Assembly: GCA_963575645.1 (NCBI GenBank)
Contig: OY754475.1
Coordinates: 15,910,509-15,974,508, forward strand
DNA length: 64,000 nt
Direction of reading: 5' to 3'
Source: Xanthostigma xanthostigma
Taxonomy: Eukaryota > Arthropoda > Insecta > Raphidioptera > Raphidiidae
The translations under genes and the position numbers were made by a program. A model generated the notes under the pieces. It did not search any database. It saw only the letters and a program-made list of their open reading frames with translations, and was not told the origin of the DNA. Each line of letters opens with the position of its first letter. Position 1 is the first letter of the stretch. Positions 1 through 64,000 of this stretch are shown in pieces.

Positions 1-1
1 T

Positions 2-2935
2 GGTCGTAGTTTAGAATCTGAATTACAAAAAGTAACGAAATATTTGCAGCATTGTAGACCAATGTCTGTTTCGATGACAAATGCTTTAAGACCCTTGAAA
101 AGATACATCACGCATCTACCTAACAATATAGATACTGAGGACGCCGCGAAACAAGTTAATTCTGAAATCGATAAATATATTACAGAAGAAATTGATACGG
201 CTGATCAAGCCATCAGTGAAAAGGTTCAGTCAAAAATATCCAGTAACGATGTAATCTTAACTTATGGATGGTATGTTTCATTACTTAAATACTTTATTTT
301 ATATTATGTTGAAATAATCAGTTGTTATTATTATTTTTACAGTTCATCGTTAATAAAACGAATTTTGTTGGACGCACATAAAAGTAAAAAAAAATTTAGA
401 GTGATTGTGGTTGATGGCAAACCATGGCTAGAAGGGAGAGAAATGATACGTCGTCTTACAGCTGAAGGACTTCATTGCACTTACGTTTTAATATCAGCTG
501 CTAGCTTAGTAATGGCAGAAGCTAATCTAGTTTTATTGGGAGTTCATTCATTACTTGCTAATGGCTACGTTATGTCCAGAGCAGGAACGGCACAAGTTGC
601 TTTAATGGCTAGCAGTTTCAATGTTCCTGTTCTAGTTTGCTGCGAAACTTACAAGTTTTGTGAACGGGTTCAAACAGACTCTTTTGTTTATAATGAAATA
701 GGTAAGAATTATATTATAACTCAGAATATCGAATATGTAGGTCATAATCAGAGTGCCCGTCGGCAAAAATTTTATTGATACATACTCTCCCCAAACTTTG
801 TATATGGCTTCATTAGGCCTAGTCTGACACCTATTTCCTCTATGACTTTTCTTGATTTTGGGGCGTTTTCCCTCTAAATTTTCCGAAACATGTCGTTTTG
901 ATGACATGTAAAAATTTATACATACTGTTTGGTTTTTTAATTGGATAGCTTAAAAACTTCAACCAAAACGCTAAAATAATGTTCTCTGACAAATAACATG
1001 AGCCATTTAAAATGCCTGACACCTCGAATATGTCGAAAAACGACTGTAAAAAAATTTATCAATAACCAGTTGATTTTCTCAGTATCTTAAATTTGAACAC
1101 TGCAAAATCAACTTTTCATATTGTCTGACGGGGATAGTTTTCCTATTTTCCAGTCTGACGCGTCAAAGTTGTCGATTTCATGACCACAAAAAAATTTATT
1201 AATAACCGTCAGACAATTAAAATATTATACGTAGAAAAGTATTTCTTAATAGGTGGTACAAGTGTCTGATAAATAAACTGGAACGCAGCTAGTGCCTGAC
1301 GAAAAAATGTCATTTTTCAACAGTAATTATTTCAATAGTTATTATTCAGCTTTCTTACGGTAGGTATTATAAATAAAAAAAAAAGTAATTAATAAATCAT
1401 TAATAAAAATACTCCATTTTGACAAAATTTTTTGAAGCACATTGTACTTGGATTATACTTACATGTAGGCAAGACGGCGAGGAGTTTTGGGTGTATTTTT
1501 CGGGCACAGGCGAGATTATTGTTGGAATCGCTTCGTTTTAGGGTGTAGTTCAACCCCCTAAGTTTGCTTACAAATTTTTGGTGTGCTTGATTTTATAATT
1601 GACAATAATTAGTGACGAAAATAGTGCTTTTTTTCTATTTCCTTTAATATCTCCGTTCCTCTTGACTTTTAGTACAGCATATGCATTGAGAAAGTTGTTC
1701 CTTATGAAATTTCCTAAAAAATGAGCACTGACAGAGGTCTCTAAGTGCAATTGTTAACTTGCAAATAGCCCCGAAAGTTAAAAAAACATTTTTTTCACTA
1801 TTTTTTTACTAAAAAATGACCGCACATAGATGGCTGAAAATTCTCAAAAATGATGTCTATGTTGACCCAAACATGCATGAATAATTTTAGCGTCATCGGT
1901 CAATTACTTCTCGAGTAATTAACTATCACCTTTTTTTTGTTTCCTTAATTGCAAATTGCGCCATTTCTTTCACAAACGGGTTTCGCTGGTCGGACCAAGC
2001 CAGAAAAATCACAAATCCATTCAACTTTAGTATCCCGTTGGAATTTTGGGAAAAAATTAATTCTAACCGATTTTATAATGATTTCTTTAGCGATACAAAC
2101 GTATAAAACCATATAACTTTTCCAATATTAAATCGTTATAAAATCGGTTAGAATTATTTTTTTTGAATCACTGAATCTTACAAGACAAAGCTTTCTATGG
2201 TAGAGTCGTGACTCGTGAGTCATAGTAACATACAACAATCACTTAAATGAATCTCGCTCCAAAAAATGGATTATTTTCACGTGAAAGACCTTGTTTCACT
2301 GTCAATATGAAAAGTTGATTTTGCAGTGTTCAAATTTAAGATACTGAGAAAATCAACTGGTTATTGATAATTTTTTTTATAGTCGTATTTCGACATATTC
2401 GAGGTGTCAGGCATTTTAATGGCTCATGTTATTTGTCAGAGAACATTATTTTAGCGTTTTGGTTGAAGTTTTTAAGCTATCCAATTAAAAAACCAAACAG
2501 TATGTATAAATTTTTACATGTCGTCAAAACGACATGTTTCGGAAAATTTAGAGGGAAAACGCCCCAAAATCAAGAAAAGTCATAGAGGAAATAGGTGTCA
2601 GACTAGGCCTAATGAAGCCATATACAAAGTTTGGGGAGAGTACCTATGTATCAATAAAATTTTTGCCGACAGGCACTCTGACTATCAGTGTTAATGATAT
2701 CAAAGTGAAAATATTATTTCTTGTAGGTGAACAGTCTGAATTAGAAATTGCTAAACCAAAAGATGAAAAAACAACAGAGAATAATAAAAACACGGTTTCA
2801 GTAACACCTTTAAATTTAACCTATGATGTTACGCCTCCAGATTTAGTTACAGCGGTTGTCACAGAACTAGCCATTTTACCTTGTACTAGTGTTCCAGTAA
2901 TATTACGAATAAAGCCAAATGAAATAGGTTGCTGA
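2..2935 (+). CDS. EIF2B4: eIF2B delta subunit, 3' part (last three exons)
   Basis: Exons are read as 2-270, 343-701 and 2727-2935 (stop TGA 2933-2935). Introns are 271-342 (GTATGT..CAG, 72 bp) and 702-2726 (GTAAG..TAG). Joining the first two exons makes the codon TG|T and restores the family motif NDVILTYGCSSL; joining the second pair gives VYNEIG|EQSELE. Further family landmarks are SAASLVMAEANLVLLG, GTAQVALMASSFNVPVLV and the terminal block YDVTPPDLVTAVVTELAI. The protein is a regulatory subunit of the cytosolic guanine nucleotide exchange factor that recycles eIF2-GDP, and belongs to the alpha/beta/delta Rossmann-like family. The 5' part of the gene lies outside the window, so the first exon may start slightly inside or before position 2. 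The second intron is almost wholly a transposon; without it the intron would be about 93 bp. Identity is firm from the sequence; function is family knowledge. Confidence 0.96.
749..2680. mobile_element. Non-autonomous DNA element with ~375-bp terminal inverted repeats
   Basis: The left end (749-~1123) and right end (~2303-2680) are near-perfect reverse complements, both ending in CAGAGTGCC(C/T)GTCGGC. No transposase reading frame is present. The interior has several GTCTGACG-like words (about 1120-1300) and a second small inverted repeat around 2056-2160 (TAACCGATTTTATAA). It sits wholly within the last intron of the eIF2B delta gene. I could not identify a convincing target-site duplication, so the superfamily is unassigned. 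Confidence 0.85.
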
Positions 2936-3324
2936 TTAATATGCAATAATTTAATTAGATTGGAGTAGATTGTCGATTATAGACGCTCAAAAAATAATTT
3001 AATTAGCGATACAACAATCATAAATTAAAAACACTTTGTTTTGTTAGTGAATCTACATAACATATCTCATAAGTAGAGATATATACCGAATATATGCAAG
3101 CATGAAAGACTTAGCGTTATCTGGTTAGTTGGATATTTGATGTACCCTCCCAGATATCAAAATAAATTATTTGTTTAACGTATTTCAGTTTTTGTATTAT
3201 TGCATTCTTTGAAAGATGATTTTATAAAATACGAAAGGTAAAATATAAATGTTTAACAATTGTTTTTAAAAAGAGGGATGTTGGCTGAGGAGTATACATT
3301 TTTTATTTTAAAATAAGCTTGAAA
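2936..3324. other. 3' flank of EIF2B4, no gene seen
   Basis: AT-rich sequence with 3' UTR character. The only clear AATAAA-like words lie around 3160. No coding or repeat structure was recognised. Confidence 0.4.
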
Positions 3325-3361
3325 ATCGTTAATAACAATCACGAAATGTGCTTCCATTCAG
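3325..3361 (+). pseudogene. Relic of ZAD exon 1 (gene A locus)
   Basis: The end of this stretch reads ATCACGAAATGTGCTTCCATTCAG followed by GTAAGA. It lines up with the 3' end of ZAD exon 1 in gene C (ATTATGACATGCACTCCCATTCAG|GTAACA) and gene B. In that frame it encodes ITKCASIQ, against VIMTCTPIQ in gene C. Stops lie just upstream and the Leu-Cys-Arg-Leu-Cys zinc-binding part is not visible, so the exon is truncated. The splice donor is still recognisable. Confidence 0.65.
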
Positions 3362-3624
3362 GTAAGAACGTGTGTTTTACTGGGCATAAATGAAGATAAA
3401 AATTGAAATAAAGATTTCAGATAGATATATACTACTGAAAATGTTATATAAAAAAGGTATTACTGTAATTATAGCGGTATATTGAAAGCTCGTTAAGTGC
3501 CCTCAAATAAATATAGGTAGGTATTACGAGAAATCGGTTCTTTTGCTTCGAGTAGGTAGGCGTTACTTAGTACTTATCTGTTCAAAAGAATTAAGCAGAA
3601 TTCGTATGAATAAATGACAAAACA

Positions 3625-3905
3625 ATAAAAATTTAAAACCCCCATAAAAATGTTATGAGATATTTGCGCCAAAAATCCCTTGGGGGTTTTTCATGTCTCA
3701 CCAAGGTCAACAAATGCCCAAAGTTTCATTCCCATTGGAGAAAACACCTTTCCACATCGTTAAAGTAATATTTCTATGAATAAATGGTAAAAACTTTAAA
3801 CGCCCATAAAAATGGCGCCAAAAATCCCTAGTGGGTTTTTCATGTTCCACCAAGGTCAACAAATGCGCAAAATTTCATCCCGATCGAAGATGACCGGTAT
3901 GCGAA
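3625..3905 (+). repeat. Two tandem copies of a dispersed repeat
   Basis: Two units of about 150 bp share CCCATAAAAATG, GCGCCAAAAATCCC and CACCAAGGTCAACAAATG. The same unit recurs in the opposite orientation at about 22160-22400, so it is an interspersed repeat. No coding capacity was seen. Confidence 0.75.
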
Positions 3906-3942
3906 ACTACACCCGAAATAACAAATTTAATTCAGTTTCATA

Positions 3943-4246
3943 CAAGGGCGTAGATATTTTTTTTCTGTGGGGGGGAGTAAAGCAAAAAAATCAATATTTT
4001 TTAAGATTTGTTAACCGCGAATGACCTTTTTTTTAACAACCTAACTTAAAAATTATTGTCATGTGCCCAATTGGTGAGGAAAAAAAACGTATGACCTTTT
4101 TTTACAAACCTGTCGAAAAAGAATCGAATGACCTTTTTTCGGCACAATTCTTTTTTCGTTTGTTGTGACTGAGAGCCTGCGGTTCTGATGAATCTTGGGG
4201 GGGGGGGGGGTAATTACCCCCTGTACTCCCCATATCTACGCCCTTG
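3943..4246. mobile_element. hAT-type MITE with perfect 8-bp TSD
   Basis: The 304-bp element has inverted ends CAAGGGCGTAGATAT / ATATCTACGCCCTTG and is flanked by the exact direct repeat GTTTCATA (3935-3942 and 4247-4254). An 8-bp duplication and CA(A/G)GG termini are hAT hallmarks. A relative with its own 8-bp duplication lies at 36101-36317. It has no transposase. It sits in what was the intron between the two ZAD exon relics of gene A. Confidence 0.88.
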
Positions 4247-4361
4247 GTTTCATAATCCAAATTTATAATACTATTTCTAACGCTAAAATGACGCCATATT
4301 ATGCAAAAATACAGTTAGATACTGAAATATGTTTTATTGTGCATGCACTTGTTTTTTTCAG

Positions 4362-4580
4362 ATAAATATGATGGAGTGCTAGTTTATATCTGAATATTGT
4401 TACATTCACTTGATGAAGAATATACAACTGTTCTAACAACATGCAGCTAAATTTGACACATTACGTTGCTATCTACAGCAGTTTATATAAAACCTGATTA
4501 TTCTTTTTTAACAAATAATTTTGAGTGCGAACAATCGTTTTCTTGTGAAGAATTTAATGTTCACTTCAATGTCTAGTAAC
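4362..4580 (+). pseudogene. Relic of ZAD exon 2 and old linker (gene A locus)
   Basis: After a polypyrimidine tract and CAG, the sequence ATAAATATGATGG, ATTGTTACATTCA, GAATATACA and CTACAGCAGTTTATA follows the order of gene C exon 2 (from 45193), with indels and a TGA. Further on, frame 2 from 4520 still encodes FECEQSFSCEEFNVHFNV, matching FENCEQ...YEFNV of gene C, before a stop. The present gene A frame begins out of frame with this relic. The ZAD has therefore been lost by frameshift rather than by clean deletion. Confidence 0.8.
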
Positions 4581-5618
4581 GAGGCTGAGGATAATAATAA
4601 CATGTCGATGAACGAAGATAGTTATTCTAGTCAGAAAACAAATCTAACATTTATAAATATCCCAACTAAGCATGAAGAAACAGAAAGTATTTGCTCGGAC
4701 ACTGCAAGTTTCAGTGAAGAAACAAAAATAATAGGTGCTACGAACACCACAATCGTTTGCGAAGGGACTGAAGGAAGTTTTAAAGGTTTTAAAGTTTTAA
4801 AACTGGATTTAGTGTGTTCCAGATATAAAATGCCACTGAACGCAGCATTAGATGAAAATCTTGTTATAAAATGTGACCCTTTTGAAAAGATCTATGTAAA
4901 ACAAGAGAACGAAGATTACGACGCCTCATTGTTTTCCACGTATGACGATCACAATGACAGTGATAGCGAAAAACGTATTCATACCGGTGAGCAACAACAT
5001 CATTGTGACGTTTGTAATAAGACATTTTCCCGGTCAGGTCATCTGAATAGGCACAAACTTACGCATACTGGAGAAAAACCATACCACTGTGATGTTTGTA
5101 ATAAAACTTTCACTCAACTAACTAATTTTAGTAGGCACAAACTTATACACACTGGTGAGAAACCTTATAAGTGTGAAATTTGTGATAAGACTTTCACCCA
5201 GGCAAGTAATTTTAGTAGACATAAGCTTACCCATTCTGGTGAGAAACCGTATAAGTGTGATGTTTGCAATAAAAAGTTCACCCAAACAAGTAGTTTACAC
5301 AAACATAAACTTTTACATACTGGTGAAAAACCGTATAAATGTGATGTATGTAATGTGAGCTTCACCCAGTCCAGTAATTTAAATAGTCACAAACTTACAC
5401 ATACTGGTGAGAAACCATACAAATGTGACGTTTGTGATAAGACTTTCGCCCATTCAAATTATTTTCGTATACACAAACTTATACATAAAGGGGAGAAACC
5501 GTATCAATGTGATATTTGTGATAAAAATTTCACCCAGTCAGGTCATTTGCATAGACACAAACGTACCATGCATTCATTACAATTGTATACTATAGCTCAA
5601 GATACTGGATTAAAATGA
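4557..5618 (+). CDS. Gene A: C2H2 zinc-finger protein, 7 fingers, ZAD lost
   Basis: About 353 residues from ATG 4557; a second in-frame ATG at 4569 is equally plausible. The first 140 or so residues are an acidic linker with the family motifs FINIPTKHEETE and CDPFEKIYVKQEN. Seven C2H2 fingers follow from about residue 148 (HCDVCNKTF...), joined by TGEKPY linkers; the last is C2H2 with four residues between the histidines (HKRTMH). All seven have complete zinc ligands. Relics of both ZAD exons lie upstream (3325-3361, 4362-4580), so this is inferred to be a ZAD-C2H2 gene that lost its dimerisation domain and now starts at a secondary methionine. A polyadenylation word AATAAA lies at 5713. Predicted role: nuclear sequence-specific DNA binding; target unknown. 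Whether it is transcribed cannot be told from sequence. Confidence 0.82.
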   Translation: MFTSMSSNEAEDNNNMSMNEDSYSSQKTNLTFINIPTKHEETESICSDTASFSEETKIIGATNTTIVCEGTEGSFKGFKVLKLDLVCSRYKMPLNAALDENLVIKCDPFEKIYVKQENEDYDASLFSTYDDHNDSDSEKRIHTGEQQHHCDVCNKTFSRSGHLNRHKLTHTGEKPYHCDVCNKTFTQLTNFSRHKLIHTGEKPYKCEICDKTFTQASNFSRHKLTHSGEKPYKCDVCNKKFTQTSSLHKHKLLHTGEKPYKCDVCNVSFTQSSNLNSHKLTHTGEKPYKCDVCDKTFAHSNYFRIHKLIHKGEKPYQCDICDKNFTQSGHLHRHKRTMHSLQLYTIAQDTGLK

Positions 5619-5712
5619 GGAACTAAAAGTTATTTTGATGTATAGAAGTAATTTTTTTATTTATTAAAATGTGTGTTTTATTTATTAATTTGACTAAACA
5701 ACACAATGTTGT

Positions 5713-5718
5713 AATAAA
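5713..5718 (+). promoter_or_regulatory. Candidate polyadenylation signal of gene A
   Basis: AATAAA 95 bp after the gene A stop codon, followed by a second A/T-rich AATAAA cluster. Confidence 0.5.
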
Positions 5719-6040
5719 AATAATAAATAATCTTTTTTAGTACCAGATAAAAGCATTACAAGGCGAGGTTCAGCCACTGGCTGTTTTTCAACCTAAACCC
5801 TAAATCACAATATCCGAGTAAATAGTATATTACATCACAAGGGCCAAAAGTTGAATTTTCGGCCCTGCGCGTCATGAGCCCGAGGCGAAGCCGAGGGCAT
5901 CATGTTTAAAATTAGTTTAAAATTGATAGAAAAAAGTTAATAGAATTTTAGGAAACAAACTGAATTTTACAATCAATGCTCTCATTGAAAATTTGACTGT
6001 CTATAAAATCGTTCCTTAGGCATTTTTAATAGGAAAAAAA
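5719..6040. other. Intergenic, repeat-like
   Basis: Contains a GC-richer word (GAGCCCGAGGCGAAGCCGAG, 5876-5895) that looks like transposon debris. No gene seen. Confidence 0.35.
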
Positions 6041-6044
6041 AAAA

Positions 6045-6730
6045 TTGGTTGTCTGTAAAGTCGGTTTACGGACGATAGTTTTACGTGATAACGTATTCCG
6101 TAATACATAACCTAAACCTCCCAAAATTTTGTTTCAATCCGCTTATCCTTGGTGTCGGAATGATAAGAAATGTCAAAAGTGACGTTTGCAACTTACAAAG
6201 TATTATGTTCTAATAATAATTAGTTATTCCAATACTTAACTTAGCAGGCTTTGAATTTCACAATATACTAATGTCAAAAAATTGAATTAAACATTAGAAA
6301 TGCAGCTGTTTTCATGTTAAGACAAGACATACGTTTGCTTCTAATTTCCATGTACGGCAAACAAAGACAACCGACCGCGTCGTGCCATGCATTACACAAC
6401 ATTGCATTTATACAGCTATTTCTCTATATAAATTTGTATAAAATATTTTTCTATATAAATTTGTATAAAAAAACTGTTTAGGCAAATTCTGTTATACGAA
6501 ATCTATGTAAAATGTTCTCCTCTTTCGTTTAAGACTGGTTTCAAACCGATCTGATTTAAATTGAGCGAGAAATTGGCAAAAAGCACGCACAGGGTCAGGC
6601 GGAACGTTACGCGTTAGGAACGTTACGCGTTAGGAACGTTACGTTACACTTTTTCGAACATGCAGCCGGTGTTTTATCAATTTATAATATTGGTGATTCA
6701 TCAATTTATAAGACGTTATCACGTCAAAAA
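6045..6730 (+). mobile_element. Repeat family X1, full-length copy 1
   Basis: A ~685-bp unit starts TTGGTTGTCTGTAAAGTCGG and ends GACGTTATCACGTCAAAAA. Near the ends it carries inverted ACGTGATAACGT / ACGTTATCACGT. Inside are a doubled CTATATAAATTTGTATAAA and a short minisatellite GTTAGGAAC/GTTACG. Near-identical copies lie at 26991-27669 and, inverted, at 28582-29260, with partial copies between. No protein is encoded. The TE class was not identified. Confidence 0.85.
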
Positions 6731-7365
6731 GTTACCAAACTTAGTAAAAAAAAATGTTTCGATTTATTTTCGAAAATAAGTTATTATCTATTTTTAACTT
6801 TTATACTTCCAAAGACAGTTTTATATCAGTAGATCAAATTATTGAGAATATGACAAAAAGAAAAAAAATTGTTGACACAGTCTGGTGAGATACTTTTCAT
6901 TTCTAAGTTGTGATTTTTTGTGCCCCCTGAGACGTGATGCCCTAAGCAGTTGCTTACTTTGCTAATAGGCTAATCCGGCACTGATTTTCAATCGTTGAAG
7001 CAAACTAGTGTTAACTCTACTAATGCAAGAAGGTGTTAACTCGGGGAGTTGGCTGCTTCTTGCGGCGTGGAACGTGTATGTTGACTAATTTTGCGGTTTT
7101 AAGTAGTGTTATATTTTTATATAATATTCTTGGTGTTGTGTTTGGAAATGCAAGTAAGTATCTTAGTTAAAATATATACACTAATTTTAAATATATGGTA
7201 GTTAATGGTAAAATGAGATACGAACTCATAAAAGTATTTATATAACTAAATATTGTAGCTCTAAACGTTTTATTTAACGCAGAAAAAAGTCCAATCAATA
7301 AACTTAATACTCAATTATTGGAAAATCTTTTATAAGTTAGTTAACACCTTCATGATCTAATAGCT
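6731..7365. other. Intergenic, no gene seen
   Basis: AT-rich. TTTATT at about 7269 could be a minus-strand polyadenylation signal (AATAAA) for locus G. Confidence 0.35.
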
Positions 7366-8157
7366 TCAATTGTCATACTGATTTAGTTTTTCGCTAGTAT
7401 GTATGCGTTTGTGCCGAATAAAATTGTTTGGTAGGCTGAAACACTTATTACAAACGTCATACTGATATGGTTTCTCACCAGTGTGTGTGCGTTTGTGAAT
7501 AGTTAAACGGTTCAAATGGCTGAAACACTTACTACAAACGTCGCATTGGTATGGTTTCTCACCAGTATGTGTGCGTTTGTGATTAATTAAATGACTTGAT
7601 GCAGAGAAGCACTTATTACAAGCGTCGCACTGGTATGGTTTCTCACCAGTATGTGTGCGTTCGTGATTAATTAAATGACTTGATGCAGAGAAGCACTTAT
7701 TACAAGAGTCGCACTGGTATGGTTTCTCACCAGTATATGTGCGTTTGTGATTAATTACATATCTAGATTCGGAGAAGTACTTATTACGAACATCACACCG
7801 ATATGGTTTCTCACCCCTGTGTATACGCATATGGGTTTTCCAGGTTACAGATTTGGTAAAAATCTTAGAACAAATGTCACAATGATAAGTATTTTCAGTC
7901 GCTTTTTTATGTTTCTCATAACTTATGGAATGGTTTTTCTTCCTCTCTACCTTTTTGTTCAGACATTCTGCTAGATTGTTCCCCGATATGTGACCACTAT
8001 AGATCTTTGAATTTTTGCAGCGAGATTCGTCACCGTCACTCTTCAATAAATTTTTCATTGTACCAACAGCGCATTCTGTTAGATTTAATGAATCATAATC
8101 TGTCGGTTCGTCTTTGATTTCGAATTTAAAAGGAATTTTCTGATTGCTTTTGCTCAC
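7366..8157 (-). CDS. Locus G: degenerating C2H2 zinc-finger gene
   Basis: A 263-residue open frame on the minus strand. It begins with the linker module FKFEIKDEPTDYDSLNLTECA, then a stretch closely matching gene D (CKNSKI.SG..SG....E...KNSIS..YE.HKKATE), then six fingers. Finger 2 has CDVR instead of C-x2-C and ends HKRTY, and finger 6 has YDVC, so two fingers have lost zinc ligands. Fingers 3 and 4 differ by only a few residues (CDSCNKCFSASSHLINHERTH / CDACNKCFSASSHLINHKRTH) and are a recent 84-bp tandem duplication. The array ends in a partial finger, EKLNQYDN-stop. Upstream on the minus strand the same linker continues in another frame past an A-run (8165-8175), so the present start is probably not ancestral. 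It may be an expressed truncated protein or a young pseudogene. Confidence 0.62.
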   Translation of the reverse strand: MSKSNQKIPFKFEIKDEPTDYDSLNLTECAVGTMKNLLKSDGDESRCKNSKIYSGHISGNNLAECLNKKVERKKNHSISYEKHKKATENTYHCDICSKIFTKSVTWKTHMRIHRGEKPYRCDVRNKYFSESRYVINHKRTYTGEKPYQCDSCNKCFSASSHLINHERTHTGEKPYQCDACNKCFSASSHLINHKRTHTGEKPYQCDVCSKCFSHLNRLTIHKRTHTGEKPYQYDVCNKCFSLPNNFIRHKRIHTSEKLNQYDN

Positions 8158-8850
8158 TGATTTAATTTTTTTTTTCTTTTTCGATAATGTTTTCGCTCAA
8201 TTCAGTGTAGTAGCTAAGATCGACCTTTGAGTCTTCGCACACGATTTCACTACCATCACTCATAAATAAAGACTCAATTTATTGTGTTAGAAAGACTTGC
8301 AACATTGAGATTTTTAGCTTCTGGTTGCACAAAACACAGAACTCCAAAAACTGAACTGAAAAAAACCCACACACACAGCAGTTTACTTGAACACTGAACA
8401 CTGAAGTCGTTCAAAAATCAAGATGCATTTGATGAGTTCATGCCTGACTTCAGTGCTGGTTTCAGTGTTTATTTGTCACACACATTATCATGCTTCACTG
8501 AACTATAAGTTTGAACACTGAACTGTGGCATGAAGTTTGATCGTGAGTGGGGCCTATTAGTTTTAATGATTCCTCATTCGTTGGTTCGCCTTTGATATCA
8601 AAATTTAAAAGAGTTTTCTGGTTAATTTTGTTCGCCGATTATTTATCTTTCCCGATAATACACAATATGCTTGGGTCTTCGCAGATGATTTCATTATCAT
8701 TATCACCCTTGGATAAAATTTCTACTGTATCATTAGTTCATTCAGTTTTTAATTTCAGATTTAATGAATCATTATTCGTTGGCTCGTCTTTGATTTCGAA
8801 TGTTAAAGGAGTTTTTTTTGCTAATAATTCTGTTGGTGAATTATAATTTA
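8158..8850 (-). pseudogene. Disrupted 5' linker of locus G
   Basis: Minus-strand translation gives two further copies of the linker module in changing frames: KKTPLTFEIKDEPTNNDSLN... (about 8750-8825) and LNFDIKGEPTNEESLKL (about 8560-8620). A third segment, SDGSEIVCEDSKVDLSYYTE (about 8195-8255), matches gene D's DCSEIVCEDTKVDISYYTK. Stops, frameshifts and a 0.24-kb insertion break the pieces apart. Confidence 0.72.
8305..8542. mobile_element. Insertion within the locus G linker
   Basis: Sequence rich in TTCAGTG and GAACACTGAA words separates the SLKL and LTQ halves of a module that is contiguous (SLNLTEC) in gene D. It is therefore probably a small element, but its ends and target duplication were not resolved. 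Confidence 0.4.
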
Positions 8851-9793
8851 AAGACGCAATTCTTTTCCTTTTTATGTTTATGCTAAATATACCGTGTATA
8901 GATACATATTTTATAGTAGCATCAAAGTGATTGGTTTTATGGATTAAATGTTCCTCGGAAGACTTCTGATTGGGACATCGAGGCTTAATTTGTTTGTCAG
9001 AAGCATGCAGTTGCTGTACCCAGTTAGTGTCGTAATGTTTTATTAAACCGTACTATATTTGTATCTGGAACTCGTGAACTTTCTTCAACTGAGTGTAACA
9101 TAATCATCAGATGAAATTAGGAATAGGAATATCACCATCTTCTTATCTAAAAATCCAGAGATTATTTATTTTCAAATAAATAAAGAGGTAAAGCTTTTAG
9201 ATGATATTTAGTACTATAGGTTTTGGAAATACAAAACCATACCTGAAATAGAAGCCAAAAAAAGATATAATCATTGATATAACTATTTATAAAAGAAGCT
9301 GAAATAATTTGCACAACCACCAAACTACCGCTGTATAAAATCAATTATAAAACTACTATGTGGTATCAAAATATAACTTTCAAACAAGAATAAAAGTATA
9401 AAACTTATATAATCGGCTAATGGCCAAAGACAAGAGCCAGGCCAATCAACATTAAAAAAAACAAGATATTTGTAATAATGTATTAACTGAATACAAAGTA
9501 CACATAAATTGGAAATAATTAGATAGAATTACTTTTGTCTTAATAAACTGTGTATATTGCCATCTAAATGCATATTATTACATTCACATTGTTAGTTCTT
9601 GAAAAGAATCAAACTTACGTGACCGATGGCACATCGCATGGTTACGCTGTATCAGATTGCACTTAAACCGTATCGTTTCATCGGTATTTCGTTCATTATG
9701 TACCAATTTACCACTATTTTTTCCAAATATATAATTGAATCTATCAGCGCAACATCAGCCTAACCCATTGTTTGTGGTTTTTTTTATAGAAAA
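8851..9793. other. Intergenic, no gene seen
   Basis: AT-rich. The short frames here have no recognisable domain. Confidence 0.35.
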
Positions 9794-10028
9794 CTAGTGG
9801 CCCGATCCGGTTTCGCCCGAATTTGCAATTTGCCACCGTTTTTCATCGACTTACGTTGCAAAATTCGTCTGTACGAAAAGAGCTTTTATTTTAATGAGAT
9901 AATATATAACCAGTGTTCCTCCTGAAGGTTCATTCGAAATAGTGGTGAATGAATTTTTCTAATAGGTGCAGTGGTTCTGGAGATTATCCTCCACATACAA
10001 ACGCAAAATTCGCACTCTCTTTATAATT
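9794..10028 (-). mobile_element. Helitron-like non-autonomous element
   Basis: Read on the minus strand it runs from ...ATTATAAAGAGAGTGCG to GGCGAAACCGGATCGGGCCA-CTAG. It shares the order of words (GGAG..TAATCTCCAGAACCACTGCA, GAAAAATTCATTCACCACT) with the copy at 11781-12027. A terminal CTAG and no inverted repeats suit a Helitron. Confidence 0.65.
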
Positions 10029-10228
10029 TGAAAAATGACAGGTGTCAGGTGATTTATATTTATGCAGCGTTGCTTTTATGCGATTTTTCCTTCAAATGTC
10101 ATGTTTGCATGCAGAAAGCAATGAAGTTAACCTTATTAAACGAACTTATGTTTAAAAGTTAAAGAGTGATATCAGTGTTACAATATCCCGATTTTTGTCC
10201 AAATTCGCTAATTACAGTTTTTTAACAG

Positions 10229-10254
10229 GTATGAAGTGTGCTCCCATTCAAGTA
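10229..10254 (+). pseudogene. Relic of ZAD exon 1 (gene D locus)
   Basis: GTATGAAGTGTGCTCCCATT followed by CAA|GTAGAA encodes VMKCAPIQ, the terminal ZAD exon 1 motif of genes B and C (VIMRYAPVL, VIMTCTPIQ), directly before a GT. The rest of the exon upstream is not recognisable. Confidence 0.55.
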
Positions 10255-11069
10255 GAACTTGTTTTTCAGCATTACCTAAAAATAGTGCGATGTTACTTTA
10301 AATTTTTATTGTATTGTCAGTCTTATTTTATAGTCGTAACTGTTGATGAATTTATAATTAACAAAATCAGTTAATTCATTTTCAAGCTACGCCGTGGTCG
10401 CCGTTGAACAGTTGGTCATTGTGTCGATTTGAAAATTAGTTCCTTTACTATTGTATTTCATTTAACTTTGAAACCAAGCCCTTATTCATAAAGCTTTATA
10501 AAAATAAATCTATCACTAAAGATGATAAAGGAACGTGTCAAAATTTGTTTAAAATATTTGAGTAATGTTGATCACATTTTGTCTTATTCCCATTTTGGTT
10601 TTTATAGAAGCTCAACAACTGAAGTAATAATAAAATTGCAATAAAACGATATAGCTTTTAGTAATTGTACATCTTAATTCTTAAATACAAAGTCTTGTAT
10701 TGTACATAATGTTATCTATTATATTTTCCAATACAGACAAAATCAAGGGCCTTGCAAAATTTCATTCAGAGTGGGAGAAAAGAGTAAACCGGCCAAAATA
10801 CTGCAGTTGGATTATACACGATAGTCCAATCGTTCTAAATGCAATTTGTGTAATTTTCAAGTGTCTAAGTTCAAAAATGGGAATTGTACGAAGTAAGCTT
10901 TTGAATTTTCACACTTTATTCTAAATTCAAGAGAGTAGCTGTCCTCTTTTCGCGTACGCATATAGGTACTAGACAAAGTGATTGTATTTATTGTATTAAA
11001 TTAGTGGACGTTTTGGCAAATATGGTTGCCTTTTTCAAAGTTGAATGTCAGTTTAGTAAAGGCCATCAT
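10255..11069. other. Former intron of gene D, no gene seen
   Basis: AT-rich sequence between the ZAD relics. A 74-codon open frame at 10700-10924 has no recognisable domain. Confidence 0.35.
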
Positions 11070-11492
11070 TAGGGTGACCAATCGTCCCGGATTTTCCGGG
11101 ACAGTCCCGCATTGAAGCCTCGTGTCCCGCATCAATATGTTTCCCGGAAAATGTCCCGCATTACTATGCGAATTTTACAACATTCGATTATATTTTGACT
11201 ATATTACTTATATAAACGCATTAAGTTTAACAAACATTAGTCTGCGCGCGGGACGATCTTAATAATTTTATATTTGCCCTTTAAAACAAAAAAAGGCCAC
11301 TCGAGCCCGTGCAAAGCTGTTTGTTAAAGTAAGGCTACTAAAAAAAATAAAAAAAGACATTTTTGTAAAATTTAGTTACTAAAAGAAAAATAATTCGTCT
11401 TTGCGCATGCTGAAAAAAATAAGGTCTTTTTTCAGCGAACTGAACAAACATTTTCGGTCCCGCATTGTATTACGAGAAAAATGATCACCCTA
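11070..11492. mobile_element. hAT-type MITE with perfect 8-bp TSD
   Basis: 423 bp with inverted ends TAGGGTGACCA / TGATCACCCTA and the exact direct repeat GCCATCAT on both sides (11062-11069, 11493-11500). The interior is rich in GTCCCGCATT words. No transposase. Confidence 0.88.
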
Positions 11493-11639
11493 GCCATCAT
11501 AATCCATATTGACCGAACATCGACTAATTTAAAGTAATATTACAATCATTTGGTCCCTTTATTTTGCCAAAAATTTATTGAAAAATAATTTTTACACATA
11601 CGTTGAAGAAATAATAATATTGTTTTGATTTTTCACAGC

Positions 11640-11735
11640 ATAAAGAACTGTCAAATTACAGCGCTGAAGACTGTACACCAGCTTCTAATAGACGGATGTA
11701 TGTCGACAAATTGACGTCTGTGGTGACCAGTTCGA
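11640..11735 (+). pseudogene. Relic of ZAD exon 2 (gene D locus)
   Basis: After TTTTTCACAG, the words GAACTGTCAAAT, TGTACACCAGCTTC and GTCGACAAATTGACGTCTG line up in order with gene B exon 2 (GAACTGCCAAACTT is GAGCTGCCAAACTT there; then GTACACCAGTTTC and TCTGACAAAACATTTCGTC). Spacing and frame are lost. Confidence 0.5.
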
Positions 11736-11780
11736 ACAGTTTTCTAAAAGCCCTATTCTTTTTTTGAAAAAAAGATCTCA

Positions 11781-12027
11781 TCTATACTAATATTATAAAG
11801 TGAGAGTTTTGTGTATGTGTGTATGTGGAGGGTAATTTCAGGAAACCACTGCATCTATTTGAAAAATTCTTTCACCACTGTCTAGAATGAATCTTCAAGA
11901 TGAACATACGCTATATATTATCGCGTTAAAATAAAAGCGCTTTTCGTGGAGACCAATGTTGCAATGTAAGGTGATGAAAAAACGGTAGCAATCCACAAAT
12001 TCGGGCGAAGGCGGACCGGGCCACTAG
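11781..12027 (+). mobile_element. Helitron-like non-autonomous element
   Basis: Starts TCTATACTAATATTATAAAG and ends GGGCCACTAG, matching Helitron 5'-TC and 3'-CTRR rules. The start is a form I know from lepidopteran Helitrons. It lies 85 bp upstream of the gene D start, so it may supply part of the present promoter region. Confidence 0.75.
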
Positions 12028-12112
12028 CTATTTGATGACGTTATTAGTTCCTTCTTAATCTACAAGCATCAACAAAAATTATATCAGTCTAATATTCAGT
12101 ATTGAAGATACC

Positions 12113-13663
12113 ATGGCTGTAAATCACGAAAATTATACTAATCTGGGAATAGAAATTGGTTTTATAGATATCCCCATTAAATGCGAGGAAACAGAAAATA
12201 GTGTCAATGAAGGAATAAAGAACTCTCTTACAGAAATTAAAGGACATCTAGAAGAAAATCAAATGGATATACTGAATTTCAATGAGCAGACTAGTTTCAA
12301 TTCCTCAACCGAAAACATGATAATAAAATGTGAACCATTTGAGGAGATCTACGTAAAACAAGAGAATGATGAATGTGATATCACTTTCAGTGACAGTGAT
12401 CATGTGTCAAGTCGTACTGATGAGAAGCCGAAACAATGTGACGTTTGCAATGAAAAGTTCGCACAGTTAGATTATCAACTTACACACGAGAAGCCATATC
12501 AGTGTGATGTTTGCTATAGGACTTTCGCCCAGCAAAGTCATAAACTTAAAATTAACGAAGAAATGCCTTTAAAATTTGACATTAAAGTTGAACCTAAAGA
12601 TGATAATTCATTAAATCTAACAGAATGTGCTGAGGATACCAAAGAGCCTTTGTCCCGGGTTGATTGTAGTGAAATCGTCTGCGAAGATACAAAGGTCGAT
12701 ATTAGTTACTACACTAAGTTGAGCGAAAACATGTGCATTGACGGGGAAAAGAAAAATTTTAAATCGGCGAAAAGACTCAAAGGCGAACCAATGAATGAGA
12801 ATTCATTAAATCTAACAGAATGTGGTAATGGAACTTTAATTCACAGTGACGGAAGGGAAACCCCCTGCAAAAATTCAAAGATCAATAGTGGCGACTTATC
12901 AGGAATGAGTGTAGCAGAATGTCGTGAAGAAGAGAAGAATTCTATTTCGACAAATTATGAGAGACATAAAAAGGCAACTGAAAAGAAGTATTATTGTGAC
13001 ACTTGTAATGGGAGTTTTACCAAGTCATCTACTTTGAAAACTCATATGCGTATACATACAGCTGAGAAACCATTTCTATGTGAGGTTTGTAATAAGTGCT
13101 TCTCTCAATTAAATCATTTAATTGGTCACAGACGCACACATGGTAAGAAACCATACCCGTGTGATGTTTGTAATAAGTGTTTCACTAAGTTAAGTAAATT
13201 AAATATTCACAAACGTACACACACTGGTGAGAAGCCGTACCAGTGTGACGTTTGCAATAAGTATTTCAGTATGGCATGTTCCTTAAATATTCACAAACGC
13301 ACACACACTGGTGAGAAACCGTATCAGTGTGACGTTTGTAATAAGTGTTTCAGTGTATCAAAAAGTTTAATTAAGCATAAACTCACACACACTGGTGAAA
13401 AACCATACCAGTGTGACGTTTGTAATAAGTGTTTTAGCAACTCAAGCAATTTAATTAAGCACAAACGTACACACACTGGTGTGAAACCGTACCGGTGTGA
13501 CGCGTGTGATAAGTGTTTCAGCAACTCAAGCAATTTAATTAAGCATAAACGTACACACACTGGTGTAAAACCGTACCGGTGTGACGTTTGTAATAAGTGT
13601 TTCATGGAATCAAGCAATTTAAATAGGCATAAACGCATATGTACTAGTGAGAAATCTTTTTAG
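12113..13663 (+). CDS. Gene D: C2H2 zinc-finger protein, 8 main fingers, ZAD lost
   Basis: 516 residues from ATG 12113, with an in-frame stop at 12056-12058 upstream. Residues 1-90 hold the family motifs GFIDIPIKCEETE and CEPFEEIYVKQEND. Residues ~107-150 are two collapsed fingers (CDVCNEKFAQLDYQLTHEKP, CDVCYRTFAQQSHKLK) lacking parts. Residues ~150-290 contain two copies of the linker module (FDIKVEPKDDNSLNLTECAE; LKGEPMNENSLNLTECGN). Eight fingers follow from about residue 293; the eighth ends HKRIC, so its last ligand is Cys instead of His. Fingers 6 and 7 share CFSNSSNLIKHKRTHTGVKP and are a recent duplication. The stop TAG replaces an expected CAG (Gln), and ghost fingers continue beyond it. 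ZAD exon relics lie at 10229 and 11640. Predicted nuclear DNA-binding protein. Confidence 0.8.
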   Translation: MAVNHENYTNLGIEIGFIDIPIKCEETENSVNEGIKNSLTEIKGHLEENQMDILNFNEQTSFNSSTENMIIKCEPFEEIYVKQENDECDITFSDSDHVSSRTDEKPKQCDVCNEKFAQLDYQLTHEKPYQCDVCYRTFAQQSHKLKINEEMPLKFDIKVEPKDDNSLNLTECAEDTKEPLSRVDCSEIVCEDTKVDISYYTKLSENMCIDGEKKNFKSAKRLKGEPMNENSLNLTECGNGTLIHSDGRETPCKNSKINSGDLSGMSVAECREEEKNSISTNYERHKKATEKKYYCDTCNGSFTKSSTLKTHMRIHTAEKPFLCEVCNKCFSQLNHLIGHRRTHGKKPYPCDVCNKCFTKLSKLNIHKRTHTGEKPYQCDVCNKYFSMACSLNIHKRTHTGEKPYQCDVCNKCFSVSKSLIKHKLTHTGEKPYQCDVCNKCFSNSSNLIKHKRTHTGVKPYRCDACDKCFSNSSNLIKHKRTHTGVKPYRCDVCNKCFMESSNLNRHKRICTSEKSF

Positions 13664-13762
13664 TGTAAAAAGTTGGTAATAAGTGCTATTGCGTGACCGT
13701 ACCAAGTAATTTAATTAGTCACCAACTCACACATACTGGTGAGAAACTATTATTAGTGTGAC
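13664..13762 (+). pseudogene. Ghost fingers after the gene D stop
   Basis: Beyond TAG 13661-13663 the sequence still reads as finger DNA with indels: GTAATAAGTGCTAT, then CCAAGTAATTTAATTAGTCAC encoding PSNLISHQLTHTGEK, then TTAGTGTGACGTT. The array was once one to two fingers longer. Confidence 0.8.
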
Positions 13763-13781
13763 GTTCTAAAATCTTCGAAGT

Positions 13782-13988
13782 TTACCGTATTTCTCATATT
13801 AAAGACGCACCTCAAATTTATAAGATGATTTTTAGAAAAATATATTTTAATATTACTTTCGGATCATAATTTTTATTTATTGTTAACGTAAAATTAGAGA
13901 CGATTTATTGAAAAATGTTACCTTCGGACCATATGACGCACCCAACATTTGAGTGCATTTTTTTATGTAAAAAGATGCGTCTTACAAG
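13782..13988. repeat. Probable small DNA-element remnant
   Basis: Begins TTACCGTATTTCTCATATTAAAGACGCACC and ends GATGCGTCTTACAAG; the inverted AAGACGCA / TGCGTCTT and the form of the left end suggest a MITE. An inner pair repeats CTTTCGGATCAT / CTTCGGACCAT. Confidence 0.45.
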
Positions 13989-14330
13989 TAAAAATTAATT
14001 ATAAAAAAAATCATGGGCTACCCATAAAAGAGCAAAATGTTTAGACACAAACGCATTTTATTTTTTTATGGGCTTATTGATGGAGCATGATTTTTTTATA
14101 ATTAGTTTGACTTTTTACTGATTCTAATTGGAATCATGTTATTTAGAAAAGAAAAAAAACATTTTTGTACTTTTTGGAGATTTTCTGAATAAAATAGTGC
14201 TACTTTTTGTGTTTAATTTGATTTTATATTTTTATCATAGGAAGCCGTGCTTCGTTTAGAAGCTTAGAGCTTCTGAATATTACTTTGCAGTTTGCACACA
14301 GCATAAACATAAAATTAAATAATAAATTAT

Positions 14331-14566
14331 TGATATCTTTGATTAACGTCTGAAAAGAACTCTTCAAATAAATAAAATTATGGATCAATTTTTTCAGACT
14401 ATATATTGACAAAAATTATAATTCAATAGATGACTTACAAATATATCCATGACTACTTATTAAAAATTCTTAGGTCCAAATTCAGACCGAATCGTCATTT
14501 GTTGAATTATAATTTTTCTCAATATATAGTCAGAAAAGATTGGTCGATAATTTTATTTAATTGAAC
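14331..14566. repeat. Inverted-repeat element with degenerate hammerhead-like core (HH family)
   Basis: The left arm (TTGATTAACGTCTGAAAAGAA...ATATATTGACAAAAA) and right arm (TTTTTCTCAATATATAGTCAGAAAAGATTGGTCGATAATTT) are inverted. Between them GGTCCAAATTCAGACCGAATCGTCA is a mutated form of the GATCCAAATCCGGATCGAAACGTCA core seen at 42005 and 58371. Confidence 0.65.
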
Positions 14567-15934
14567 AAATTATAGAATTTACTTTTACTGCCCATGACCT
14601 GTACCTATTTGTTTGTTATTTCCTAGTTCACTCTAAAAGTCCATGATTAAAAGGTAAATATGTATTTTCCGTGACTTATTTTTTTGCTTATTTAGAATCA
14701 AGAATGTGTTTTTATTAACAATATATTATATCAGAGCCGGATTCCAATGTTCTATTTTGTTTTTTGCAATATCTATACCTACTACATAGATTACATAGTT
14801 TTATAGATAGTTCACTTGACGTTCAAGGTCAAATTTAGTTTGTAGTTCTTCCTTAGGTCACTGATGCTAATGGCGTTACTGATGCTACTAGCGTTTCCAT
14901 GGCTCCTCTATTAGACTATTACAAGCCCCCTATTCCCAGGTACTAAACTGATAATTATTAAAATTATCAATTGGATTTTCAATTCATTATAAAAAAATAA
15001 ATTGAATAGACACCTGAAAGGATAATAGGTTTAGAATAATATAAATTCTTACTTCTCTTCCAAATGATGATTTATTTAGACTAATTTCTTATTTACAGTT
15101 TCATTATCAATTGAATATTAAATTACAAATTGTTAACTTTATTTATGGTAAATATTCCATCTTTTTTAAAATATTAGCTATGGAAGTCCATTTATAAAAA
15201 AGAAATATTAGATCTCAAACACGAAAAAAATTATTATCCAGTGATTTATCGCAGACATATAAATTCGAACCGGGGCCTGTGAATTAGTTCCATCTACAGC
15301 TGCTGCATATTCTAATATTCATAACGTGAACCTGCAACAAAATCAGAAGATTAAAGCGAATAGGTACTGAGAAAAACTTGTATTAAAATAGGTTGCATAT
15401 TGGACAAAATTATAATAATTTGGTTTCAAGTCAACAAGAAATTTTAAGAAATGTATCTAAAAATATTAAATGCGTATTTTTTGGATATTATATTTATATA
15501 AAATACTCGGAATATTACATGAGAATATTGTTGTTTGGATATTTATTGAAGGGGATATTAAATTAATAAAAATAAAAACAGATTTCTTACCTTGTGATTA
15601 CCAGAAAAAAAGTGTAGAATCTCACTTCAGGTTTTTCCACAGACAATCCAAAACTTTTCAGTAGTAAATATTATTATTAACTATAAAAATTACTATAAAA
15701 ATAATAAATTTTGTTAACATTGATCGCTTGAACACAAAATCGTTATCTATGGATGAAAAAATGACAGGAAAACAAAAATGAATTTTTGAAATGACAGTCA
15801 GTGAACTCTGGATCATTTACCTATAATTAAAATTAAAATAAAAAATCGATCGACGCGCCTTGCCGTGTCCTAAGGAAGAGTTAAATTAGAAATTCTAATG
15901 GAAGGTATACAAAGTGAGCATTGCCTGACCTACT
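14567..15934. other. Intergenic, no gene seen
   Basis: AT-rich (often over 75% by eye). Short open frames have no recognisable domain. Confidence 0.35.
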
Positions 15935-16545
15935 ACTACTTACTTAATATTATAGAGGGGAGCGAATTTTGTGAGTGTGTGTGTGTGTGGAGCATGGCCC
16001 CCACATTCGATTGTGGGCCCTGTAACCAGGATCTGGCTCGCCCCCCCCCAACATATGCCTATTTTTCTACCCTTTTACACTGAAAATAGATTGTAAGGTA
16101 TAATTAAGCAATAAAGGAATCAGTTCAATCTTAAAACCAAACTTTATTGATAAAATTATAAAAAATGACAAAAAAATAAGATTATGATCTATCTGAAAAA
16201 ATAAAAAATTATGATCTAAAAAAAATACTAAAATTGAGATCCAAAAAACTTGAATAAAAAAACCAGGGCCCCCTCTGAGCCCGGGCCCTGTTACCAGAGT
16301 TGCACCAGCCCCACCATTGTGGGGGCCATGGTGTGGAGGGCCATCTTCGGAACCAATGCACCTATTTGAAAAATTCTTTGACCACTATGGCACTATTTAG
16401 AATTAACCTTAAGGATGGACATAGGCTATAATATATTTTCCCGTTAAAATACAAGCGCTTTTTGTGAACACCAATTTGGCAACGTGAGTCGACGAAAAAA
16501 AGGTGGCAGTCTACAAATTCGCACGAAGCCGGTCCGGGCCACTAA
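15935..16545 (+). mobile_element. Helitron-like element carrying an insertion
   Basis: The outer parts (15935-~16000 and ~16320-16545: TAATATTATAGAGGGGAG, a GT run, TTTGAAAAATTCTTTGACCACT, CGGTCCGGGCCACTAATAT) match the Helitron family. The middle 0.3 kb holds GGGCCCTGTAACCAGGATCT and, inverted, GAGCCCGGGCCCTGTTACCAG, so another element seems to sit inside. Confidence 0.6.
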
Positions 16546-17400
16546 TATAGTGTGACGATATTATTACCGTTCGCAGAGAGTTTGGAACAGAGCTAATTTT
16601 GCCTTATAAAGTACTCACTTATTAGTGCAACGCGCATGGCGAATGCGGATGCCACGTGCGGCGTGCCTCGCGAATGTTCTCGTGAAAATTATCGCGAATA
16701 TTTCAAGAACATTCGCGGGGTAATTTATGGAGCCTTTGTTACGTTGTTTTTGTGGGGTTATGCTGGGTTTTGAATTAAAAAGTTGAGTTAGTTAAACCAC
16801 TAGTATAATTTCATAAATAAAACAAATATCGTTGATACAAAAAAATACAATAAAATACAAAAGTAATATAAAAAGATATTCAAGTAGCTTGTTCTGGTCA
16901 GACGATACCAGAGTGTATCCTTAAATTATTTTTAACTATGTAATGACAAATCGGTCACTCCTTTTCTATCTTTCCTCGGTCTGGTCAACTTTACATACAA
17001 AATTGATACGGTCAAAAATATGTTGAATAAAACGCCTACAACAAACATGAAAAGTTTATCTAGGTCCGACGTTTTTAATATTATCCAACAATTACTGTTT
17101 AACGCATTCAAATAACACGCAAACAATTGGTCATTACATCGATTGTTAAATTTTAATACAAGCCATACTTGAATTTGTGCAAATAACGTTATAACCTCAT
17201 TCGGTCCGTTCGTACATACTGTTCGCGACAGTGGCCAAAAGGGCAATAAACAACGGGCAGGACTAATGGTCGTTTCCCTACGTTGTGTAATTTTTTAAAG
17301 GGGCAGTTCAAAAGGGGGCAGGTCAGAAGGACTCGATCACGGCACGGGCCATGCGTTCATATGTGGCCAGAAGGGCCTTAATTAAGTGTGCATGTGTAAG
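16546..17400. other. Intergenic, no convincing gene
   Basis: Contains an unusual patch of CG-rich 10-mers around 16650-16700 (CGCGAATGTTCTCG) and a 104-codon minus-strand frame (16932-17246) with one hydrophobic stretch, which I do not recognise. Confidence 0.3.
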
Positions 17401-17404
17401 ATCT

Positions 17405-17615
17405 CGCCGACGAATTCAAACTATCAGACGAGACTTACACATGTGGAATTGTGTGTACATATGCGTTCGAGGCCGACGAGTTGAACTATCAGGCCCCTAC
17501 TAACATATATGTGCATATGCTTTCCCGTAGACGAATTGAACTATCATACGGTACTCGCATAAGAGTGTAGGTGTGTGTGTACTTTCAGGTAGACGAATTG
17601 AACTATCATACCTTA
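17405..17615 (+). repeat. Diverged ~60-bp tandem repeat
   Basis: GACGA(A/G)TT(C/G)(A)AACTATCA recurs at about 17411, 17474, 17532 and 17593, separated by variable GTGTGCATATG-like sequence. No protein is encoded. Confidence 0.7.
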
Positions 17616-17950
17616 CTAGTGTATATGTCTAAATGACAGTGGCCTTACAAGACTAAGACTATCTTTTCAATGAAAACGGTCCGAGGGTCAAAGAATGTCG
17701 TATCGCATACATCGCGGACGGTTTTGATTTTATTAATTAATTAAATAAACGCGAACTAAGCTATGGCCATCTATACGCAGCGCGCCTAGATAACTGCAAA
17801 CGTTCGAGCGACAATGACAACTATAGAGTATCAACAACACTACAAGCGAACGTGCGTCTCGGCTAATAGTATGCGCACATACATACGCGTATAATTATTA
17901 TAATCAAGAATAATGTACTAAATAACGTACATTAATAAAAAGTTTAGGGC
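17616..17950. other. Upstream flank of pseudogene E
   Basis: No gene or repeat recognised. Confidence 0.3.
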
Positions 17951-19387
17951 AAATCCCAATGTTTAATATCTTTAAATTTAACATTCGTAACACCTTCTGA
18001 TAATTCTCCAAACTATGAAACTAATCCAGATATCATTTTGAGGCGTGAATCTTTAGAACTCCAAGACGCGTTTGATGTGGGAGGAATGACAAGTGAAGAT
18101 TCAAAAATAGATATTGGTGCCGTTATATTTGATGAAGATATGAATGTCAACTGGAAAGAAGAACCAGGAAAGTTTAACAGAACGGATGAAATCAAAGACG
18201 AAATATCTTTAAAATCCGAGAATCATACTGATATTGAAACAATTCGACAACAATTTATTGCTGATACAGGAGATACTAATACAGATAGCATAACTGTGAA
18301 AAGTAGGTCTCTAGAACTCCAAGACGGCTTTAATGTGGACGAAATGACGAATGGTAATTTATTGCTTTCAACAGAATGTGCTGATGATACATTTTCAACA
18401 GATGATTGTAGTGAAATTACCTGTGAAGACACAAAAATCGGTATGGGTCCCATATTTAATGAAGATAAGAGTGTCAACTGGGAAGAAAAGGAACTAGGAA
18501 ACAAAATAAAGCGCGAAGTGTTTTCAAAATCCGAATATCAGCCAGATGACACAGGAAACACTTCTTTTAATAGTGGCGGTAGTAAAATCGGCTGTGAAGA
18601 TACAAAGACGCATTTTGATCGCCGATCGGAGAATGCTTCGAATCTTCGTTCAGCCGATGTAAAGCATAATAAATGTGAAAGAAGCAATAAGAATGACTCT
18701 ATAAAACGTATGAACCAGAAAAAATAAATAGATTTAAAAAAAAGCCGCATCAGTGCGACGTTTGTAATAAGTGCTTTACTACTATAGGCTATTTAAAAAT
18801 TCATAAAAATATACATACTGGTGTGAAACCGCATAACTGCGACGTTTGCAATAAGTGCTTTACTCATCCAGCTCACATTACTCACATGCTCACAAACGTA
18901 AACATACCGGTGTGAAACCGTATCAATGTGACGTGTGTAATAAGTACTTTATTACCTTTAGCTCTTTAAATGTTCATAAGAAATCACACACCGGTGTAAA
19001 GCCTTTTAAGTGTGACGTTTGCAATAAGTGCTTTACATCTTTAGGCTATTTAAATATTCATAAAAATATACATTCTGGAGTGAAACCGCACAAGTGTGAC
19101 ATTTGCAATTCGTGTTTTACTCATCCAAGTGACTTAAATGTTCACAAACGTATACATACCGGTGAGAAACCGTATCGGTGTAACATGTGTAATAAGTGCT
19201 ATACTACTTCTGGCTCTTTGAGTGTTCATAGAAATACACACAGTAATGTGAAACCGTATAAGTGTGACGCCTGTAATAAGTGCTTTACTACTTCAGGCTC
19301 CTTAAGAAAACGTTTCAGTGTGACGTTTGTAATAAGTACTTTTTTCAATCGCGCCATTTAAAAATACACAAACATATAGGCGAATAG
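17951..19387 (+). pseudogene. Locus E: C2H2 zinc-finger pseudogene
   Basis: An open linker frame (about 17951-18727) keeps family motifs: SLNLT near its start, LLLSTECADDT, DDCSEITCEDTKIGMG. It is internally duplicated: (R)SLELQDAFDV...NEDMNVNWKEE-like modules occur at about 18045-18175 and 18308-18490. It ends in TAA at 18725, in an A-run. The fingers restart in another frame at 18745 (PHQCDVCNKCF). A second frameshift falls at about 18862-18890 (THPAHITHM versus HYSHAHKRKHTG), and a third, with loss of a linker, at about 19305 (SGSLRK / RFQCDVCNKYF). About eight finger units can be seen, ending IHKHIGE-TAG. Three frame breaks in one locus make a functional single-exon gene unlikely; splicing around all of them is not supported. 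Confidence 0.88.
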
Positions 19388-19629
19388 GATTCTGTTAAAA
19401 TTTGTTATGAGTCCGCATATTATATGTCTTTGAACCATGGGATAAAATTAACTTTGCTTTTAATTCTGTTTAACTGTGCTTCCATTTGTACTGAGTAATT
19501 ATCCCAGCTGTTATCCTGCCAAACCTGTAAGCATTGATGTTTTGAATTAGAATATATATCTTTATATGATATAGAGTGGAAGTTCGTAGGGGACTTATCT
19601 AGAGCATTTTTTACTTCCCGCTATAAAAA

Positions 19630-19770
19630 AAATTCAAAAAATTGTGTTCACCCCGATTTTCGAAAATCGAGTTTTCGGCAGATCTCGACGTTTTGAGGTC
19701 CTAGGAAGCTATTCTTACTATTTTGGCGATGATGTCCGTAGGGCTGTGTGTGTGTGTGTGTGTGTGTGTA
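19630..19770 (-). repeat. Dispersed repeat with (TG)n tail
   Basis: CACCCCGATTTTCGAAAATCGAG, ATCTCGACGTTTTGAGGTC and TTTTGGCGATGATGTCCGTAGGGCTGTGTG match the reverse complement of 30190-30310. It ends in a (TG)n microsatellite (19745-19769). Confidence 0.8.
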
Positions 19771-20399
19771 ACAATACCTATATCTTTTACAAGATTCTAC
19801 CTCCGTGGAGTAAGATGAATGTGCGTACTCATATGCCTCTCAACCCCATTCGTTCTTTTGCACCCTGGTGAAACCGGCCGGGACCGCTTGTTAGTTATAT
19901 TGCATGATTTGTAAAATTCCTTGAGAGAGTTTTTTCTATAACCAGATTTTTACATTCATTATCCCACCATGGAGGACTTTTATTTTTAAACTTGGATTCC
20001 TTTGTGATTTGAATAGCATTATTTCTGGCTTGAATAATAGCATTTAAGATTTCATTTTATGTGTCTGGTACTACTGTATTTTTGTGTAAATCATTTTCAT
20101 AAAGTCTCAACTGATTTATTTGTGGGATTTTTTTATTAATTATTATGACACACGGATAATGATCATTGATCACTGCCTAGTGTTTCGGCAGTTCTATACC
20201 ACCTACTTTTTAAAGCTATGTTTCCTGTGGATTTTGCTATCTATTATACTATTATTATTAATAGTGGGTCTGATTTTTGTAGGGGAAGTATTATTATTTA
20301 TAACTAAATTGTTAGATTCTATTGTTAGTTTTATGTTCTTCCCTGAGGTATTTGTAGTTTTACATCCCCAGGCTGTATTGTGAGCGTTAAGCCTCCACA
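19771..20399. other. Intergenic, no gene seen
   Basis: AT-rich sequence. Nothing recognised. Confidence 0.3.
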
Positions 20400-20401
20400 T
20401 A

Positions 20402-21323
20402 ATGGGTGTCCCAACAAGAGCGCCAGATTTAATTTTAAAGAAAAAAACATTTATTTTTTTAATTAAGCAAACATTTTTATTTCAACAAAAAAAATATTTC
20501 TGATTAAACGTGAAATACAACATCAGGCAAATGGCCACCACGAAACCTCTGGCACAAATTGTTGAAATTTTGAATAACGTTTTCGCATAAATGTGGCTGT
20601 ATTTCACCAATAACGCGCCGTATTTCCTCTTTAAGATGTTCAATTGTTTCAGACTTATTCGTATACACCTTTTCCTTCACATAGACCCAAAGAAAAAAGT
20701 CCATCGGTGTTAGATCGCAGATCTTGATGGTCAATGTTGATCGCCAAATCGAGAAATGACAGGGCCTGAAAACTTGGTCTGCAGTAACACCATTGTTTCA
20801 CGTGCTGTGTGGCAGGTCGCATCGTCTTGTTGGAAAAACGTGTCCTTCACATCAATTACATCCAATTCGGGCCACAAAAACTCTGTTAACATATTTTCGC
20901 GATACCGCACACTATTAACAGTTAGCGCATTTCTAGCCGCATTTTCAAAGAAATACAGATTCCCTTACTGTGGCTATATTTTCGAGTGACCGACAAGGAC
21001 GACGATGAACAATAGTTTTCTGATCCATCAGCGTAAGTTTGATCTTAAATTTTGTAATTAAACGCCTTACTGTCGATTCATTTGGCGCATAATTGCGACC
21101 GAAAACTTGACGTAATTGGCGAACTGTTTTCGTAAAACTTTCACTGTTTTTGTAATTTATTTGTTTTTATAATAATTAAACGTTGTTCGTTTGAATAATT
21201 CTCTATACTTATTCTTAAATCGCGTGGTCTGTACGTGACAACTGTCAAAAAAATATCACCGTACAACTCGTATTAACAAAATGGCGGCAAATTTAAATCC
21301 GGCGCTCTTGTTGGGACACCTTT
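20402..21323 (-). mobile_element. Dead mariner/Tc1-type transposon
   Basis: Inverted ends GGTGTCCCAACAAGAGCGCC (left) and GGCGCTCTTGTTGGGACACC (right), with TA on both outer flanks (20400-20401, 21324-21325). The ~0.92 kb interior carries a broken minus-strand transposase. Length, TA target and protein all fit a mariner-like element. Confidence 0.88.
20504..21050 (-). pseudogene. Mariner-like transposase remnant
   Basis: The C-terminal part is clear: CDLTPMDFFLWVYVKEKVY, then TIEHLKEEIRRVIGEIQPH and RGGHLPDVVFHV. Upstream pieces in other frames give DDATCHTA-like and RKYSHSKGICIS-like sequence. Several frameshifts and stops separate them, so no active enzyme is encoded. The PMDFFLW block corresponds to the last catalytic Asp region of mariner transposases. 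Confidence 0.85.
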
Positions 21324-21539
21324 TATAATAATTTCTCGGTTATTAATTTTACATAAGTCGTCTATAAATTTTTTTGTCTGTATTATTTCAAAGGGGCGTT
21401 ATAGACCGATACTATTACGGTATTTTCAATTTTAATGGCGCAACAGTTTATATTATTAGGGACTGTGCTATATTTGAAATATTATGCAATAGTCATTTGG
21501 TTTAAACTCTAAAGTATTATGTAATTATATTAAGATTGT

Positions 21540-22050
21540 AAACTCTTTTTTACCCGACTACAGCGAAGCCAAAAGGAAGGGTTATGAGTTTAGCAGTCTA
21601 TGTATGTTTGTATTTACGGATGTTCCACCGTAGCGCCTAAACTATTCATCCGATTTTGATAAATAAGGTGTCAATCGATTCGTTATTATGGCACGGGTAA
21701 CATAGGCTACATTTATTTTTGAATTTTGGTCCCACAGAGGAACAGATTGAAAACAAATAAAAAATAAGTTCGAAAACTAAAACCCGACTACTGAAAAGTA
21801 TGAAACAAGAAAATATTCTCATCTGAGGATAGCCGTGGTCATATGCCATCTCATATATATGAGGCTCATCTAGCTGTATATAGCGTGATGCACTTTGCCC
21901 TAGAGCTTATGATCGCTTACTACTGTTAAAATGTAATGTTTTGTTAGGGTAGGTGGCATATAACCACGGCTATCCTCAGTTGAGAATATTTTCTTGTTTC
22001 ATACTTTTCAGTAATCGGGTTTTAGTTTTTGAACTTATTTTTTTTATATA
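21540..22050. repeat. Repeat copies in inverted orientation
   Basis: AGTTCGAAAACTAAAACCCGACTACTGAAAAGTATG...GATAGCCGTGGTCATATGCC (21767-21848) returns inverted at about 21958-22040. The left part begins TTTTTACCCGACTACAGCGAAGCC, a repeat start of the type common in lepidopteran DNA. Confidence 0.65.
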
Positions 22051-22159
22051 AAATCTGTTCTGTTTGGAACGTTAGCATTCACTTGTAATAATTTATTTGA
22101 AATAGAATATCCTACAGTAGTGACGAGATAACATTTTTTTAAATAGGTATAGTTCCGAA

Positions 22160-22400
22160 TACCGGTAATCTTCGGAATGAAACTTTGGGCATTTGTTGAC
22201 CTTGGTGAGACATGAAAAAACCCCAAGGGATTTTTGGCGCAAATCCCCGATAATATGTTTATGGATGTTTAAAGTCATTTATAGAAATTTTGCTTAAACG
22301 GTGTGGGGGGACATCTTCGATCGGATTTGTTGACCTTGACGGGACATGAAATACCGCCAAGGGATTTTTGGCGCCAAAAATCCCTTGGGGGGTAAAAGAG
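22160..22400 (-). repeat. Two copies of the dispersed repeat seen at 3625-3905
   Basis: CATTTGTTGACCTTGGTGAG and AAGGGATTTTTGGCGC occur twice in reverse orientation relative to 3625-3905. Confidence 0.75.
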
Positions 22401-22499
22401 AAACCATGTCAACGAAGTATTCTGGTACATTTTTATACGAAGACTACTATCAATTATTATAAATGGATTTATGTTTTCCGAAATCACCGGATGACGTCG

Positions 22500-22760
22500 A
22501 TGATGATATGTTGATAGGGTATTTGGACAAGTATTACAAAACAGTAAAGTTTACGAAAAAGTAGGGAGTCTCTAAATGAATGGACAGTACGAGTCAAGCA
22601 TCTGGGTGCAGACTGCAATAATTTTGACAATCACTTAACTACCGCTCTAAGAGACACATTTATCACTGGGTTAGAACAAGGTTCTATCAAGATAAAGCTG
22701 TTTACATGGAAACGGAAAACAAGCTAACATTTGATAGAGCACTAACTCCTGTGCTCTATC
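22500..22760 (+). pseudogene. LTR-retrotransposon gag fragment
   Basis: Frames joined by small shifts read LIGYLDKYYKTVKFTKK, then LNEWTVRVKHLGADCNNF, then LRDTFITGLEQGSIK and LTFDRAL, the typical order of the Gypsy-type gag core. It ends in a palindrome at 22709-22787 (AACAAGCTAACATTTGATAG and its complement), so the 3' part was inverted. Confidence 0.65.
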
Positions 22761-22764
22761 AAAT

Positions 22765-23035
22765 GTTAGCTTGTTTTCCTTGGAGGTGACGCATCCTGAC
22801 AAGATTCTAAACAAGATTGAATGGGCAGCAGTGACTGACAATAAGCTAAGAGACATTAAGGAAGACATCACTCGCAAAAGCAACAGATGGGACAACTGTA
22901 TTGCCACACGCCTAAGAATTGGTCATACCAAAGAAACATAAATATATCCCTGAAAGAACTGAACAAGAGAAATGTGATGCATGCAACGTATTCATCACAA
23001 TGAAACACATCATAATAGAGTGCAGAAAATAAAGC
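22765..23035 (+). pseudogene. LINE 3'-end fragment (Cys/His tail of ORF2)
   Basis: Reads NKLRDIKEDITRKSNRWDNC, then TRLRIGHTKET with stops, then CDACNVFITMKHIIIECR. RLRIGHT followed by C-x2-C...H-I-(L/I)-x-E-C is the usual end of Jockey/I-type LINE ORF2 proteins. Short and broken. Confidence 0.65.
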
Positions 23036-23340
23036 ATGCAAAGAATAGAAAATAAAATATTATAGAGTAGCTACTGTTTGCTACAAACTATCAAACTATC
23101 ATTCTTATATTTATAGCATTGGTAACAGATTTTTTTCACATCATGCGAGAGCCAATTAGGTATATTAGTTAACGTTAGATATGAACCATCACAGTAGTGA
23201 GAGCTATGAGTGAATCAAAGGTGAAATTGTTTCCTTACATTAAATAATCCCAAGTCACAGACGTCTTTTCTATATCGTCAGGAATGTTAATAGTGGAAAC
23301 TTCTTGTTTCTTATGGATGAAACAATCCTTTTAATATTTA

Positions 23341-23575
23341 AATGAGTTTAGTTACAGTTAGTAATTATATAATATATTATAGAGTAGCTACTGTTTGCTA
23401 CAATTGTTAAGAAACACCCCTTGTTACAACGCTATCAACATAGACATTGTTTGAAAAAATAAACTAATTTTTCTATGTTGATAGCGTTGTAACAATGGGT
23501 GTTTCTTAACAATTGTAGCAAACAGTAGCTACTCTATAATATATTATATAATTACTAACTGTAACTAAACTCATT
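23341..23575. repeat. ~235-bp palindromic element
   Basis: Arms of about 100 bp (AATGAGTTTAGTTACAGTTAG ... AACACCC and complement) surround a ~30-bp spacer. A half copy (TATTATAGAGTAGCTACTG) lies at 23058-23090. Confidence 0.8.
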
Positions 23576-24407
23576 TAAAGAAAATAAAATACCACCTACC
23601 CTACACGAAGCTATCGGCAGCGACGAAACCATGCTTCTAGTTTTGAAGTATCTAATGGCCATATTCATCAAACACTATTAAAGATAGAAATAATTCTAAT
23701 CTTCGAACAAATTTATTCATTAGATTAAAATTTATTTTCAATTTATCAAGCATATTATTACGTAAAATATTTAGTTGATGAATAAATACAAACTGCACTA
23801 TACTCCTGGGTATTTTTGTTGAATATTGTAACGTTCACTCAAAAATCCGTCCGATGGCGTTAGTGTAGACGTCAAAACAACTAATTTCATAAAATGATAA
23901 TGTTTTATCCTAACGCAATTGCACACAAAACTTCCACCAGCATTAATGTTTTACAACTATACACTTCACAAAAGGTTAATAAACATAATTCACAAGAACA
24001 AACTGTAGATATAATACTCCTCGCTTATAGGTTAGGTATTATGATCTATGTGGCGGCCATTATTATTTTATCAGCGAATAAAAATTTATACCCTAGCAGT
24101 ATGGAGGGTAGAACTCCATACCTAGCAGTAAGACAGAATAGATTTAATTAAGCTTGCTGCTTGGTGAATTGAAATATTGCTATTTATTCACATGAACCGA
24201 ATAATTAATAACTACTTACCTAGGTTCGATGAATATGGCCATAAAAGAGTTAAATTATTATAATAATTAATAAGATATAACAATAAGATATCTATTAATG
24301 TTTTATATTGTGTGTCTCACGATATCTGAGACATGAAGTTTAATATTTGTTACCCGTTAAAGTTTCATGTTATGTTTTATGGAAGGGTTCTAAATACATC
24401 CAGTTAT
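23576..24407. other. Intergenic, no gene seen
   Basis: The open frame at 23894-24151 has no recognisable domain. Confidence 0.3.
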
Positions 24408-24488
24408 GAATCTTTGATTAACGTCTGAATAGAACTCTTCAATATATCGTTTGGTCTGAGAAAAATTGGTCGACAATTTTATTTACTT
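24408..24488. repeat. HH-family arm fragment
   Basis: TTTGATTAACGTCTGAATAG joined directly to ATATATCGTTTGGTCTGAG and TTGGTCGACAATTTTATTTA; the hammerhead-like core is absent. Confidence 0.65.
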
Positions 24489-24896
24489 GAAAACATCCAG
24501 TTATGGTTCTAAAAATGTATTTATCTATTTGAAAAATAAAATTAACTGTACTTTGTATAGCAGTTTTAATTAAGGCATCAAATAAGAATAATGTGGCCGT
24601 AGTCGGTTGCTGTTTTAAAAGAATGACAAAAAAAAGGCTACGCAAAATACAATTGACACGTAAATTTATAATCATGGAAAACAAATGTTTATAGGAACCG
24701 ATTGACACTTGGGTATTGCGATGACGCCACAGCCCAAGTACTACTTCGCTCTCTCATTTCTTCTCACAAGCATAATATTTTTTCAACAATGTTGTCGAAC
24801 TGTTTGAAGGGTGACGATTGCTGACTTACGTTAGTCAACCGCGTAACCTACCTACGTTGTGCTTGTCATTGAAATTGTAAAACTAAAGAATACACG

Positions 24897-27800
24897 ATGA
24901 CGGAAATATCAACATTTGACCGTAACTTGACTAAATTGTGTCGACTTTGTTTAAGAGGTGACTCAATAATGGACAACATTTTCACTTTTTCACCAAAACT
25001 AGGCGGTCGAACATCAGACGTCATCATGAGATATGCTCCCGTTCTGGTAAGAAAATAATATTAATTCAAGTTTTGAATGTTTTTCAGACTTTCAGTTAAA
25101 CGTGTTTTTTTTACTTGTAGTTATGATATAAAATTTTATATATTACACGCATAGATTAATTATTGACAAATGACAATTGCTTTTAGTTAAAGAAAGGTAT
25201 GTTCCAAAAGAACATCTGTTCTCTAATTGCAATGGGCAACACGGTTCGTCTAATTTACCAACAATATACCGTTGTGGTAATTTTAATTTTAATTCTAGTA
25301 ATTTAGAGCATAATATATGCTCTAAATTACTAGAATTAAAATTTTGTCGAAACTATGAGAGTAATCGAATTTTATCAAGAGTACCTTTTTTGTAGTAAAT
25401 GAGTCTCGTGATCCAGATTTCATACTCAAACTGATTTTTTTCCATTGGCGTAGAAGTTTTAGATGTTTAATTATCGAAAAAATCAAGTTCTACGCCCATG
25501 GAATGATATTCATCATTATTATGATATGGGTTTTATTGCCCAATAAAGCTATGCCAACGTACCAAATTTGAGTAAAATCTCATGAGCTGTTTCAAAGTTA
25601 TAAAGCAAAAACGATTTGAAAATTGTACACTTTAATGCGTCTGGCAGGATGATAGAACCCTCGAAACTGTCTGGCTACTAATGAAACATTATTTAATAGT
25701 TCTCCAAAAAATATATATAAAATTCAGCTTTTATAAAATAACGTAAATATAATTATACAAATTATAATAGTTTAAGGGTGTCTGGCAGGGGGTTGGAACC
25801 ATACTAAGTGTCTGGCAATGAGCGACGCGAGTTTTAATATTGTTACGAATGAAATATTAAAAAATTGAGTTTTATACAATGACGAATTTGAGATGGAATT
25901 TTATACACCTTTGCTACCGGTTACCTGCCAAAGCCACCACTACTCAGGTTTCATGGGTGGGGATCATTCTTACCTGTATTGGAGACATCCATAGAAAAAC
26001 TTTCAGCTTTTATAAAAATACGAAAGTCTGGCTGCCGCGGGCTCTTGGGCTATAGCGCCATGGAGTTGACGCACTATTAAGTATTTTGTATGTACTCAAA
26101 ACTATAATCTTCACAGATAATAACCATTCCCAATATCTCTCACAACCTACTGTGTGTTCACCGAAAGTGGTAACAGTGAATAATTCTTTTATCCCACTAG
26201 ATATGGAGAAAAATTAAACAGTTTTTTATTCAACTTGAAATTTACAATCGGAAACTGCTGAGGTTTATTTTTGTGTACTTCAAACTCAACCGGCAGTGTC
26301 CGTGCATTTTTTTTCAAATGACAACATACCTATAGGTATATTTTTTCTTGCATTTTCGAAAACTCCATTTTTTTCTCTATAAATTCATATAAAATTTTCG
26401 TAAGGTTACATAAGAAAATATTCGTGAAAAACGTTATCAATTAATAATAATAATTATAATAAATTTATTAACCTTTATATATGTTACGGTTAATGTCCGG
26501 AATCCGGGCAATGTTGACAATGCCTGAGCCACATCGGGCAATGTCCGAAATCGGACAAGGTTCAAAAAATAGATTTTTTATAAACATGAAACGCTGACAT
26601 TTGATTGTATCTTTATCATGATAAGGATTTTGGACATTTCCCGATGTGGCTCGGGCATTGTCGACATTGCCCTGATTCCGGACATTGGCCGTAACATATA
26701 TACATGCAAACCGCAGGAAGGTTCGTCAACTCATTACACAAAGTAAACAAATAAGTAATTTAAAATAACAGACAATTCATAATAAATATTAAAAAAATAA
26801 ATATCTATATATAGACATCATCAAATAAAAATTACTTTAAAAAAGTGAGCATTATAAGTATTCGTGAGCACGTTTATTAATTAATTAATTAATAAATTGT
26901 TACTTTTATCTTGAATATTTTCATATATAGGTACCTACATACTACATAACCGGGTGAAAATTTTATATGAATTTATTCAGAAAAAAAAAATTGGTTGTCT
27001 GTAAAGTCGGTTTACGGACGATAGTTTTACGTGATAACGTATTCCGTAATACATAACCTAAACCTCCCAAAATTTGGTTTCAATCCGCTTATCCTTGGTG
27101 TCGGAATGATAAGAAATGTCAAAAGTGACGTTTGCAACTTACAAAGTATTATGTTCTAATAATAATTAGTTATTCCAATACTTAACTTAGCAGGCTTTGC
27201 ATTTCACAATATACTAATGTCAAAAAATTGAATTAAACATTAGAAATGCAGCTGTTTTCATGTTAAGACAAGACATACGTTTGCTTCTAATTTCCATGTA
27301 CGGCAAACAAAGACAACCGACCGCGTCGTGCCATGCATTACACAACATTGCATTTATACAGCTATTTCTCTATATAAATTTGTATAAAATATTTTTCTAT
27401 ATAAATTTGTATAAAAAAACTGTTTAGGCAAATTCTGTTATACGAAATCTATGTAAAATGTTCTCCTCTTTCGTTTAAGACTGGTTTCAAACCGATCTGA
27501 TTTAAATTGAGCGAGAAATTAGCAAAAAGCACGCACAGGGTCAGGCGGAACGTTACGCGTTAGGAACGTTAGGAACGTTACGTTACACTTTTTCGAACAT
27601 GCAGCCGGTGTTTTATCAATTTATAATATTGGTGATTCATCAATTTATAAGACGTTATCACGTCAAAAACTGTTTAGGCAAATTCTGTTATACGAAATCT
27701 ATGTAAAATGTTCTCCTCTTTCGTTTAAGACTGGTTTCAAACCGATCTGATTTAAATTGAGCGAGAAATTAGCAAAAAGCACGCACAGGGTCAGGCGGAA

Positions 27801-30800
27801 CGTTACGCGTTAGGAACGTTACGTTACACTTTTTCGAACATGCAGCCGGTGTTTTATCAATTTATAATATTGGTGATTCATCAATTTATAAGACGTTATC
27901 ACGTCAAAAAAAATTGGTTGTCTGTAAAGTCGGTTAACGGACGATAGTTTTACGTGATAACGTATTCCGTAATACATAACCTAAATTTATATAATAATTC
28001 AAATCTATGATATTGCATCTTTCGCTTCAAATTTAGGTTAATTTTATTTATTTAAATTACTCACCATATAATATAATTGTTTTTTTTAACTTTCTTTCTT
28101 TCGTATTTATTTTAAGTCTCAAAGATTAGCTGTCATAATATTTATAAAACAATTGTTTCACTGTTTATATAAAATTCCAAAACCTACTTACAATATTTAA
28201 GTATTTTCATACGTCAAAAAATTGATTTTTATAATGATAAAATTTGTAAGAAAACGATTTTTTCGAGAGATGAGACCTAGCTAAAACGATTTTTTGCCCC
28301 CCAAAATCCCTTTTCAGTAAATTTCATCCAAATCGTTAGGGCCGTTTTCGAGAAAAGCACGCACAGGGTCAGGCGGAACGTTACGACCGTTAGGAACGTT
28401 ACGAATGTTAGGAACGTTACGACCGTTAGGAACGTTACGAATGTTAGGAACGTTACGACCGTTAGGAACGTTACACTTTTTCGTGCATGCAGCCGGTGTT
28501 TTATCAATTTATAAGATTGGTGATTCATCAATTTATAAGACGTTATCACGTCAAAAAATAGAGATTTCGCACAAGAGACGGTTTTTGACGTGATAACGTC
28601 TTATAAATTGATGAATCACCAATATTATAAATTGATAAAACACCGGCTGCATGTTCGAAAAAGTGTAACGTAACGTTCCTAACGTTCCTAACGCGTAACG
28701 TTCCGCCTGACCCTGTGCGTGCTTTTTGCTAATTTCTCGCTCAATTTAAATCAGATCGGTTTGAAACCAGTCTTAAACGAAAGAGGAGAACATTTTACAT
28801 AGATTTCGTATAACAGAATTTGCCTAAACAGTTTTTTTATACAAATTTATATAGAAAAATATTTTATACAAATTTATATAGAAAAATAGCTCTATAAATG
28901 CAATGTTGTGTAATGCATGACGCGACGCGGTCGGTTGTCTTTGTTTGCCGTACATGGAAATTAGAAGCAAACGTATGTCTTGTCTTAACATGAAAACAGC
29001 TGCATTTCTAATGTTTAATTCAATTTTTTGACATTAGTATATTGTGAAATGCAAAGCCTGCTAAGTTAACTATTGGAATAACTAATTATTATTAGAACAT
29101 AATACTTTGTAAGTTGCAAACGTCACTTTTGACATTTCTTATCATTCCGACACCAAGGATAAGCGGATTGAAACCAAATTTTGGGAGGTTTAGGTTATGT
29201 ATTACGGAATACGTTATCACGTAAAACTATCGTCCGTAAACCGACTTTACAGACAACCATTTTTTTTGCGAAAATTTCGTTAACAGTGACTTTTATAGAA
29301 AAAATAGTAGTTATCAAACGTGTAGCTTAGAAAATTGTTTACAATAACATAGTATTACTTTTTTTCCGTAAGACTAAAATTACCAATTACGTACGTCGCA
29401 TGCGGTATGATGCTCGTTCTCTCACCTCGCACTCTTTCAATCGCTTAGTGAGCCGTTCCAGTCCAAGCATTCGCATGATGTTTGTCATATGGTGCATCGT
29501 ATTCCTTCGTAATAACCACATCAAACGAATCGAAATGACATAGGAAACATAAACGTTACAGCTTTTTAATTCAAATTTTATCGAAAACCGTTAGTCTTAT
29601 GAAAAAAAGAAGATGGACTCTGTAGGGCATCTCTAAAACTTCCCGCTATTTGCGGCTTCAAAACGCTCAGAAATAAATAAAATATAGCAAGAAGTTTATT
29701 TTTTAGCTCTTCGAGCTCAAAAAGAAATACTTTCTTACGAATTTTCCTTTCACTATATCTCAGGAACAAATGAACCGATTTTGATACGGTTTGCGGCAAT
29801 CGCGGCAGTTTTTTTAACTTAAGAAAGTAATTTATTACAAAAAAATCGATCTGATAAGAATGTTACGAGTAATTAAAAAAAACACTTTTTTAGGAATTTT
29901 TTGTTCACGATATTTTGTGAACAAATGAATCGATTTTGATGTGGTTTGCGGAAATCGACGAAGTGTTTTAAGGAGAAGAGCTAATTAGATTTTGGAATTT
30001 ATCGGTTTGTAGTTTAGAAAATATTGCAAGAAAACAAATTTCTAAAAATTTTTGAAACTTGTATTTTTGAGATTTCTCAAAATCTTTAGGGCCGAATCAC
30101 TCCAAATTTTCAAGAAATCTAAGTTCAGCAAAATCACGTCAGATGCCGCAAACCGTGTTTCAATTGGACACTCCGTTCAAAAGATATAACACACACACAC
30201 AGCCCAACGGATATCATCGCCAAAATAGTCAGAATAGCTTTCCAAGACCTCAAAACGTCGAGATCTTACGAAAACTCGATTTTCGAAAATCGGGGTGAAA
30301 ACAAATATTTTTGATTTTTTTTTTAGAGCGTGAAGTTAAAAAGTAATACTATGTTTTTTGTAGGCAATTTTCTAAACTACAAATTTGACAACCACTATTT
30401 TTTCATAAAAGTCACCGTAAAGGTACCCATTCACGCACAGTCGGCCGGCAGTCCGGAACTGCAGATTTCCAGATCTGCAGTTAAAGTTTACCCATTCACG
30501 CACAGTCGGCCAGCAGTTCGGAACTGCAGATTTGATCTGCAGTTAAGTTTCACAATACACACACAGTTTGCCGGCAGGTCTACGCCTGCAGTCTGTTTAG
30601 AACAACGTGAAACTGACGTGTATGGTGCGCGGACTGCAGTCCGATCCTACAGTCCCGAACTTCAAACTAGTTTGAAAATTTCATAGATCGTCAGTTTTGA
30701 ACATGGCAGATCCAAGCAGCAGAACGTCATTTATAGCGGAATTTATTAGTGTATTTGCCATAAGGCACTTATGGCGGGACCTGGGGGTCGGACAAAAATT

Positions 30801-33414
30801 TCTCGACGTTTCATAGCCTCCTAAGGAGTTTGGCACCATTTTTGGAAAAGTCTATTTATTTAAGTATAGAGTTAATCGATTTAAACGAAATTTGGTCCAC
30901 ATATGGGAATCTATCACCGCACGAAGTCTATTTAAAATGTGCCTAATCGGGGCATGTTAAGGGTGGTATTTAGGGGTTGCAAAAAGTTTTCAGGCCAAAA
31001 AATACCGAAAAAATTCTCGGAATCGTTTCAAGTTTTAATTGTAACCCTTTTGTAATTATTAAAATGTTCTGCTAAAGTTTTAATAAAATCGGCTTGACAG
31101 AACCGGACTTACAAATTTTTTGAAAACACTAGTTTACTAAAAAGGATTTACATACTGAAGGGCGTATATAATTGGGTACAGATATTGAATTGATATTAAT
31201 ATTGAAAATAAGTAATAAAATCTTGTTTTAAGGGGTGTATTGAGGGGTAATTTTTTTATTTTGCCCAAAAACAAAATTAAGTTCATATAATAGAGCCACA
31301 TTGCCTATAAAAGCAAATACACTAATTGTCGGCAGGGTTTGGCACTGCGACCCGAGTTTTCGATTTATATCGACAGTTTCCATGTCTATGAAAAATTAAA
31401 AGTAAAGCTTATTCAAATTATTGTCCTTTTTTTCGTTCTTGTAACAAAAGAATTACAAGAACTGCGGCTAAATTGTTGGTTTTTAGCGTTGTTATTCAAC
31501 ATGTTTTTGCCACTGTGAACGTCCGGGAACTGACAAACTCTTGTCAGATATGTACGTGAATGGTGAGATTTGCGATCGCCGGCAGTCCAAAAACTGTCAG
31601 TCCAAAACTGAAGATATCATCGTTTAGATAAACTGAATGGTGTATGGCGCACGACAGTTCAGATATGCAGTTTAGATCGTACAGTCCTGAGACTGCCGGC
31701 CGACTGTGCGTGAATGGGTACCTTTAAAGAGATTTTCGCAAAAAAAACGTTTTTTGTGACTTTTCATCCCGCGTAACATTTTTAGCGGCATATGTATCGG
31801 TGAGGACTCTTGATATATTGTTTAGAATCACAAAACGAAGGTTCATGCATAAATCTTGTTTTCTCCTAATTTTTCTACTGTAGAATGTCTCTATTCCCTG
31901 TATTGTTATTATTATTTTTTCAGATAAATAAAAATGACGAGCTGCCAAACTTCATCTGTAAAACTTGTTACCTTCAGCTGATAAACGTACACCAGTTTCA
32001 GTCACAGATAGTACAGTCTGACAAAACATTTCGTCAGTATGTTCAGCAATTACATGCTGGCGACAAGAAAATCGAACCTGGAAGTTCATTTATGTTTTTT
32101 GAAAATTTTGAACACAAGAGCCCTATTCGCTGTGATGAAATTTCTACTAACATGCCAACAAATCAAGACAGCTCTAACCAAGGAACAGAAATAGCTTTTG
32201 TAGACATTCCTATTAAATGTGAAGCTACGGAAGACAGTTGCGCGGACATGGCCAATTTCAGTGATGAAACGGATGCTGATCTTACCGACAACATAATTAC
32301 TTGGGAAAAAAATAAGAGTGGCCTTGAAGACAGCAAAACGAACGAATTAGAATCAAAATCTCAAATATTATGGAACGTAAACAGCAGCAGCGGAGAAAAT
32401 AAAACTCAACCAGTGAATAGCAAACAAACAGACAGTACAAAAAAAGAGGAAGAGGATTATTACTGCGATATTTGCGACAAGCATATAACTAAGTTGATGT
32501 CTTTTAAAAGACACAAGCGGCTACACAATAGCAAGAGAGTGTATGAATGTGACGTTTGTAATAAGACTTTCAATCAGTTGTGCAACTTAAACAGTCACAA
32601 ACGTACACACAGTGGTGAGAAACCATATAAATGCGATCTTTGTGACATGAGTTTTTACCACGCCTCTAATTTAAATTGTCACAAACGTACACATACTCGA
32701 GAGAAACCGTATCAATGTGACATTTGTGGCAAGACTTTCACCCAGTCAAATAGTTTAAGAAAACACAAACTTGGACATACTGAGAAACGCTTTCTATGTG
32801 ACATATGTAGCAAGACTTTCACTCAAGCAGTCAATTTGAGAAATCACAAAAAAATTATACATGGCGGTGAGAAACCGTATCAATGTGACGTATGTAAAAA
32901 GAGATTTCCTCGTTTAAAGTCTTTAAAATATCATTCGTACCAACACAGTGGTGTCAAACCACATCAGTGTGACTTATGTGGTAAATCTTTTCCCCTGCTG
33001 AGTATTTTGGTTAGCCACAAAAAAATTCATAGTGGTGATAGACCGCATCAATGTGACGTTTGTTTCAAGTCTTTCACTCGATCAAATGATTTAAATACAC
33101 ACAAACGTACGCATACTGGTGAGAAGCCATTCAAGTGCGACATTTGTTACAAGACTTTCACGCGGTCCGACCATCTGCGTTCTCACAAACGCACCCATAG
33201 TGGTGAGAAACCATATCAATGTGACATTTGTACAAAGTCGTTCGCTCAAATAAATACTTTGAAATGTCACAAACTCGCACACATTGGCGTGAAACGATTA
33301 AATACAGGCGAGAAACCATACAAGTGTGAGTTTTGCAACAAGTTTTTCTTTAGATCGACTGAATTAAAACGACACCAGATGTCAAAAAATCATATTGGCG
33401 CGACGTTGCAATAA
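24897..33414 (+). CDS. Gene B: ZAD-C2H2 zinc-finger protein (two exons, complete)
   Basis: Exon 1 is 24897-25046 (ATG; 50 codons; CTG|GTAAGA) and exon 2 is 31924-33414 (TTTTTTCAG|ATA; stop TAA). Both splice sites are phase 0 and the joined product is 546 residues. Residues ~12-90 form a ZAD: the four zinc-binding cysteines are C15/C18 (LCRLC) and C62/C65 (FICKTC), ending in the helix HQFQSQIVQSDKTFRQYVQQL. An acidic linker carries AFVDIPIKCEATE (a psi-K-x-E site). Eleven C2H2 fingers follow from about residue 229 to the C-terminus, all with zinc ligands; the last has five residues between its histidines (HQMSKNH). ZAD domains mediate dimerisation, so the protein is probably a dimeric nuclear DNA-binding regulator. 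The 6.9-kb intron contains only repeats, and no alternative ZAD exon 2 was seen in it. Confidence 0.9.
25283..25345. repeat. Perfect short palindrome in intron of gene B
   Basis: ATTCTAGTAATTTAGAGCAT followed at once by its reverse complement; the arms are about 30 bp with almost no spacer. Confidence 0.75.
25347..26477. other. Intron of gene B, repeat debris
   Basis: Contains an inverted pair TTCCATTGGCGTAGAA / TTCTACGCCCATGGAA (25441-25502) and several GTGTCTGGCAG words (25650-26030). No gene. Confidence 0.4.
26478..26700. mobile_element. Foldback MITE with TATGTTACGG ends
   Basis: 223 bp, inverted throughout: TATATGTTACGGTTAATGTCC...GGACATTGGCCGTAACATA, with CGGGCAATGTC-type words repeated inside. 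The flanks allow a TA duplication. The ends equal those of the element at 40674-41330. Confidence 0.82.
26701..26990. other. Intron of gene B, no feature seen
   Basis: AT-rich, with TTAATTAATTAATTAATAAA at 26877-26896. Confidence 0.3.
26991..27669 (+). mobile_element. Repeat family X1, full-length copy 2
   Basis: Almost identical to 6045-6730 over its whole length. The GTTAGGAAC minisatellite differs slightly in unit order. Confidence 0.85.
27670..27986 (+). mobile_element. Two partial X1 copies in tandem
   Basis: 27670-27910 repeats the 3' third of X1 (CTGTTTAGGCAAATTCTG to GACGTTATCACGTC). It is followed by the first ~75 bp of another copy (27911-27986). Confidence 0.8.
28350..28557 (+). 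mobile_element. X1 3'-end copy with expanded minisatellite
   Basis: Starts in GCACGCACAGGGTCAGGCGG and ends GACGTTATCACGTC. Positions 28378-28475 are repeats of GGAACGTTACGACCGTTA / GGAACGTTACGAATGTTA, a ~36-bp period. The repeat makes chance open frames on both strands. Confidence 0.8.
28582..29260 (-). mobile_element. Repeat family X1, full-length inverted copy
   Basis: Reverse complement of the X1 unit, head to head with the partial copy at 28350-28557 and only about 25 bp away, so the two can fold into a large hairpin. Confidence 0.85.
29640..30310 (+). repeat. Dispersed repeat with internal duplication
   Basis: AACAAATGAACCGATTTTGATACGGTTTGCGG at 29765 recurs diverged at 29921. The right end (30190-30310), including a (CA)n run, matches the repeat at 19630-19770 in the other orientation. 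Confidence 0.7.
30420..31724. mobile_element. Non-autonomous DNA element, ~1.3 kb, TA flanks
   Basis: Inverted ends AAGGTACCCATTCACGCACA / complement at 31705-31724, with TA on both sides (30418-30419, 31725-31726). The left subterminal region repeats CCCATTCACGCACAGTCGGC, GGAACTGCAGATTT and ATCTGCAGTTAA twice to three times. No transposase was seen. It lies in the gene B intron, ~200 bp before the exon 2 acceptor. Confidence 0.85.
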
Positions 33415-33539
33415 TGATTTTTGACATTAAAAAATGCGTCAAAACATTGTTCGTAATTAATGAATGTAAGTACATCTTAAAAAATATTGATAAGAGATTA
33501 ATGCTGGGTTCCAGAAACGATTGTCAAAAAATCTGATTT

Positions 33540-34985
33540 AACAAAGACCTTAGATTATGAACCAAAGGAGATCCAGCTCGAGTGTAGCGATGGACCAATA
33601 TCTGTCAATATATCGTCAGCAACTGGGTAATACGCACACACGTTCATGACTTATAGGCTAATGCCTATACTTTTTTGAAAAAAAAAAATAGCAGGCAAGG
33701 ACCAGGTGGAAAATGTTGTTGAGGCTCCAACTTTAAGGGAAAAAAATATTTAAACACGAAAACATTCAAAATGGTGAAATGGGGATGCAATTTAGGGGTT
33801 GAAGACGGTTTTCTGCGATTTACGACAAAACGTGACCTCTTAGCGGAAATTGTTCTACACAAAAGTTGTAGATGGTAAAAAATCTAAAACTTTTGTACCA
33901 AACACTTTTCGACATAACCTCAAATGAACCGTCAAAATGGCGAAAAACCGATTTTTCAGTATTTAATTTTTTTCTCGCGTAAAAATAATTTAATTTGCAT
34001 GAAAATTTGTGAAAGCAGTTCAGAATACGACTATTTTCGGAGTTATGTACATTTTTCGAAAAAAACACCCTTATTTTCCACGAACAATTGTCTTGATGTT
34101 TTTTTGTATTTCGAAGTTCTATAAGTGGTCATTTTAATGTTTGAAATGTCTACTTTAAAATGGTCTATGTAAGTTGGTGGTTTATTTATCGTTAAACTAC
34201 TTAAAATTGCGAAAAACCGAAAAAACGTCTTTCTGTTGTGTATATGCTGTGATAAGGTAAATATTTTACAGTAGTACTGTAACTATAGATACTTAACAAA
34301 TCATGTGTATTTGTTGTCAAATTTCAGTTTGCTAGACTGAACCAATTAACTCCCAAAATAGTCGTATTCTGAACTGCAAAAAAATCATGTTTATTTAAGA
34401 TAAAAAAAGACATACTTTCACAAATTTTCATACAAATTAAATTATTTTTACGCGAGAAAAAAAATTAAATACTGAAAAATCGGTTTTTCGCCATTTTGAC
34501 GGTTCATTTGAGGTTATCTCGAAAAGTGTTTGGTACAAAAGTTTTAGATTTTTTACCATCTACAACTTTTGTGTAGAACAATTTCCGCTAAGAGGTCACG
34601 TTTTGTCGTAAATCGCAGAAAACCGTCTTCAACCCCTAAATTGCATCCCCATTTCACCATTTTGAATGTTTTCGTGTTTAAATATTTTTTTCCCTTAAAG
34701 TTGGAGCCTCAACAACATTTTCCACCTGGTCCTTGCCTGCTATTTTTTTTTTTTTTTAGCGTTAAAAATTCGTTTTGGCACCAGCCTATTACATGTGTGT
34801 AGTGTCTGCGAAGTTAAACAACTTTGGTAACTATGGCGAAAACAGGTGGAAAGACCGAAGTTTTTCTAGGTAGTGATAACAGCGCCACCTCGCGTGCAAC
34901 AGAAAACGGTCCCTCTCAAAACACGGCAAGCATAGGAAGCTAGGTCTCCTGTTTACAGCCTTTTTGTTATGAACATACATAATGA
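33540..34985. mobile_element. MITE split by a nested insertion
   Basis: 33540-33653 plus 34789-34985 together equal the reverse complement of the uninterrupted MITE at 47115-47409 (words: CGTCAGCAACTGGGTAA, AACAACTTTGGTAACTATGG, GAAGCTAGGTCTCCTG). The split is caused by the element at 33654-34788. Confidence 0.82.
33654..34788. mobile_element. PIF/Harbinger-like foldback element, TTA TSD
   Basis: Ends TAGGCTAATGCC / GGCACCAGCCTA; long arms of about 330 bp (GCAGGCAAGGACCAGGTGG...AATGGCGAAAAACCG and complement). It is flanked by TTA at 33651-33653 and 34789-34791, and the empty site at 47.3 kb has a single TTA. The 3-bp TTA duplication suits PIF/Harbinger. Identical 65-codon frames in the two arms are by-products of the palindrome. 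Confidence 0.82.
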
Positions 34986-35050
34986 AAAGCTTCAAATAAA
35001 TAAAATTATCGACCAATTTTTCTATTCAGACGTTAATCAAAGATTTCATA
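34986..35050. repeat. HH-family arm fragment
   Basis: CTTCAAATAAATAAAATTATCGACCAATTTTTCTATTCAGACG; no core present. Confidence 0.6.
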
Positions 35051-35132
35051 ATTAGGCCAAGCTGTAGAGCATTTTTGCATGACATAAAGACTAGTAGCAA
35101 ACCGATTGTGCGATGATATAAAAGATAATAAG

Positions 35133-35500
35133 CAGATGAATAGGTATATGTTTTTCACTCGAGTTTCCGGTTCATTAGTTAGTTATCAACCGTTTATTGC
35201 AAAAAAAACGCGATTTTTGTCTTTTTTTGCTTGTAACTTTGAAACTAATGGAGAAATCGGAATGCCCCAATGAAATGGTTTGTAGAGAATTGAAATATCT
35301 ACAGAATGAGAAGTCGAATGTCTTAATCGGATTATTAGGTCCTGAAAAATTTAGGAAAAACCAGAAAATTAGGCGTTTTTTCGAAAATTTATAGCTCCGT
35401 CACTTTTGAGCTGGAGCCCTAAAATTTTGATAGAAAGAAACTGTTGATAACTAACAAATGGAGCGGAAACTCGAGTGAAAAACACATACCTATTCATCTG
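35133..35500. mobile_element. MITE with ~60-bp inverted ends
   Basis: CAGATGAATAGGTAT(A/G)TGTTTTTCACTCGAGTTTCCG at both ends in inverted orientation, continuing to TTAGTTATCAAC. The interior has no gene. Confidence 0.85.
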
Positions 35501-36100
35501 TCGATTAAAACTATATTTTTCTTAAACTGTGTATAAATGTATTTAGCATCGTTTTTTGTACAGTTTCTACTTATAAACGACGTTTTTCTTCGCATTTAGA
35601 TCAAAATTTAGCTTGAAAAGTGGTCTTTTTCGACATAAAACATTCATTTTTTTGTGAGTACAATCTAATGTTCTAGATGACAGGAAGTTTTATTACGACA
35701 TTAGACTCTTCGTGATGTATGATCACAATCTAAGGTCATTGTCAAATCAAATTTTTTGACAATCCTTTCCGCAACTCAACATAAATACCTGAAACACAAA
35801 CTTAAATAATAATAACGTGTGACTGCTTTGAGAATGGAAGCCGTATGTACCTTAAGGTAAACTTGGTTGGACTATATTTCAATCATTATTTTGCAGTTGT
35901 GTGGTTATGCTGTCGGTAAAAATAACCACACGCAAACCACTTATCCTCTGGTCACATAAAGTTCGTATTGACAACAAAGGACCACACCACAAACTTGGTA
36001 CTAAAATCAATCTCCATGCTTTTACATTAGGCATGGGATGCCAATTACATAGTATATTGTAATTTTCTTCTAAATAAGAAGTCTATGTCGCTCTCTCGCG
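35501..36100. other. Intergenic, no gene seen
   Basis: Nothing recognised on either strand. Confidence 0.3.
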
Positions 36101-36317
36101 CAAGGGTGTAGATATTTTTTCATACAAGAATACTAACGAAGGAAGGTGTCAAGCAAAATATTAATTCCAAAACTAATTATGTGACAAAATACGCTGATGC
36201 AATCTTGTCTAAATTTTATTTTTTAGTTAGGCATTCGTAATATTTTCAGTTTTATTTTTATTATTATGGTCCAGGGGGGGGTAATTTCCCCCTTTATCCC
36301 CCATATCAATGCCCTTG
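36101..36317. mobile_element. hAT-type MITE, 8-bp TSD with one mismatch
   Basis: 217 bp with CAAGGGTGTAGATAT / ATATCAATGCCCTTG ends, flanked by CTCTCGCG (36093-36100) and CTCTGGCG (36318-36325). Same family as 3943-4246, including the internal GGGGGGTAATT(A/T)CCCCC segment. Confidence 0.85.
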
Positions 36318-36431
36318 CTCTGGCGTCAAATATCAACAGAACGTGCGTGAAAAATTGGTATAAGCTGATTACATAATTCGTAATTGTCTATTATATGCAC
36401 TTATGAAACTATAAACTCATATCAACCCTTC

Positions 36432-36789
36432 GGGATCATCCATAAGTTACGTCACACGAATTTTAAAATATCTAGATCTCTCCTGCCCCCTATGTCACAT
36501 TTAGTGACATTTTTTTTAACCCTCTCCTGCCAAGTGACGTCACATTATGACACATCTACCTTATAATGTAATGATTCGTAGAAAAAAATTATTAACAGTT
36601 AAATTAAATCATTTTTGCAGGCCAATAAATTACAGTTTAATGGCTAAATTAATATTAGTACACCGATTCACGGATAGAAAAATATGTTTTCTAAAGATTT
36701 GACTGTGACATCACAACATTTAAAATCCCTCGCACATTTTTGTCACAAATCCCACCTTCTAACGTGTGACGTAATTTTTGGATAATTCC
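36432..36789. mobile_element. MITE with GTTACGTCACACG ends
   Basis: GGGATCATCCATAAGTTACG / complement of CGTAATTTTTGGATAATTCC form inverted ends. The inner sequence repeats TGTCACA and GTGACGTCAC words. A diverged end also occurs at about 38840-38940. Confidence 0.7.
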
Positions 36790-38007
36790 TAAATTCCCGG
36801 AGAAAACAAAAAAAAAAACTTGTAAAATCCCCTAAAAACCTTAAGTTTAAAATATGGTTTCGATTCTCTCTACATACAAAAAGAGCCATATCGCTTATAA
36901 TTAGCTAGTTTTATGTTTTACAGCATACACAAATTTTTATCAAGAATATTTTTTTCTGACAAAATAATAATTAAAAATGTGCATTTCTTGTAACCGCCCT
37001 GTATAAAAATGATTTTCGTTTTAAATAAGTGACCTACTATGTAAATAATTTAACAGTGATCATTTTTGATCAATCTAGATTTGTTTTTGTATTGACGCAT
37101 GCGTGAAACAAATGGCGCTGGCTTGGCGGCAATTTAAACGATAATTCAAACCGGTTCAAGAGCAATCACTGTTTTGCGGTATTGACTTGATTGAAATGTG
37201 GCACACCCGAGTTTACCTTTAATTATTTAGTGCTATATATTTTCTTGGTTCAATTTATTGTTAACACGTTGACATTTTTTCTACGCTAATGATCCTAGTT
37301 CTATAATTTTGGATTATTATATTTTCCAAAATTTACGCAGGCTGGTTATACCAGGAGAAGAAGACTACTGTAGATTATAGACGCTCAACAACTGATGTTA
37401 AATTGGATTGTGAGTATAAAATATATATTGACTTTTTACCTTTACTTTGTTTTGGAGATATGCATGGAGTTTTCTGAACTTATTTAATTTTTGTCCACAA
37501 AATATAAATAGTAAACCGTGAAGATTGCTTGGAAACATTAGATTTTTTATGTTATATTACTGTGCAACCATAGCTATACGATATACTAACAATTTTTATA
37601 TGAATCAAACTTAACTTCAAAAGTTTGAACTCGATATCTTCAAAACAGAGGCCGATCGGAAAAAAAGTTCTTTTACGTTTTATCACTACAATTCAATCCC
37701 GAAAATGAATTTCCATTTTTTGTCTCCTGGTGTAAATCCTTTATATTAGCTTAAATGATCACGAGGAAGTGGACATCAGAAAAAACTTACACTCTCTAAC
37801 GTTTTGCGTTAGTGGCAAGTCATAAAATACGTTCGCATACAGAGGTGGTATCACTTAGTGTGACAAGGGGGATACCCTGTCTAAGGAAACGTGACATTCG
37901 CAGTGCATCAAACAATTCTGCTTTAATTTTTTCTTGACTTTTTCTTTATTTTATTTTTCCGTTAAGATGGAAAGATTTTGGGTAAATTTTGTCTATCGCG
38001 TTTATTT
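36790..38007. other. Intergenic, no gene seen
   Basis: AT-rich. AGATTATAGACGCTCAACAAC at 37373 resembles a short word at 2976 (GATTATAGACGCTCAA), possibly another dispersed fragment. Confidence 0.3.
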
Positions 38008-38067
38008 CTTTTATTTTTTCGAACAACCCTTGTCTATTCGTACAAGGGTTGTTCGAAAAAATAAAAG
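38008..38067. repeat. Short perfect palindrome
   Basis: CTTTTATTTTTTCGAACAAC and CCTTG, then TCTATTCGTA, then the reverse complement. It lies at the end of the gag-like fragment that follows. Confidence 0.75.
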
Positions 38068-38343
38068 TAGTTGATCGGTTTTTGTTTTCGCTAATAGGTC
38101 TTTCATTTGTTTTGACACACTCGGAACAATTTAGTTTTTCCTTGAGTCTGATATTTTAGCTTGTGTATCAGCTAATAAAATTGTTGCATCATTTAATCTT
38201 TCTATGAAGTATAAGTTGCCCACATCTTCCTCGTCTTCCCTGACCAATATAGATAGAATGTCACCTAGAACCATTAAGTCTGAGCCGATAGAAGTTTGAG
38301 TTTCTATCATGAAGTTATCTCGTTTAATGGCAGTATCCGACAT
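38068..38343 (-). pseudogene. Retroelement ORF1-like fragment
   Basis: Minus-strand frame QTSIGSDLMVLGDILSILVR, then LIERLNDA-like sequence (FIERLNDATILLADTQAKIS), DSRKN-stop, then IVPSVSKQMKDLLAKTKTDQLL. The arrangement resembles the N-terminal ORF of retroelements of the DIRS or a related type ('LL.D.Q...S..R...I.P.L.K'). The assignment is from memory and tentative. The frame is broken by TAA. Confidence 0.4.
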
Positions 38344-38970
38344 AGTCGTAAGAATTTCTTCTACTCATATATTATTTTAATAATAAAGAGGTTGTGTTTC
38401 CCTCTGAAATGCCACTGGGTTTAGGATCGATTCGAATGAAAAAATGTTTGGAACGAAAGTTGCTTGTTTTTCAATAAAGATTCGGAACCTGCGAGAAAAA
38501 ATCGGGTTCCAATTAAAAAAAAGTTAACCTGCGCAGGGCACCAGCTGAAAACCGCAGGTGAATAAAACCTGCGCCATTCGATTGCCCCCTCAAAACTACA
38601 AAAATCATCTTTGGAGGTCGAAATCGAAAAAATGCGATGTAAGCGAATAAAAAGGGTGTTCGTGTCTTAAAAAGCCATACTGTATACATTGTCGTCACAA
38701 TAGCTTACAAGTTTTAATATTTATTTATTTATTAAAATTTTATTGAAATAATAAAAATTTTTGAAATATCAATTTGTCTGTCTGTTAATCGCAATAAATT
38801 GTTTACGGGGGGGAGGGGCTCTGGTTTTTGTGACGAAATATTTATAGGAGGGTCGCAAAACGCAAAAAGTGTGACGCAGCGTGACGAGGGGGGGAGAAAA
38901 AGGTGAAATTTAAAGTGACGTATTTTATGAACGGCCACTTACTAATTCAATAAAGTGAATAATATTTCAT
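38344..38970. other. Intergenic, repeat debris
   Basis: Includes GTGACGTATTTTATGAACGGCC (38919-38935 region), similar to the 36432-36789 element ends. Confidence 0.35.
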
Positions 38971-39492
38971 ATACAGATTGTATCAAATCAAAACGGTCCA
39001 TAGAACATTATGTGTGTAAGACAGAGACGATATTATATAAAGCACTAAAGCAGTAAGTAAGAATGAGATAAATGATCGCTAATAGTTACTGTGGTTACGT
39101 AAATAAATAATTACGTACACTGTAAATCTTTTTACCAATTTATCAATTAAAACAACTAAACTGTAATATTAATGTTTTCAAAGACAGCTACAAATAAATT
39201 TATTATGTCGGCGGTTGAATTACCACCATAAAACCATTTAATTATTTGGATTTTTTCCCGAACAGTATAAATAGCCATTTTATCAATAATTTCACTAGTA
39301 ATACTGACATTTGATAAAATTGTGATTTTTACTGTAGAAAACAAAGACGATACTATCAGATTGTATAACCACAGTAACTATTAGCGATCATTTATCTCAT
39401 TCTTACTTACTGCTTTAGTGCTTTATATAATATCGTCTCTGTCTTACACACAGAATGTTCTATGGACCGTTTTGATTTGATACAATCTGTAT
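38971..39492. mobile_element. Foldback MITE with ~125-bp arms
   Basis: ATACAGATTGTATC...TAGTTACTGTGGTTA (38971-39097) is inverted almost perfectly at 39366-39492. The loop of about 270 bp has no recognisable gene. Confidence 0.88.
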
Positions 39493-40673
39493 ATTAGAAT
39501 ACAGATAGTAACTAGTAATTAAAAATTGAAGGCCCCAGAAAAATATTTCATTTCGAACCTATGATCAAAATTTTTAATTTAAATAAACAAAAATACATTT
39601 TTTTCTTAATAGATTGTCATTCGTGTCTCTAATTTTGTTCTTGAGCTATTATCGATTCTAAATAGTTTTTGTTTTATATTTAATGTGGGGTGGTGGACTT
39701 TGAAACCAGGATGAGGGCATTTTATTGTTAATGTTTTATTTTTATAGGTGGAGGATTTTTAAGCCCATATTTGGGATTTTTTTTATTATTTATTGAGCTC
39801 AAGAATGATTAAAAAAAACCCAACATGCTAATTGGCCCTGCATGACCCAGTGCCAAAGAGCCAAGCTCTAGCTTTACTAAACTCAAGAGTAAGCCGAGAG
39901 AAATGAACGTAACAACCAACACAGCTTTTATTAAGAAACGACGCTTATTTTTAATGACTCGACTTCGAAAAAAGGCAGGTTATGATTTTAACAGTCTATT
40001 TTTGTAGCTATAATAATTTTATATTATAATTTTATCTTTAAATTTTCTTCAGTATAAAGTAGTGTTGATCTAATAGAATGTTACGATGAAGGAAGTTTTT
40101 GATTGAGGATCATAAATAAGCTTTACCAATGTTACGCTAGTGGCCAACGTTTCGAAAAATTTATTTTCATCTTTAAATTTTCTGAAATTTCTGCTGACTA
40201 TAACACAGCAATATTAGAGCCTGAAGCAGTCTTAATAACAAAACACGAAACCTCGTTCTTATTAATAATAGCTCTGTTGGTATAGCTTTTCCCTAACTTT
40301 CCCGTGATCATTTAACGCTTTTATAGTTCTTTGATCACTTAGTTATAATGTTATAGTAGTTTATATATTATGTAGGGTGGAATGAATTATATTATACCGT
40401 CATGTGATAATTTTAAATGAGCACTAGCGAGTTTTAACAGTCTATAGAAAAGCAAAACCATGACGTGCACAGCCGCATGCAAATACAATGTTATTAGAAG
40501 TGAACTTGCTCAAAAGTGAACTGTCAAAAATTTTGAAAATGGAATGAAAATTATCTATTTTATTATAGGAGGTGCGTGCAAAAAAATGTATATAGACTAT
40601 ACAAATAAATAAAATTGAAATGTCTGTAATGTCAAAATAACAGTTTTTTACTAAATGTATATGAAAGTTGGTA
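39493..40673. other. Intergenic, no gene seen
   Basis: Around 39955 the words GACTCGACTTCGAAAAAAGG and GGTTATGATTTTAACAGTC resemble tails of lepidopteran-type repeats. Confidence 0.35.
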
Positions 40674-41330
40674 TATATGTTACGGTCTATACCCGAATTC
40701 GGTCAATGACCGAAATAAATGCGCTAAACTAGTTTTGACCAACGAATATTGCCAAAACCCGAAATCTTACATTTAAACGGATATTGAGTGTTATAAAATG
40801 AGCAAAACTAGTTTTGCGCATTTTCAATTGGTCCAAACTTGTTCTGTCCATTTCTGAACGGACGGTACTAGTTCTGCTTGTTTTATTCAATCAACGTTGC
40901 TTTTCGATTTCATTAGACACTAAATTAAAAAAAAAATGAATCTCCTTCAAAAAAGCGTAAAATAACAGTTTTGAGATCAACACCAATTTAATATGCTTAA
41001 GTACATAAAGCGTGATAGTAATTCAAGTGATTTCGAGCTCAAAACTGTTATTTCACCCTTCTTAGTAACACTTTTTTGAAGGAGGTTCAATTAAAAAAAA
41101 ATTTAGTGTCGAATAAAATCGAAAAGCAACGTTGATTGAATAAAACAAGCAGAACTAGTACCATCCGTTCAGAAATGGACAGAACTAGTTTTGACCAATT
41201 GAAAATGCGCAAAACTAGTTTTGCTCATTTTATAACATACCCGTTTAAATGTAAGATTTCGGGTTTGGGCAATATTCGTTGGTCAAAACTAGTTTTGCGC
41301 ATTTATTTCGGGTATAGACCGTAACATATA
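40674..41330. mobile_element. Foldback MITE with TATGTTACGG ends, rich in ACTAGTTTTG
   Basis: Arms of about 250 bp start TATATGTTACGGTCTATACC and are inverted at 41090-41330. The word AACTAGTT(T/C)TG and near variants occur about ten times, and AAAACTAGTTTTG is self-complementary. Same ends as 26478-26700. Confidence 0.85.
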
Positions 41331-42001
41331 CAGTACTTATAACAAAAAAAAAAACAATTTTTAAAGTTTTTGCCTGTCAGTCTGTTCCGACTAATCTCCG
41401 AAACGACTAGATCGATTTTGACGGGACTTTCATTGGCAGACAGCTGATGTTATAAGGAGTAACTTAGGCTACTTTTATTTTAGAAAAAGAAAAAAAAATA
41501 ATTAGGGTTACGCGATTCAAATTGGTAAGTCAAATATTTGATTAACGCCTGATTGTATTACACAATAAATACAAAAAAAAAAAAAAATAGGGAAGTTTTT
41601 TCATGAACTCTGCGAACTGAGCAAACATTTTTTTGTTATATTCCACGTGGACGAAGTCCCGGGTAACAGTTAATATATTATTATATATCTCGAACATAAT
41701 GAAATAATTATGACTCTTCTGCGTGTTAAAACTTGTTGACGCTCCTTTTAACATAATATCAGCGACTCGTATAATGACATCATTTACGTTCTAGATACAT
41801 AAATTACGATGTATGACTTTAATTTTTATTTGGTTTATTTTGTATAAAGAAACAATAAAGTTGTGGAAAAATTGTATATGAATTTCTTATTTTCACTTTG
41901 GTTAATTTTTTATGCAGAATATATTATTTTGTTTGTGCTAATTTTTGTCCACGACGCGCGACGGGACGAAGAAGGTAATAATTAATTTATATATTTTTTA
42001 G
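41331..42001. other. Intergenic, repeat-like
   Basis: 41370-41470 reads like a generic insect repeat tail (TCCGAAACGACTAGATCGATTTTGACGG). No gene. Confidence 0.35.
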
Positions 42002-42165
42002 ATATTTTTGAAGAAGATCCAAATCCGGATCGAAACGTCATCTTGTGTTATATTGATTTGTAATTTTATCATTTTTTGTCAATATATCGTTTGGTCTGAG
42101 AAAAATTGGTCGACAATTTTATTTACTTGAAGAGTTCTATTCAGACGTTAATCAAAGATTTGAAT
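42002..42165 (+). repeat. HH-family element with hammerhead-like core (5' arm missing)
   Basis: TTGAAGA-A-GATCC-AAATCC-GGATC-GAAAC (42008-42036) keeps a perfect 5-bp stem between a UUGAAGA box and a GAAA box. It is followed by TGTCAATATATCGTTTGGTC and the usual arm to GACGTTAATCAAAGA. Confidence 0.65.
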
Positions 42166-42877
42166 AATAATAATTAATTGCCTTTATTTTATGAGACACA
42201 GCATGTGTGTGTGAAATAAGTCATAAAATTACTAAAACTACAAATTATTCTATAATATGAGTTTAGGGTGAGAGATTGTTTGTGCACTCGAATGTCGCGA
42301 CTAATCTCGAAAACGGTTTGATCAATTCAGATGCGGTTTTCTGTGAAGGGTTTGTATTATTCATCTGCAATGGTTCTTAAATAGATATTACGATGATAAC
42401 TCACCAGGAGACGCTGCACTGTAAAAAAAGCGAATGTAGACAGTTATCTAAAAACTGAATGTACAGCAACGTATCCTGGGTAGCCTACACCACAGGCAAT
42501 TAAAATTCTTCGACGGAACGGTGACGATATATGCATTTAGATTGTTTGTTACAATGATCCAACGCGCCTGATGAAGTATAACTGCAATAATATTTTGCAA
42601 GTGATCTTTAAAAAGTTTCAAATAAAATAAATTAAAAATTTTGAAAAAACCCACGACGGATGTAAACGTTGTAATTGAAAAAGAAGTAAGTTAGCATAAC
42701 AGTTTAAATGAACAGTTTTATCGACACAATATAATACCATTCTTTTCTGTGTAGGTACGCCATAAATAGCATTTATTCATAACTAATGCACCATCAGAAA
42801 CTAGGTAATAGGTATTGGATTACGTACGGTCAGAGGTTTTGTGATTTGAATAGTTTTAATAAAATAAACTTTTCCTA
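42166..42877. other. 5' flank of gene C
   Basis: Repeat-like to about 42450; no clear TATA box directly upstream of the ATG. The promoter was not resolved. Confidence 0.3.
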
Positions 42878-45800
42878 ATGAAGGAAGTAACAATAATTGG
42901 CAATGGCTTGAGCAAATTGTGTAGACTGTGCTTAAAGAATGAATTGAAATTGGATGACATTTTCTTGTTTTCATTTAAACTGGACGGTCGATCGGCAGCA
43001 GATGTAATTATGACATGCACTCCCATTCAGGTAACAAACTTTATTGGAGGGTTGAGTATTTCTAACGAATGGTCCTCCTTACTTGTTTTTTCCGATATGT
43101 GTGTAATTTTACTGTTCATCCTAATAATCTAAGATCTGGTATTAGAAAGATGTACCCTCATCTATTATTTAATGATGACAAAGATTATATGTTAGATAAT
43201 AATATGTTGAGTTCTATGTCCGTTAAATTAATAATTTATCAAATAATCCTTTACATCAGAAAATTGACACAATTATGGGGTTGTTAAACAGATGTATACA
43301 TTTAAGTCATGAAAAGTATCACACAAGTAATTTAAAAACAACAGTTGATATATAATATATTACATGTTAATAATTATCCTACAAAATTTATCAATAATTA
43401 ATGTATCAATCGGATTATGCAAAAAAAAACAATCGTTTAGATTTAAACAATGTAAAGCAGGATAAAAAGAAATACAAAATATTTTAAATTCCCATATATT
43501 AAACAATTATCACAAAAAATTGATAGAAGTCTTGTGGGCACCTGTTTTAGCTAGTTTACTAGTTTGGATCCTGATCCAAACTAGCATTCTATAACACTAT
43601 AACAATTAAAGATCTATTGTTCAACAAATTAAAAGATAGAACAGAGAAAGAAAAGATGTGCAATGTGGTTTATAAAATACCTACCGTGTGAATGTAAAAA
43701 GGCTTATGTTGGTCAGACATGTCAAAACTTATATAAAAGAATCAATTAACACAAAAATAATTGCAATCAAGCAAAATGTAAGTAATTTATACATGTATCT
43801 AACCCAATTTGTAAATTTGATTCTTACTGAACCTTGAAAAAGATGTAATATCGATCGAACGTTGGTGGAATAAATAATTAACTGCACTAAGTAGTCCTAG
43901 ATTACCCTTTAAAATTCAGTTAGATAATAATATATACATAAATAAATCACACATTGGTTACCTAGCTAAATCGCGTACAGATGCTGTTAGATTAAATAAA
44001 TTCTAATTGACTTTTTTGGATCAACTTCTCCGATTTGTTAATCATAAAAATCGAGCCTAAAATGAGAGAATATGATACAAGGAATTAGAATATACCTACC
44101 ATTGATTCTATAAATAAATATAGATCATCCACATAAACATACCTTGTAAATAGTTGTGTTCTGTGGACTTTGAGTTTATTTGTTTTGTTAAGGTTCTATT
44201 TGTGTCATATTCTCTCATCTTAAGCTCGATTTTTATGATTAACAAATCGGAGAAGTTGATCCCAAAAAGTTAATTAGAATTTATTTAATCCAACAGCATC
44301 GGTACGCGATTTAGTTAGGCAACCCATGTGCGATTTATCAATGTATAAATTATTATCTAGCATATATAATCTTTGTTTAAATCTTTAAAAATGTAATCTT
44401 TGACATCATCAAATAACAGATGACGGTATATATTTCTAATATCGGATTTCGCACTATAAATATATGTAAAATCAGTCGTTCTTGACATATTTTAGTTTAA
44501 ATAGAAGTACATATAGTGGCTGTTCAGGCCCTTGCATGAGTGTCCAGTTTTTTAAACTGGGTGCCAGTTAAAATTACGCGGTTTCGAAACTGTAGGTTGA
44601 AAAGTGTCTATGAACGTGAAAGCGACTAAGACGCTATGTGTAGGTTGAAGTGTGAGAGTGAGAGTATACCGGCGTTCTGGTTCTTGCGGTGCGATTGACT
44701 CTCGCCAAACTCATAGGCCTACATTCACGTATAATATTCCCAGATCACCTGGCAGATAAAAAGGGCCCACCAAAACGGCTCGTCTTTTCAAAAATATTAT
44801 TCTGTCAAAATCTCAGAATACCTAAAATATTTTTTTTTTTCGATATTTATGACTAAATGTTATTTTTGAAACCGCTCGGCAAACATTTACCGCCGACTAA
44901 ATAATCTGGGTTATTTATTATATATTTTATTAAATACTTAATTTGAAGATATTAAAATTTCAAATGCTTCAAAGACTTTTTTTACAAATAAAATTTCGCA
45001 AAGTTAATAATTCAAGGTTAGGTCCCACTACTTTTCAGACTGGTCTTCAATTCTGTGTTCAGACATTACAAAAAAAATGTTTCTCAAATCGCGTTGCATT
45101 AATAAATTAATAAATCACTGTGCCTCAAATACTTAACCAAAATTGTTTGATCGCTTTTGGACTATGTAGTATCAGTTTGATTTTTTTTACAGATAAATAA
45201 ATTTGATGGACTACCAAACTTCATCTGTAGCAATTGTTACATTCAGTTGGTGAATATACATCAGTTTCAGGTACAGGTAAAACGGTCTGATACAGTGCTG
45301 TGCCATTATCTGCAGCAGTTACGCACAGTTGACAAGAAAATAGAACATAGATGTTCGGTTATGTGTTTTGAGAATTGTGAACAGAAGAATATTGGTTGCT
45401 ACGAGTTTAATGTTGATCATTCTACTAACGTTGACCCAAATTCTGACACTTTAAAGTCCAGTTTTGAAAATAACGTACCGAGTATTCACGACAATTATTC
45501 TAGTCAAGAAACAAAAACTGAACATAATAATACAGATGTTCCAATAAAATTTGAAGAAACGGATATTGATTGTTTAGACATTGTTTGTGAGGAAACGAAG
45601 ATTGGTCTGACAGACACGATGGTTACTTGGGAGAAAACGAAGAAAGATCTGGAAGAAAGCAAGATGAAAGTATTGGTATCAAAAACTCAAATGATTAGTG
45701 ATCGGAATGTTAGTAATGAACAGTCAAGTTGGAGTGTCTCAAACGCAAATACAAATATAAAACGTGCTTCTTTTGTTAAACAAGAGAAAGAAATATTCGA

Positions 45801-46671
45801 TACCAAATTGGTTTCCACAACTAGTAATGATAATAACGCAGAAGACGATTCTAGTAGCTATGAAAAAACTTTGTCACATAAAAGAAAGCCGTTAGAACGT
45901 AAATATGATAAAAGACCACAAAACTGTGATGTATGCAATAAGTCTTTTACAAAATTATTTGATTTAAAAAGTCACAAACTACTACATGCTGGTAAGAAAC
46001 AGTATCAGTGTGGCGTTTGCAATAAGACTTTTAAATGCTCATCTAATTTGTGTTCGCACAAGCGTAGACATACTGGTGAGAAACCCTTCCAATGTAACAT
46101 TTGTTACAAAACTTTCAGATACTCAAGTAGTTTACATAAACACAACGTTATACATACTGAAAAACGATATGTATGTGACATTTGTGGTAAAACTTTCACC
46201 CAGGCCGTCAATTTAAGGACCCACAAAGTAATACATACTGGTGAAAAGCCGTATAACTGTGATTTGTGCAATAAGAGTTTTTCTTACGCGAGTTCTTTAA
46301 AAATTCATACCCACCTTCATACTGGAAAAAAACCATATTCATGTGACTTATGTGGTAAGACTTTCAACTCCTTAAGTAATTTGTATAGTCACAAACGTAT
46401 ACATACTGGTGAAAAGCTCACGTGTGCCGTTTGTTCCAAGGCTTTTCACCGAAAAAGTGACTTGGCTAGTCACAAACGTACACATAGTGGTGAGAAACCA
46501 TATAAATGCGACATTTGTTACGAGACTTTCAGACGTTCAGACCATTTGTGTGTTCATAAACGTACACATACTGGTGAGAAACCATATCAGTGTGACGTTT
46601 GTAAGAAGGCTTTTGCTCGCTTAAAGCAGTTAAAGCGTCATAAACCTACACATAGTACGGAGAAAATATAA
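42878..46671 (+). CDS. Gene C: ZAD-C2H2 zinc-finger protein (two exons, complete)
   Basis: Exon 1 is 42878-43030 (51 codons, CAG|GTAACA) and exon 2 is 45193-46671 (TTTTTTACAG|ATA, stop TAA). Both sites are phase 0; the product is 543 residues. ZAD cysteines are C15/C18 (LCRLC) and C63/C66 (FICSNC), ending in RSDTVLCHYLQQL. The linker has DVPIKFEETD and EETKIGLTDTMVTWEKTK, the latter close to gene B's ADLTDNIITWEKNK. Nine complete C2H2 fingers start at about residue 294; the seventh follows a shortened linker (GEKLTCAVC). Several fingers match gene B ones at the same position (YVCDICGKTFTQAVNLR against FLCDICSKTFTQAVNLR), pointing to a common ancestor. The 2.2-kb intron holds a Penelope-like fragment. 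An AATAAA lies at 46777. Predicted role: dimeric nuclear DNA-binding regulator; target unknown. Confidence 0.92.
43130..43995 (+). pseudogene. Penelope-like retroelement fragment with GIY-YIG motif
   Basis: Within the gene C intron, frames broken by stops read IMGLLNRCIHLSHEKYHTSN, then KYFKFPYIKQLSQKIDRSL, and then YLPCECKKAYVGQTCQNLYK with RIN-stop-HK. The last is a GIY-YIG-type signature (C-x-C..AYVGQT..L..RI..H) expected at the end of Penelope-like elements. The tail LEKDVISIERWWNK is also typical. Many stops; inactive. Confidence 0.75.
43920..44361. repeat. Inverted duplication of the Penelope-like 3' tail
   Basis: TTAGATAATAATATATACAT...CAACTTCTCCGATTTGTTAATCATAAAAATCGAGC is inverted at 44205-44361, giving arms of about 155 bp. 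Confidence 0.8.
44362..45192. other. Rest of the gene C intron
   Basis: No gene. Ends in a good polypyrimidine tract and acceptor (TTTTTTTTACAG). Confidence 0.4.
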
Positions 46672-47114
46672 TGTGTATCCATGGTGGAAATTATTGTGCT
46701 TATTAGGCAAGTTTTTTTTTAATCTCTTGCACAATTAGGGTTGCCACCTGGGTGGGAGGAAGGGGCTAAGCGGGATAATAAAAACTTCCAATATCAAATT
46801 ACCGACATCAAATGACAAAACTTCCCGCATTATGAATGACATGGGGATTGCAGTTACTCTTTAAAATGTCGCTGTTTTTTTATGGCAAGTTTTTGTGAGA
46901 CTGAGTTGTGCGCACCATAATTAACACTCACGTTCTCAGCTGAAAAAGAGCTTGCAAACTTGCTATCAAGACCGCGGTTTTCCGAATAAATCATGATTTA
47001 ATTCTAGATGTATTTTGACATTTCTTTGCTATCTTCGTAAATTTTATTATTCGGTCTGTTTTATTTGCTTTGTTTGAAGCGTGCGTTGCGATGGAAAAAT
47101 GTACAGGAAAATTA
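46672..47114. other. 3' flank of gene C
   Basis: AATAAA at 46777-46782 is a candidate polyadenylation signal. TTAGGGTTGCCACCTGGGTG (46735-46754) resembles a hAT-type terminus without a visible partner. Confidence 0.35.
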
Positions 47115-47409
47115 CTAGCAGGCACGAAGTCTTTAACCAGGAGACCTAGCTTCCTATGCTTCCTGTGTTTCGAGATGGACCGTTTTCTGGCGCACGCGAG
47201 AGGGCGCTGTTTTCATTACCTGGGAAAACTTCAGTTCTTTCCACCTGTTTTCGCCATAGTTACCAAAGTTGTTTAACTTGGACACCACACACATGTAAGC
47301 CATGAACATGTGTGCGTTACCCAGTTGCTGACGAAATATTGTTTCATGCTACAGATATCGGTCGACCGCTACGCTTGAGCTGGTTCTCATGGTTATGACT
47401 TCGTGCTAG
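47115..47409. mobile_element. MITE, uninterrupted reference copy
   Basis: Ends CTAGCAGGCACGAAGTC / GACTTCGTGCTAG are inverted. The interior equals the split copy at 33540-33653 + 34789-34985 in reverse. Chance open frames across it are not genes. Confidence 0.78.
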
Positions 47410-47939
47410 CAGGTTTCACTGAGATCAAGACGAAAACAGTTTAATGACTACAACGTTGACTTAGTATAATTTACTATATGTGACAAAATTTTTAACAAAT
47501 TAATAGTTTTTTAATAAAGGTCAAAATGTAATATAAGGCAAATTCACATCCATTGATAAATTAATATTTAAATTGTTCACGGGAACAGTTTTAAAATGTT
47601 TATTTTATACTAAGTACAGATTCTGACACCACAGTGCATTTTACATTTCTTGCAAAATTTGTGAATTTAAAATATAAGTATTATTTATGTGCATTGGTAA
47701 TAAAAATTTTTTTGTAAACCACATTAAGTACGCTGTGTTTGTACAACGAGCCTTTTTTCTGAGAGCAGTGCCTCCGATTAGCCACGAGAGGCAGCACTTG
47801 TGGCAGGGACAAACATTATTTTATTTTTCATTTGGCAACGTAGTATTTCAATGATAAAAATGTATTATCATAAATGAACTATTGGATAATAAATTAAAAA
47901 AAAAAAATAATGACATTTCCAACAGCTGCACGTTGGTTA
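47410..47939. other. Intergenic, no gene seen
   Basis: AT-rich; includes GCCTCCGATTAGCCACGAGAG (47770-47790), not recognised. Confidence 0.3.
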
Positions 47940-49984
47940 TTTACATCCTTGTTGATGGTTGATTCATCTTTGTAGGTGATTGATTTTTTAAAACTTAAAG
48001 GGGTGGAATCCCAGCTTCTACATGAATGATGATGATGGGGGTGGATTGCATATACTCTAACGCAGTTCTTAAACCTTGATTTTGTAGGGTGTCTAGTTTT
48101 TTAAGTGTTTGGTTATTTGCTGTGCCATATAAAAAGGAGCCATAATTTAATATGGATCGTACGAAAGAGTTATACACTGTTGTAAGGACGGAGGGATCAG
48201 CTCCCCACCAAATACGAGTGAGGGCTTTTAATATATTTATGTATTTGTGGGAAATGGTAGTTATATGATTAATATGAGGGATCCACGATAATCTGGAGCC
48301 TAGGATAATGCCCAGAAATTTTGTTTAGGATTTAACTTCAACAGGTTGTCCATTTATAGAGTTGGAGATTAGGTATTTTCCTTTTTCTAGTAAAAGGAAC
48401 AGTCACTGATTTTGCTGGGGAGAGTTCTAGATGGAGGAAGTATAAGTATCTAGTTAAGCTGTCCAGGGAAAAGTTCATTTGTTCAAAACAATATTCGTAG
48501 TTACGAGATTATGTGTATAGAACTATGTCATCAGTATACTGAAGGTGACGCCAGAAAATGTTGGTGTGTGAGCCTAATTTTAAGGTGTTACGAGGTTATA
48601 GAGAATCGGAGATAAGACAGCGCCTTGAGGGAGACCTAAATATGTTTTTCTTGCATTGCGTTGAATCTAATAATTTGTATGGATCTGTCTGAAATAATTG
48701 AGTGAATTAGTCTATTGAGATTAAGACGTATATTAACCTCAACCATAATTTTAATGAGGGTTGAGAGGTGAACTCTATCAAAGGCGGATTGGATATCCCG
48801 AAAGGTAGCTAAAATAGTTTTGTTTCTTAAAAGCGACAACTGGATATCCGTAGTAAGGGATTCATAGTCTAATGTGCCTATGGCTTTTCTGAAGCCGTAT
48901 TGATACTTCGAGACCAGGTTCGAGGATTCTAGCCAGTACTCAAGGCGAGATTTAATTAGGTGTATTTCTAGAACGCAAAAGCCTTTGTTTGGCTTTAATA
49001 TAGGTATGACTACTGAGTATTTCCATTTTGAAAGAATAACACCTGTAGTTAGATAGACATTAGCAGTAGTTGCTTGGCGGAGGATGGGAGATGGACTATC
49101 ATAGAATAAGTGACATTATCAAGACCAGGAGAAGAGTCAGTAAGCCTGTTAAGAAACTTATTTAACTCTCACATAGAGAATTCGTTGGTCAGGGGGTGGA
49201 TATTGTTATCAAGTGTTGACTTATGAGGGTAGACAATTTTATGAAAGTTGGGAACGTAGTCAGGGGTGAGTTTGTGATGAAGTTTGGGTAACCAGATGCC
49301 AGGCTTACTACTAACACTAGGGAAGGGTTTTATAAATTTGGAGTAAATGTTAATTTTTTGCCAGATAGAACTAATGGAAGATTCCCTATTAAGTGATTCG
49401 CAATAGGACCTCCAGGATAATTTCTTTTTATGTGAGAAGGCACGCTTGGCTTTGGCTTCCGCATTTTTGTACAGAAGGAGAGATTCTTTTGAAAAGTTAT
49501 CGAGGAAATTATCGAGTGCCGACTTACGTAACTCTACCAGGGTGCGACACTCATCATCGCACCAGGGGGTAGGAGGTCAAAAGCGCTTCTTCGGTTTGGT
49601 AACAGGATTGGAACATCTGGAAGCTTGGTTTATGGTATCGAGAAGATTGCTATAGTAAGTTTTCAGTATGGAAAGTAGAAGAAGAAAAGTTATTGAAATT
49701 ATTATTAATAATAAATTATTAATAATTTTTCTATACGTAGGCCAATCAGTTTTTTTATGTAGCAACTTAGGTGCAACGTGTTGTTTTAATGTTTCCAGTT
49801 TAAACTTGGCAGAGTGATTGTATGCGGAGAAATCGTTTAAATTATTAATGGATATATATTAATATTATTATATTATACGACTGAACTTAGGTTTACTTTT
49901 TAAAAAATGATATTCTTTTTAAACGCTTTATATTAGTTTGGGTTGTAACTATGTATGTAACTAACTATGTATGTATGTCCGTAA

Positions 49985-50450
49985 CGGAATCTTTGAGCAT
50001 AATTTTCACCAATTTCCCGAAGTCTGATTAATTTGAAACTTTGCATACGTATCAAGGACCGATGACAATGCAATAATTTGATAACAGTTTCCCATTATCC
50101 TTATTAGGACCCCCAGGATTAATAAATTCTTTTAAATCTTTGAGCATAATTTTCACCAATTTCCCGAAGTCTGATTAATTTGAAACTTTGCATACGTATC
50201 AAGGACCGATGACAATGCAATAATTTGATAACAGTTTCCCATTATCCTTATTAGGACCCCCAGGATTAATAAATTCTTTTATAGATCCTCTGTAGTAAAC
50301 GCTTTATTTTCACCAATTTCCCGAAGTCTGATTAATTTGAAACTTTGCATACGTATCAAGGACCGATGACAATGCAATAATTTGATAACAGTTTCCCATT
50401 ATCCTTATTAGGACCCCCAGGATTAATAAATTCTTTTATAGATCCTCAAA
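49985..50450 (+). repeat. Three-copy satellite, period ~147-157 bp
   Basis: TTTTCACCAATTTCCCGAAG...CCCCCAGGATTAATAAATTC occurs three times with near-perfect identity (starts about 50003, 50150, 50307). It sits inside the dead LINE. Confidence 0.92.
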
Positions 50451-50463
50451 CTAAAAAGTGAAA

Positions 50464-50688
50464 AATAAAATATAGTTTAAAAAAAACTAAAAAACACGCT
50501 TTATATCGGACTAAAAAGTAAAAAATAATTGTTTTAAAATAAGCTTAAAAAGCGTTGGGCGCTCGATGTACGAAAATGTGGAACAAAGCGCCCCACGCTT
50601 TTTAAGCTTATTTTAAAACAATTATTTTTTACTTTTTAGTCCGATATAAAGCGTGTTTTTTAGTTTTTTTTAAACTATATTTTATTAA
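50464..50688. mobile_element. 225-bp palindromic MITE
   Basis: AATAAAATATAGTTTAAAAA...AAGCTTAAAAAGCGT and its reverse complement, with a ~30-bp loop. Inserted next to the satellite, within the LINE. Confidence 0.88.
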
Positions 50689-51002
50689 TATAGCAGAACC
50701 GCCCCAACCATCAAGGCGATCTGACTGAATAATGGAATAGTACTTAACTTAAAGTAGATAAGATGGTTTTAGTAGGGTTTCTGAAAGTAAGATAATATGA
50801 GGGAAATAAAGTTCAATGAATGAGTAAAGGTCTGGTTTATTTTTGATGATTCCTCGTATATTCCAGTGGAGTATGAGGATCAAGCCTTGGATATTGTTGG
50901 ATGAAAGATTACTGAACGTCTGAGAAATATTGGAGGTTAGTTTTTCAAATGACTCTTCGGTTTTTAAAGAATTTTTGCAGGTAGGGTGAACGTAACAGTT
51001 AA

Positions 51003-51497
51003 AAAAACTTTTTAACAAAAAAATTAAACCGCCGAAAAACTGAAAAGCAAAAAATAATAAATCTTTTTATTTAACTAAGTTCTATCTAAGTAGTTGAACG
51101 TATGTGACAGTCTAGTATATCTAAGTAATTTTGAGTCGGCGTCAACAATCCTTCGCCGGAAATCTCTGAGCGTTCACGAAGTTTATGTCAGCGACAGAGC
51201 AACCCGAACGGGCACACACTGAGGGCACACGTCTTTGCGAGTGGTCGTGTGGAGAGCGCACGTTTGGAATGTTAATGTTTATCGCTGGAGATTTCACGTA
51301 TCATTGTTAATTTGATTTGTTTATTTCTTTTAGTGATCTTTGTTCATTGATTGTTTGACGCCGACTCAAAATTACTTAGATATACTAGACTGTCACATAC
51401 GTTCAACTACTTAGATAGAACTTAGTTAAATAAAAAGATTTATTATTTTTTGCTTTTCAGTTTTTCGGCGGTTTAATTTTTTTGTTAAAAAGTTTTT
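51003..51497. mobile_element. Foldback element, TTTTTAACAAAAAAATT ends
   Basis: Arms of about 155 bp (AACTTTTTAACAAAAAAATT...AATTTTGAGTCGGCGTC and complement). The same terminal words occur at 53360-53554. The loop has a GC-richer patch (51170-51260) of unknown origin. Confidence 0.85.
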
Positions 51498-51544
51498 ATT
51501 TTATAATTTTTTGTGGCTATATAATTTATAATTGTAATACACAA

Positions 51545-52050
51545 CTCAGCATGAAAATCTGTGAGTGAACAATAAATCACCCCTATTTTCCCATCCTTAG
51601 GGTAGGATTTTTTTTCCAAATTTATATGAGACCAGCCTCGAGGTATACCCTATCCAATAAAAAAATAATTATCAAAATCGGACTACTCTGTAAAAAGTTA
51701 TGCGTAGTCATACATTACAATCTGTGAGTGAACAATCAATAATCCCGTTTTCCTACCCTTAGGGTTGAAATTTTTTTTCCAAATTTATATGGGACTAACT
51801 TCGGGGTATACCTTTTCCAATAAAAAAAGAATTATCAAAATTGGACTACTCGGTAAAAAGTTATGTGTGGCCATACATTACAATCAGTGAGTGAACAATC
51901 AATTATCCCCTGTTTTCCTACCCTTAGGGTTGGAATTTTTTTATCAAATTTATATGGGACCAACTTCGGGGTATACCCTTTCAAACAAAAAAAAAATTAT
52001 CAAAATCGGACTGCTCTGTAAAAAGTTATGCGTGGTCATACATAAATAAA
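51545..52050 (+). repeat. Three-copy satellite, period ~163 bp
   Basis: AATC(T/A)GTGAGTGAACAATCAAT...AAAAAGTTATG(C/T)GT recurs at about 51557, 51719 and 51883. It ends in an A-rich run and the tail GAACCTCCTCCGTTTTTG at 52097. Confidence 0.9.
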
Positions 52051-52289
52051 AAAAAAAAAAATAAATAAAAAAAAAATATATACGCGTCGACTTGAGAACC
52101 TCCTCCGTTTTTGTTTTTCGTCGGTTAAAAAATAAGGTTAAACTAAATAAAATATTATGTAAGTAGCAACTAAAAATGATTTAAAAAAAGCAATAAAAAT
52201 GGTTGCCCACTTAAAGGCGTTAAAAAAAATTATGCATAAAATTAAAAATAAAACAAATAGTGCAACACGACAATAAAAGGCTTTATGTT

Positions 52290-52620
52290 ACAATCTGTTC
52301 GTTGTTTGTATCCATATTGTCTAAAAATCCTCTCATTACACTTGAGACGGGAACCAAGTAGTCCTGACTGCTGCTTTGACAACCCCAAATCTCGTACTAA
52401 ATCATTTATCTCGCTTTTGTACAATCAAATGCGGCTCGCCGGAACTGAAAGTGGGGTCGGTAGACTGTTCTTTGGAGCTGTCTGATGATGTGTTATTATC
52501 TCCACTATCTCTCAAAACAACATCTTGCCAATCTAAAGGAGCAATCGGTACTAATAAGTCTGCATTTTGAGTGACATATCTTATAGCAGAAGGCAAGTTC
52601 AGAAATTCGATCTTGCCCTT
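52290..52620 (-). pseudogene. Fragment of an uncharacterised repeat-borne protein
   Basis: Minus strand: LPSAIRYVTQNADLLVPIAP, then TDPTFSSGEPHLIVQ, then after a one-base shift EINDLVRDLGLSKQQSGLLGSRLK. The 'DLVRDLxLSKxQxELLGSRLK' block is one I have seen in uncharacterised arthropod proteins of multi-copy type; I cannot name the family. It is a truncated fragment with a frameshift. Confidence 0.5.
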
Positions 52621-53122
52621 TTCTTTATTGGGATAACCTTAAAAAATAGCAATTGTCAAAATGATTGGTAGTTTCTCGCATTACCATTGAAACAGCAAAA
52701 GGTGTACTTTTTGTGTTCCCTGCACCAATTATATTATATTACCGCTAACACAGTACACATGGGAAGTCCACTGCTGGTCCTGATCTCCGATTAAAACACC
52801 AAAATGCATGAAATAGGCTTTTTTACATTTCAGAAAATGGTCTGACTTGTAACTTCTCCACAAATATAACCAAACTTGTCAGGAGAAATTTTGCAACCGT
52901 GGAATAAGAGAATACGATTAACAATACATTTTAAGTTATCTTTTTGTTTTAAAATGCATCTCTTTTAAAGAACTCCTCATAAAATATACTACATGTCAAT
53001 ACACAAGGGTGTAATAAGCCCCTTGAAAACTGAACGTATTAGGGGTTAGCATTGTGAAAATAATGGACTGAATCGTGTTACAAAAATCGTATCGGTCAGT
53101 ATAATTAGTTATTAAAATCCAA
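52621..53122. other. Intergenic, no gene seen
   Basis: May continue the fragment above upstream; no readable frame. Confidence 0.3.
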
Positions 53123-53285
53123 ATCTTTGATTAACGTCTGAATAGAACTCTTCAAATAAATAAAATTGTCGACCAATTTTTCTCAGACCAATATATTGAC
53201 AAAAAATAAAAATTTTTTTTTTTTAATTTTTTGTCAATATATTGTCAGAAAAATTGGTCGACAATTTTATTTATTTGAAAAATTA
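53123..53285. repeat. HH-family element without core
   Basis: The left arm (AATCTTTGATTAACGTCTGAATAG...CAATATATTGACAAAAA) and right arm (TTTTTGTCAATATATTGTCAG...TTTATTTGAA) face each other across an A/T run; the hammerhead-like core is missing. Confidence 0.75.
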
Positions 53286-53359
53286 TTAAAATCATTAGCT
53301 CAGAAGGCGTTGCTTTGCACAACATATTAATGTCAAAAAATTGAATAGTCATCTAAAAA

Positions 53360-53554
53360 AATATTTTTAACAAAAAAATTGAACCGACTTCACACTAAAA
53401 AGTAAAAAAATAATTGCGTATTGAAATGTTTTGGAGTCGGTGTCAGCCAAAATAAAATCTATTCCGAGAACTACACCGACTCCAAAACATTTCAATATGC
53501 AATTATTTTTTACTTTTTAGTGTGAAGTCGGTTCAATTTTTTTGTTAAAAATAT
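53360..53554. mobile_element. 195-bp palindromic MITE, TTTTTAACAAAAAAATT ends
   Basis: ATATTTTTAACAAAAAAATT...CCAAAACATTTCAAT arms of about 80 bp around a short loop. Confidence 0.88.
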
Positions 53555-53852
53555 TTTATTTTTCTCTTTTTAGTGTTAATGTAACACTAAAAATCGGTGA
53601 ACATACATAAAAAACATTATGCGTTTCTTTGAAATTTGAGAGTTTCCCTCGATTTCTCCGGATTCCACCATCAGATCCTGACTTGGTTCCGATGGGACCA
53701 CCTCTGAGGTGCACTCTTTCGAATAAAAAAAAAAATTGAAAATCGGTCCATAATTGACGGAGAAATCGGTGAACATACATAAAAAAAAATATACATACAG
53801 ACGAACACAGAACCTCCTCCTTTTTGTTGAAGTCGGTTAAAAATAACATCCA
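53555..53852 (+). repeat. Lepidopteran-type repeat tail
   Basis: AATCGGTGAACATACATAAAAAA occurs twice (53592, 53766). It ends GAACCTCCTCC...TGTTGAAGTCGGTTAAAAA, a tail common in lepidopteran repeats. Three overlapping minus-strand frames here are not genes. Confidence 0.6.
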
Positions 53853-54110
53853 TTTTTATTTTAAGACAGGACATAGCACTCTTCTAATTTCCATATAATA
53901 TTGTGCAACAGACAAAGACAACCGAAAGACGTTTGCCACCAGTTAGATATAATGGAATTTATACAGTTTGTTTTCTATACTGTATAAAAAAACTATTTCG
54001 GCAAATTCTGTTATATAAAATCTATGTAAAATTTTCTCTTCTTTCGTTTAAAACATGTCTCAAAACGAACTTTTTTAAATCAAGCTCTCTGGAGCAAAAT
54101 GGAACTAAAA

Positions 54111-54888
54111 TGCAAATATCGGCCGACGTTACGAGCCAAGTGACACCGAGATGAATTGAACACAAACACGTTTTTTAAAATCGGTTAAGGTGTTTGGGCT
54201 CTACGCGTGACACACAGATTCACAGACAAAGCGAGCGTAGTAAGGCGCTTAGCTTCCGATATTCGCGCCTAAAATGATAATTATTTAAAATGTATGAGGT
54301 ATCCATAAATAACATAATATTAATTTCAGATTTTCGTCTGGAAACAGTTTTTTTTTTATTGAATAGCCTTAAACTAATTGCCTGCTGTGATACATAATAT
54401 TAGAATATTATTTAAGACTGGCCACGAAGGCCATGCAACACAATTTTGTTGATGATCGTATCTTTATTAATAATCACGTGTCTCTTCTTTCCGTTCTTCG
54501 AAAACACTTTTTTATTAATTTATCATGAACCATCAGTTTGCATTTGACACTAATTGCTATCAAATATTTCAATTTTGTTTAACTTTGGACACCACTGTAT
54601 AATGAAAACATCAACATGTAACTATTTCGCCTGAATCTGGTGAGTGGTGACCATAGAGATATAAGTAACTAGAATACGCTTGTGCGTATTCTTCCCATAA
54701 GTGAAAGTGTCCTCAGTTAAAAGAGAGAACGCTGCAGAAAACCATACTCAAATCAGCATTGCTTTGTATCATCAGTTAACATAGAGAAAAGTAACTGGTC
54801 TCTGTCTTAATTGACAGAAAACACCGTACAATACAGATTCGGAAAGAAATCGAGTGCACAAAGTGCTACATCTATGCTGATGTTGTAT
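54111..54888. other. Intergenic, no gene seen
   Basis: GTGACACACAGATTCACAGACAAAGCG at 54206 is repeat-like. No coding signal. Confidence 0.3.
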
Positions 54889-54892
54889 TTAA

Positions 54893-55928
54893 GGAGGTTG
54901 ATGCGTTACAGTTCCAATCATAAATAAGTCGAATTCTAAATGGGAACTTTTCCATAATAATTTTTTATAAAAGGTTATAAGTCGATGATACCAATAAATT
55001 ATTGTCATAAAGGCATAAATAAATATTTTTTTAATATTAATTAATTATAACTTTTGAATTTTGTGTACAAAGTTAGGTTAGAAATTATAAATTTATGTAA
55101 ATATCTGTATTTTACATATTTTTTGCAGTAAATAATTGAAAAAAGAAATTAGAAGTAATAAAAATTAAAATTAAATCATTAAAAAGTTGAAAATTCAGTT
55201 AAAATCGTCAAAATTGTCAAGAATAAAAGTCCATAATCGAAAAGTGCTAAGGTTTAATAATTTTTTTTATTGATTAAAAGTCTCCTAATTAAATTGGAAA
55301 AAATATTGAAATATGCATAAGATATCGATTCTTTAGATAGTTAGTTTTCGGAACTGCTGACATTATTTGGTTATTTGCAAAAAAATCAAATGTACCGTTT
55401 GCATGCTAGGTTGACATATTTTCCATAAGACTACATGTAAAAGTTTTTTTTAATTTTTAACTTTATACATCTCCTAATGATTTTGGATTTTTTACAGAAA
55501 ATTTTGTCATAAAAAAAACAGGTGTGTGGTTTTAAGAAACCACGACGCAAGTGAAACTTTTTATTGGATTGTAGACACTTATCCATCACGATTAATTATA
55601 AACAACAATATTCACATGAATACACGAATAAAAACATGTAAACACTGTACAGCACTTGCCCGCATGACAGACTGACAATGTGTTATACATACTACACGGT
55701 CAGCTGATGCTAACCATGGGCGCCGCCATGTTGGCCTTGGCTGCTCTACCGAGCGCCTACTCCGAGCGCCTTTCACTTTACCCCTACTCCGCGGCCGCCT
55801 GTAATGCGACATGCAACAGACGGCCAGAAAAATTCGGGGCGATAGAATCAAAGTTTCACTTTAAAAATTTATCAAAAAAACTTTATTTCAGATTTTATTC
55901 ATTATCTTCGTAAAACGATTCAACCTCC
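54893..55928. mobile_element. Candidate TTAA-flanked element with a GC-rich insert
   Basis: GGAGGTTGA at 54893 and TCAACCTCC ending at 55928 are inverted. TTAA precedes (54889-54892) and follows (55929-55932), the target of piggyBac-type elements. The inverted ends are short (9 bp). Most of it is very AT-rich, but 55680-55830 is GC-rich (GGGCGCCGCCATGTTGG, CCGCGGCCGCC), read on the minus strand as a possible captured exon or 5' UTR; no protein was recognised. Confidence 0.5.
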
Positions 55929-56016
55929 TTAAAGTTATGATTTTTTAAAAAGTAATTTCTCATAATTATACATTGAATTTCTAAATTGTCTAATACACTG
56001 AAACATACAACAGCCG

Positions 56017-57813
56017 TTATACGTTTTTTTTGTTTTTTTTAGTTTTTTTATTGTGCGACAACTGATGCATTTTTAAGTTGAATGAAAAACTGAAACACCT
56101 ATTACAGACATCACATTGATACTGATTCGGATCTGGATGTTTTCGTTTGTGTTTTTTGAAATTAAAATGCGTAAAATGCTGATTACAAACCGGACATTCG
56201 TACAATTTTTCGTGTGTATGTTTGTGAATGTTTAAATTCCCCAGCTGAGTAAAACGTTTCTCACAAACACTGCACTGATACGGTTTCTCTCCAGTGTGTA
56301 CTCGTTTATGTGTTTTCAAAGAACCAAATTCAATAAAACACTTGTTGCACACTTCACATCGATATGTTTTCTCAGCAGTGTGGACAAGCCTATGAGAATT
56401 TAAATGACCCAAACGAGTAAAAGCTTTATTGCACAGATCGCAATGATATGGCCTTTCACCGGTATGTAGACGCTTATGCATTTTTAATGAATGCGATTCG
56501 GTGAAATTTTTATTACAAATGTCACAATGGAATGGTTTTTCATCGGTATGTGTTCGTTTGTGTCTTTTTAATTCAATTGGTTGAAAAAAACTCTTTTCGC
56601 AAATGTCGCATTGATGCGGTTTCACACCGGTATGGGTAAGTAAGTGTTTTTTCAGACGATATTTTTCACTATAACATTTATTACATACATCACATTTGTG
56701 GGATTTATCTTCGTCATGTGTCTTTTTATGTCTATTAAAGCTTACCAAAGTGTTGAATTTTTTATTACACACTTCACACTGATAGGTTAGTTCACCGGTA
56801 TGCGCAAGTTTATGTGTATTCAAATCGTCCAATTCACTGAAACACTTATTGCAAACGTCACACAGGTACGGTTTCTCGTCATTATGTATAAGTTTGTGGC
56901 GTCTGAAACTACTCGAATGAGTGAAACATTTGTTACAGACAACACAACGATACGGTTTCTCACCAGTATGTGTAAAATTGTGAGCTTTTAAATGATACAA
57001 TTGAGTAAAACGTTTCTTACAAACATCACACTGATACCGTTTCTCACCAGTATGAATAAGTTTATGTCTTTTAAAACTAACAAGATGAATGAAGCTCTTA
57101 TTACAAATTTCACACTCATACGTCTTAGGATCGTTATTTTCAGGTTGCGGCCAAATGTCGTTAACTGATTGAAACGGATCATATTCATTATCATAATTTT
57201 CCTCGCCATTATCGTTATTAAAAGACGAAATTAATGCGGCATTCTCTTGTTTCATCTCATTCGCGAAAAAATCGTTCATTTCCGGCTCGCATTTTATTTG
57301 TAAATTTGTTGTTGAATCATGTAATATTTGGCCAGCTTCACTACTAACTCTTCCATCGTTTTCGTTAATAAATTCAGACGGAACATTAGAGTCTAAATCC
57401 TCTTGTTTTATATTCAATATATTCACGAACGAAAAACCTGCAGGCGGCTCTGATTTTGAATTCAGATTTTCTTTTGGCGACTTAAAATTCGTCAATTTGT
57501 CTGCGTTACTCGCTTTCAATACTTCTCGAATTTTGCTACCTGGTGCGTCAACTTTACTGTTGACCGGATTCACGTCAGAACTTTCATTGGCTGTAGAGTT
57601 TGTGGCACTAATTTCAGCTCCGTTATAAGTCGCGGAAGTGTCTTCAGGAACAAATTCCATTTGTTCGCATTTGATATAAACATTTGTAAGATTAGTTTCT
57701 GACACATCGACTGTGGCAGGATTTGCTAAACCAGGGTCTGGTACCTCACAACCGACGGCAGTATCTGCAAGATCCTCAGGTTCCTCACAATGGTTTTCTT
57801 GAGTCTTCGACAT
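56017..57813 (-). CDS. Gene F: C2H2 zinc-finger protein, 13 fingers
   Basis: 598 residues from ATG (57813-57811 on the plus strand). Residues 1-230 are an acidic linker with repeated psi-K-x-E tetrads: YIKCE (46-50), NIKQE (134-138), QIKCE (172-176) and MKQE (187-190). Thirteen C2H2 fingers run from about residue 232 to 590, linked mostly by TGEKPY-like spacers; the twelfth is two residues short between Cys and His (CPVCNQHFTHFNFKKHKRKH). The C-terminus is basic (KKTKKNKKNV), a possible nuclear localisation signal. No LCRLC-type ZAD was found upstream in the 250 bp examined, though an earlier exon cannot be excluded: TTCTGTATAAATAG just upstream could act as an acceptor. Candidate polyadenylation words (TTTATT on +) lie at 55882 and 55894. 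Predicted nuclear DNA-binding regulator; the array is complete and open, so probably functional. Confidence 0.9.
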   Translation of the reverse strand: MSKTQENHCEEPEDLADTAVGCEVPDPGLANPATVDVSETNLTNVYIKCEQMEFVPEDTSATYNGAEISATNSTANESSDVNPVNSKVDAPGSKIREVLKASNADKLTNFKSPKENLNSKSEPPAGFSFVNILNIKQEDLDSNVPSEFINENDGRVSSEAGQILHDSTTNLQIKCEPEMNDFFANEMKQENAALISSFNNDNGEENYDNEYDPFQSVNDIWPQPENNDPKTYECEICNKSFIHLVSFKRHKLIHTGEKRYQCDVCKKRFTQLYHLKAHNFTHTGEKPYRCVVCNKCFTHSSSFRRHKLIHNDEKPYLCDVCNKCFSELDDLNTHKLAHTGELTYQCEVCNKKFNTLVSFNRHKKTHDEDKSHKCDVCNKCYSEKYRLKKHLLTHTGVKPHQCDICEKSFFQPIELKRHKRTHTDEKPFHCDICNKNFTESHSLKMHKRLHTGERPYHCDLCNKAFTRLGHLNSHRLVHTAEKTYRCEVCNKCFIEFGSLKTHKRVHTGEKPYQCSVCEKRFTQLGNLNIHKHTHEKLYECPVCNQHFTHFNFKKHKRKHPDPNQYQCDVCNRCFSFSFNLKMHQLSHNKKTKKNKKNV

Positions 57814-58309
57814 GTTGCCTCACAATTTCTATTTATACAGAAGAGAAGACACGGTGCATTTTATAATACACACTAGAGAAGTGAAACTTCTAGTCGCGTC
57901 GATTTAATCACACACAAATCCATTCGTCGTGAAACACGCAAATGTTGACGTCGCGTCGGTTCGTTACATGGTCAGTCGCATGGATCCACAAAGAAGATTC
58001 ACATAAAAAAATCTACGTCTATTGATTTCGCAACAATAATTAAAATAGCTGCTGCTGATTACGACGTTGTGTTCAGTTTAATTATGTGGCCTGCAGTTGT
58101 TTTAGACGAAATGTACAGCTCGTCCTCCTTCTTAACCTATAAAAATGATTGTTCAAGTTTAAGATTTTGAAAAACATCACTTCAGTTGTCATTATATTAT
58201 ATTATTATATATTATATTACAAAGTTGCATTTTGAAGTTACACTAATATAATCATTTATTATGTCAGAATTAATTTTCATTTTTAAATAAAAAATTCAAT
58301 TTAGTATAC
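57814..58309 (-). promoter_or_regulatory. 5' flank of gene F
   Basis: 57840-58130 is less AT-rich than its surroundings and free of recognised repeats, which suits a promoter/5' UTR. No core element can be fixed. Confidence 0.35.
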
Positions 58310-58505
58310 TATCCAATAAATAAAATTATCGACCAATTTTCCAGATAAATATATTAACAAACTATCAGTTCTGAAGAAGATCCAAATCCGGACCGAAACG
58401 TTAATGTATTGAATTTATATATTTTTTATTAATATATTTAAATGAAAAATTGGTCGTTAATTTTATTATTGAAGAGTTCTAATCAGACGTTAATCAATGA
58501 TTTGA
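58310..58505 (+). repeat. Complete HH-family element with hammerhead-like core
   Basis: Left arm AATAAATAAAATTATCGACC..., core CTGAAGA-A-GATCC-AAATCC-GGACC-GAAAC (58371-58399), right arm ATGAAAAATTGGTCGTTAAT...GACGTTAATCAATGATTTG. The core has the order of a hammerhead ribozyme (CUGANGA, stem II, GAAA). Stems I and III could not be established. No protein is encoded. Confidence 0.7.
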
Positions 58506-58861
58506 ATATTAATATACTATCGTCAGTTTTTTTCAATATTTAATTTGGGTCCAGTACTATAATTCGATGTGCCTAAGTTTTGACTTTTTTTAAGTCATAG
58601 AAAACGCTAAATTTTGACATTCCAAAAAAAACAAACTTTGCGGACTATTCACAAATCTCCTTAAAAATACATAAAAACTTTTCGTCTGTCACTGTCATTT
58701 TTTTAATGTTACCAATCAGAAATTACATATACACGTCATAGCAACTGGCCCCGTAATTGTTTCTAATAGATATCCCCCCAAACGCCCTCCCCTTATTACT
58801 GCGTAAAAAAAACACCATCGCATGAACACGACCCCGTAATTATTTTTTAAAGAACTCCCAA

Positions 58862-59045
58862 ATGGGTAAAAAGCTATCAAATCGGAAGTGCTGTGTTGTT
58901 GATTGTAAAGATATACCAACTAAACATCCAGAATGACAATTCCATGGGTTTGTAAGTTTTGAGTGAACCAGATTTTAAAAAATCAAACACGAGATGGCGC
59001 AAATATCGCATGTCAGATACTTTCCTAGCGTATACCTACTCCGCA
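58862..59045 (+). pseudogene. THAP-like domain relic
   Basis: MGKKLSNRKCCVVDCKD...TKHPE-stop-QFHGFV resembles the start of a THAP zinc finger (C-x4-C, then H.F.F). A later piece, TRWRKYRMSDT, resembles the middle. A stop and frameshifts break it. Such domains occur in P-element-type transposases, which suggests a transposon source. Confidence 0.5.
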
Positions 59046-59097
59046 AAGTTTATTTGGAACGTCAAAATTTGACGTTCCAAAAAACTTTGAGTTCCAA

Positions 59098-59623
59098 AAA
59101 CGTTAGAAGATACGAAACAATAGCAAAACGATGTAGACATAGAAATTTTATAATTTTGAAAACGATTTCCCAATACCTAAAAAAAGATTTTTTTAAAGAA
59201 TTGCCACCACTTTCGCATGATAATCAACATCTTTTAGGACAATTGTTTCCTACGCGTAAATGATTAATAATTAATTGTATGTGCTCAAATTTTGACTTTT
59301 TTTAAAGATACTTTCCTAGCGTATACCTACTCCGCAAAGTTTTTTGGAACGCAAAGTTTTTTTGGAACGTCAAATTTTGACGTTCCAAATAAACTTTGCG
59401 GAGTAGGTATACGCTAGGAAAGTATCTATAAAAAAAGTCAAAATTTGAGCACATACAATTAATTATTAATCATTTACGCGTAGGAAACAATTGTTCTAAA
59501 AGATGTTGATTATCATGCGAAAGTGGTGGCAATTCTTTTTAGGTATTGGGAAATCGTTTTCAAAATTATAAAATTTCTATGTCTACATCGTTTTGCTATT
59601 GTTTCGTATCTTCTAACGTCTTC
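59098..59623. repeat. Palindrome with ~260-bp arms
   Basis: AACGTTAGAAGATACGAAAC...CTACTCCGCAAAGTTT is inverted at 59370-59623. The word CTAGCGTATACCTACTCCGC occurs a further time at 59023. Confidence 0.88.
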
Positions 59624-60108
59624 AGCTAAGTTAGTGGCGTAAATCTTAGAACCTTGCGAGAAAACTTACTTTAACGGAAGCGCACGATGACTGTATTTGT
59701 AATTAATCTAGCACTTTTAATTTAACGATGGCGAAAATACTATGGTTCGACGTAAAGTTCAAATATGTAACACTTCGAGCAAAACGTTTTCTACATTTTA
59801 TTTAAATGTACCGATATCTGCAATTATAATATTGCACCACTTAAAACACGTTTTGCCGACAACTCAATTTCTGGTCGATGTAGGTACCTAAGCATAATTA
59901 TTTTGATGGTGTTTAAATTAAACTCATACTTAATTTCAAACTTTATTCTATCAGATTTGATATTCGGATGAATATAATTTTTATAATATATTACATAATA
60001 GTTACATAATAGTTTTAACAATATCATTTGAAATTTACATAATGTAAGTATAAATTATTCTTATTTTAACTGTATCTATACCTGTTACAGCGCGGTCACT
60101 TCGACGAT
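59624..60108. other. Intergenic, no gene seen
   Basis: AT-rich; nothing recognised. Confidence 0.3.
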
Positions 60109-62579
60109 TAGACCGGTCATTTTAAATGTTTCAGCTGTTTACCGTTATACAGCAAACCAAAATATGTAATGCTACGGTCAGACGCGCGCCACGCAGCCTG
60201 GCAAGCAGCCCGGCAAGCGGCGCGGCATGCAAGCCCGGCGCGAGCGGCGGGCCAAGCAAGCTATTCACACGCACTGGGGCACGCCAGTTAGTGCTAGCAA
60301 AGTAAACATGGCGGGAAATGTAGAACTTGATTGCTTGACCAGTCCGACATATTTGTTGTATTTGTAATCTATTGTTATGTAATCGTCCGCACAAATCAAG
60401 TTAATTCAGGTCGTCCTTTCGCCACAAAGTCATACGCAATACTGGCGCGATGCGTGCGTGTAAACAGGTACACGAGCGCAAGCACATTCAACATTCAATT
60501 CACTTTGAACTTTGTCGAAAAACCGACACTTTCCCGGTTGGCGGCAAGCACGTGCACGAACAGGCAAGCAAGCCGTTTACACGCTTGTGCTCGTGTTCGT
60601 GCCCGTTGAATGTTGCTTTGAACGCGAGCGTGTGAACGCACCATAAAAAATCGGAAATTTTCCGTAGAATTCAATGCTGTATTTTTAAAACAACTGGCAG
60701 TGATGGGTCTTACAGAAAATTGGGGCCAAAGTTGGTCAAAAACGGTTTTTTGCGTTTAAAAAAAAAATATTCTTTGGATTGAGAAAAGTTTAATACAAAA
60801 GTTATAGAAATAATTATTACGTATCGATCTGGCTTGGTCCGATGTTAAAAAATTCGAAAATGGAGTAGCAATTGTTAAAAAACCGTTAAAAATCGCTGTT
60901 TTTTGAAACGCTTGTATCTCTTTGAAAAAAAATAATCTTTAAGCGATACTTGGTGAAAGTGTAGCCCTTTGCAATCCAAACAAAAGCGTTTTTTAAAATT
61001 TGAAAAATAATGAAAAGTTTTTGCAAAAAACGATTTTTTCGAAAAAAAAGCATTTTTTTAAAATGCCAATAGCTCATAAACCCGTGAGTTTTTATAAACG
61101 TTTTGGGGCTTAAAATTTTCTTTAATAGTTTCCGTAATGTTTGCAATTACTGCGCGCCTTTTTAATTGATCGGTAATGTGCGAAAAATCGGTGGAAAAAT
61201 CGGTATTTTTTTTTTCAATAAAAACAAAAAATTAAATACCTTCAAAAATTGAAATTTTCTACAATCGTCATTATTGCCATTTAATAGCTGGTATTTTTCT
61301 GTGAATTAAAAAAAAAAAAAATCAACCCTTCGACTTTCTGGAGCCGAAATATATATATTTTTTTTATTCCTGCGGCGCCATTTTACAATATTAAGGGCTG
61401 AAATTTACATGAGTTACAGTTTAATACTTACAGATTAAATAAAAAATTACCAGATCTAAATCGGTCATCACTGAGCACTGCAAAGTTAGTTACATGAGCT
61501 GATCAGCACCGTGGCATGAGAACATTAGCACTATAGGTGGAGTGGATGAGAAAAAAGAAAAACTGATAAAATTATGATTAAGAGAAAGTCAGTGGGAGTT
61601 TTTTTTCATCTACTCCACCTATAGTGCTAATGTTCTCATGCCACGGTGCTGATCAGCTCATGTAACTAACTTTGCAGTGCTCAGTGATGACCGATTTGGA
61701 TCTGGTAATTTTTTATTTAATCTGTAAGTATTAAACTGTAACTCATGTAAATTTCAGCCCTTAATATTGTAAAATGGCGCCGAAGGAATAAAAAAAATAT
61801 ATATATTTCGGCTCCAGAAAGTCGAAGGGTTGATTTTTTTTTTTTAATTCACAGAAAAATACCAGCTATTAAATGGCAATAATGACGATTGTAGAAAATT
61901 TCAATTTTTGAAGGTATTTAATTTTTTGTTTTTATTGAAAAAAAAAATACCGATTTTTCCACCGATTTTTCGCACATTACCGATCAATTAAAAAGGCGCG
62001 CAGTAATTGCAAACATTACGGAAACTATTAAAGAAAATTTTAAGCCCCAAAACGTTTATAAAAACTCACGGGTTTATGAGCTATTGGCATTTTAAAAAAA
62101 TGCTTTTTTTTCGAAAAAATCGTTTTTTGCAAAAACTTTTCATTATTTTTCAAATTTTAAAAAACGCTTTTGTTTGGATTGCAAAGGGCTACACTTTCAC
62201 CAAGTATCGCTTAAAGATTATTTTTTTCCAAAGAGATACAAGCGTTTCAAAAAACAGCGATTTTTAACGGTTTTTTAACAATTGCCTCTCCATTTTCGAA
62301 TTTTTTAACATCGGACCAAGCCAGATCGATCCGTAATAATTATTTCTATAACTTTTGTATTAAACTTTTCTCAATCCAACGAATATTTTTTTTTTAAAAC
62401 GCAAAAAACAGTTTTTGACCAACTTTAGCCCCAATTTTCGGTAAGACCCATCACTGTCAGTTGTTTTAAAAATACAGCATTGAATTCTACGGAAAATTTC
62501 CGATTTTTCACATATTTTGGTTTGCTGTATAACGGTTACAAAAAATTAACATTACGTTCAAAATAGAATGACCGGTCTA
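60109..62579. mobile_element. Large foldback element, arms ~0.95 kb
   Basis: Ends TAGACCGGTCATT / AATGACCGGTCTA; then CCGTTATACAGCAAACC and complement; then near-identical arms 60647-~61590 and ~61600-62515 around a ~60-bp centre. Identical 86-codon frames at 60886-61146 (-) and 62007-62267 (+) are mirror images of arm DNA and not genes. A possible GAT duplication flanks it. The left arm is interrupted by the element at 60170-60643. Confidence 0.85.
60170..60643. mobile_element. GC-rich element nested in the foldback, TAA TSD
   Basis: 474 bp absent from the right arm; ends TGCTACGGTCAGACGC and GCGTGTGAACGCACCA are partly inverted. Flanked by TAA (60167-60169 and 60644-60646), the 3-bp target of PIF/Harbinger-like elements. 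Much richer in G+C than its surroundings, with many GCAAGC/GCTTGC words. Open frames in it have no recognised domain. Confidence 0.75.
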
Positions 62580-62859
62580 GATATAGACGGCACGAAAACC
62601 AATAAACTATAAAGGAAATCGATTTTTTTTTACCAACCCTCCTTATTCCCTCAAAATATTTCATGTGATCGGTGGTTGTAGGGAGGGTGGGGGGCGCATT
62701 AAATTTACCTGTAAACGGTTTTTCGAGCATATCTCAGCCGGATCTAATCCTACAAAGAAAATGTAAATGGTGAAATTGAAGAGCTTGAAAAAGCACGTAA
62801 GCTCGTTCAAAGCTGAGCCCAATATCTCAATCCGTTCGCGAAATATCGCGATTTGAAAT

Positions 62860-64000
62860 TACAAAAAAAAAATCAATCAGGTTTTTTTCGGAAGGGGGTG
62901 GAGTTGGGGCCTCAAATTTTTTTGAGAGAAGGGCATCAGGGAGCACTTTATTGAGTCGGAGGGAGGGGGTGGTGGGACAATTAGGAGGGAAGCTATGGGC
63001 CTGAAACTAATTCAGCGGAAACGCTTATAGCTCCGAAAGTAATTAAGCTAGAGGGCCCTACGAGGGCTCATTTTCTTCGTTTTTCTATGAGCTAAAAGGT
63101 GGGAATGACAAAAAAAATATTTTTTGCAAATGAGCGCTTGGCGCGCAAAACAAAAAAAATGCCAATTTTTCATTTGCACTTCTGGGCATGAAGGAGGGGG
63201 CTGGGGGAATTTTTTTTTCTCCATTAAATGGCAATTCAATCAGGTTAATTGTAAATGGAAAACCGGGACGCGGCCGGGCGAGAAAGCCAGCCAAACAGCC
63301 GGGGGCGGAGCCTACGCTCCCAGATCTCCCTCCCCGGGACTCACACACGCGAGAAGGAGCGTTTTTGAGCGGCGCGCTCGGGGAATTTTTTTTTTGAATT
63401 GTTCACCGGTTATTCAAGTGAGTTGTCTGACAGATTCAGTACTCCTGGACCTCTACGGGTGACTTAATCCAGATGCTTGGATATTTCTCACGATTATTTT
63501 CGGAGAGAGGTGATTCAGTAATGCGTGGAACCCGAGTAATCTGCTGCCGAATCTTGAGTTGACAGATATAAATATTAAATAAATCGGTTTCCATGGGGGC
63601 TCAAATTAAAGATAAAAAAAATTGCCATTTAATGGAGAAAAAAAATTCCCCCCAGCCCCCTCCTCCATGCCTAAAAGTCCAAATGAAAAATTGGCATTTT
63701 TTTGTTTTGCGCGCCAAGCGTGCATTTGCAAAAAATAAATTTCTTTGCCATTCCCACCTTTTAGCTCATAGAAAAACGAAGAAAATGAGCACTCGTAGGG
63801 CATTCTAGCTCAATTACTTTCGGAGCTATAAGCGTTTCCGCTGAATTAGTTTCAAGCCCATATTTTCCCTCCAAATTGTACCACCCCCCTCCCTCCGGCT
63901 CATTAAAGTGCTCCCTGATACCCTTCTCTTAAAAAGAGGCCCCAACTCCACCCCCTTCCGAAAAAAACCTGATTGAATTTTATTTTTTTTGCAATTTCAA
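62860..64000. mobile_element. Foldback element cut by the window end
   Basis: AATCAGGTTTTTTTCGGAAGGGGGTGGAG...CCATTAAATGGCAATTCAATC (62875-63240) is inverted at 63615-63985. Arms are about 370 bp or longer, with a GC-rich 0.35 kb centre (63260-63400). The small open frames reflect the palindrome. Confidence 0.82.

Follow-up and report, generated by a model that had tools for sequence, protein, structure and literature searches.

The closest described systems are the ZAD-ZNF genes of insects (zf-AD, PF07776), which in Drosophila stand in tandem clusters, and the mammalian C2H2-ZNF genes with a KRAB or SCAN domain. In Drosophila melanogaster 37 of the 91 ZAD-ZNF genes are grouped into 13 clusters according to PMC7655104, which also describes the turnover of the family. 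THAP, another N-terminal domain, is reported in PMC9810180 not to have been preserved in CG17803, a ZAD-ZNF gene. Loss of KRAB or SCAN through sequence degeneration is presented in PMC2443715 as a recurrent theme, with the degenerate exon of the N-terminal domain still recognisable in the DNA. Among the literature matches listed, judged from titles and the beginnings of abstracts, there was no description of a lost ZAD with retained fingers; PMC7655104 tells of the opposite variation, ZAD proteins without fingers.

The locus described here belongs to a cluster of C2H2-finger genes in an AT-rich region (GC 33%). The whole stretch of DNA that was analysed, referred to as the window, is 64 kb long and contains seven finger ORFs, designated A, Z, D, E, B, C and F (Table 1). 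Genes B and C are, on their sequence, ZAD-ZNF genes with an intact ZAD split over two exons, and as in the Drosophila clusters such ZADs are combined with C2H2 arrays within one cluster. The first exons of B and C matched each other in tblastn with an E value of 1.8e-11. Three ZAD halves were searched against Pfam, both of gene C and the second of gene B; all matched zf-AD, the B half alone above the cut-off. Gene A resembles B and C in the order of its exons, in its linker and in the type of its fingers. The difference is that its ZAD is dead. The left edge of the window holds the end of an eIF2B-type gene (IF-2B domain), its ORF ending at 2935, just upstream of the gene A relics.

Table 1. 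Features of the finger-gene cluster (positions within the window)
Feature	Position	Strand	Remarks
Gene A, ZAD exon 1 relic, tail	3329-3361	+	ends in CAG before donor; fuller relic further upstream possible
Gene A, former exon 1 splice donor GTAAGA	3362-3367	+	
Gene A, former ZAD intron body	3368-4349	+	AT-rich; between donor and acceptor
Gene A, polypyrimidine tract and splice acceptor of former exon 2	4350-4361	+	acceptor TTTTTTTCAG
Gene A, ZAD exon 2 relic	4362-4511	+	in-frame stops and several indels; of the two exon-2 zinc cysteines one is replaced; alignment extends to 4483
Gene A, TATATAAA, possible new TATA box (speculative)	4484-4491	+	at 16-nt gap of relic relative to B and C
Gene A, ORF	4512-5618	+	open frame, 7 C2H2 fingers
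Gene A, old linker start NNFECEQSFSCEEFNV	4514-4561	+	one frame off present ORF
Gene A, present coding frame	4557-5618	+	first ATG, 353 aa
Gene A, other in-frame ATGs	4569, 4602, 4608	+	
Gene A, C2H2 array	5004-5573	+	seven fingers, 28/28 zinc ligands
Gene A, poly(A)-signal-like hexamers	5663-5727	+	starts 5663, 5713, 5722
Gene Z, finger ORF	8196-7366	-	some zinc ligands replaced
Second ZAD exon 2 relic	9153-8973	-	stops; upstream of gene Z ORF
Gene D, finger ORF	12059-13663	+	
Gene E, finger fragment	18855-19361	+	
Gene B, ZAD exon 1	24897-25046	+	open, CRLC, ends before GTAAGA
Gene B, exon 2	31924-33414	+	ZAD second half with CxxC, linker, fingers
Gene C, ZAD exon 1	42878-43030	+	open, CRLC
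Gene C, exon 2	45193-46671	+	ZAD second half with CxxC, linker, fingers
Gene F, finger ORF	57819-56017	-	

An earlier note on this DNA had proposed that gene A lost its ZAD and kept an open finger array. The intact array was borne out, the frame being open with all zinc ligands of its seven fingers in place. By its tandem fingers and complete ligands the product qualifies as a C2H2 zinc-finger protein, and in the codons for C, C, F, H and H of the seven units variation is confined to third positions. It is not a ZAD-ZNF protein by domain content, which would call for an N-terminal zf-AD domain with four zinc cysteines; zf-AD was absent from the best 25 of the 29 Pfam families of the frame. Nor is the frame disabled as in a pseudogene, since 353 codons are open from ATG to stop with zero ligand loss; the disabled part is the lost ZAD. 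The protein was also compared with other collections: viral contigs yielded no relative, NCBIfam gave six bacterial models, mostly zinc-binding and uninformative, and PDB gave 45 sequences, of which those listed belong to C2H2 proteins of a generic kind, ZNF568, CTCF and PRDM9 among them.

The strongest evidence for a former ZAD is the relic of exon 2. The acceptor TTTTTTTCAG is intact, and the exon would begin directly behind it. Aligned with exon 2 of gene C over 4350-4483, relic and acceptor scored 243, while 500 shuffled sequences gave a mean of 88 and a maximum of 140, so that none (0/500) reached the observed value; with exon 2 of gene B the score over 4353-4483 was 192 (shuffles: mean 87, maximum 141, 0/500). 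When the C exon with its acceptor was run along both strands of the whole window, only B, A and a minus-strand relic near gene Z stood out, gene A with 235 and the next bins with 105-107. The B exon gave 184 at the gene A relic and 137 in the next bin. The signal is fainter in translation, with tblastn E values of 0.005 for the C query and 0.11 for the B query. In a translated scan of the window the relic nevertheless ranked fourth for both queries, behind B, C and the minus-strand relic, with scores of 57 and 47 (next places 42). In the frame of the peptide FISEYCYIHL one of the exon-2 cysteines is now Ser, and four stops lie between 4362 and the start of the ORF. Exon 2 itself stood out with lax gap costs as well: in such an alignment 0/500 shuffles reached the scores for either B or C, as compared with 40/500 for exon 1. 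Long queries of exon 2 plus linker were reached at lax costs by 475/500 (C) and 388/500 (B) shuffles; the alignments were rerun with stricter costs.

Exon 1 is a different matter. The claim that region 3325-4580 aligns to the ZAD exons of B and C better than shuffled sequence held by far for exon 2 but was marginal for whole exon 1, where 10/500 (C query) and 13/500 (B query) shuffles reached the score. In the window scan with exon 1 a bin without any known ZAD outscored gene A (136 vs 112), in translation gene A was absent from the best nine places, with a similarity not above chance, and the exon 1 cysteines were not recognisable. The end of the exon is better preserved. Its last 36-39 nt together with the donor formed the top place of the window after B and C themselves for both queries, with 24/36 matching positions (next 22) and 26/39 (next 24, at a place upstream of the second relic), and the match finishes in register at CAG|GTAAGA (3361|3362). 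What stands of the proposed exon 1 relic is thus its tail of about 36 bases with the donor, and exon order, splice sites and linker homology of gene A are those expected of a descendant of a two-exon ZAD gene, with exon 1 recognised by this tail only.

The linker connects the relic with the present gene. The sequence NNFECEQSFSCEEFNV of gene A is similar to FENCEQKNIGCYEFNV of gene C, and the DNA alignment of A with C is unbroken over 4505-4729, from the relic into the linker. Because homology is continuous across the frameshift, the exon 2 relic belongs to gene A. In its present frame the gene A linker matched the linkers of B and C in tblastn with E values of 6.5e-12 and 6.9e-10. The frameshift seen earlier at the beginning of the linker was confirmed in that the old frame of NNFECEQSFSCEEFNV runs one off the present ORF, but the CxxC part of the ZAD (FISEYCYIHL) is in the frame of the present ORF, so that at least two frame changes must have occurred rather than one.

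Taken as a whole, the sequence suggests that gene A is probably a retained finger gene without a ZAD, the ZAD having decayed in place. The decay of exon 2 and the 28/28 ligands agree with the original idea of ZAD loss with a kept array; the part of it that concerns exon 1 comes down to the tail. On this reading the ancestor of gene A was a two-exon ZAD-ZNF gene from the cluster that also holds B and C. Substitutions, stop codons and indels, together with a shift of frame where the linker begins, would have destroyed the ZAD, and the array of seven fingers with most of the linker would have kept its open frame. Purifying selection may have maintained the fingers after the loss of the ZAD, as the contrast with the relic indicates.

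It might be objected that gene A is a young pseudogene, dying as a whole, whose finger frame happens still to be unhit. This possibility, to which we give a minor though real share, draws on the clearly dead ZAD, on neighbouring gene Z, which lost its ZAD plus some finger ligands and so demonstrates that whole-gene decay occurs in the window, and on the weak constraint of the linker. It has to be measured against the extent of decay in the relic. In an alignment of exon 2 from three paralogues (one short gapped alignment with 178 ungapped columns) the branch lengths were 0.41 substitutions per site for A, 0.14 for B and 0.22 for C, i.e. the relic changed at about twice the rate of the B and C exons. 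The excess of the A branch over the mean of B and C was 0.23 (bootstrap 95% 0.09-0.39); measured against whichever of B and C has the longer branch it was 0.04-0.35, with a lower bound of 0.037 at which the neutral simulation is not decisive. In this simulation, which applied substitutions alone to the 353-codon frame and was run 1000 times at each distance, 3.9% of the frames were stop-free with 28 ligands at a distance of 0.03 and 0.2% at 0.05, and none of 1000 at each of 0.08, 0.10, 0.15 and 0.20; at 0.20 the frames had on average 8.3 stops and had lost 10.9 of 28 ligands. A neutral frame at the excess of 0.23 would hold several stops and many lost ligands, whereas gene A has none of either. 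Neutral drift of the size seen in the relic is therefore an unlikely explanation of the finger frame, and the suggestion that gene A is on its way to a pseudogene is disfavoured as far as the array is concerned.

Codon positions give a less pronounced picture. At sites where B and C agree, the changes specific to gene A over 4359-4610 are distributed flatly (17/52, 15/56 and 18/48 for the three positions); in the linker they amount to 32/79, 20/69 and 27/55. Relic and linker were each tested within itself by Fisher's test. For the relic p was 0.36 when positions 1+2 were compared with 3 and 0.29 for 2 vs 3; the corresponding values for the linker were 0.08 and 0.03, which points weakly to constraint on the gene A linker. 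The dN/dS values of the linker (A-B 0.44, A-C 0.37, B-C 0.28) are unreliable because pairwise dS is 1.5-1.9. Sequence comparison makes it unlikely that the array was renewed by recent conversion within the window, since six of the gene A finger units (all but the HX4H seventh) share at most 79% identity with any other pattern-matched unit there; a donor gene outside the window is possible.

If gene A is a retained finger gene, its working form would be a C2H2 protein that binds DNA without a ZAD, probably as a monomer, and is translated from one of the ATGs within 4557-4608. Two forms of mRNA may be considered. In the first, the old junction of exons 1 and 2 would be kept as 5' UTR, which is conceivable because donor and acceptor both survive. 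An assumed spliced leader of this kind has eight ATGs upstream of 4557, which would hinder translation from that position. In the second, a new promoter would have arisen within the exon 2 relic. It is speculative to let TATATAAA at 4484 drive a short leader, because TATA-like sites are common in the window: the plus strand has TATATAAA 14 times and TATAWAAR 38 times.

The earlier note had also suggested that the product could act as a dominant competitor at old binding sites. It would then occupy sites used by relatives that have a ZAD, itself unable to dimerise. Gene A does have a full array without a ZAD, and dimerisation has been demonstrated for several ZADs, as stated in PMC5081699. The same source reports that the ZAD is required for nuclear localisation in the three proteins Zw5, Pita and Grauzone, so on its account a ZAD-less protein need not even reach these sites. 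The contact residues of a finger are those at positions -1, 2, 3 and 6. For gene A these quartets are RGHR, QTNR, QSNR, QSSK, QSNS, HNYI and QGHR. In the six other finger ORFs of the window the pattern picked out 49 fingers, degraded ones of Z and E falling outside it, and in these 49 none of the seven quartets recurs. Among finger-by-finger diagonals with a minimum length of four, the best one, between A and C, has 40% of contact residues in common, as compared with 47% for B and C. Competition at old sites thus found no support within the window, and we regard it as very improbable, though a parent gene outside the window is possible; the retained gene A would rather have targets of its own, differing from those of B or C.

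Least credible of all is the idea that gene A still yields a ZAD protein through an exon from elsewhere, or that the relics derive from another, deleted gene: the splice signals of the relic are indeed intact, but the intact ZAD exons that the window was found to contain, those of B and C, are all located downstream of A, the eIF2B-type ORF ends just upstream of it, and homology runs unbroken from the relic into the gene A linker.

Gene A is not the only finger gene with a ZAD relic. The exon 2 relic upstream of gene Z scored 299 with B and 235 with C (0/500 shuffles each) and is as strong as that of gene A, and the array of gene Z is more degraded, with four units intact by pattern and two more with replaced ligands. 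A whole exon 1 was not found for gene Z, the scores being reached by 333/500 and 319/500 shuffles. An exon-1-tail-like match (24/39) with a donor GTAAGT was noticed upstream of it at 9651-9613.

The search for relics upstream of the other finger genes comprised 20 pairs (5 regions x 4 queries), so single low counts are to be taken as hints. Upstream of gene D, 10718-10933 (+) gave a full-length alignment with B exon 2 that 8/500 shuffles reached (454/500 for C exon 2), and 10237-10254 (+) resembles the tail of exon 1 with AAGTA replacing GGTA. The best exon 1 alignments for gene D (19/500, 25/500) lie at 10500-10642, away from this tail-like match. The gene D upstream region is a possible third ZAD relic, as judged from these alignments. 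Upstream of gene F a match resembling the start of B exon 2 was seen at 58149-58095 (-), with 41/500 shuffles for B exon 2 and 225/500 for C exon 2 (by eye VKKEDELYISSKT); exon 1 gave no signal there (349/500 and 227/500). The region upstream of gene E showed no signal of a ZAD relic, at least 272/500 shuffles reaching the score with all four queries. Gene E itself, at 17948-19380 (+), has frame changes, its linker frame stopping near 18727 and the fingers continuing in other frames, and looks like a pseudogene. It would be quite doubtful to generalise that the ZAD-ZNF clusters of this insect repeatedly shed the ZAD to give monomeric finger genes, with deletion in the dead exon providing gene A with a new TATA-driven start shortly before the surviving frame.

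Gene A can soundly be regarded as a new example of a known process, the loss of an N-terminal domain by degeneration, here in its ZAD form. As with KRAB and SCAN in PMC2443715, the degenerate domain exon is recognisable in the DNA; the differences are that the domain is a ZAD, that the animals are others and that two firm cases stand in one 64-kb window. In gene A an intermediate stage in the turnover of a very large family of insect transcription factors can still be read: the dead ZAD exon remains recognisable next to a finger array that looks alive, and two intact relatives nearby allow comparison. If gene A is expressed, it would test what a ZAD-ZNF protein is able to do without dimerisation or ZAD-dependent nuclear localisation.

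Two further features of the window may be mentioned. In what looks like an intron of the eIF2B-type gene there is a long inverted repeat (744-2685) whose arms measure about 380 nt and are 95-97% complementary in three pieces; a DNA transposon of the type with long terminal inverted repeats is the probable explanation. At 47995-49576 (-) there are several open stretches that by eye resemble the reverse transcriptase of a putative non-LTR retrotransposon.
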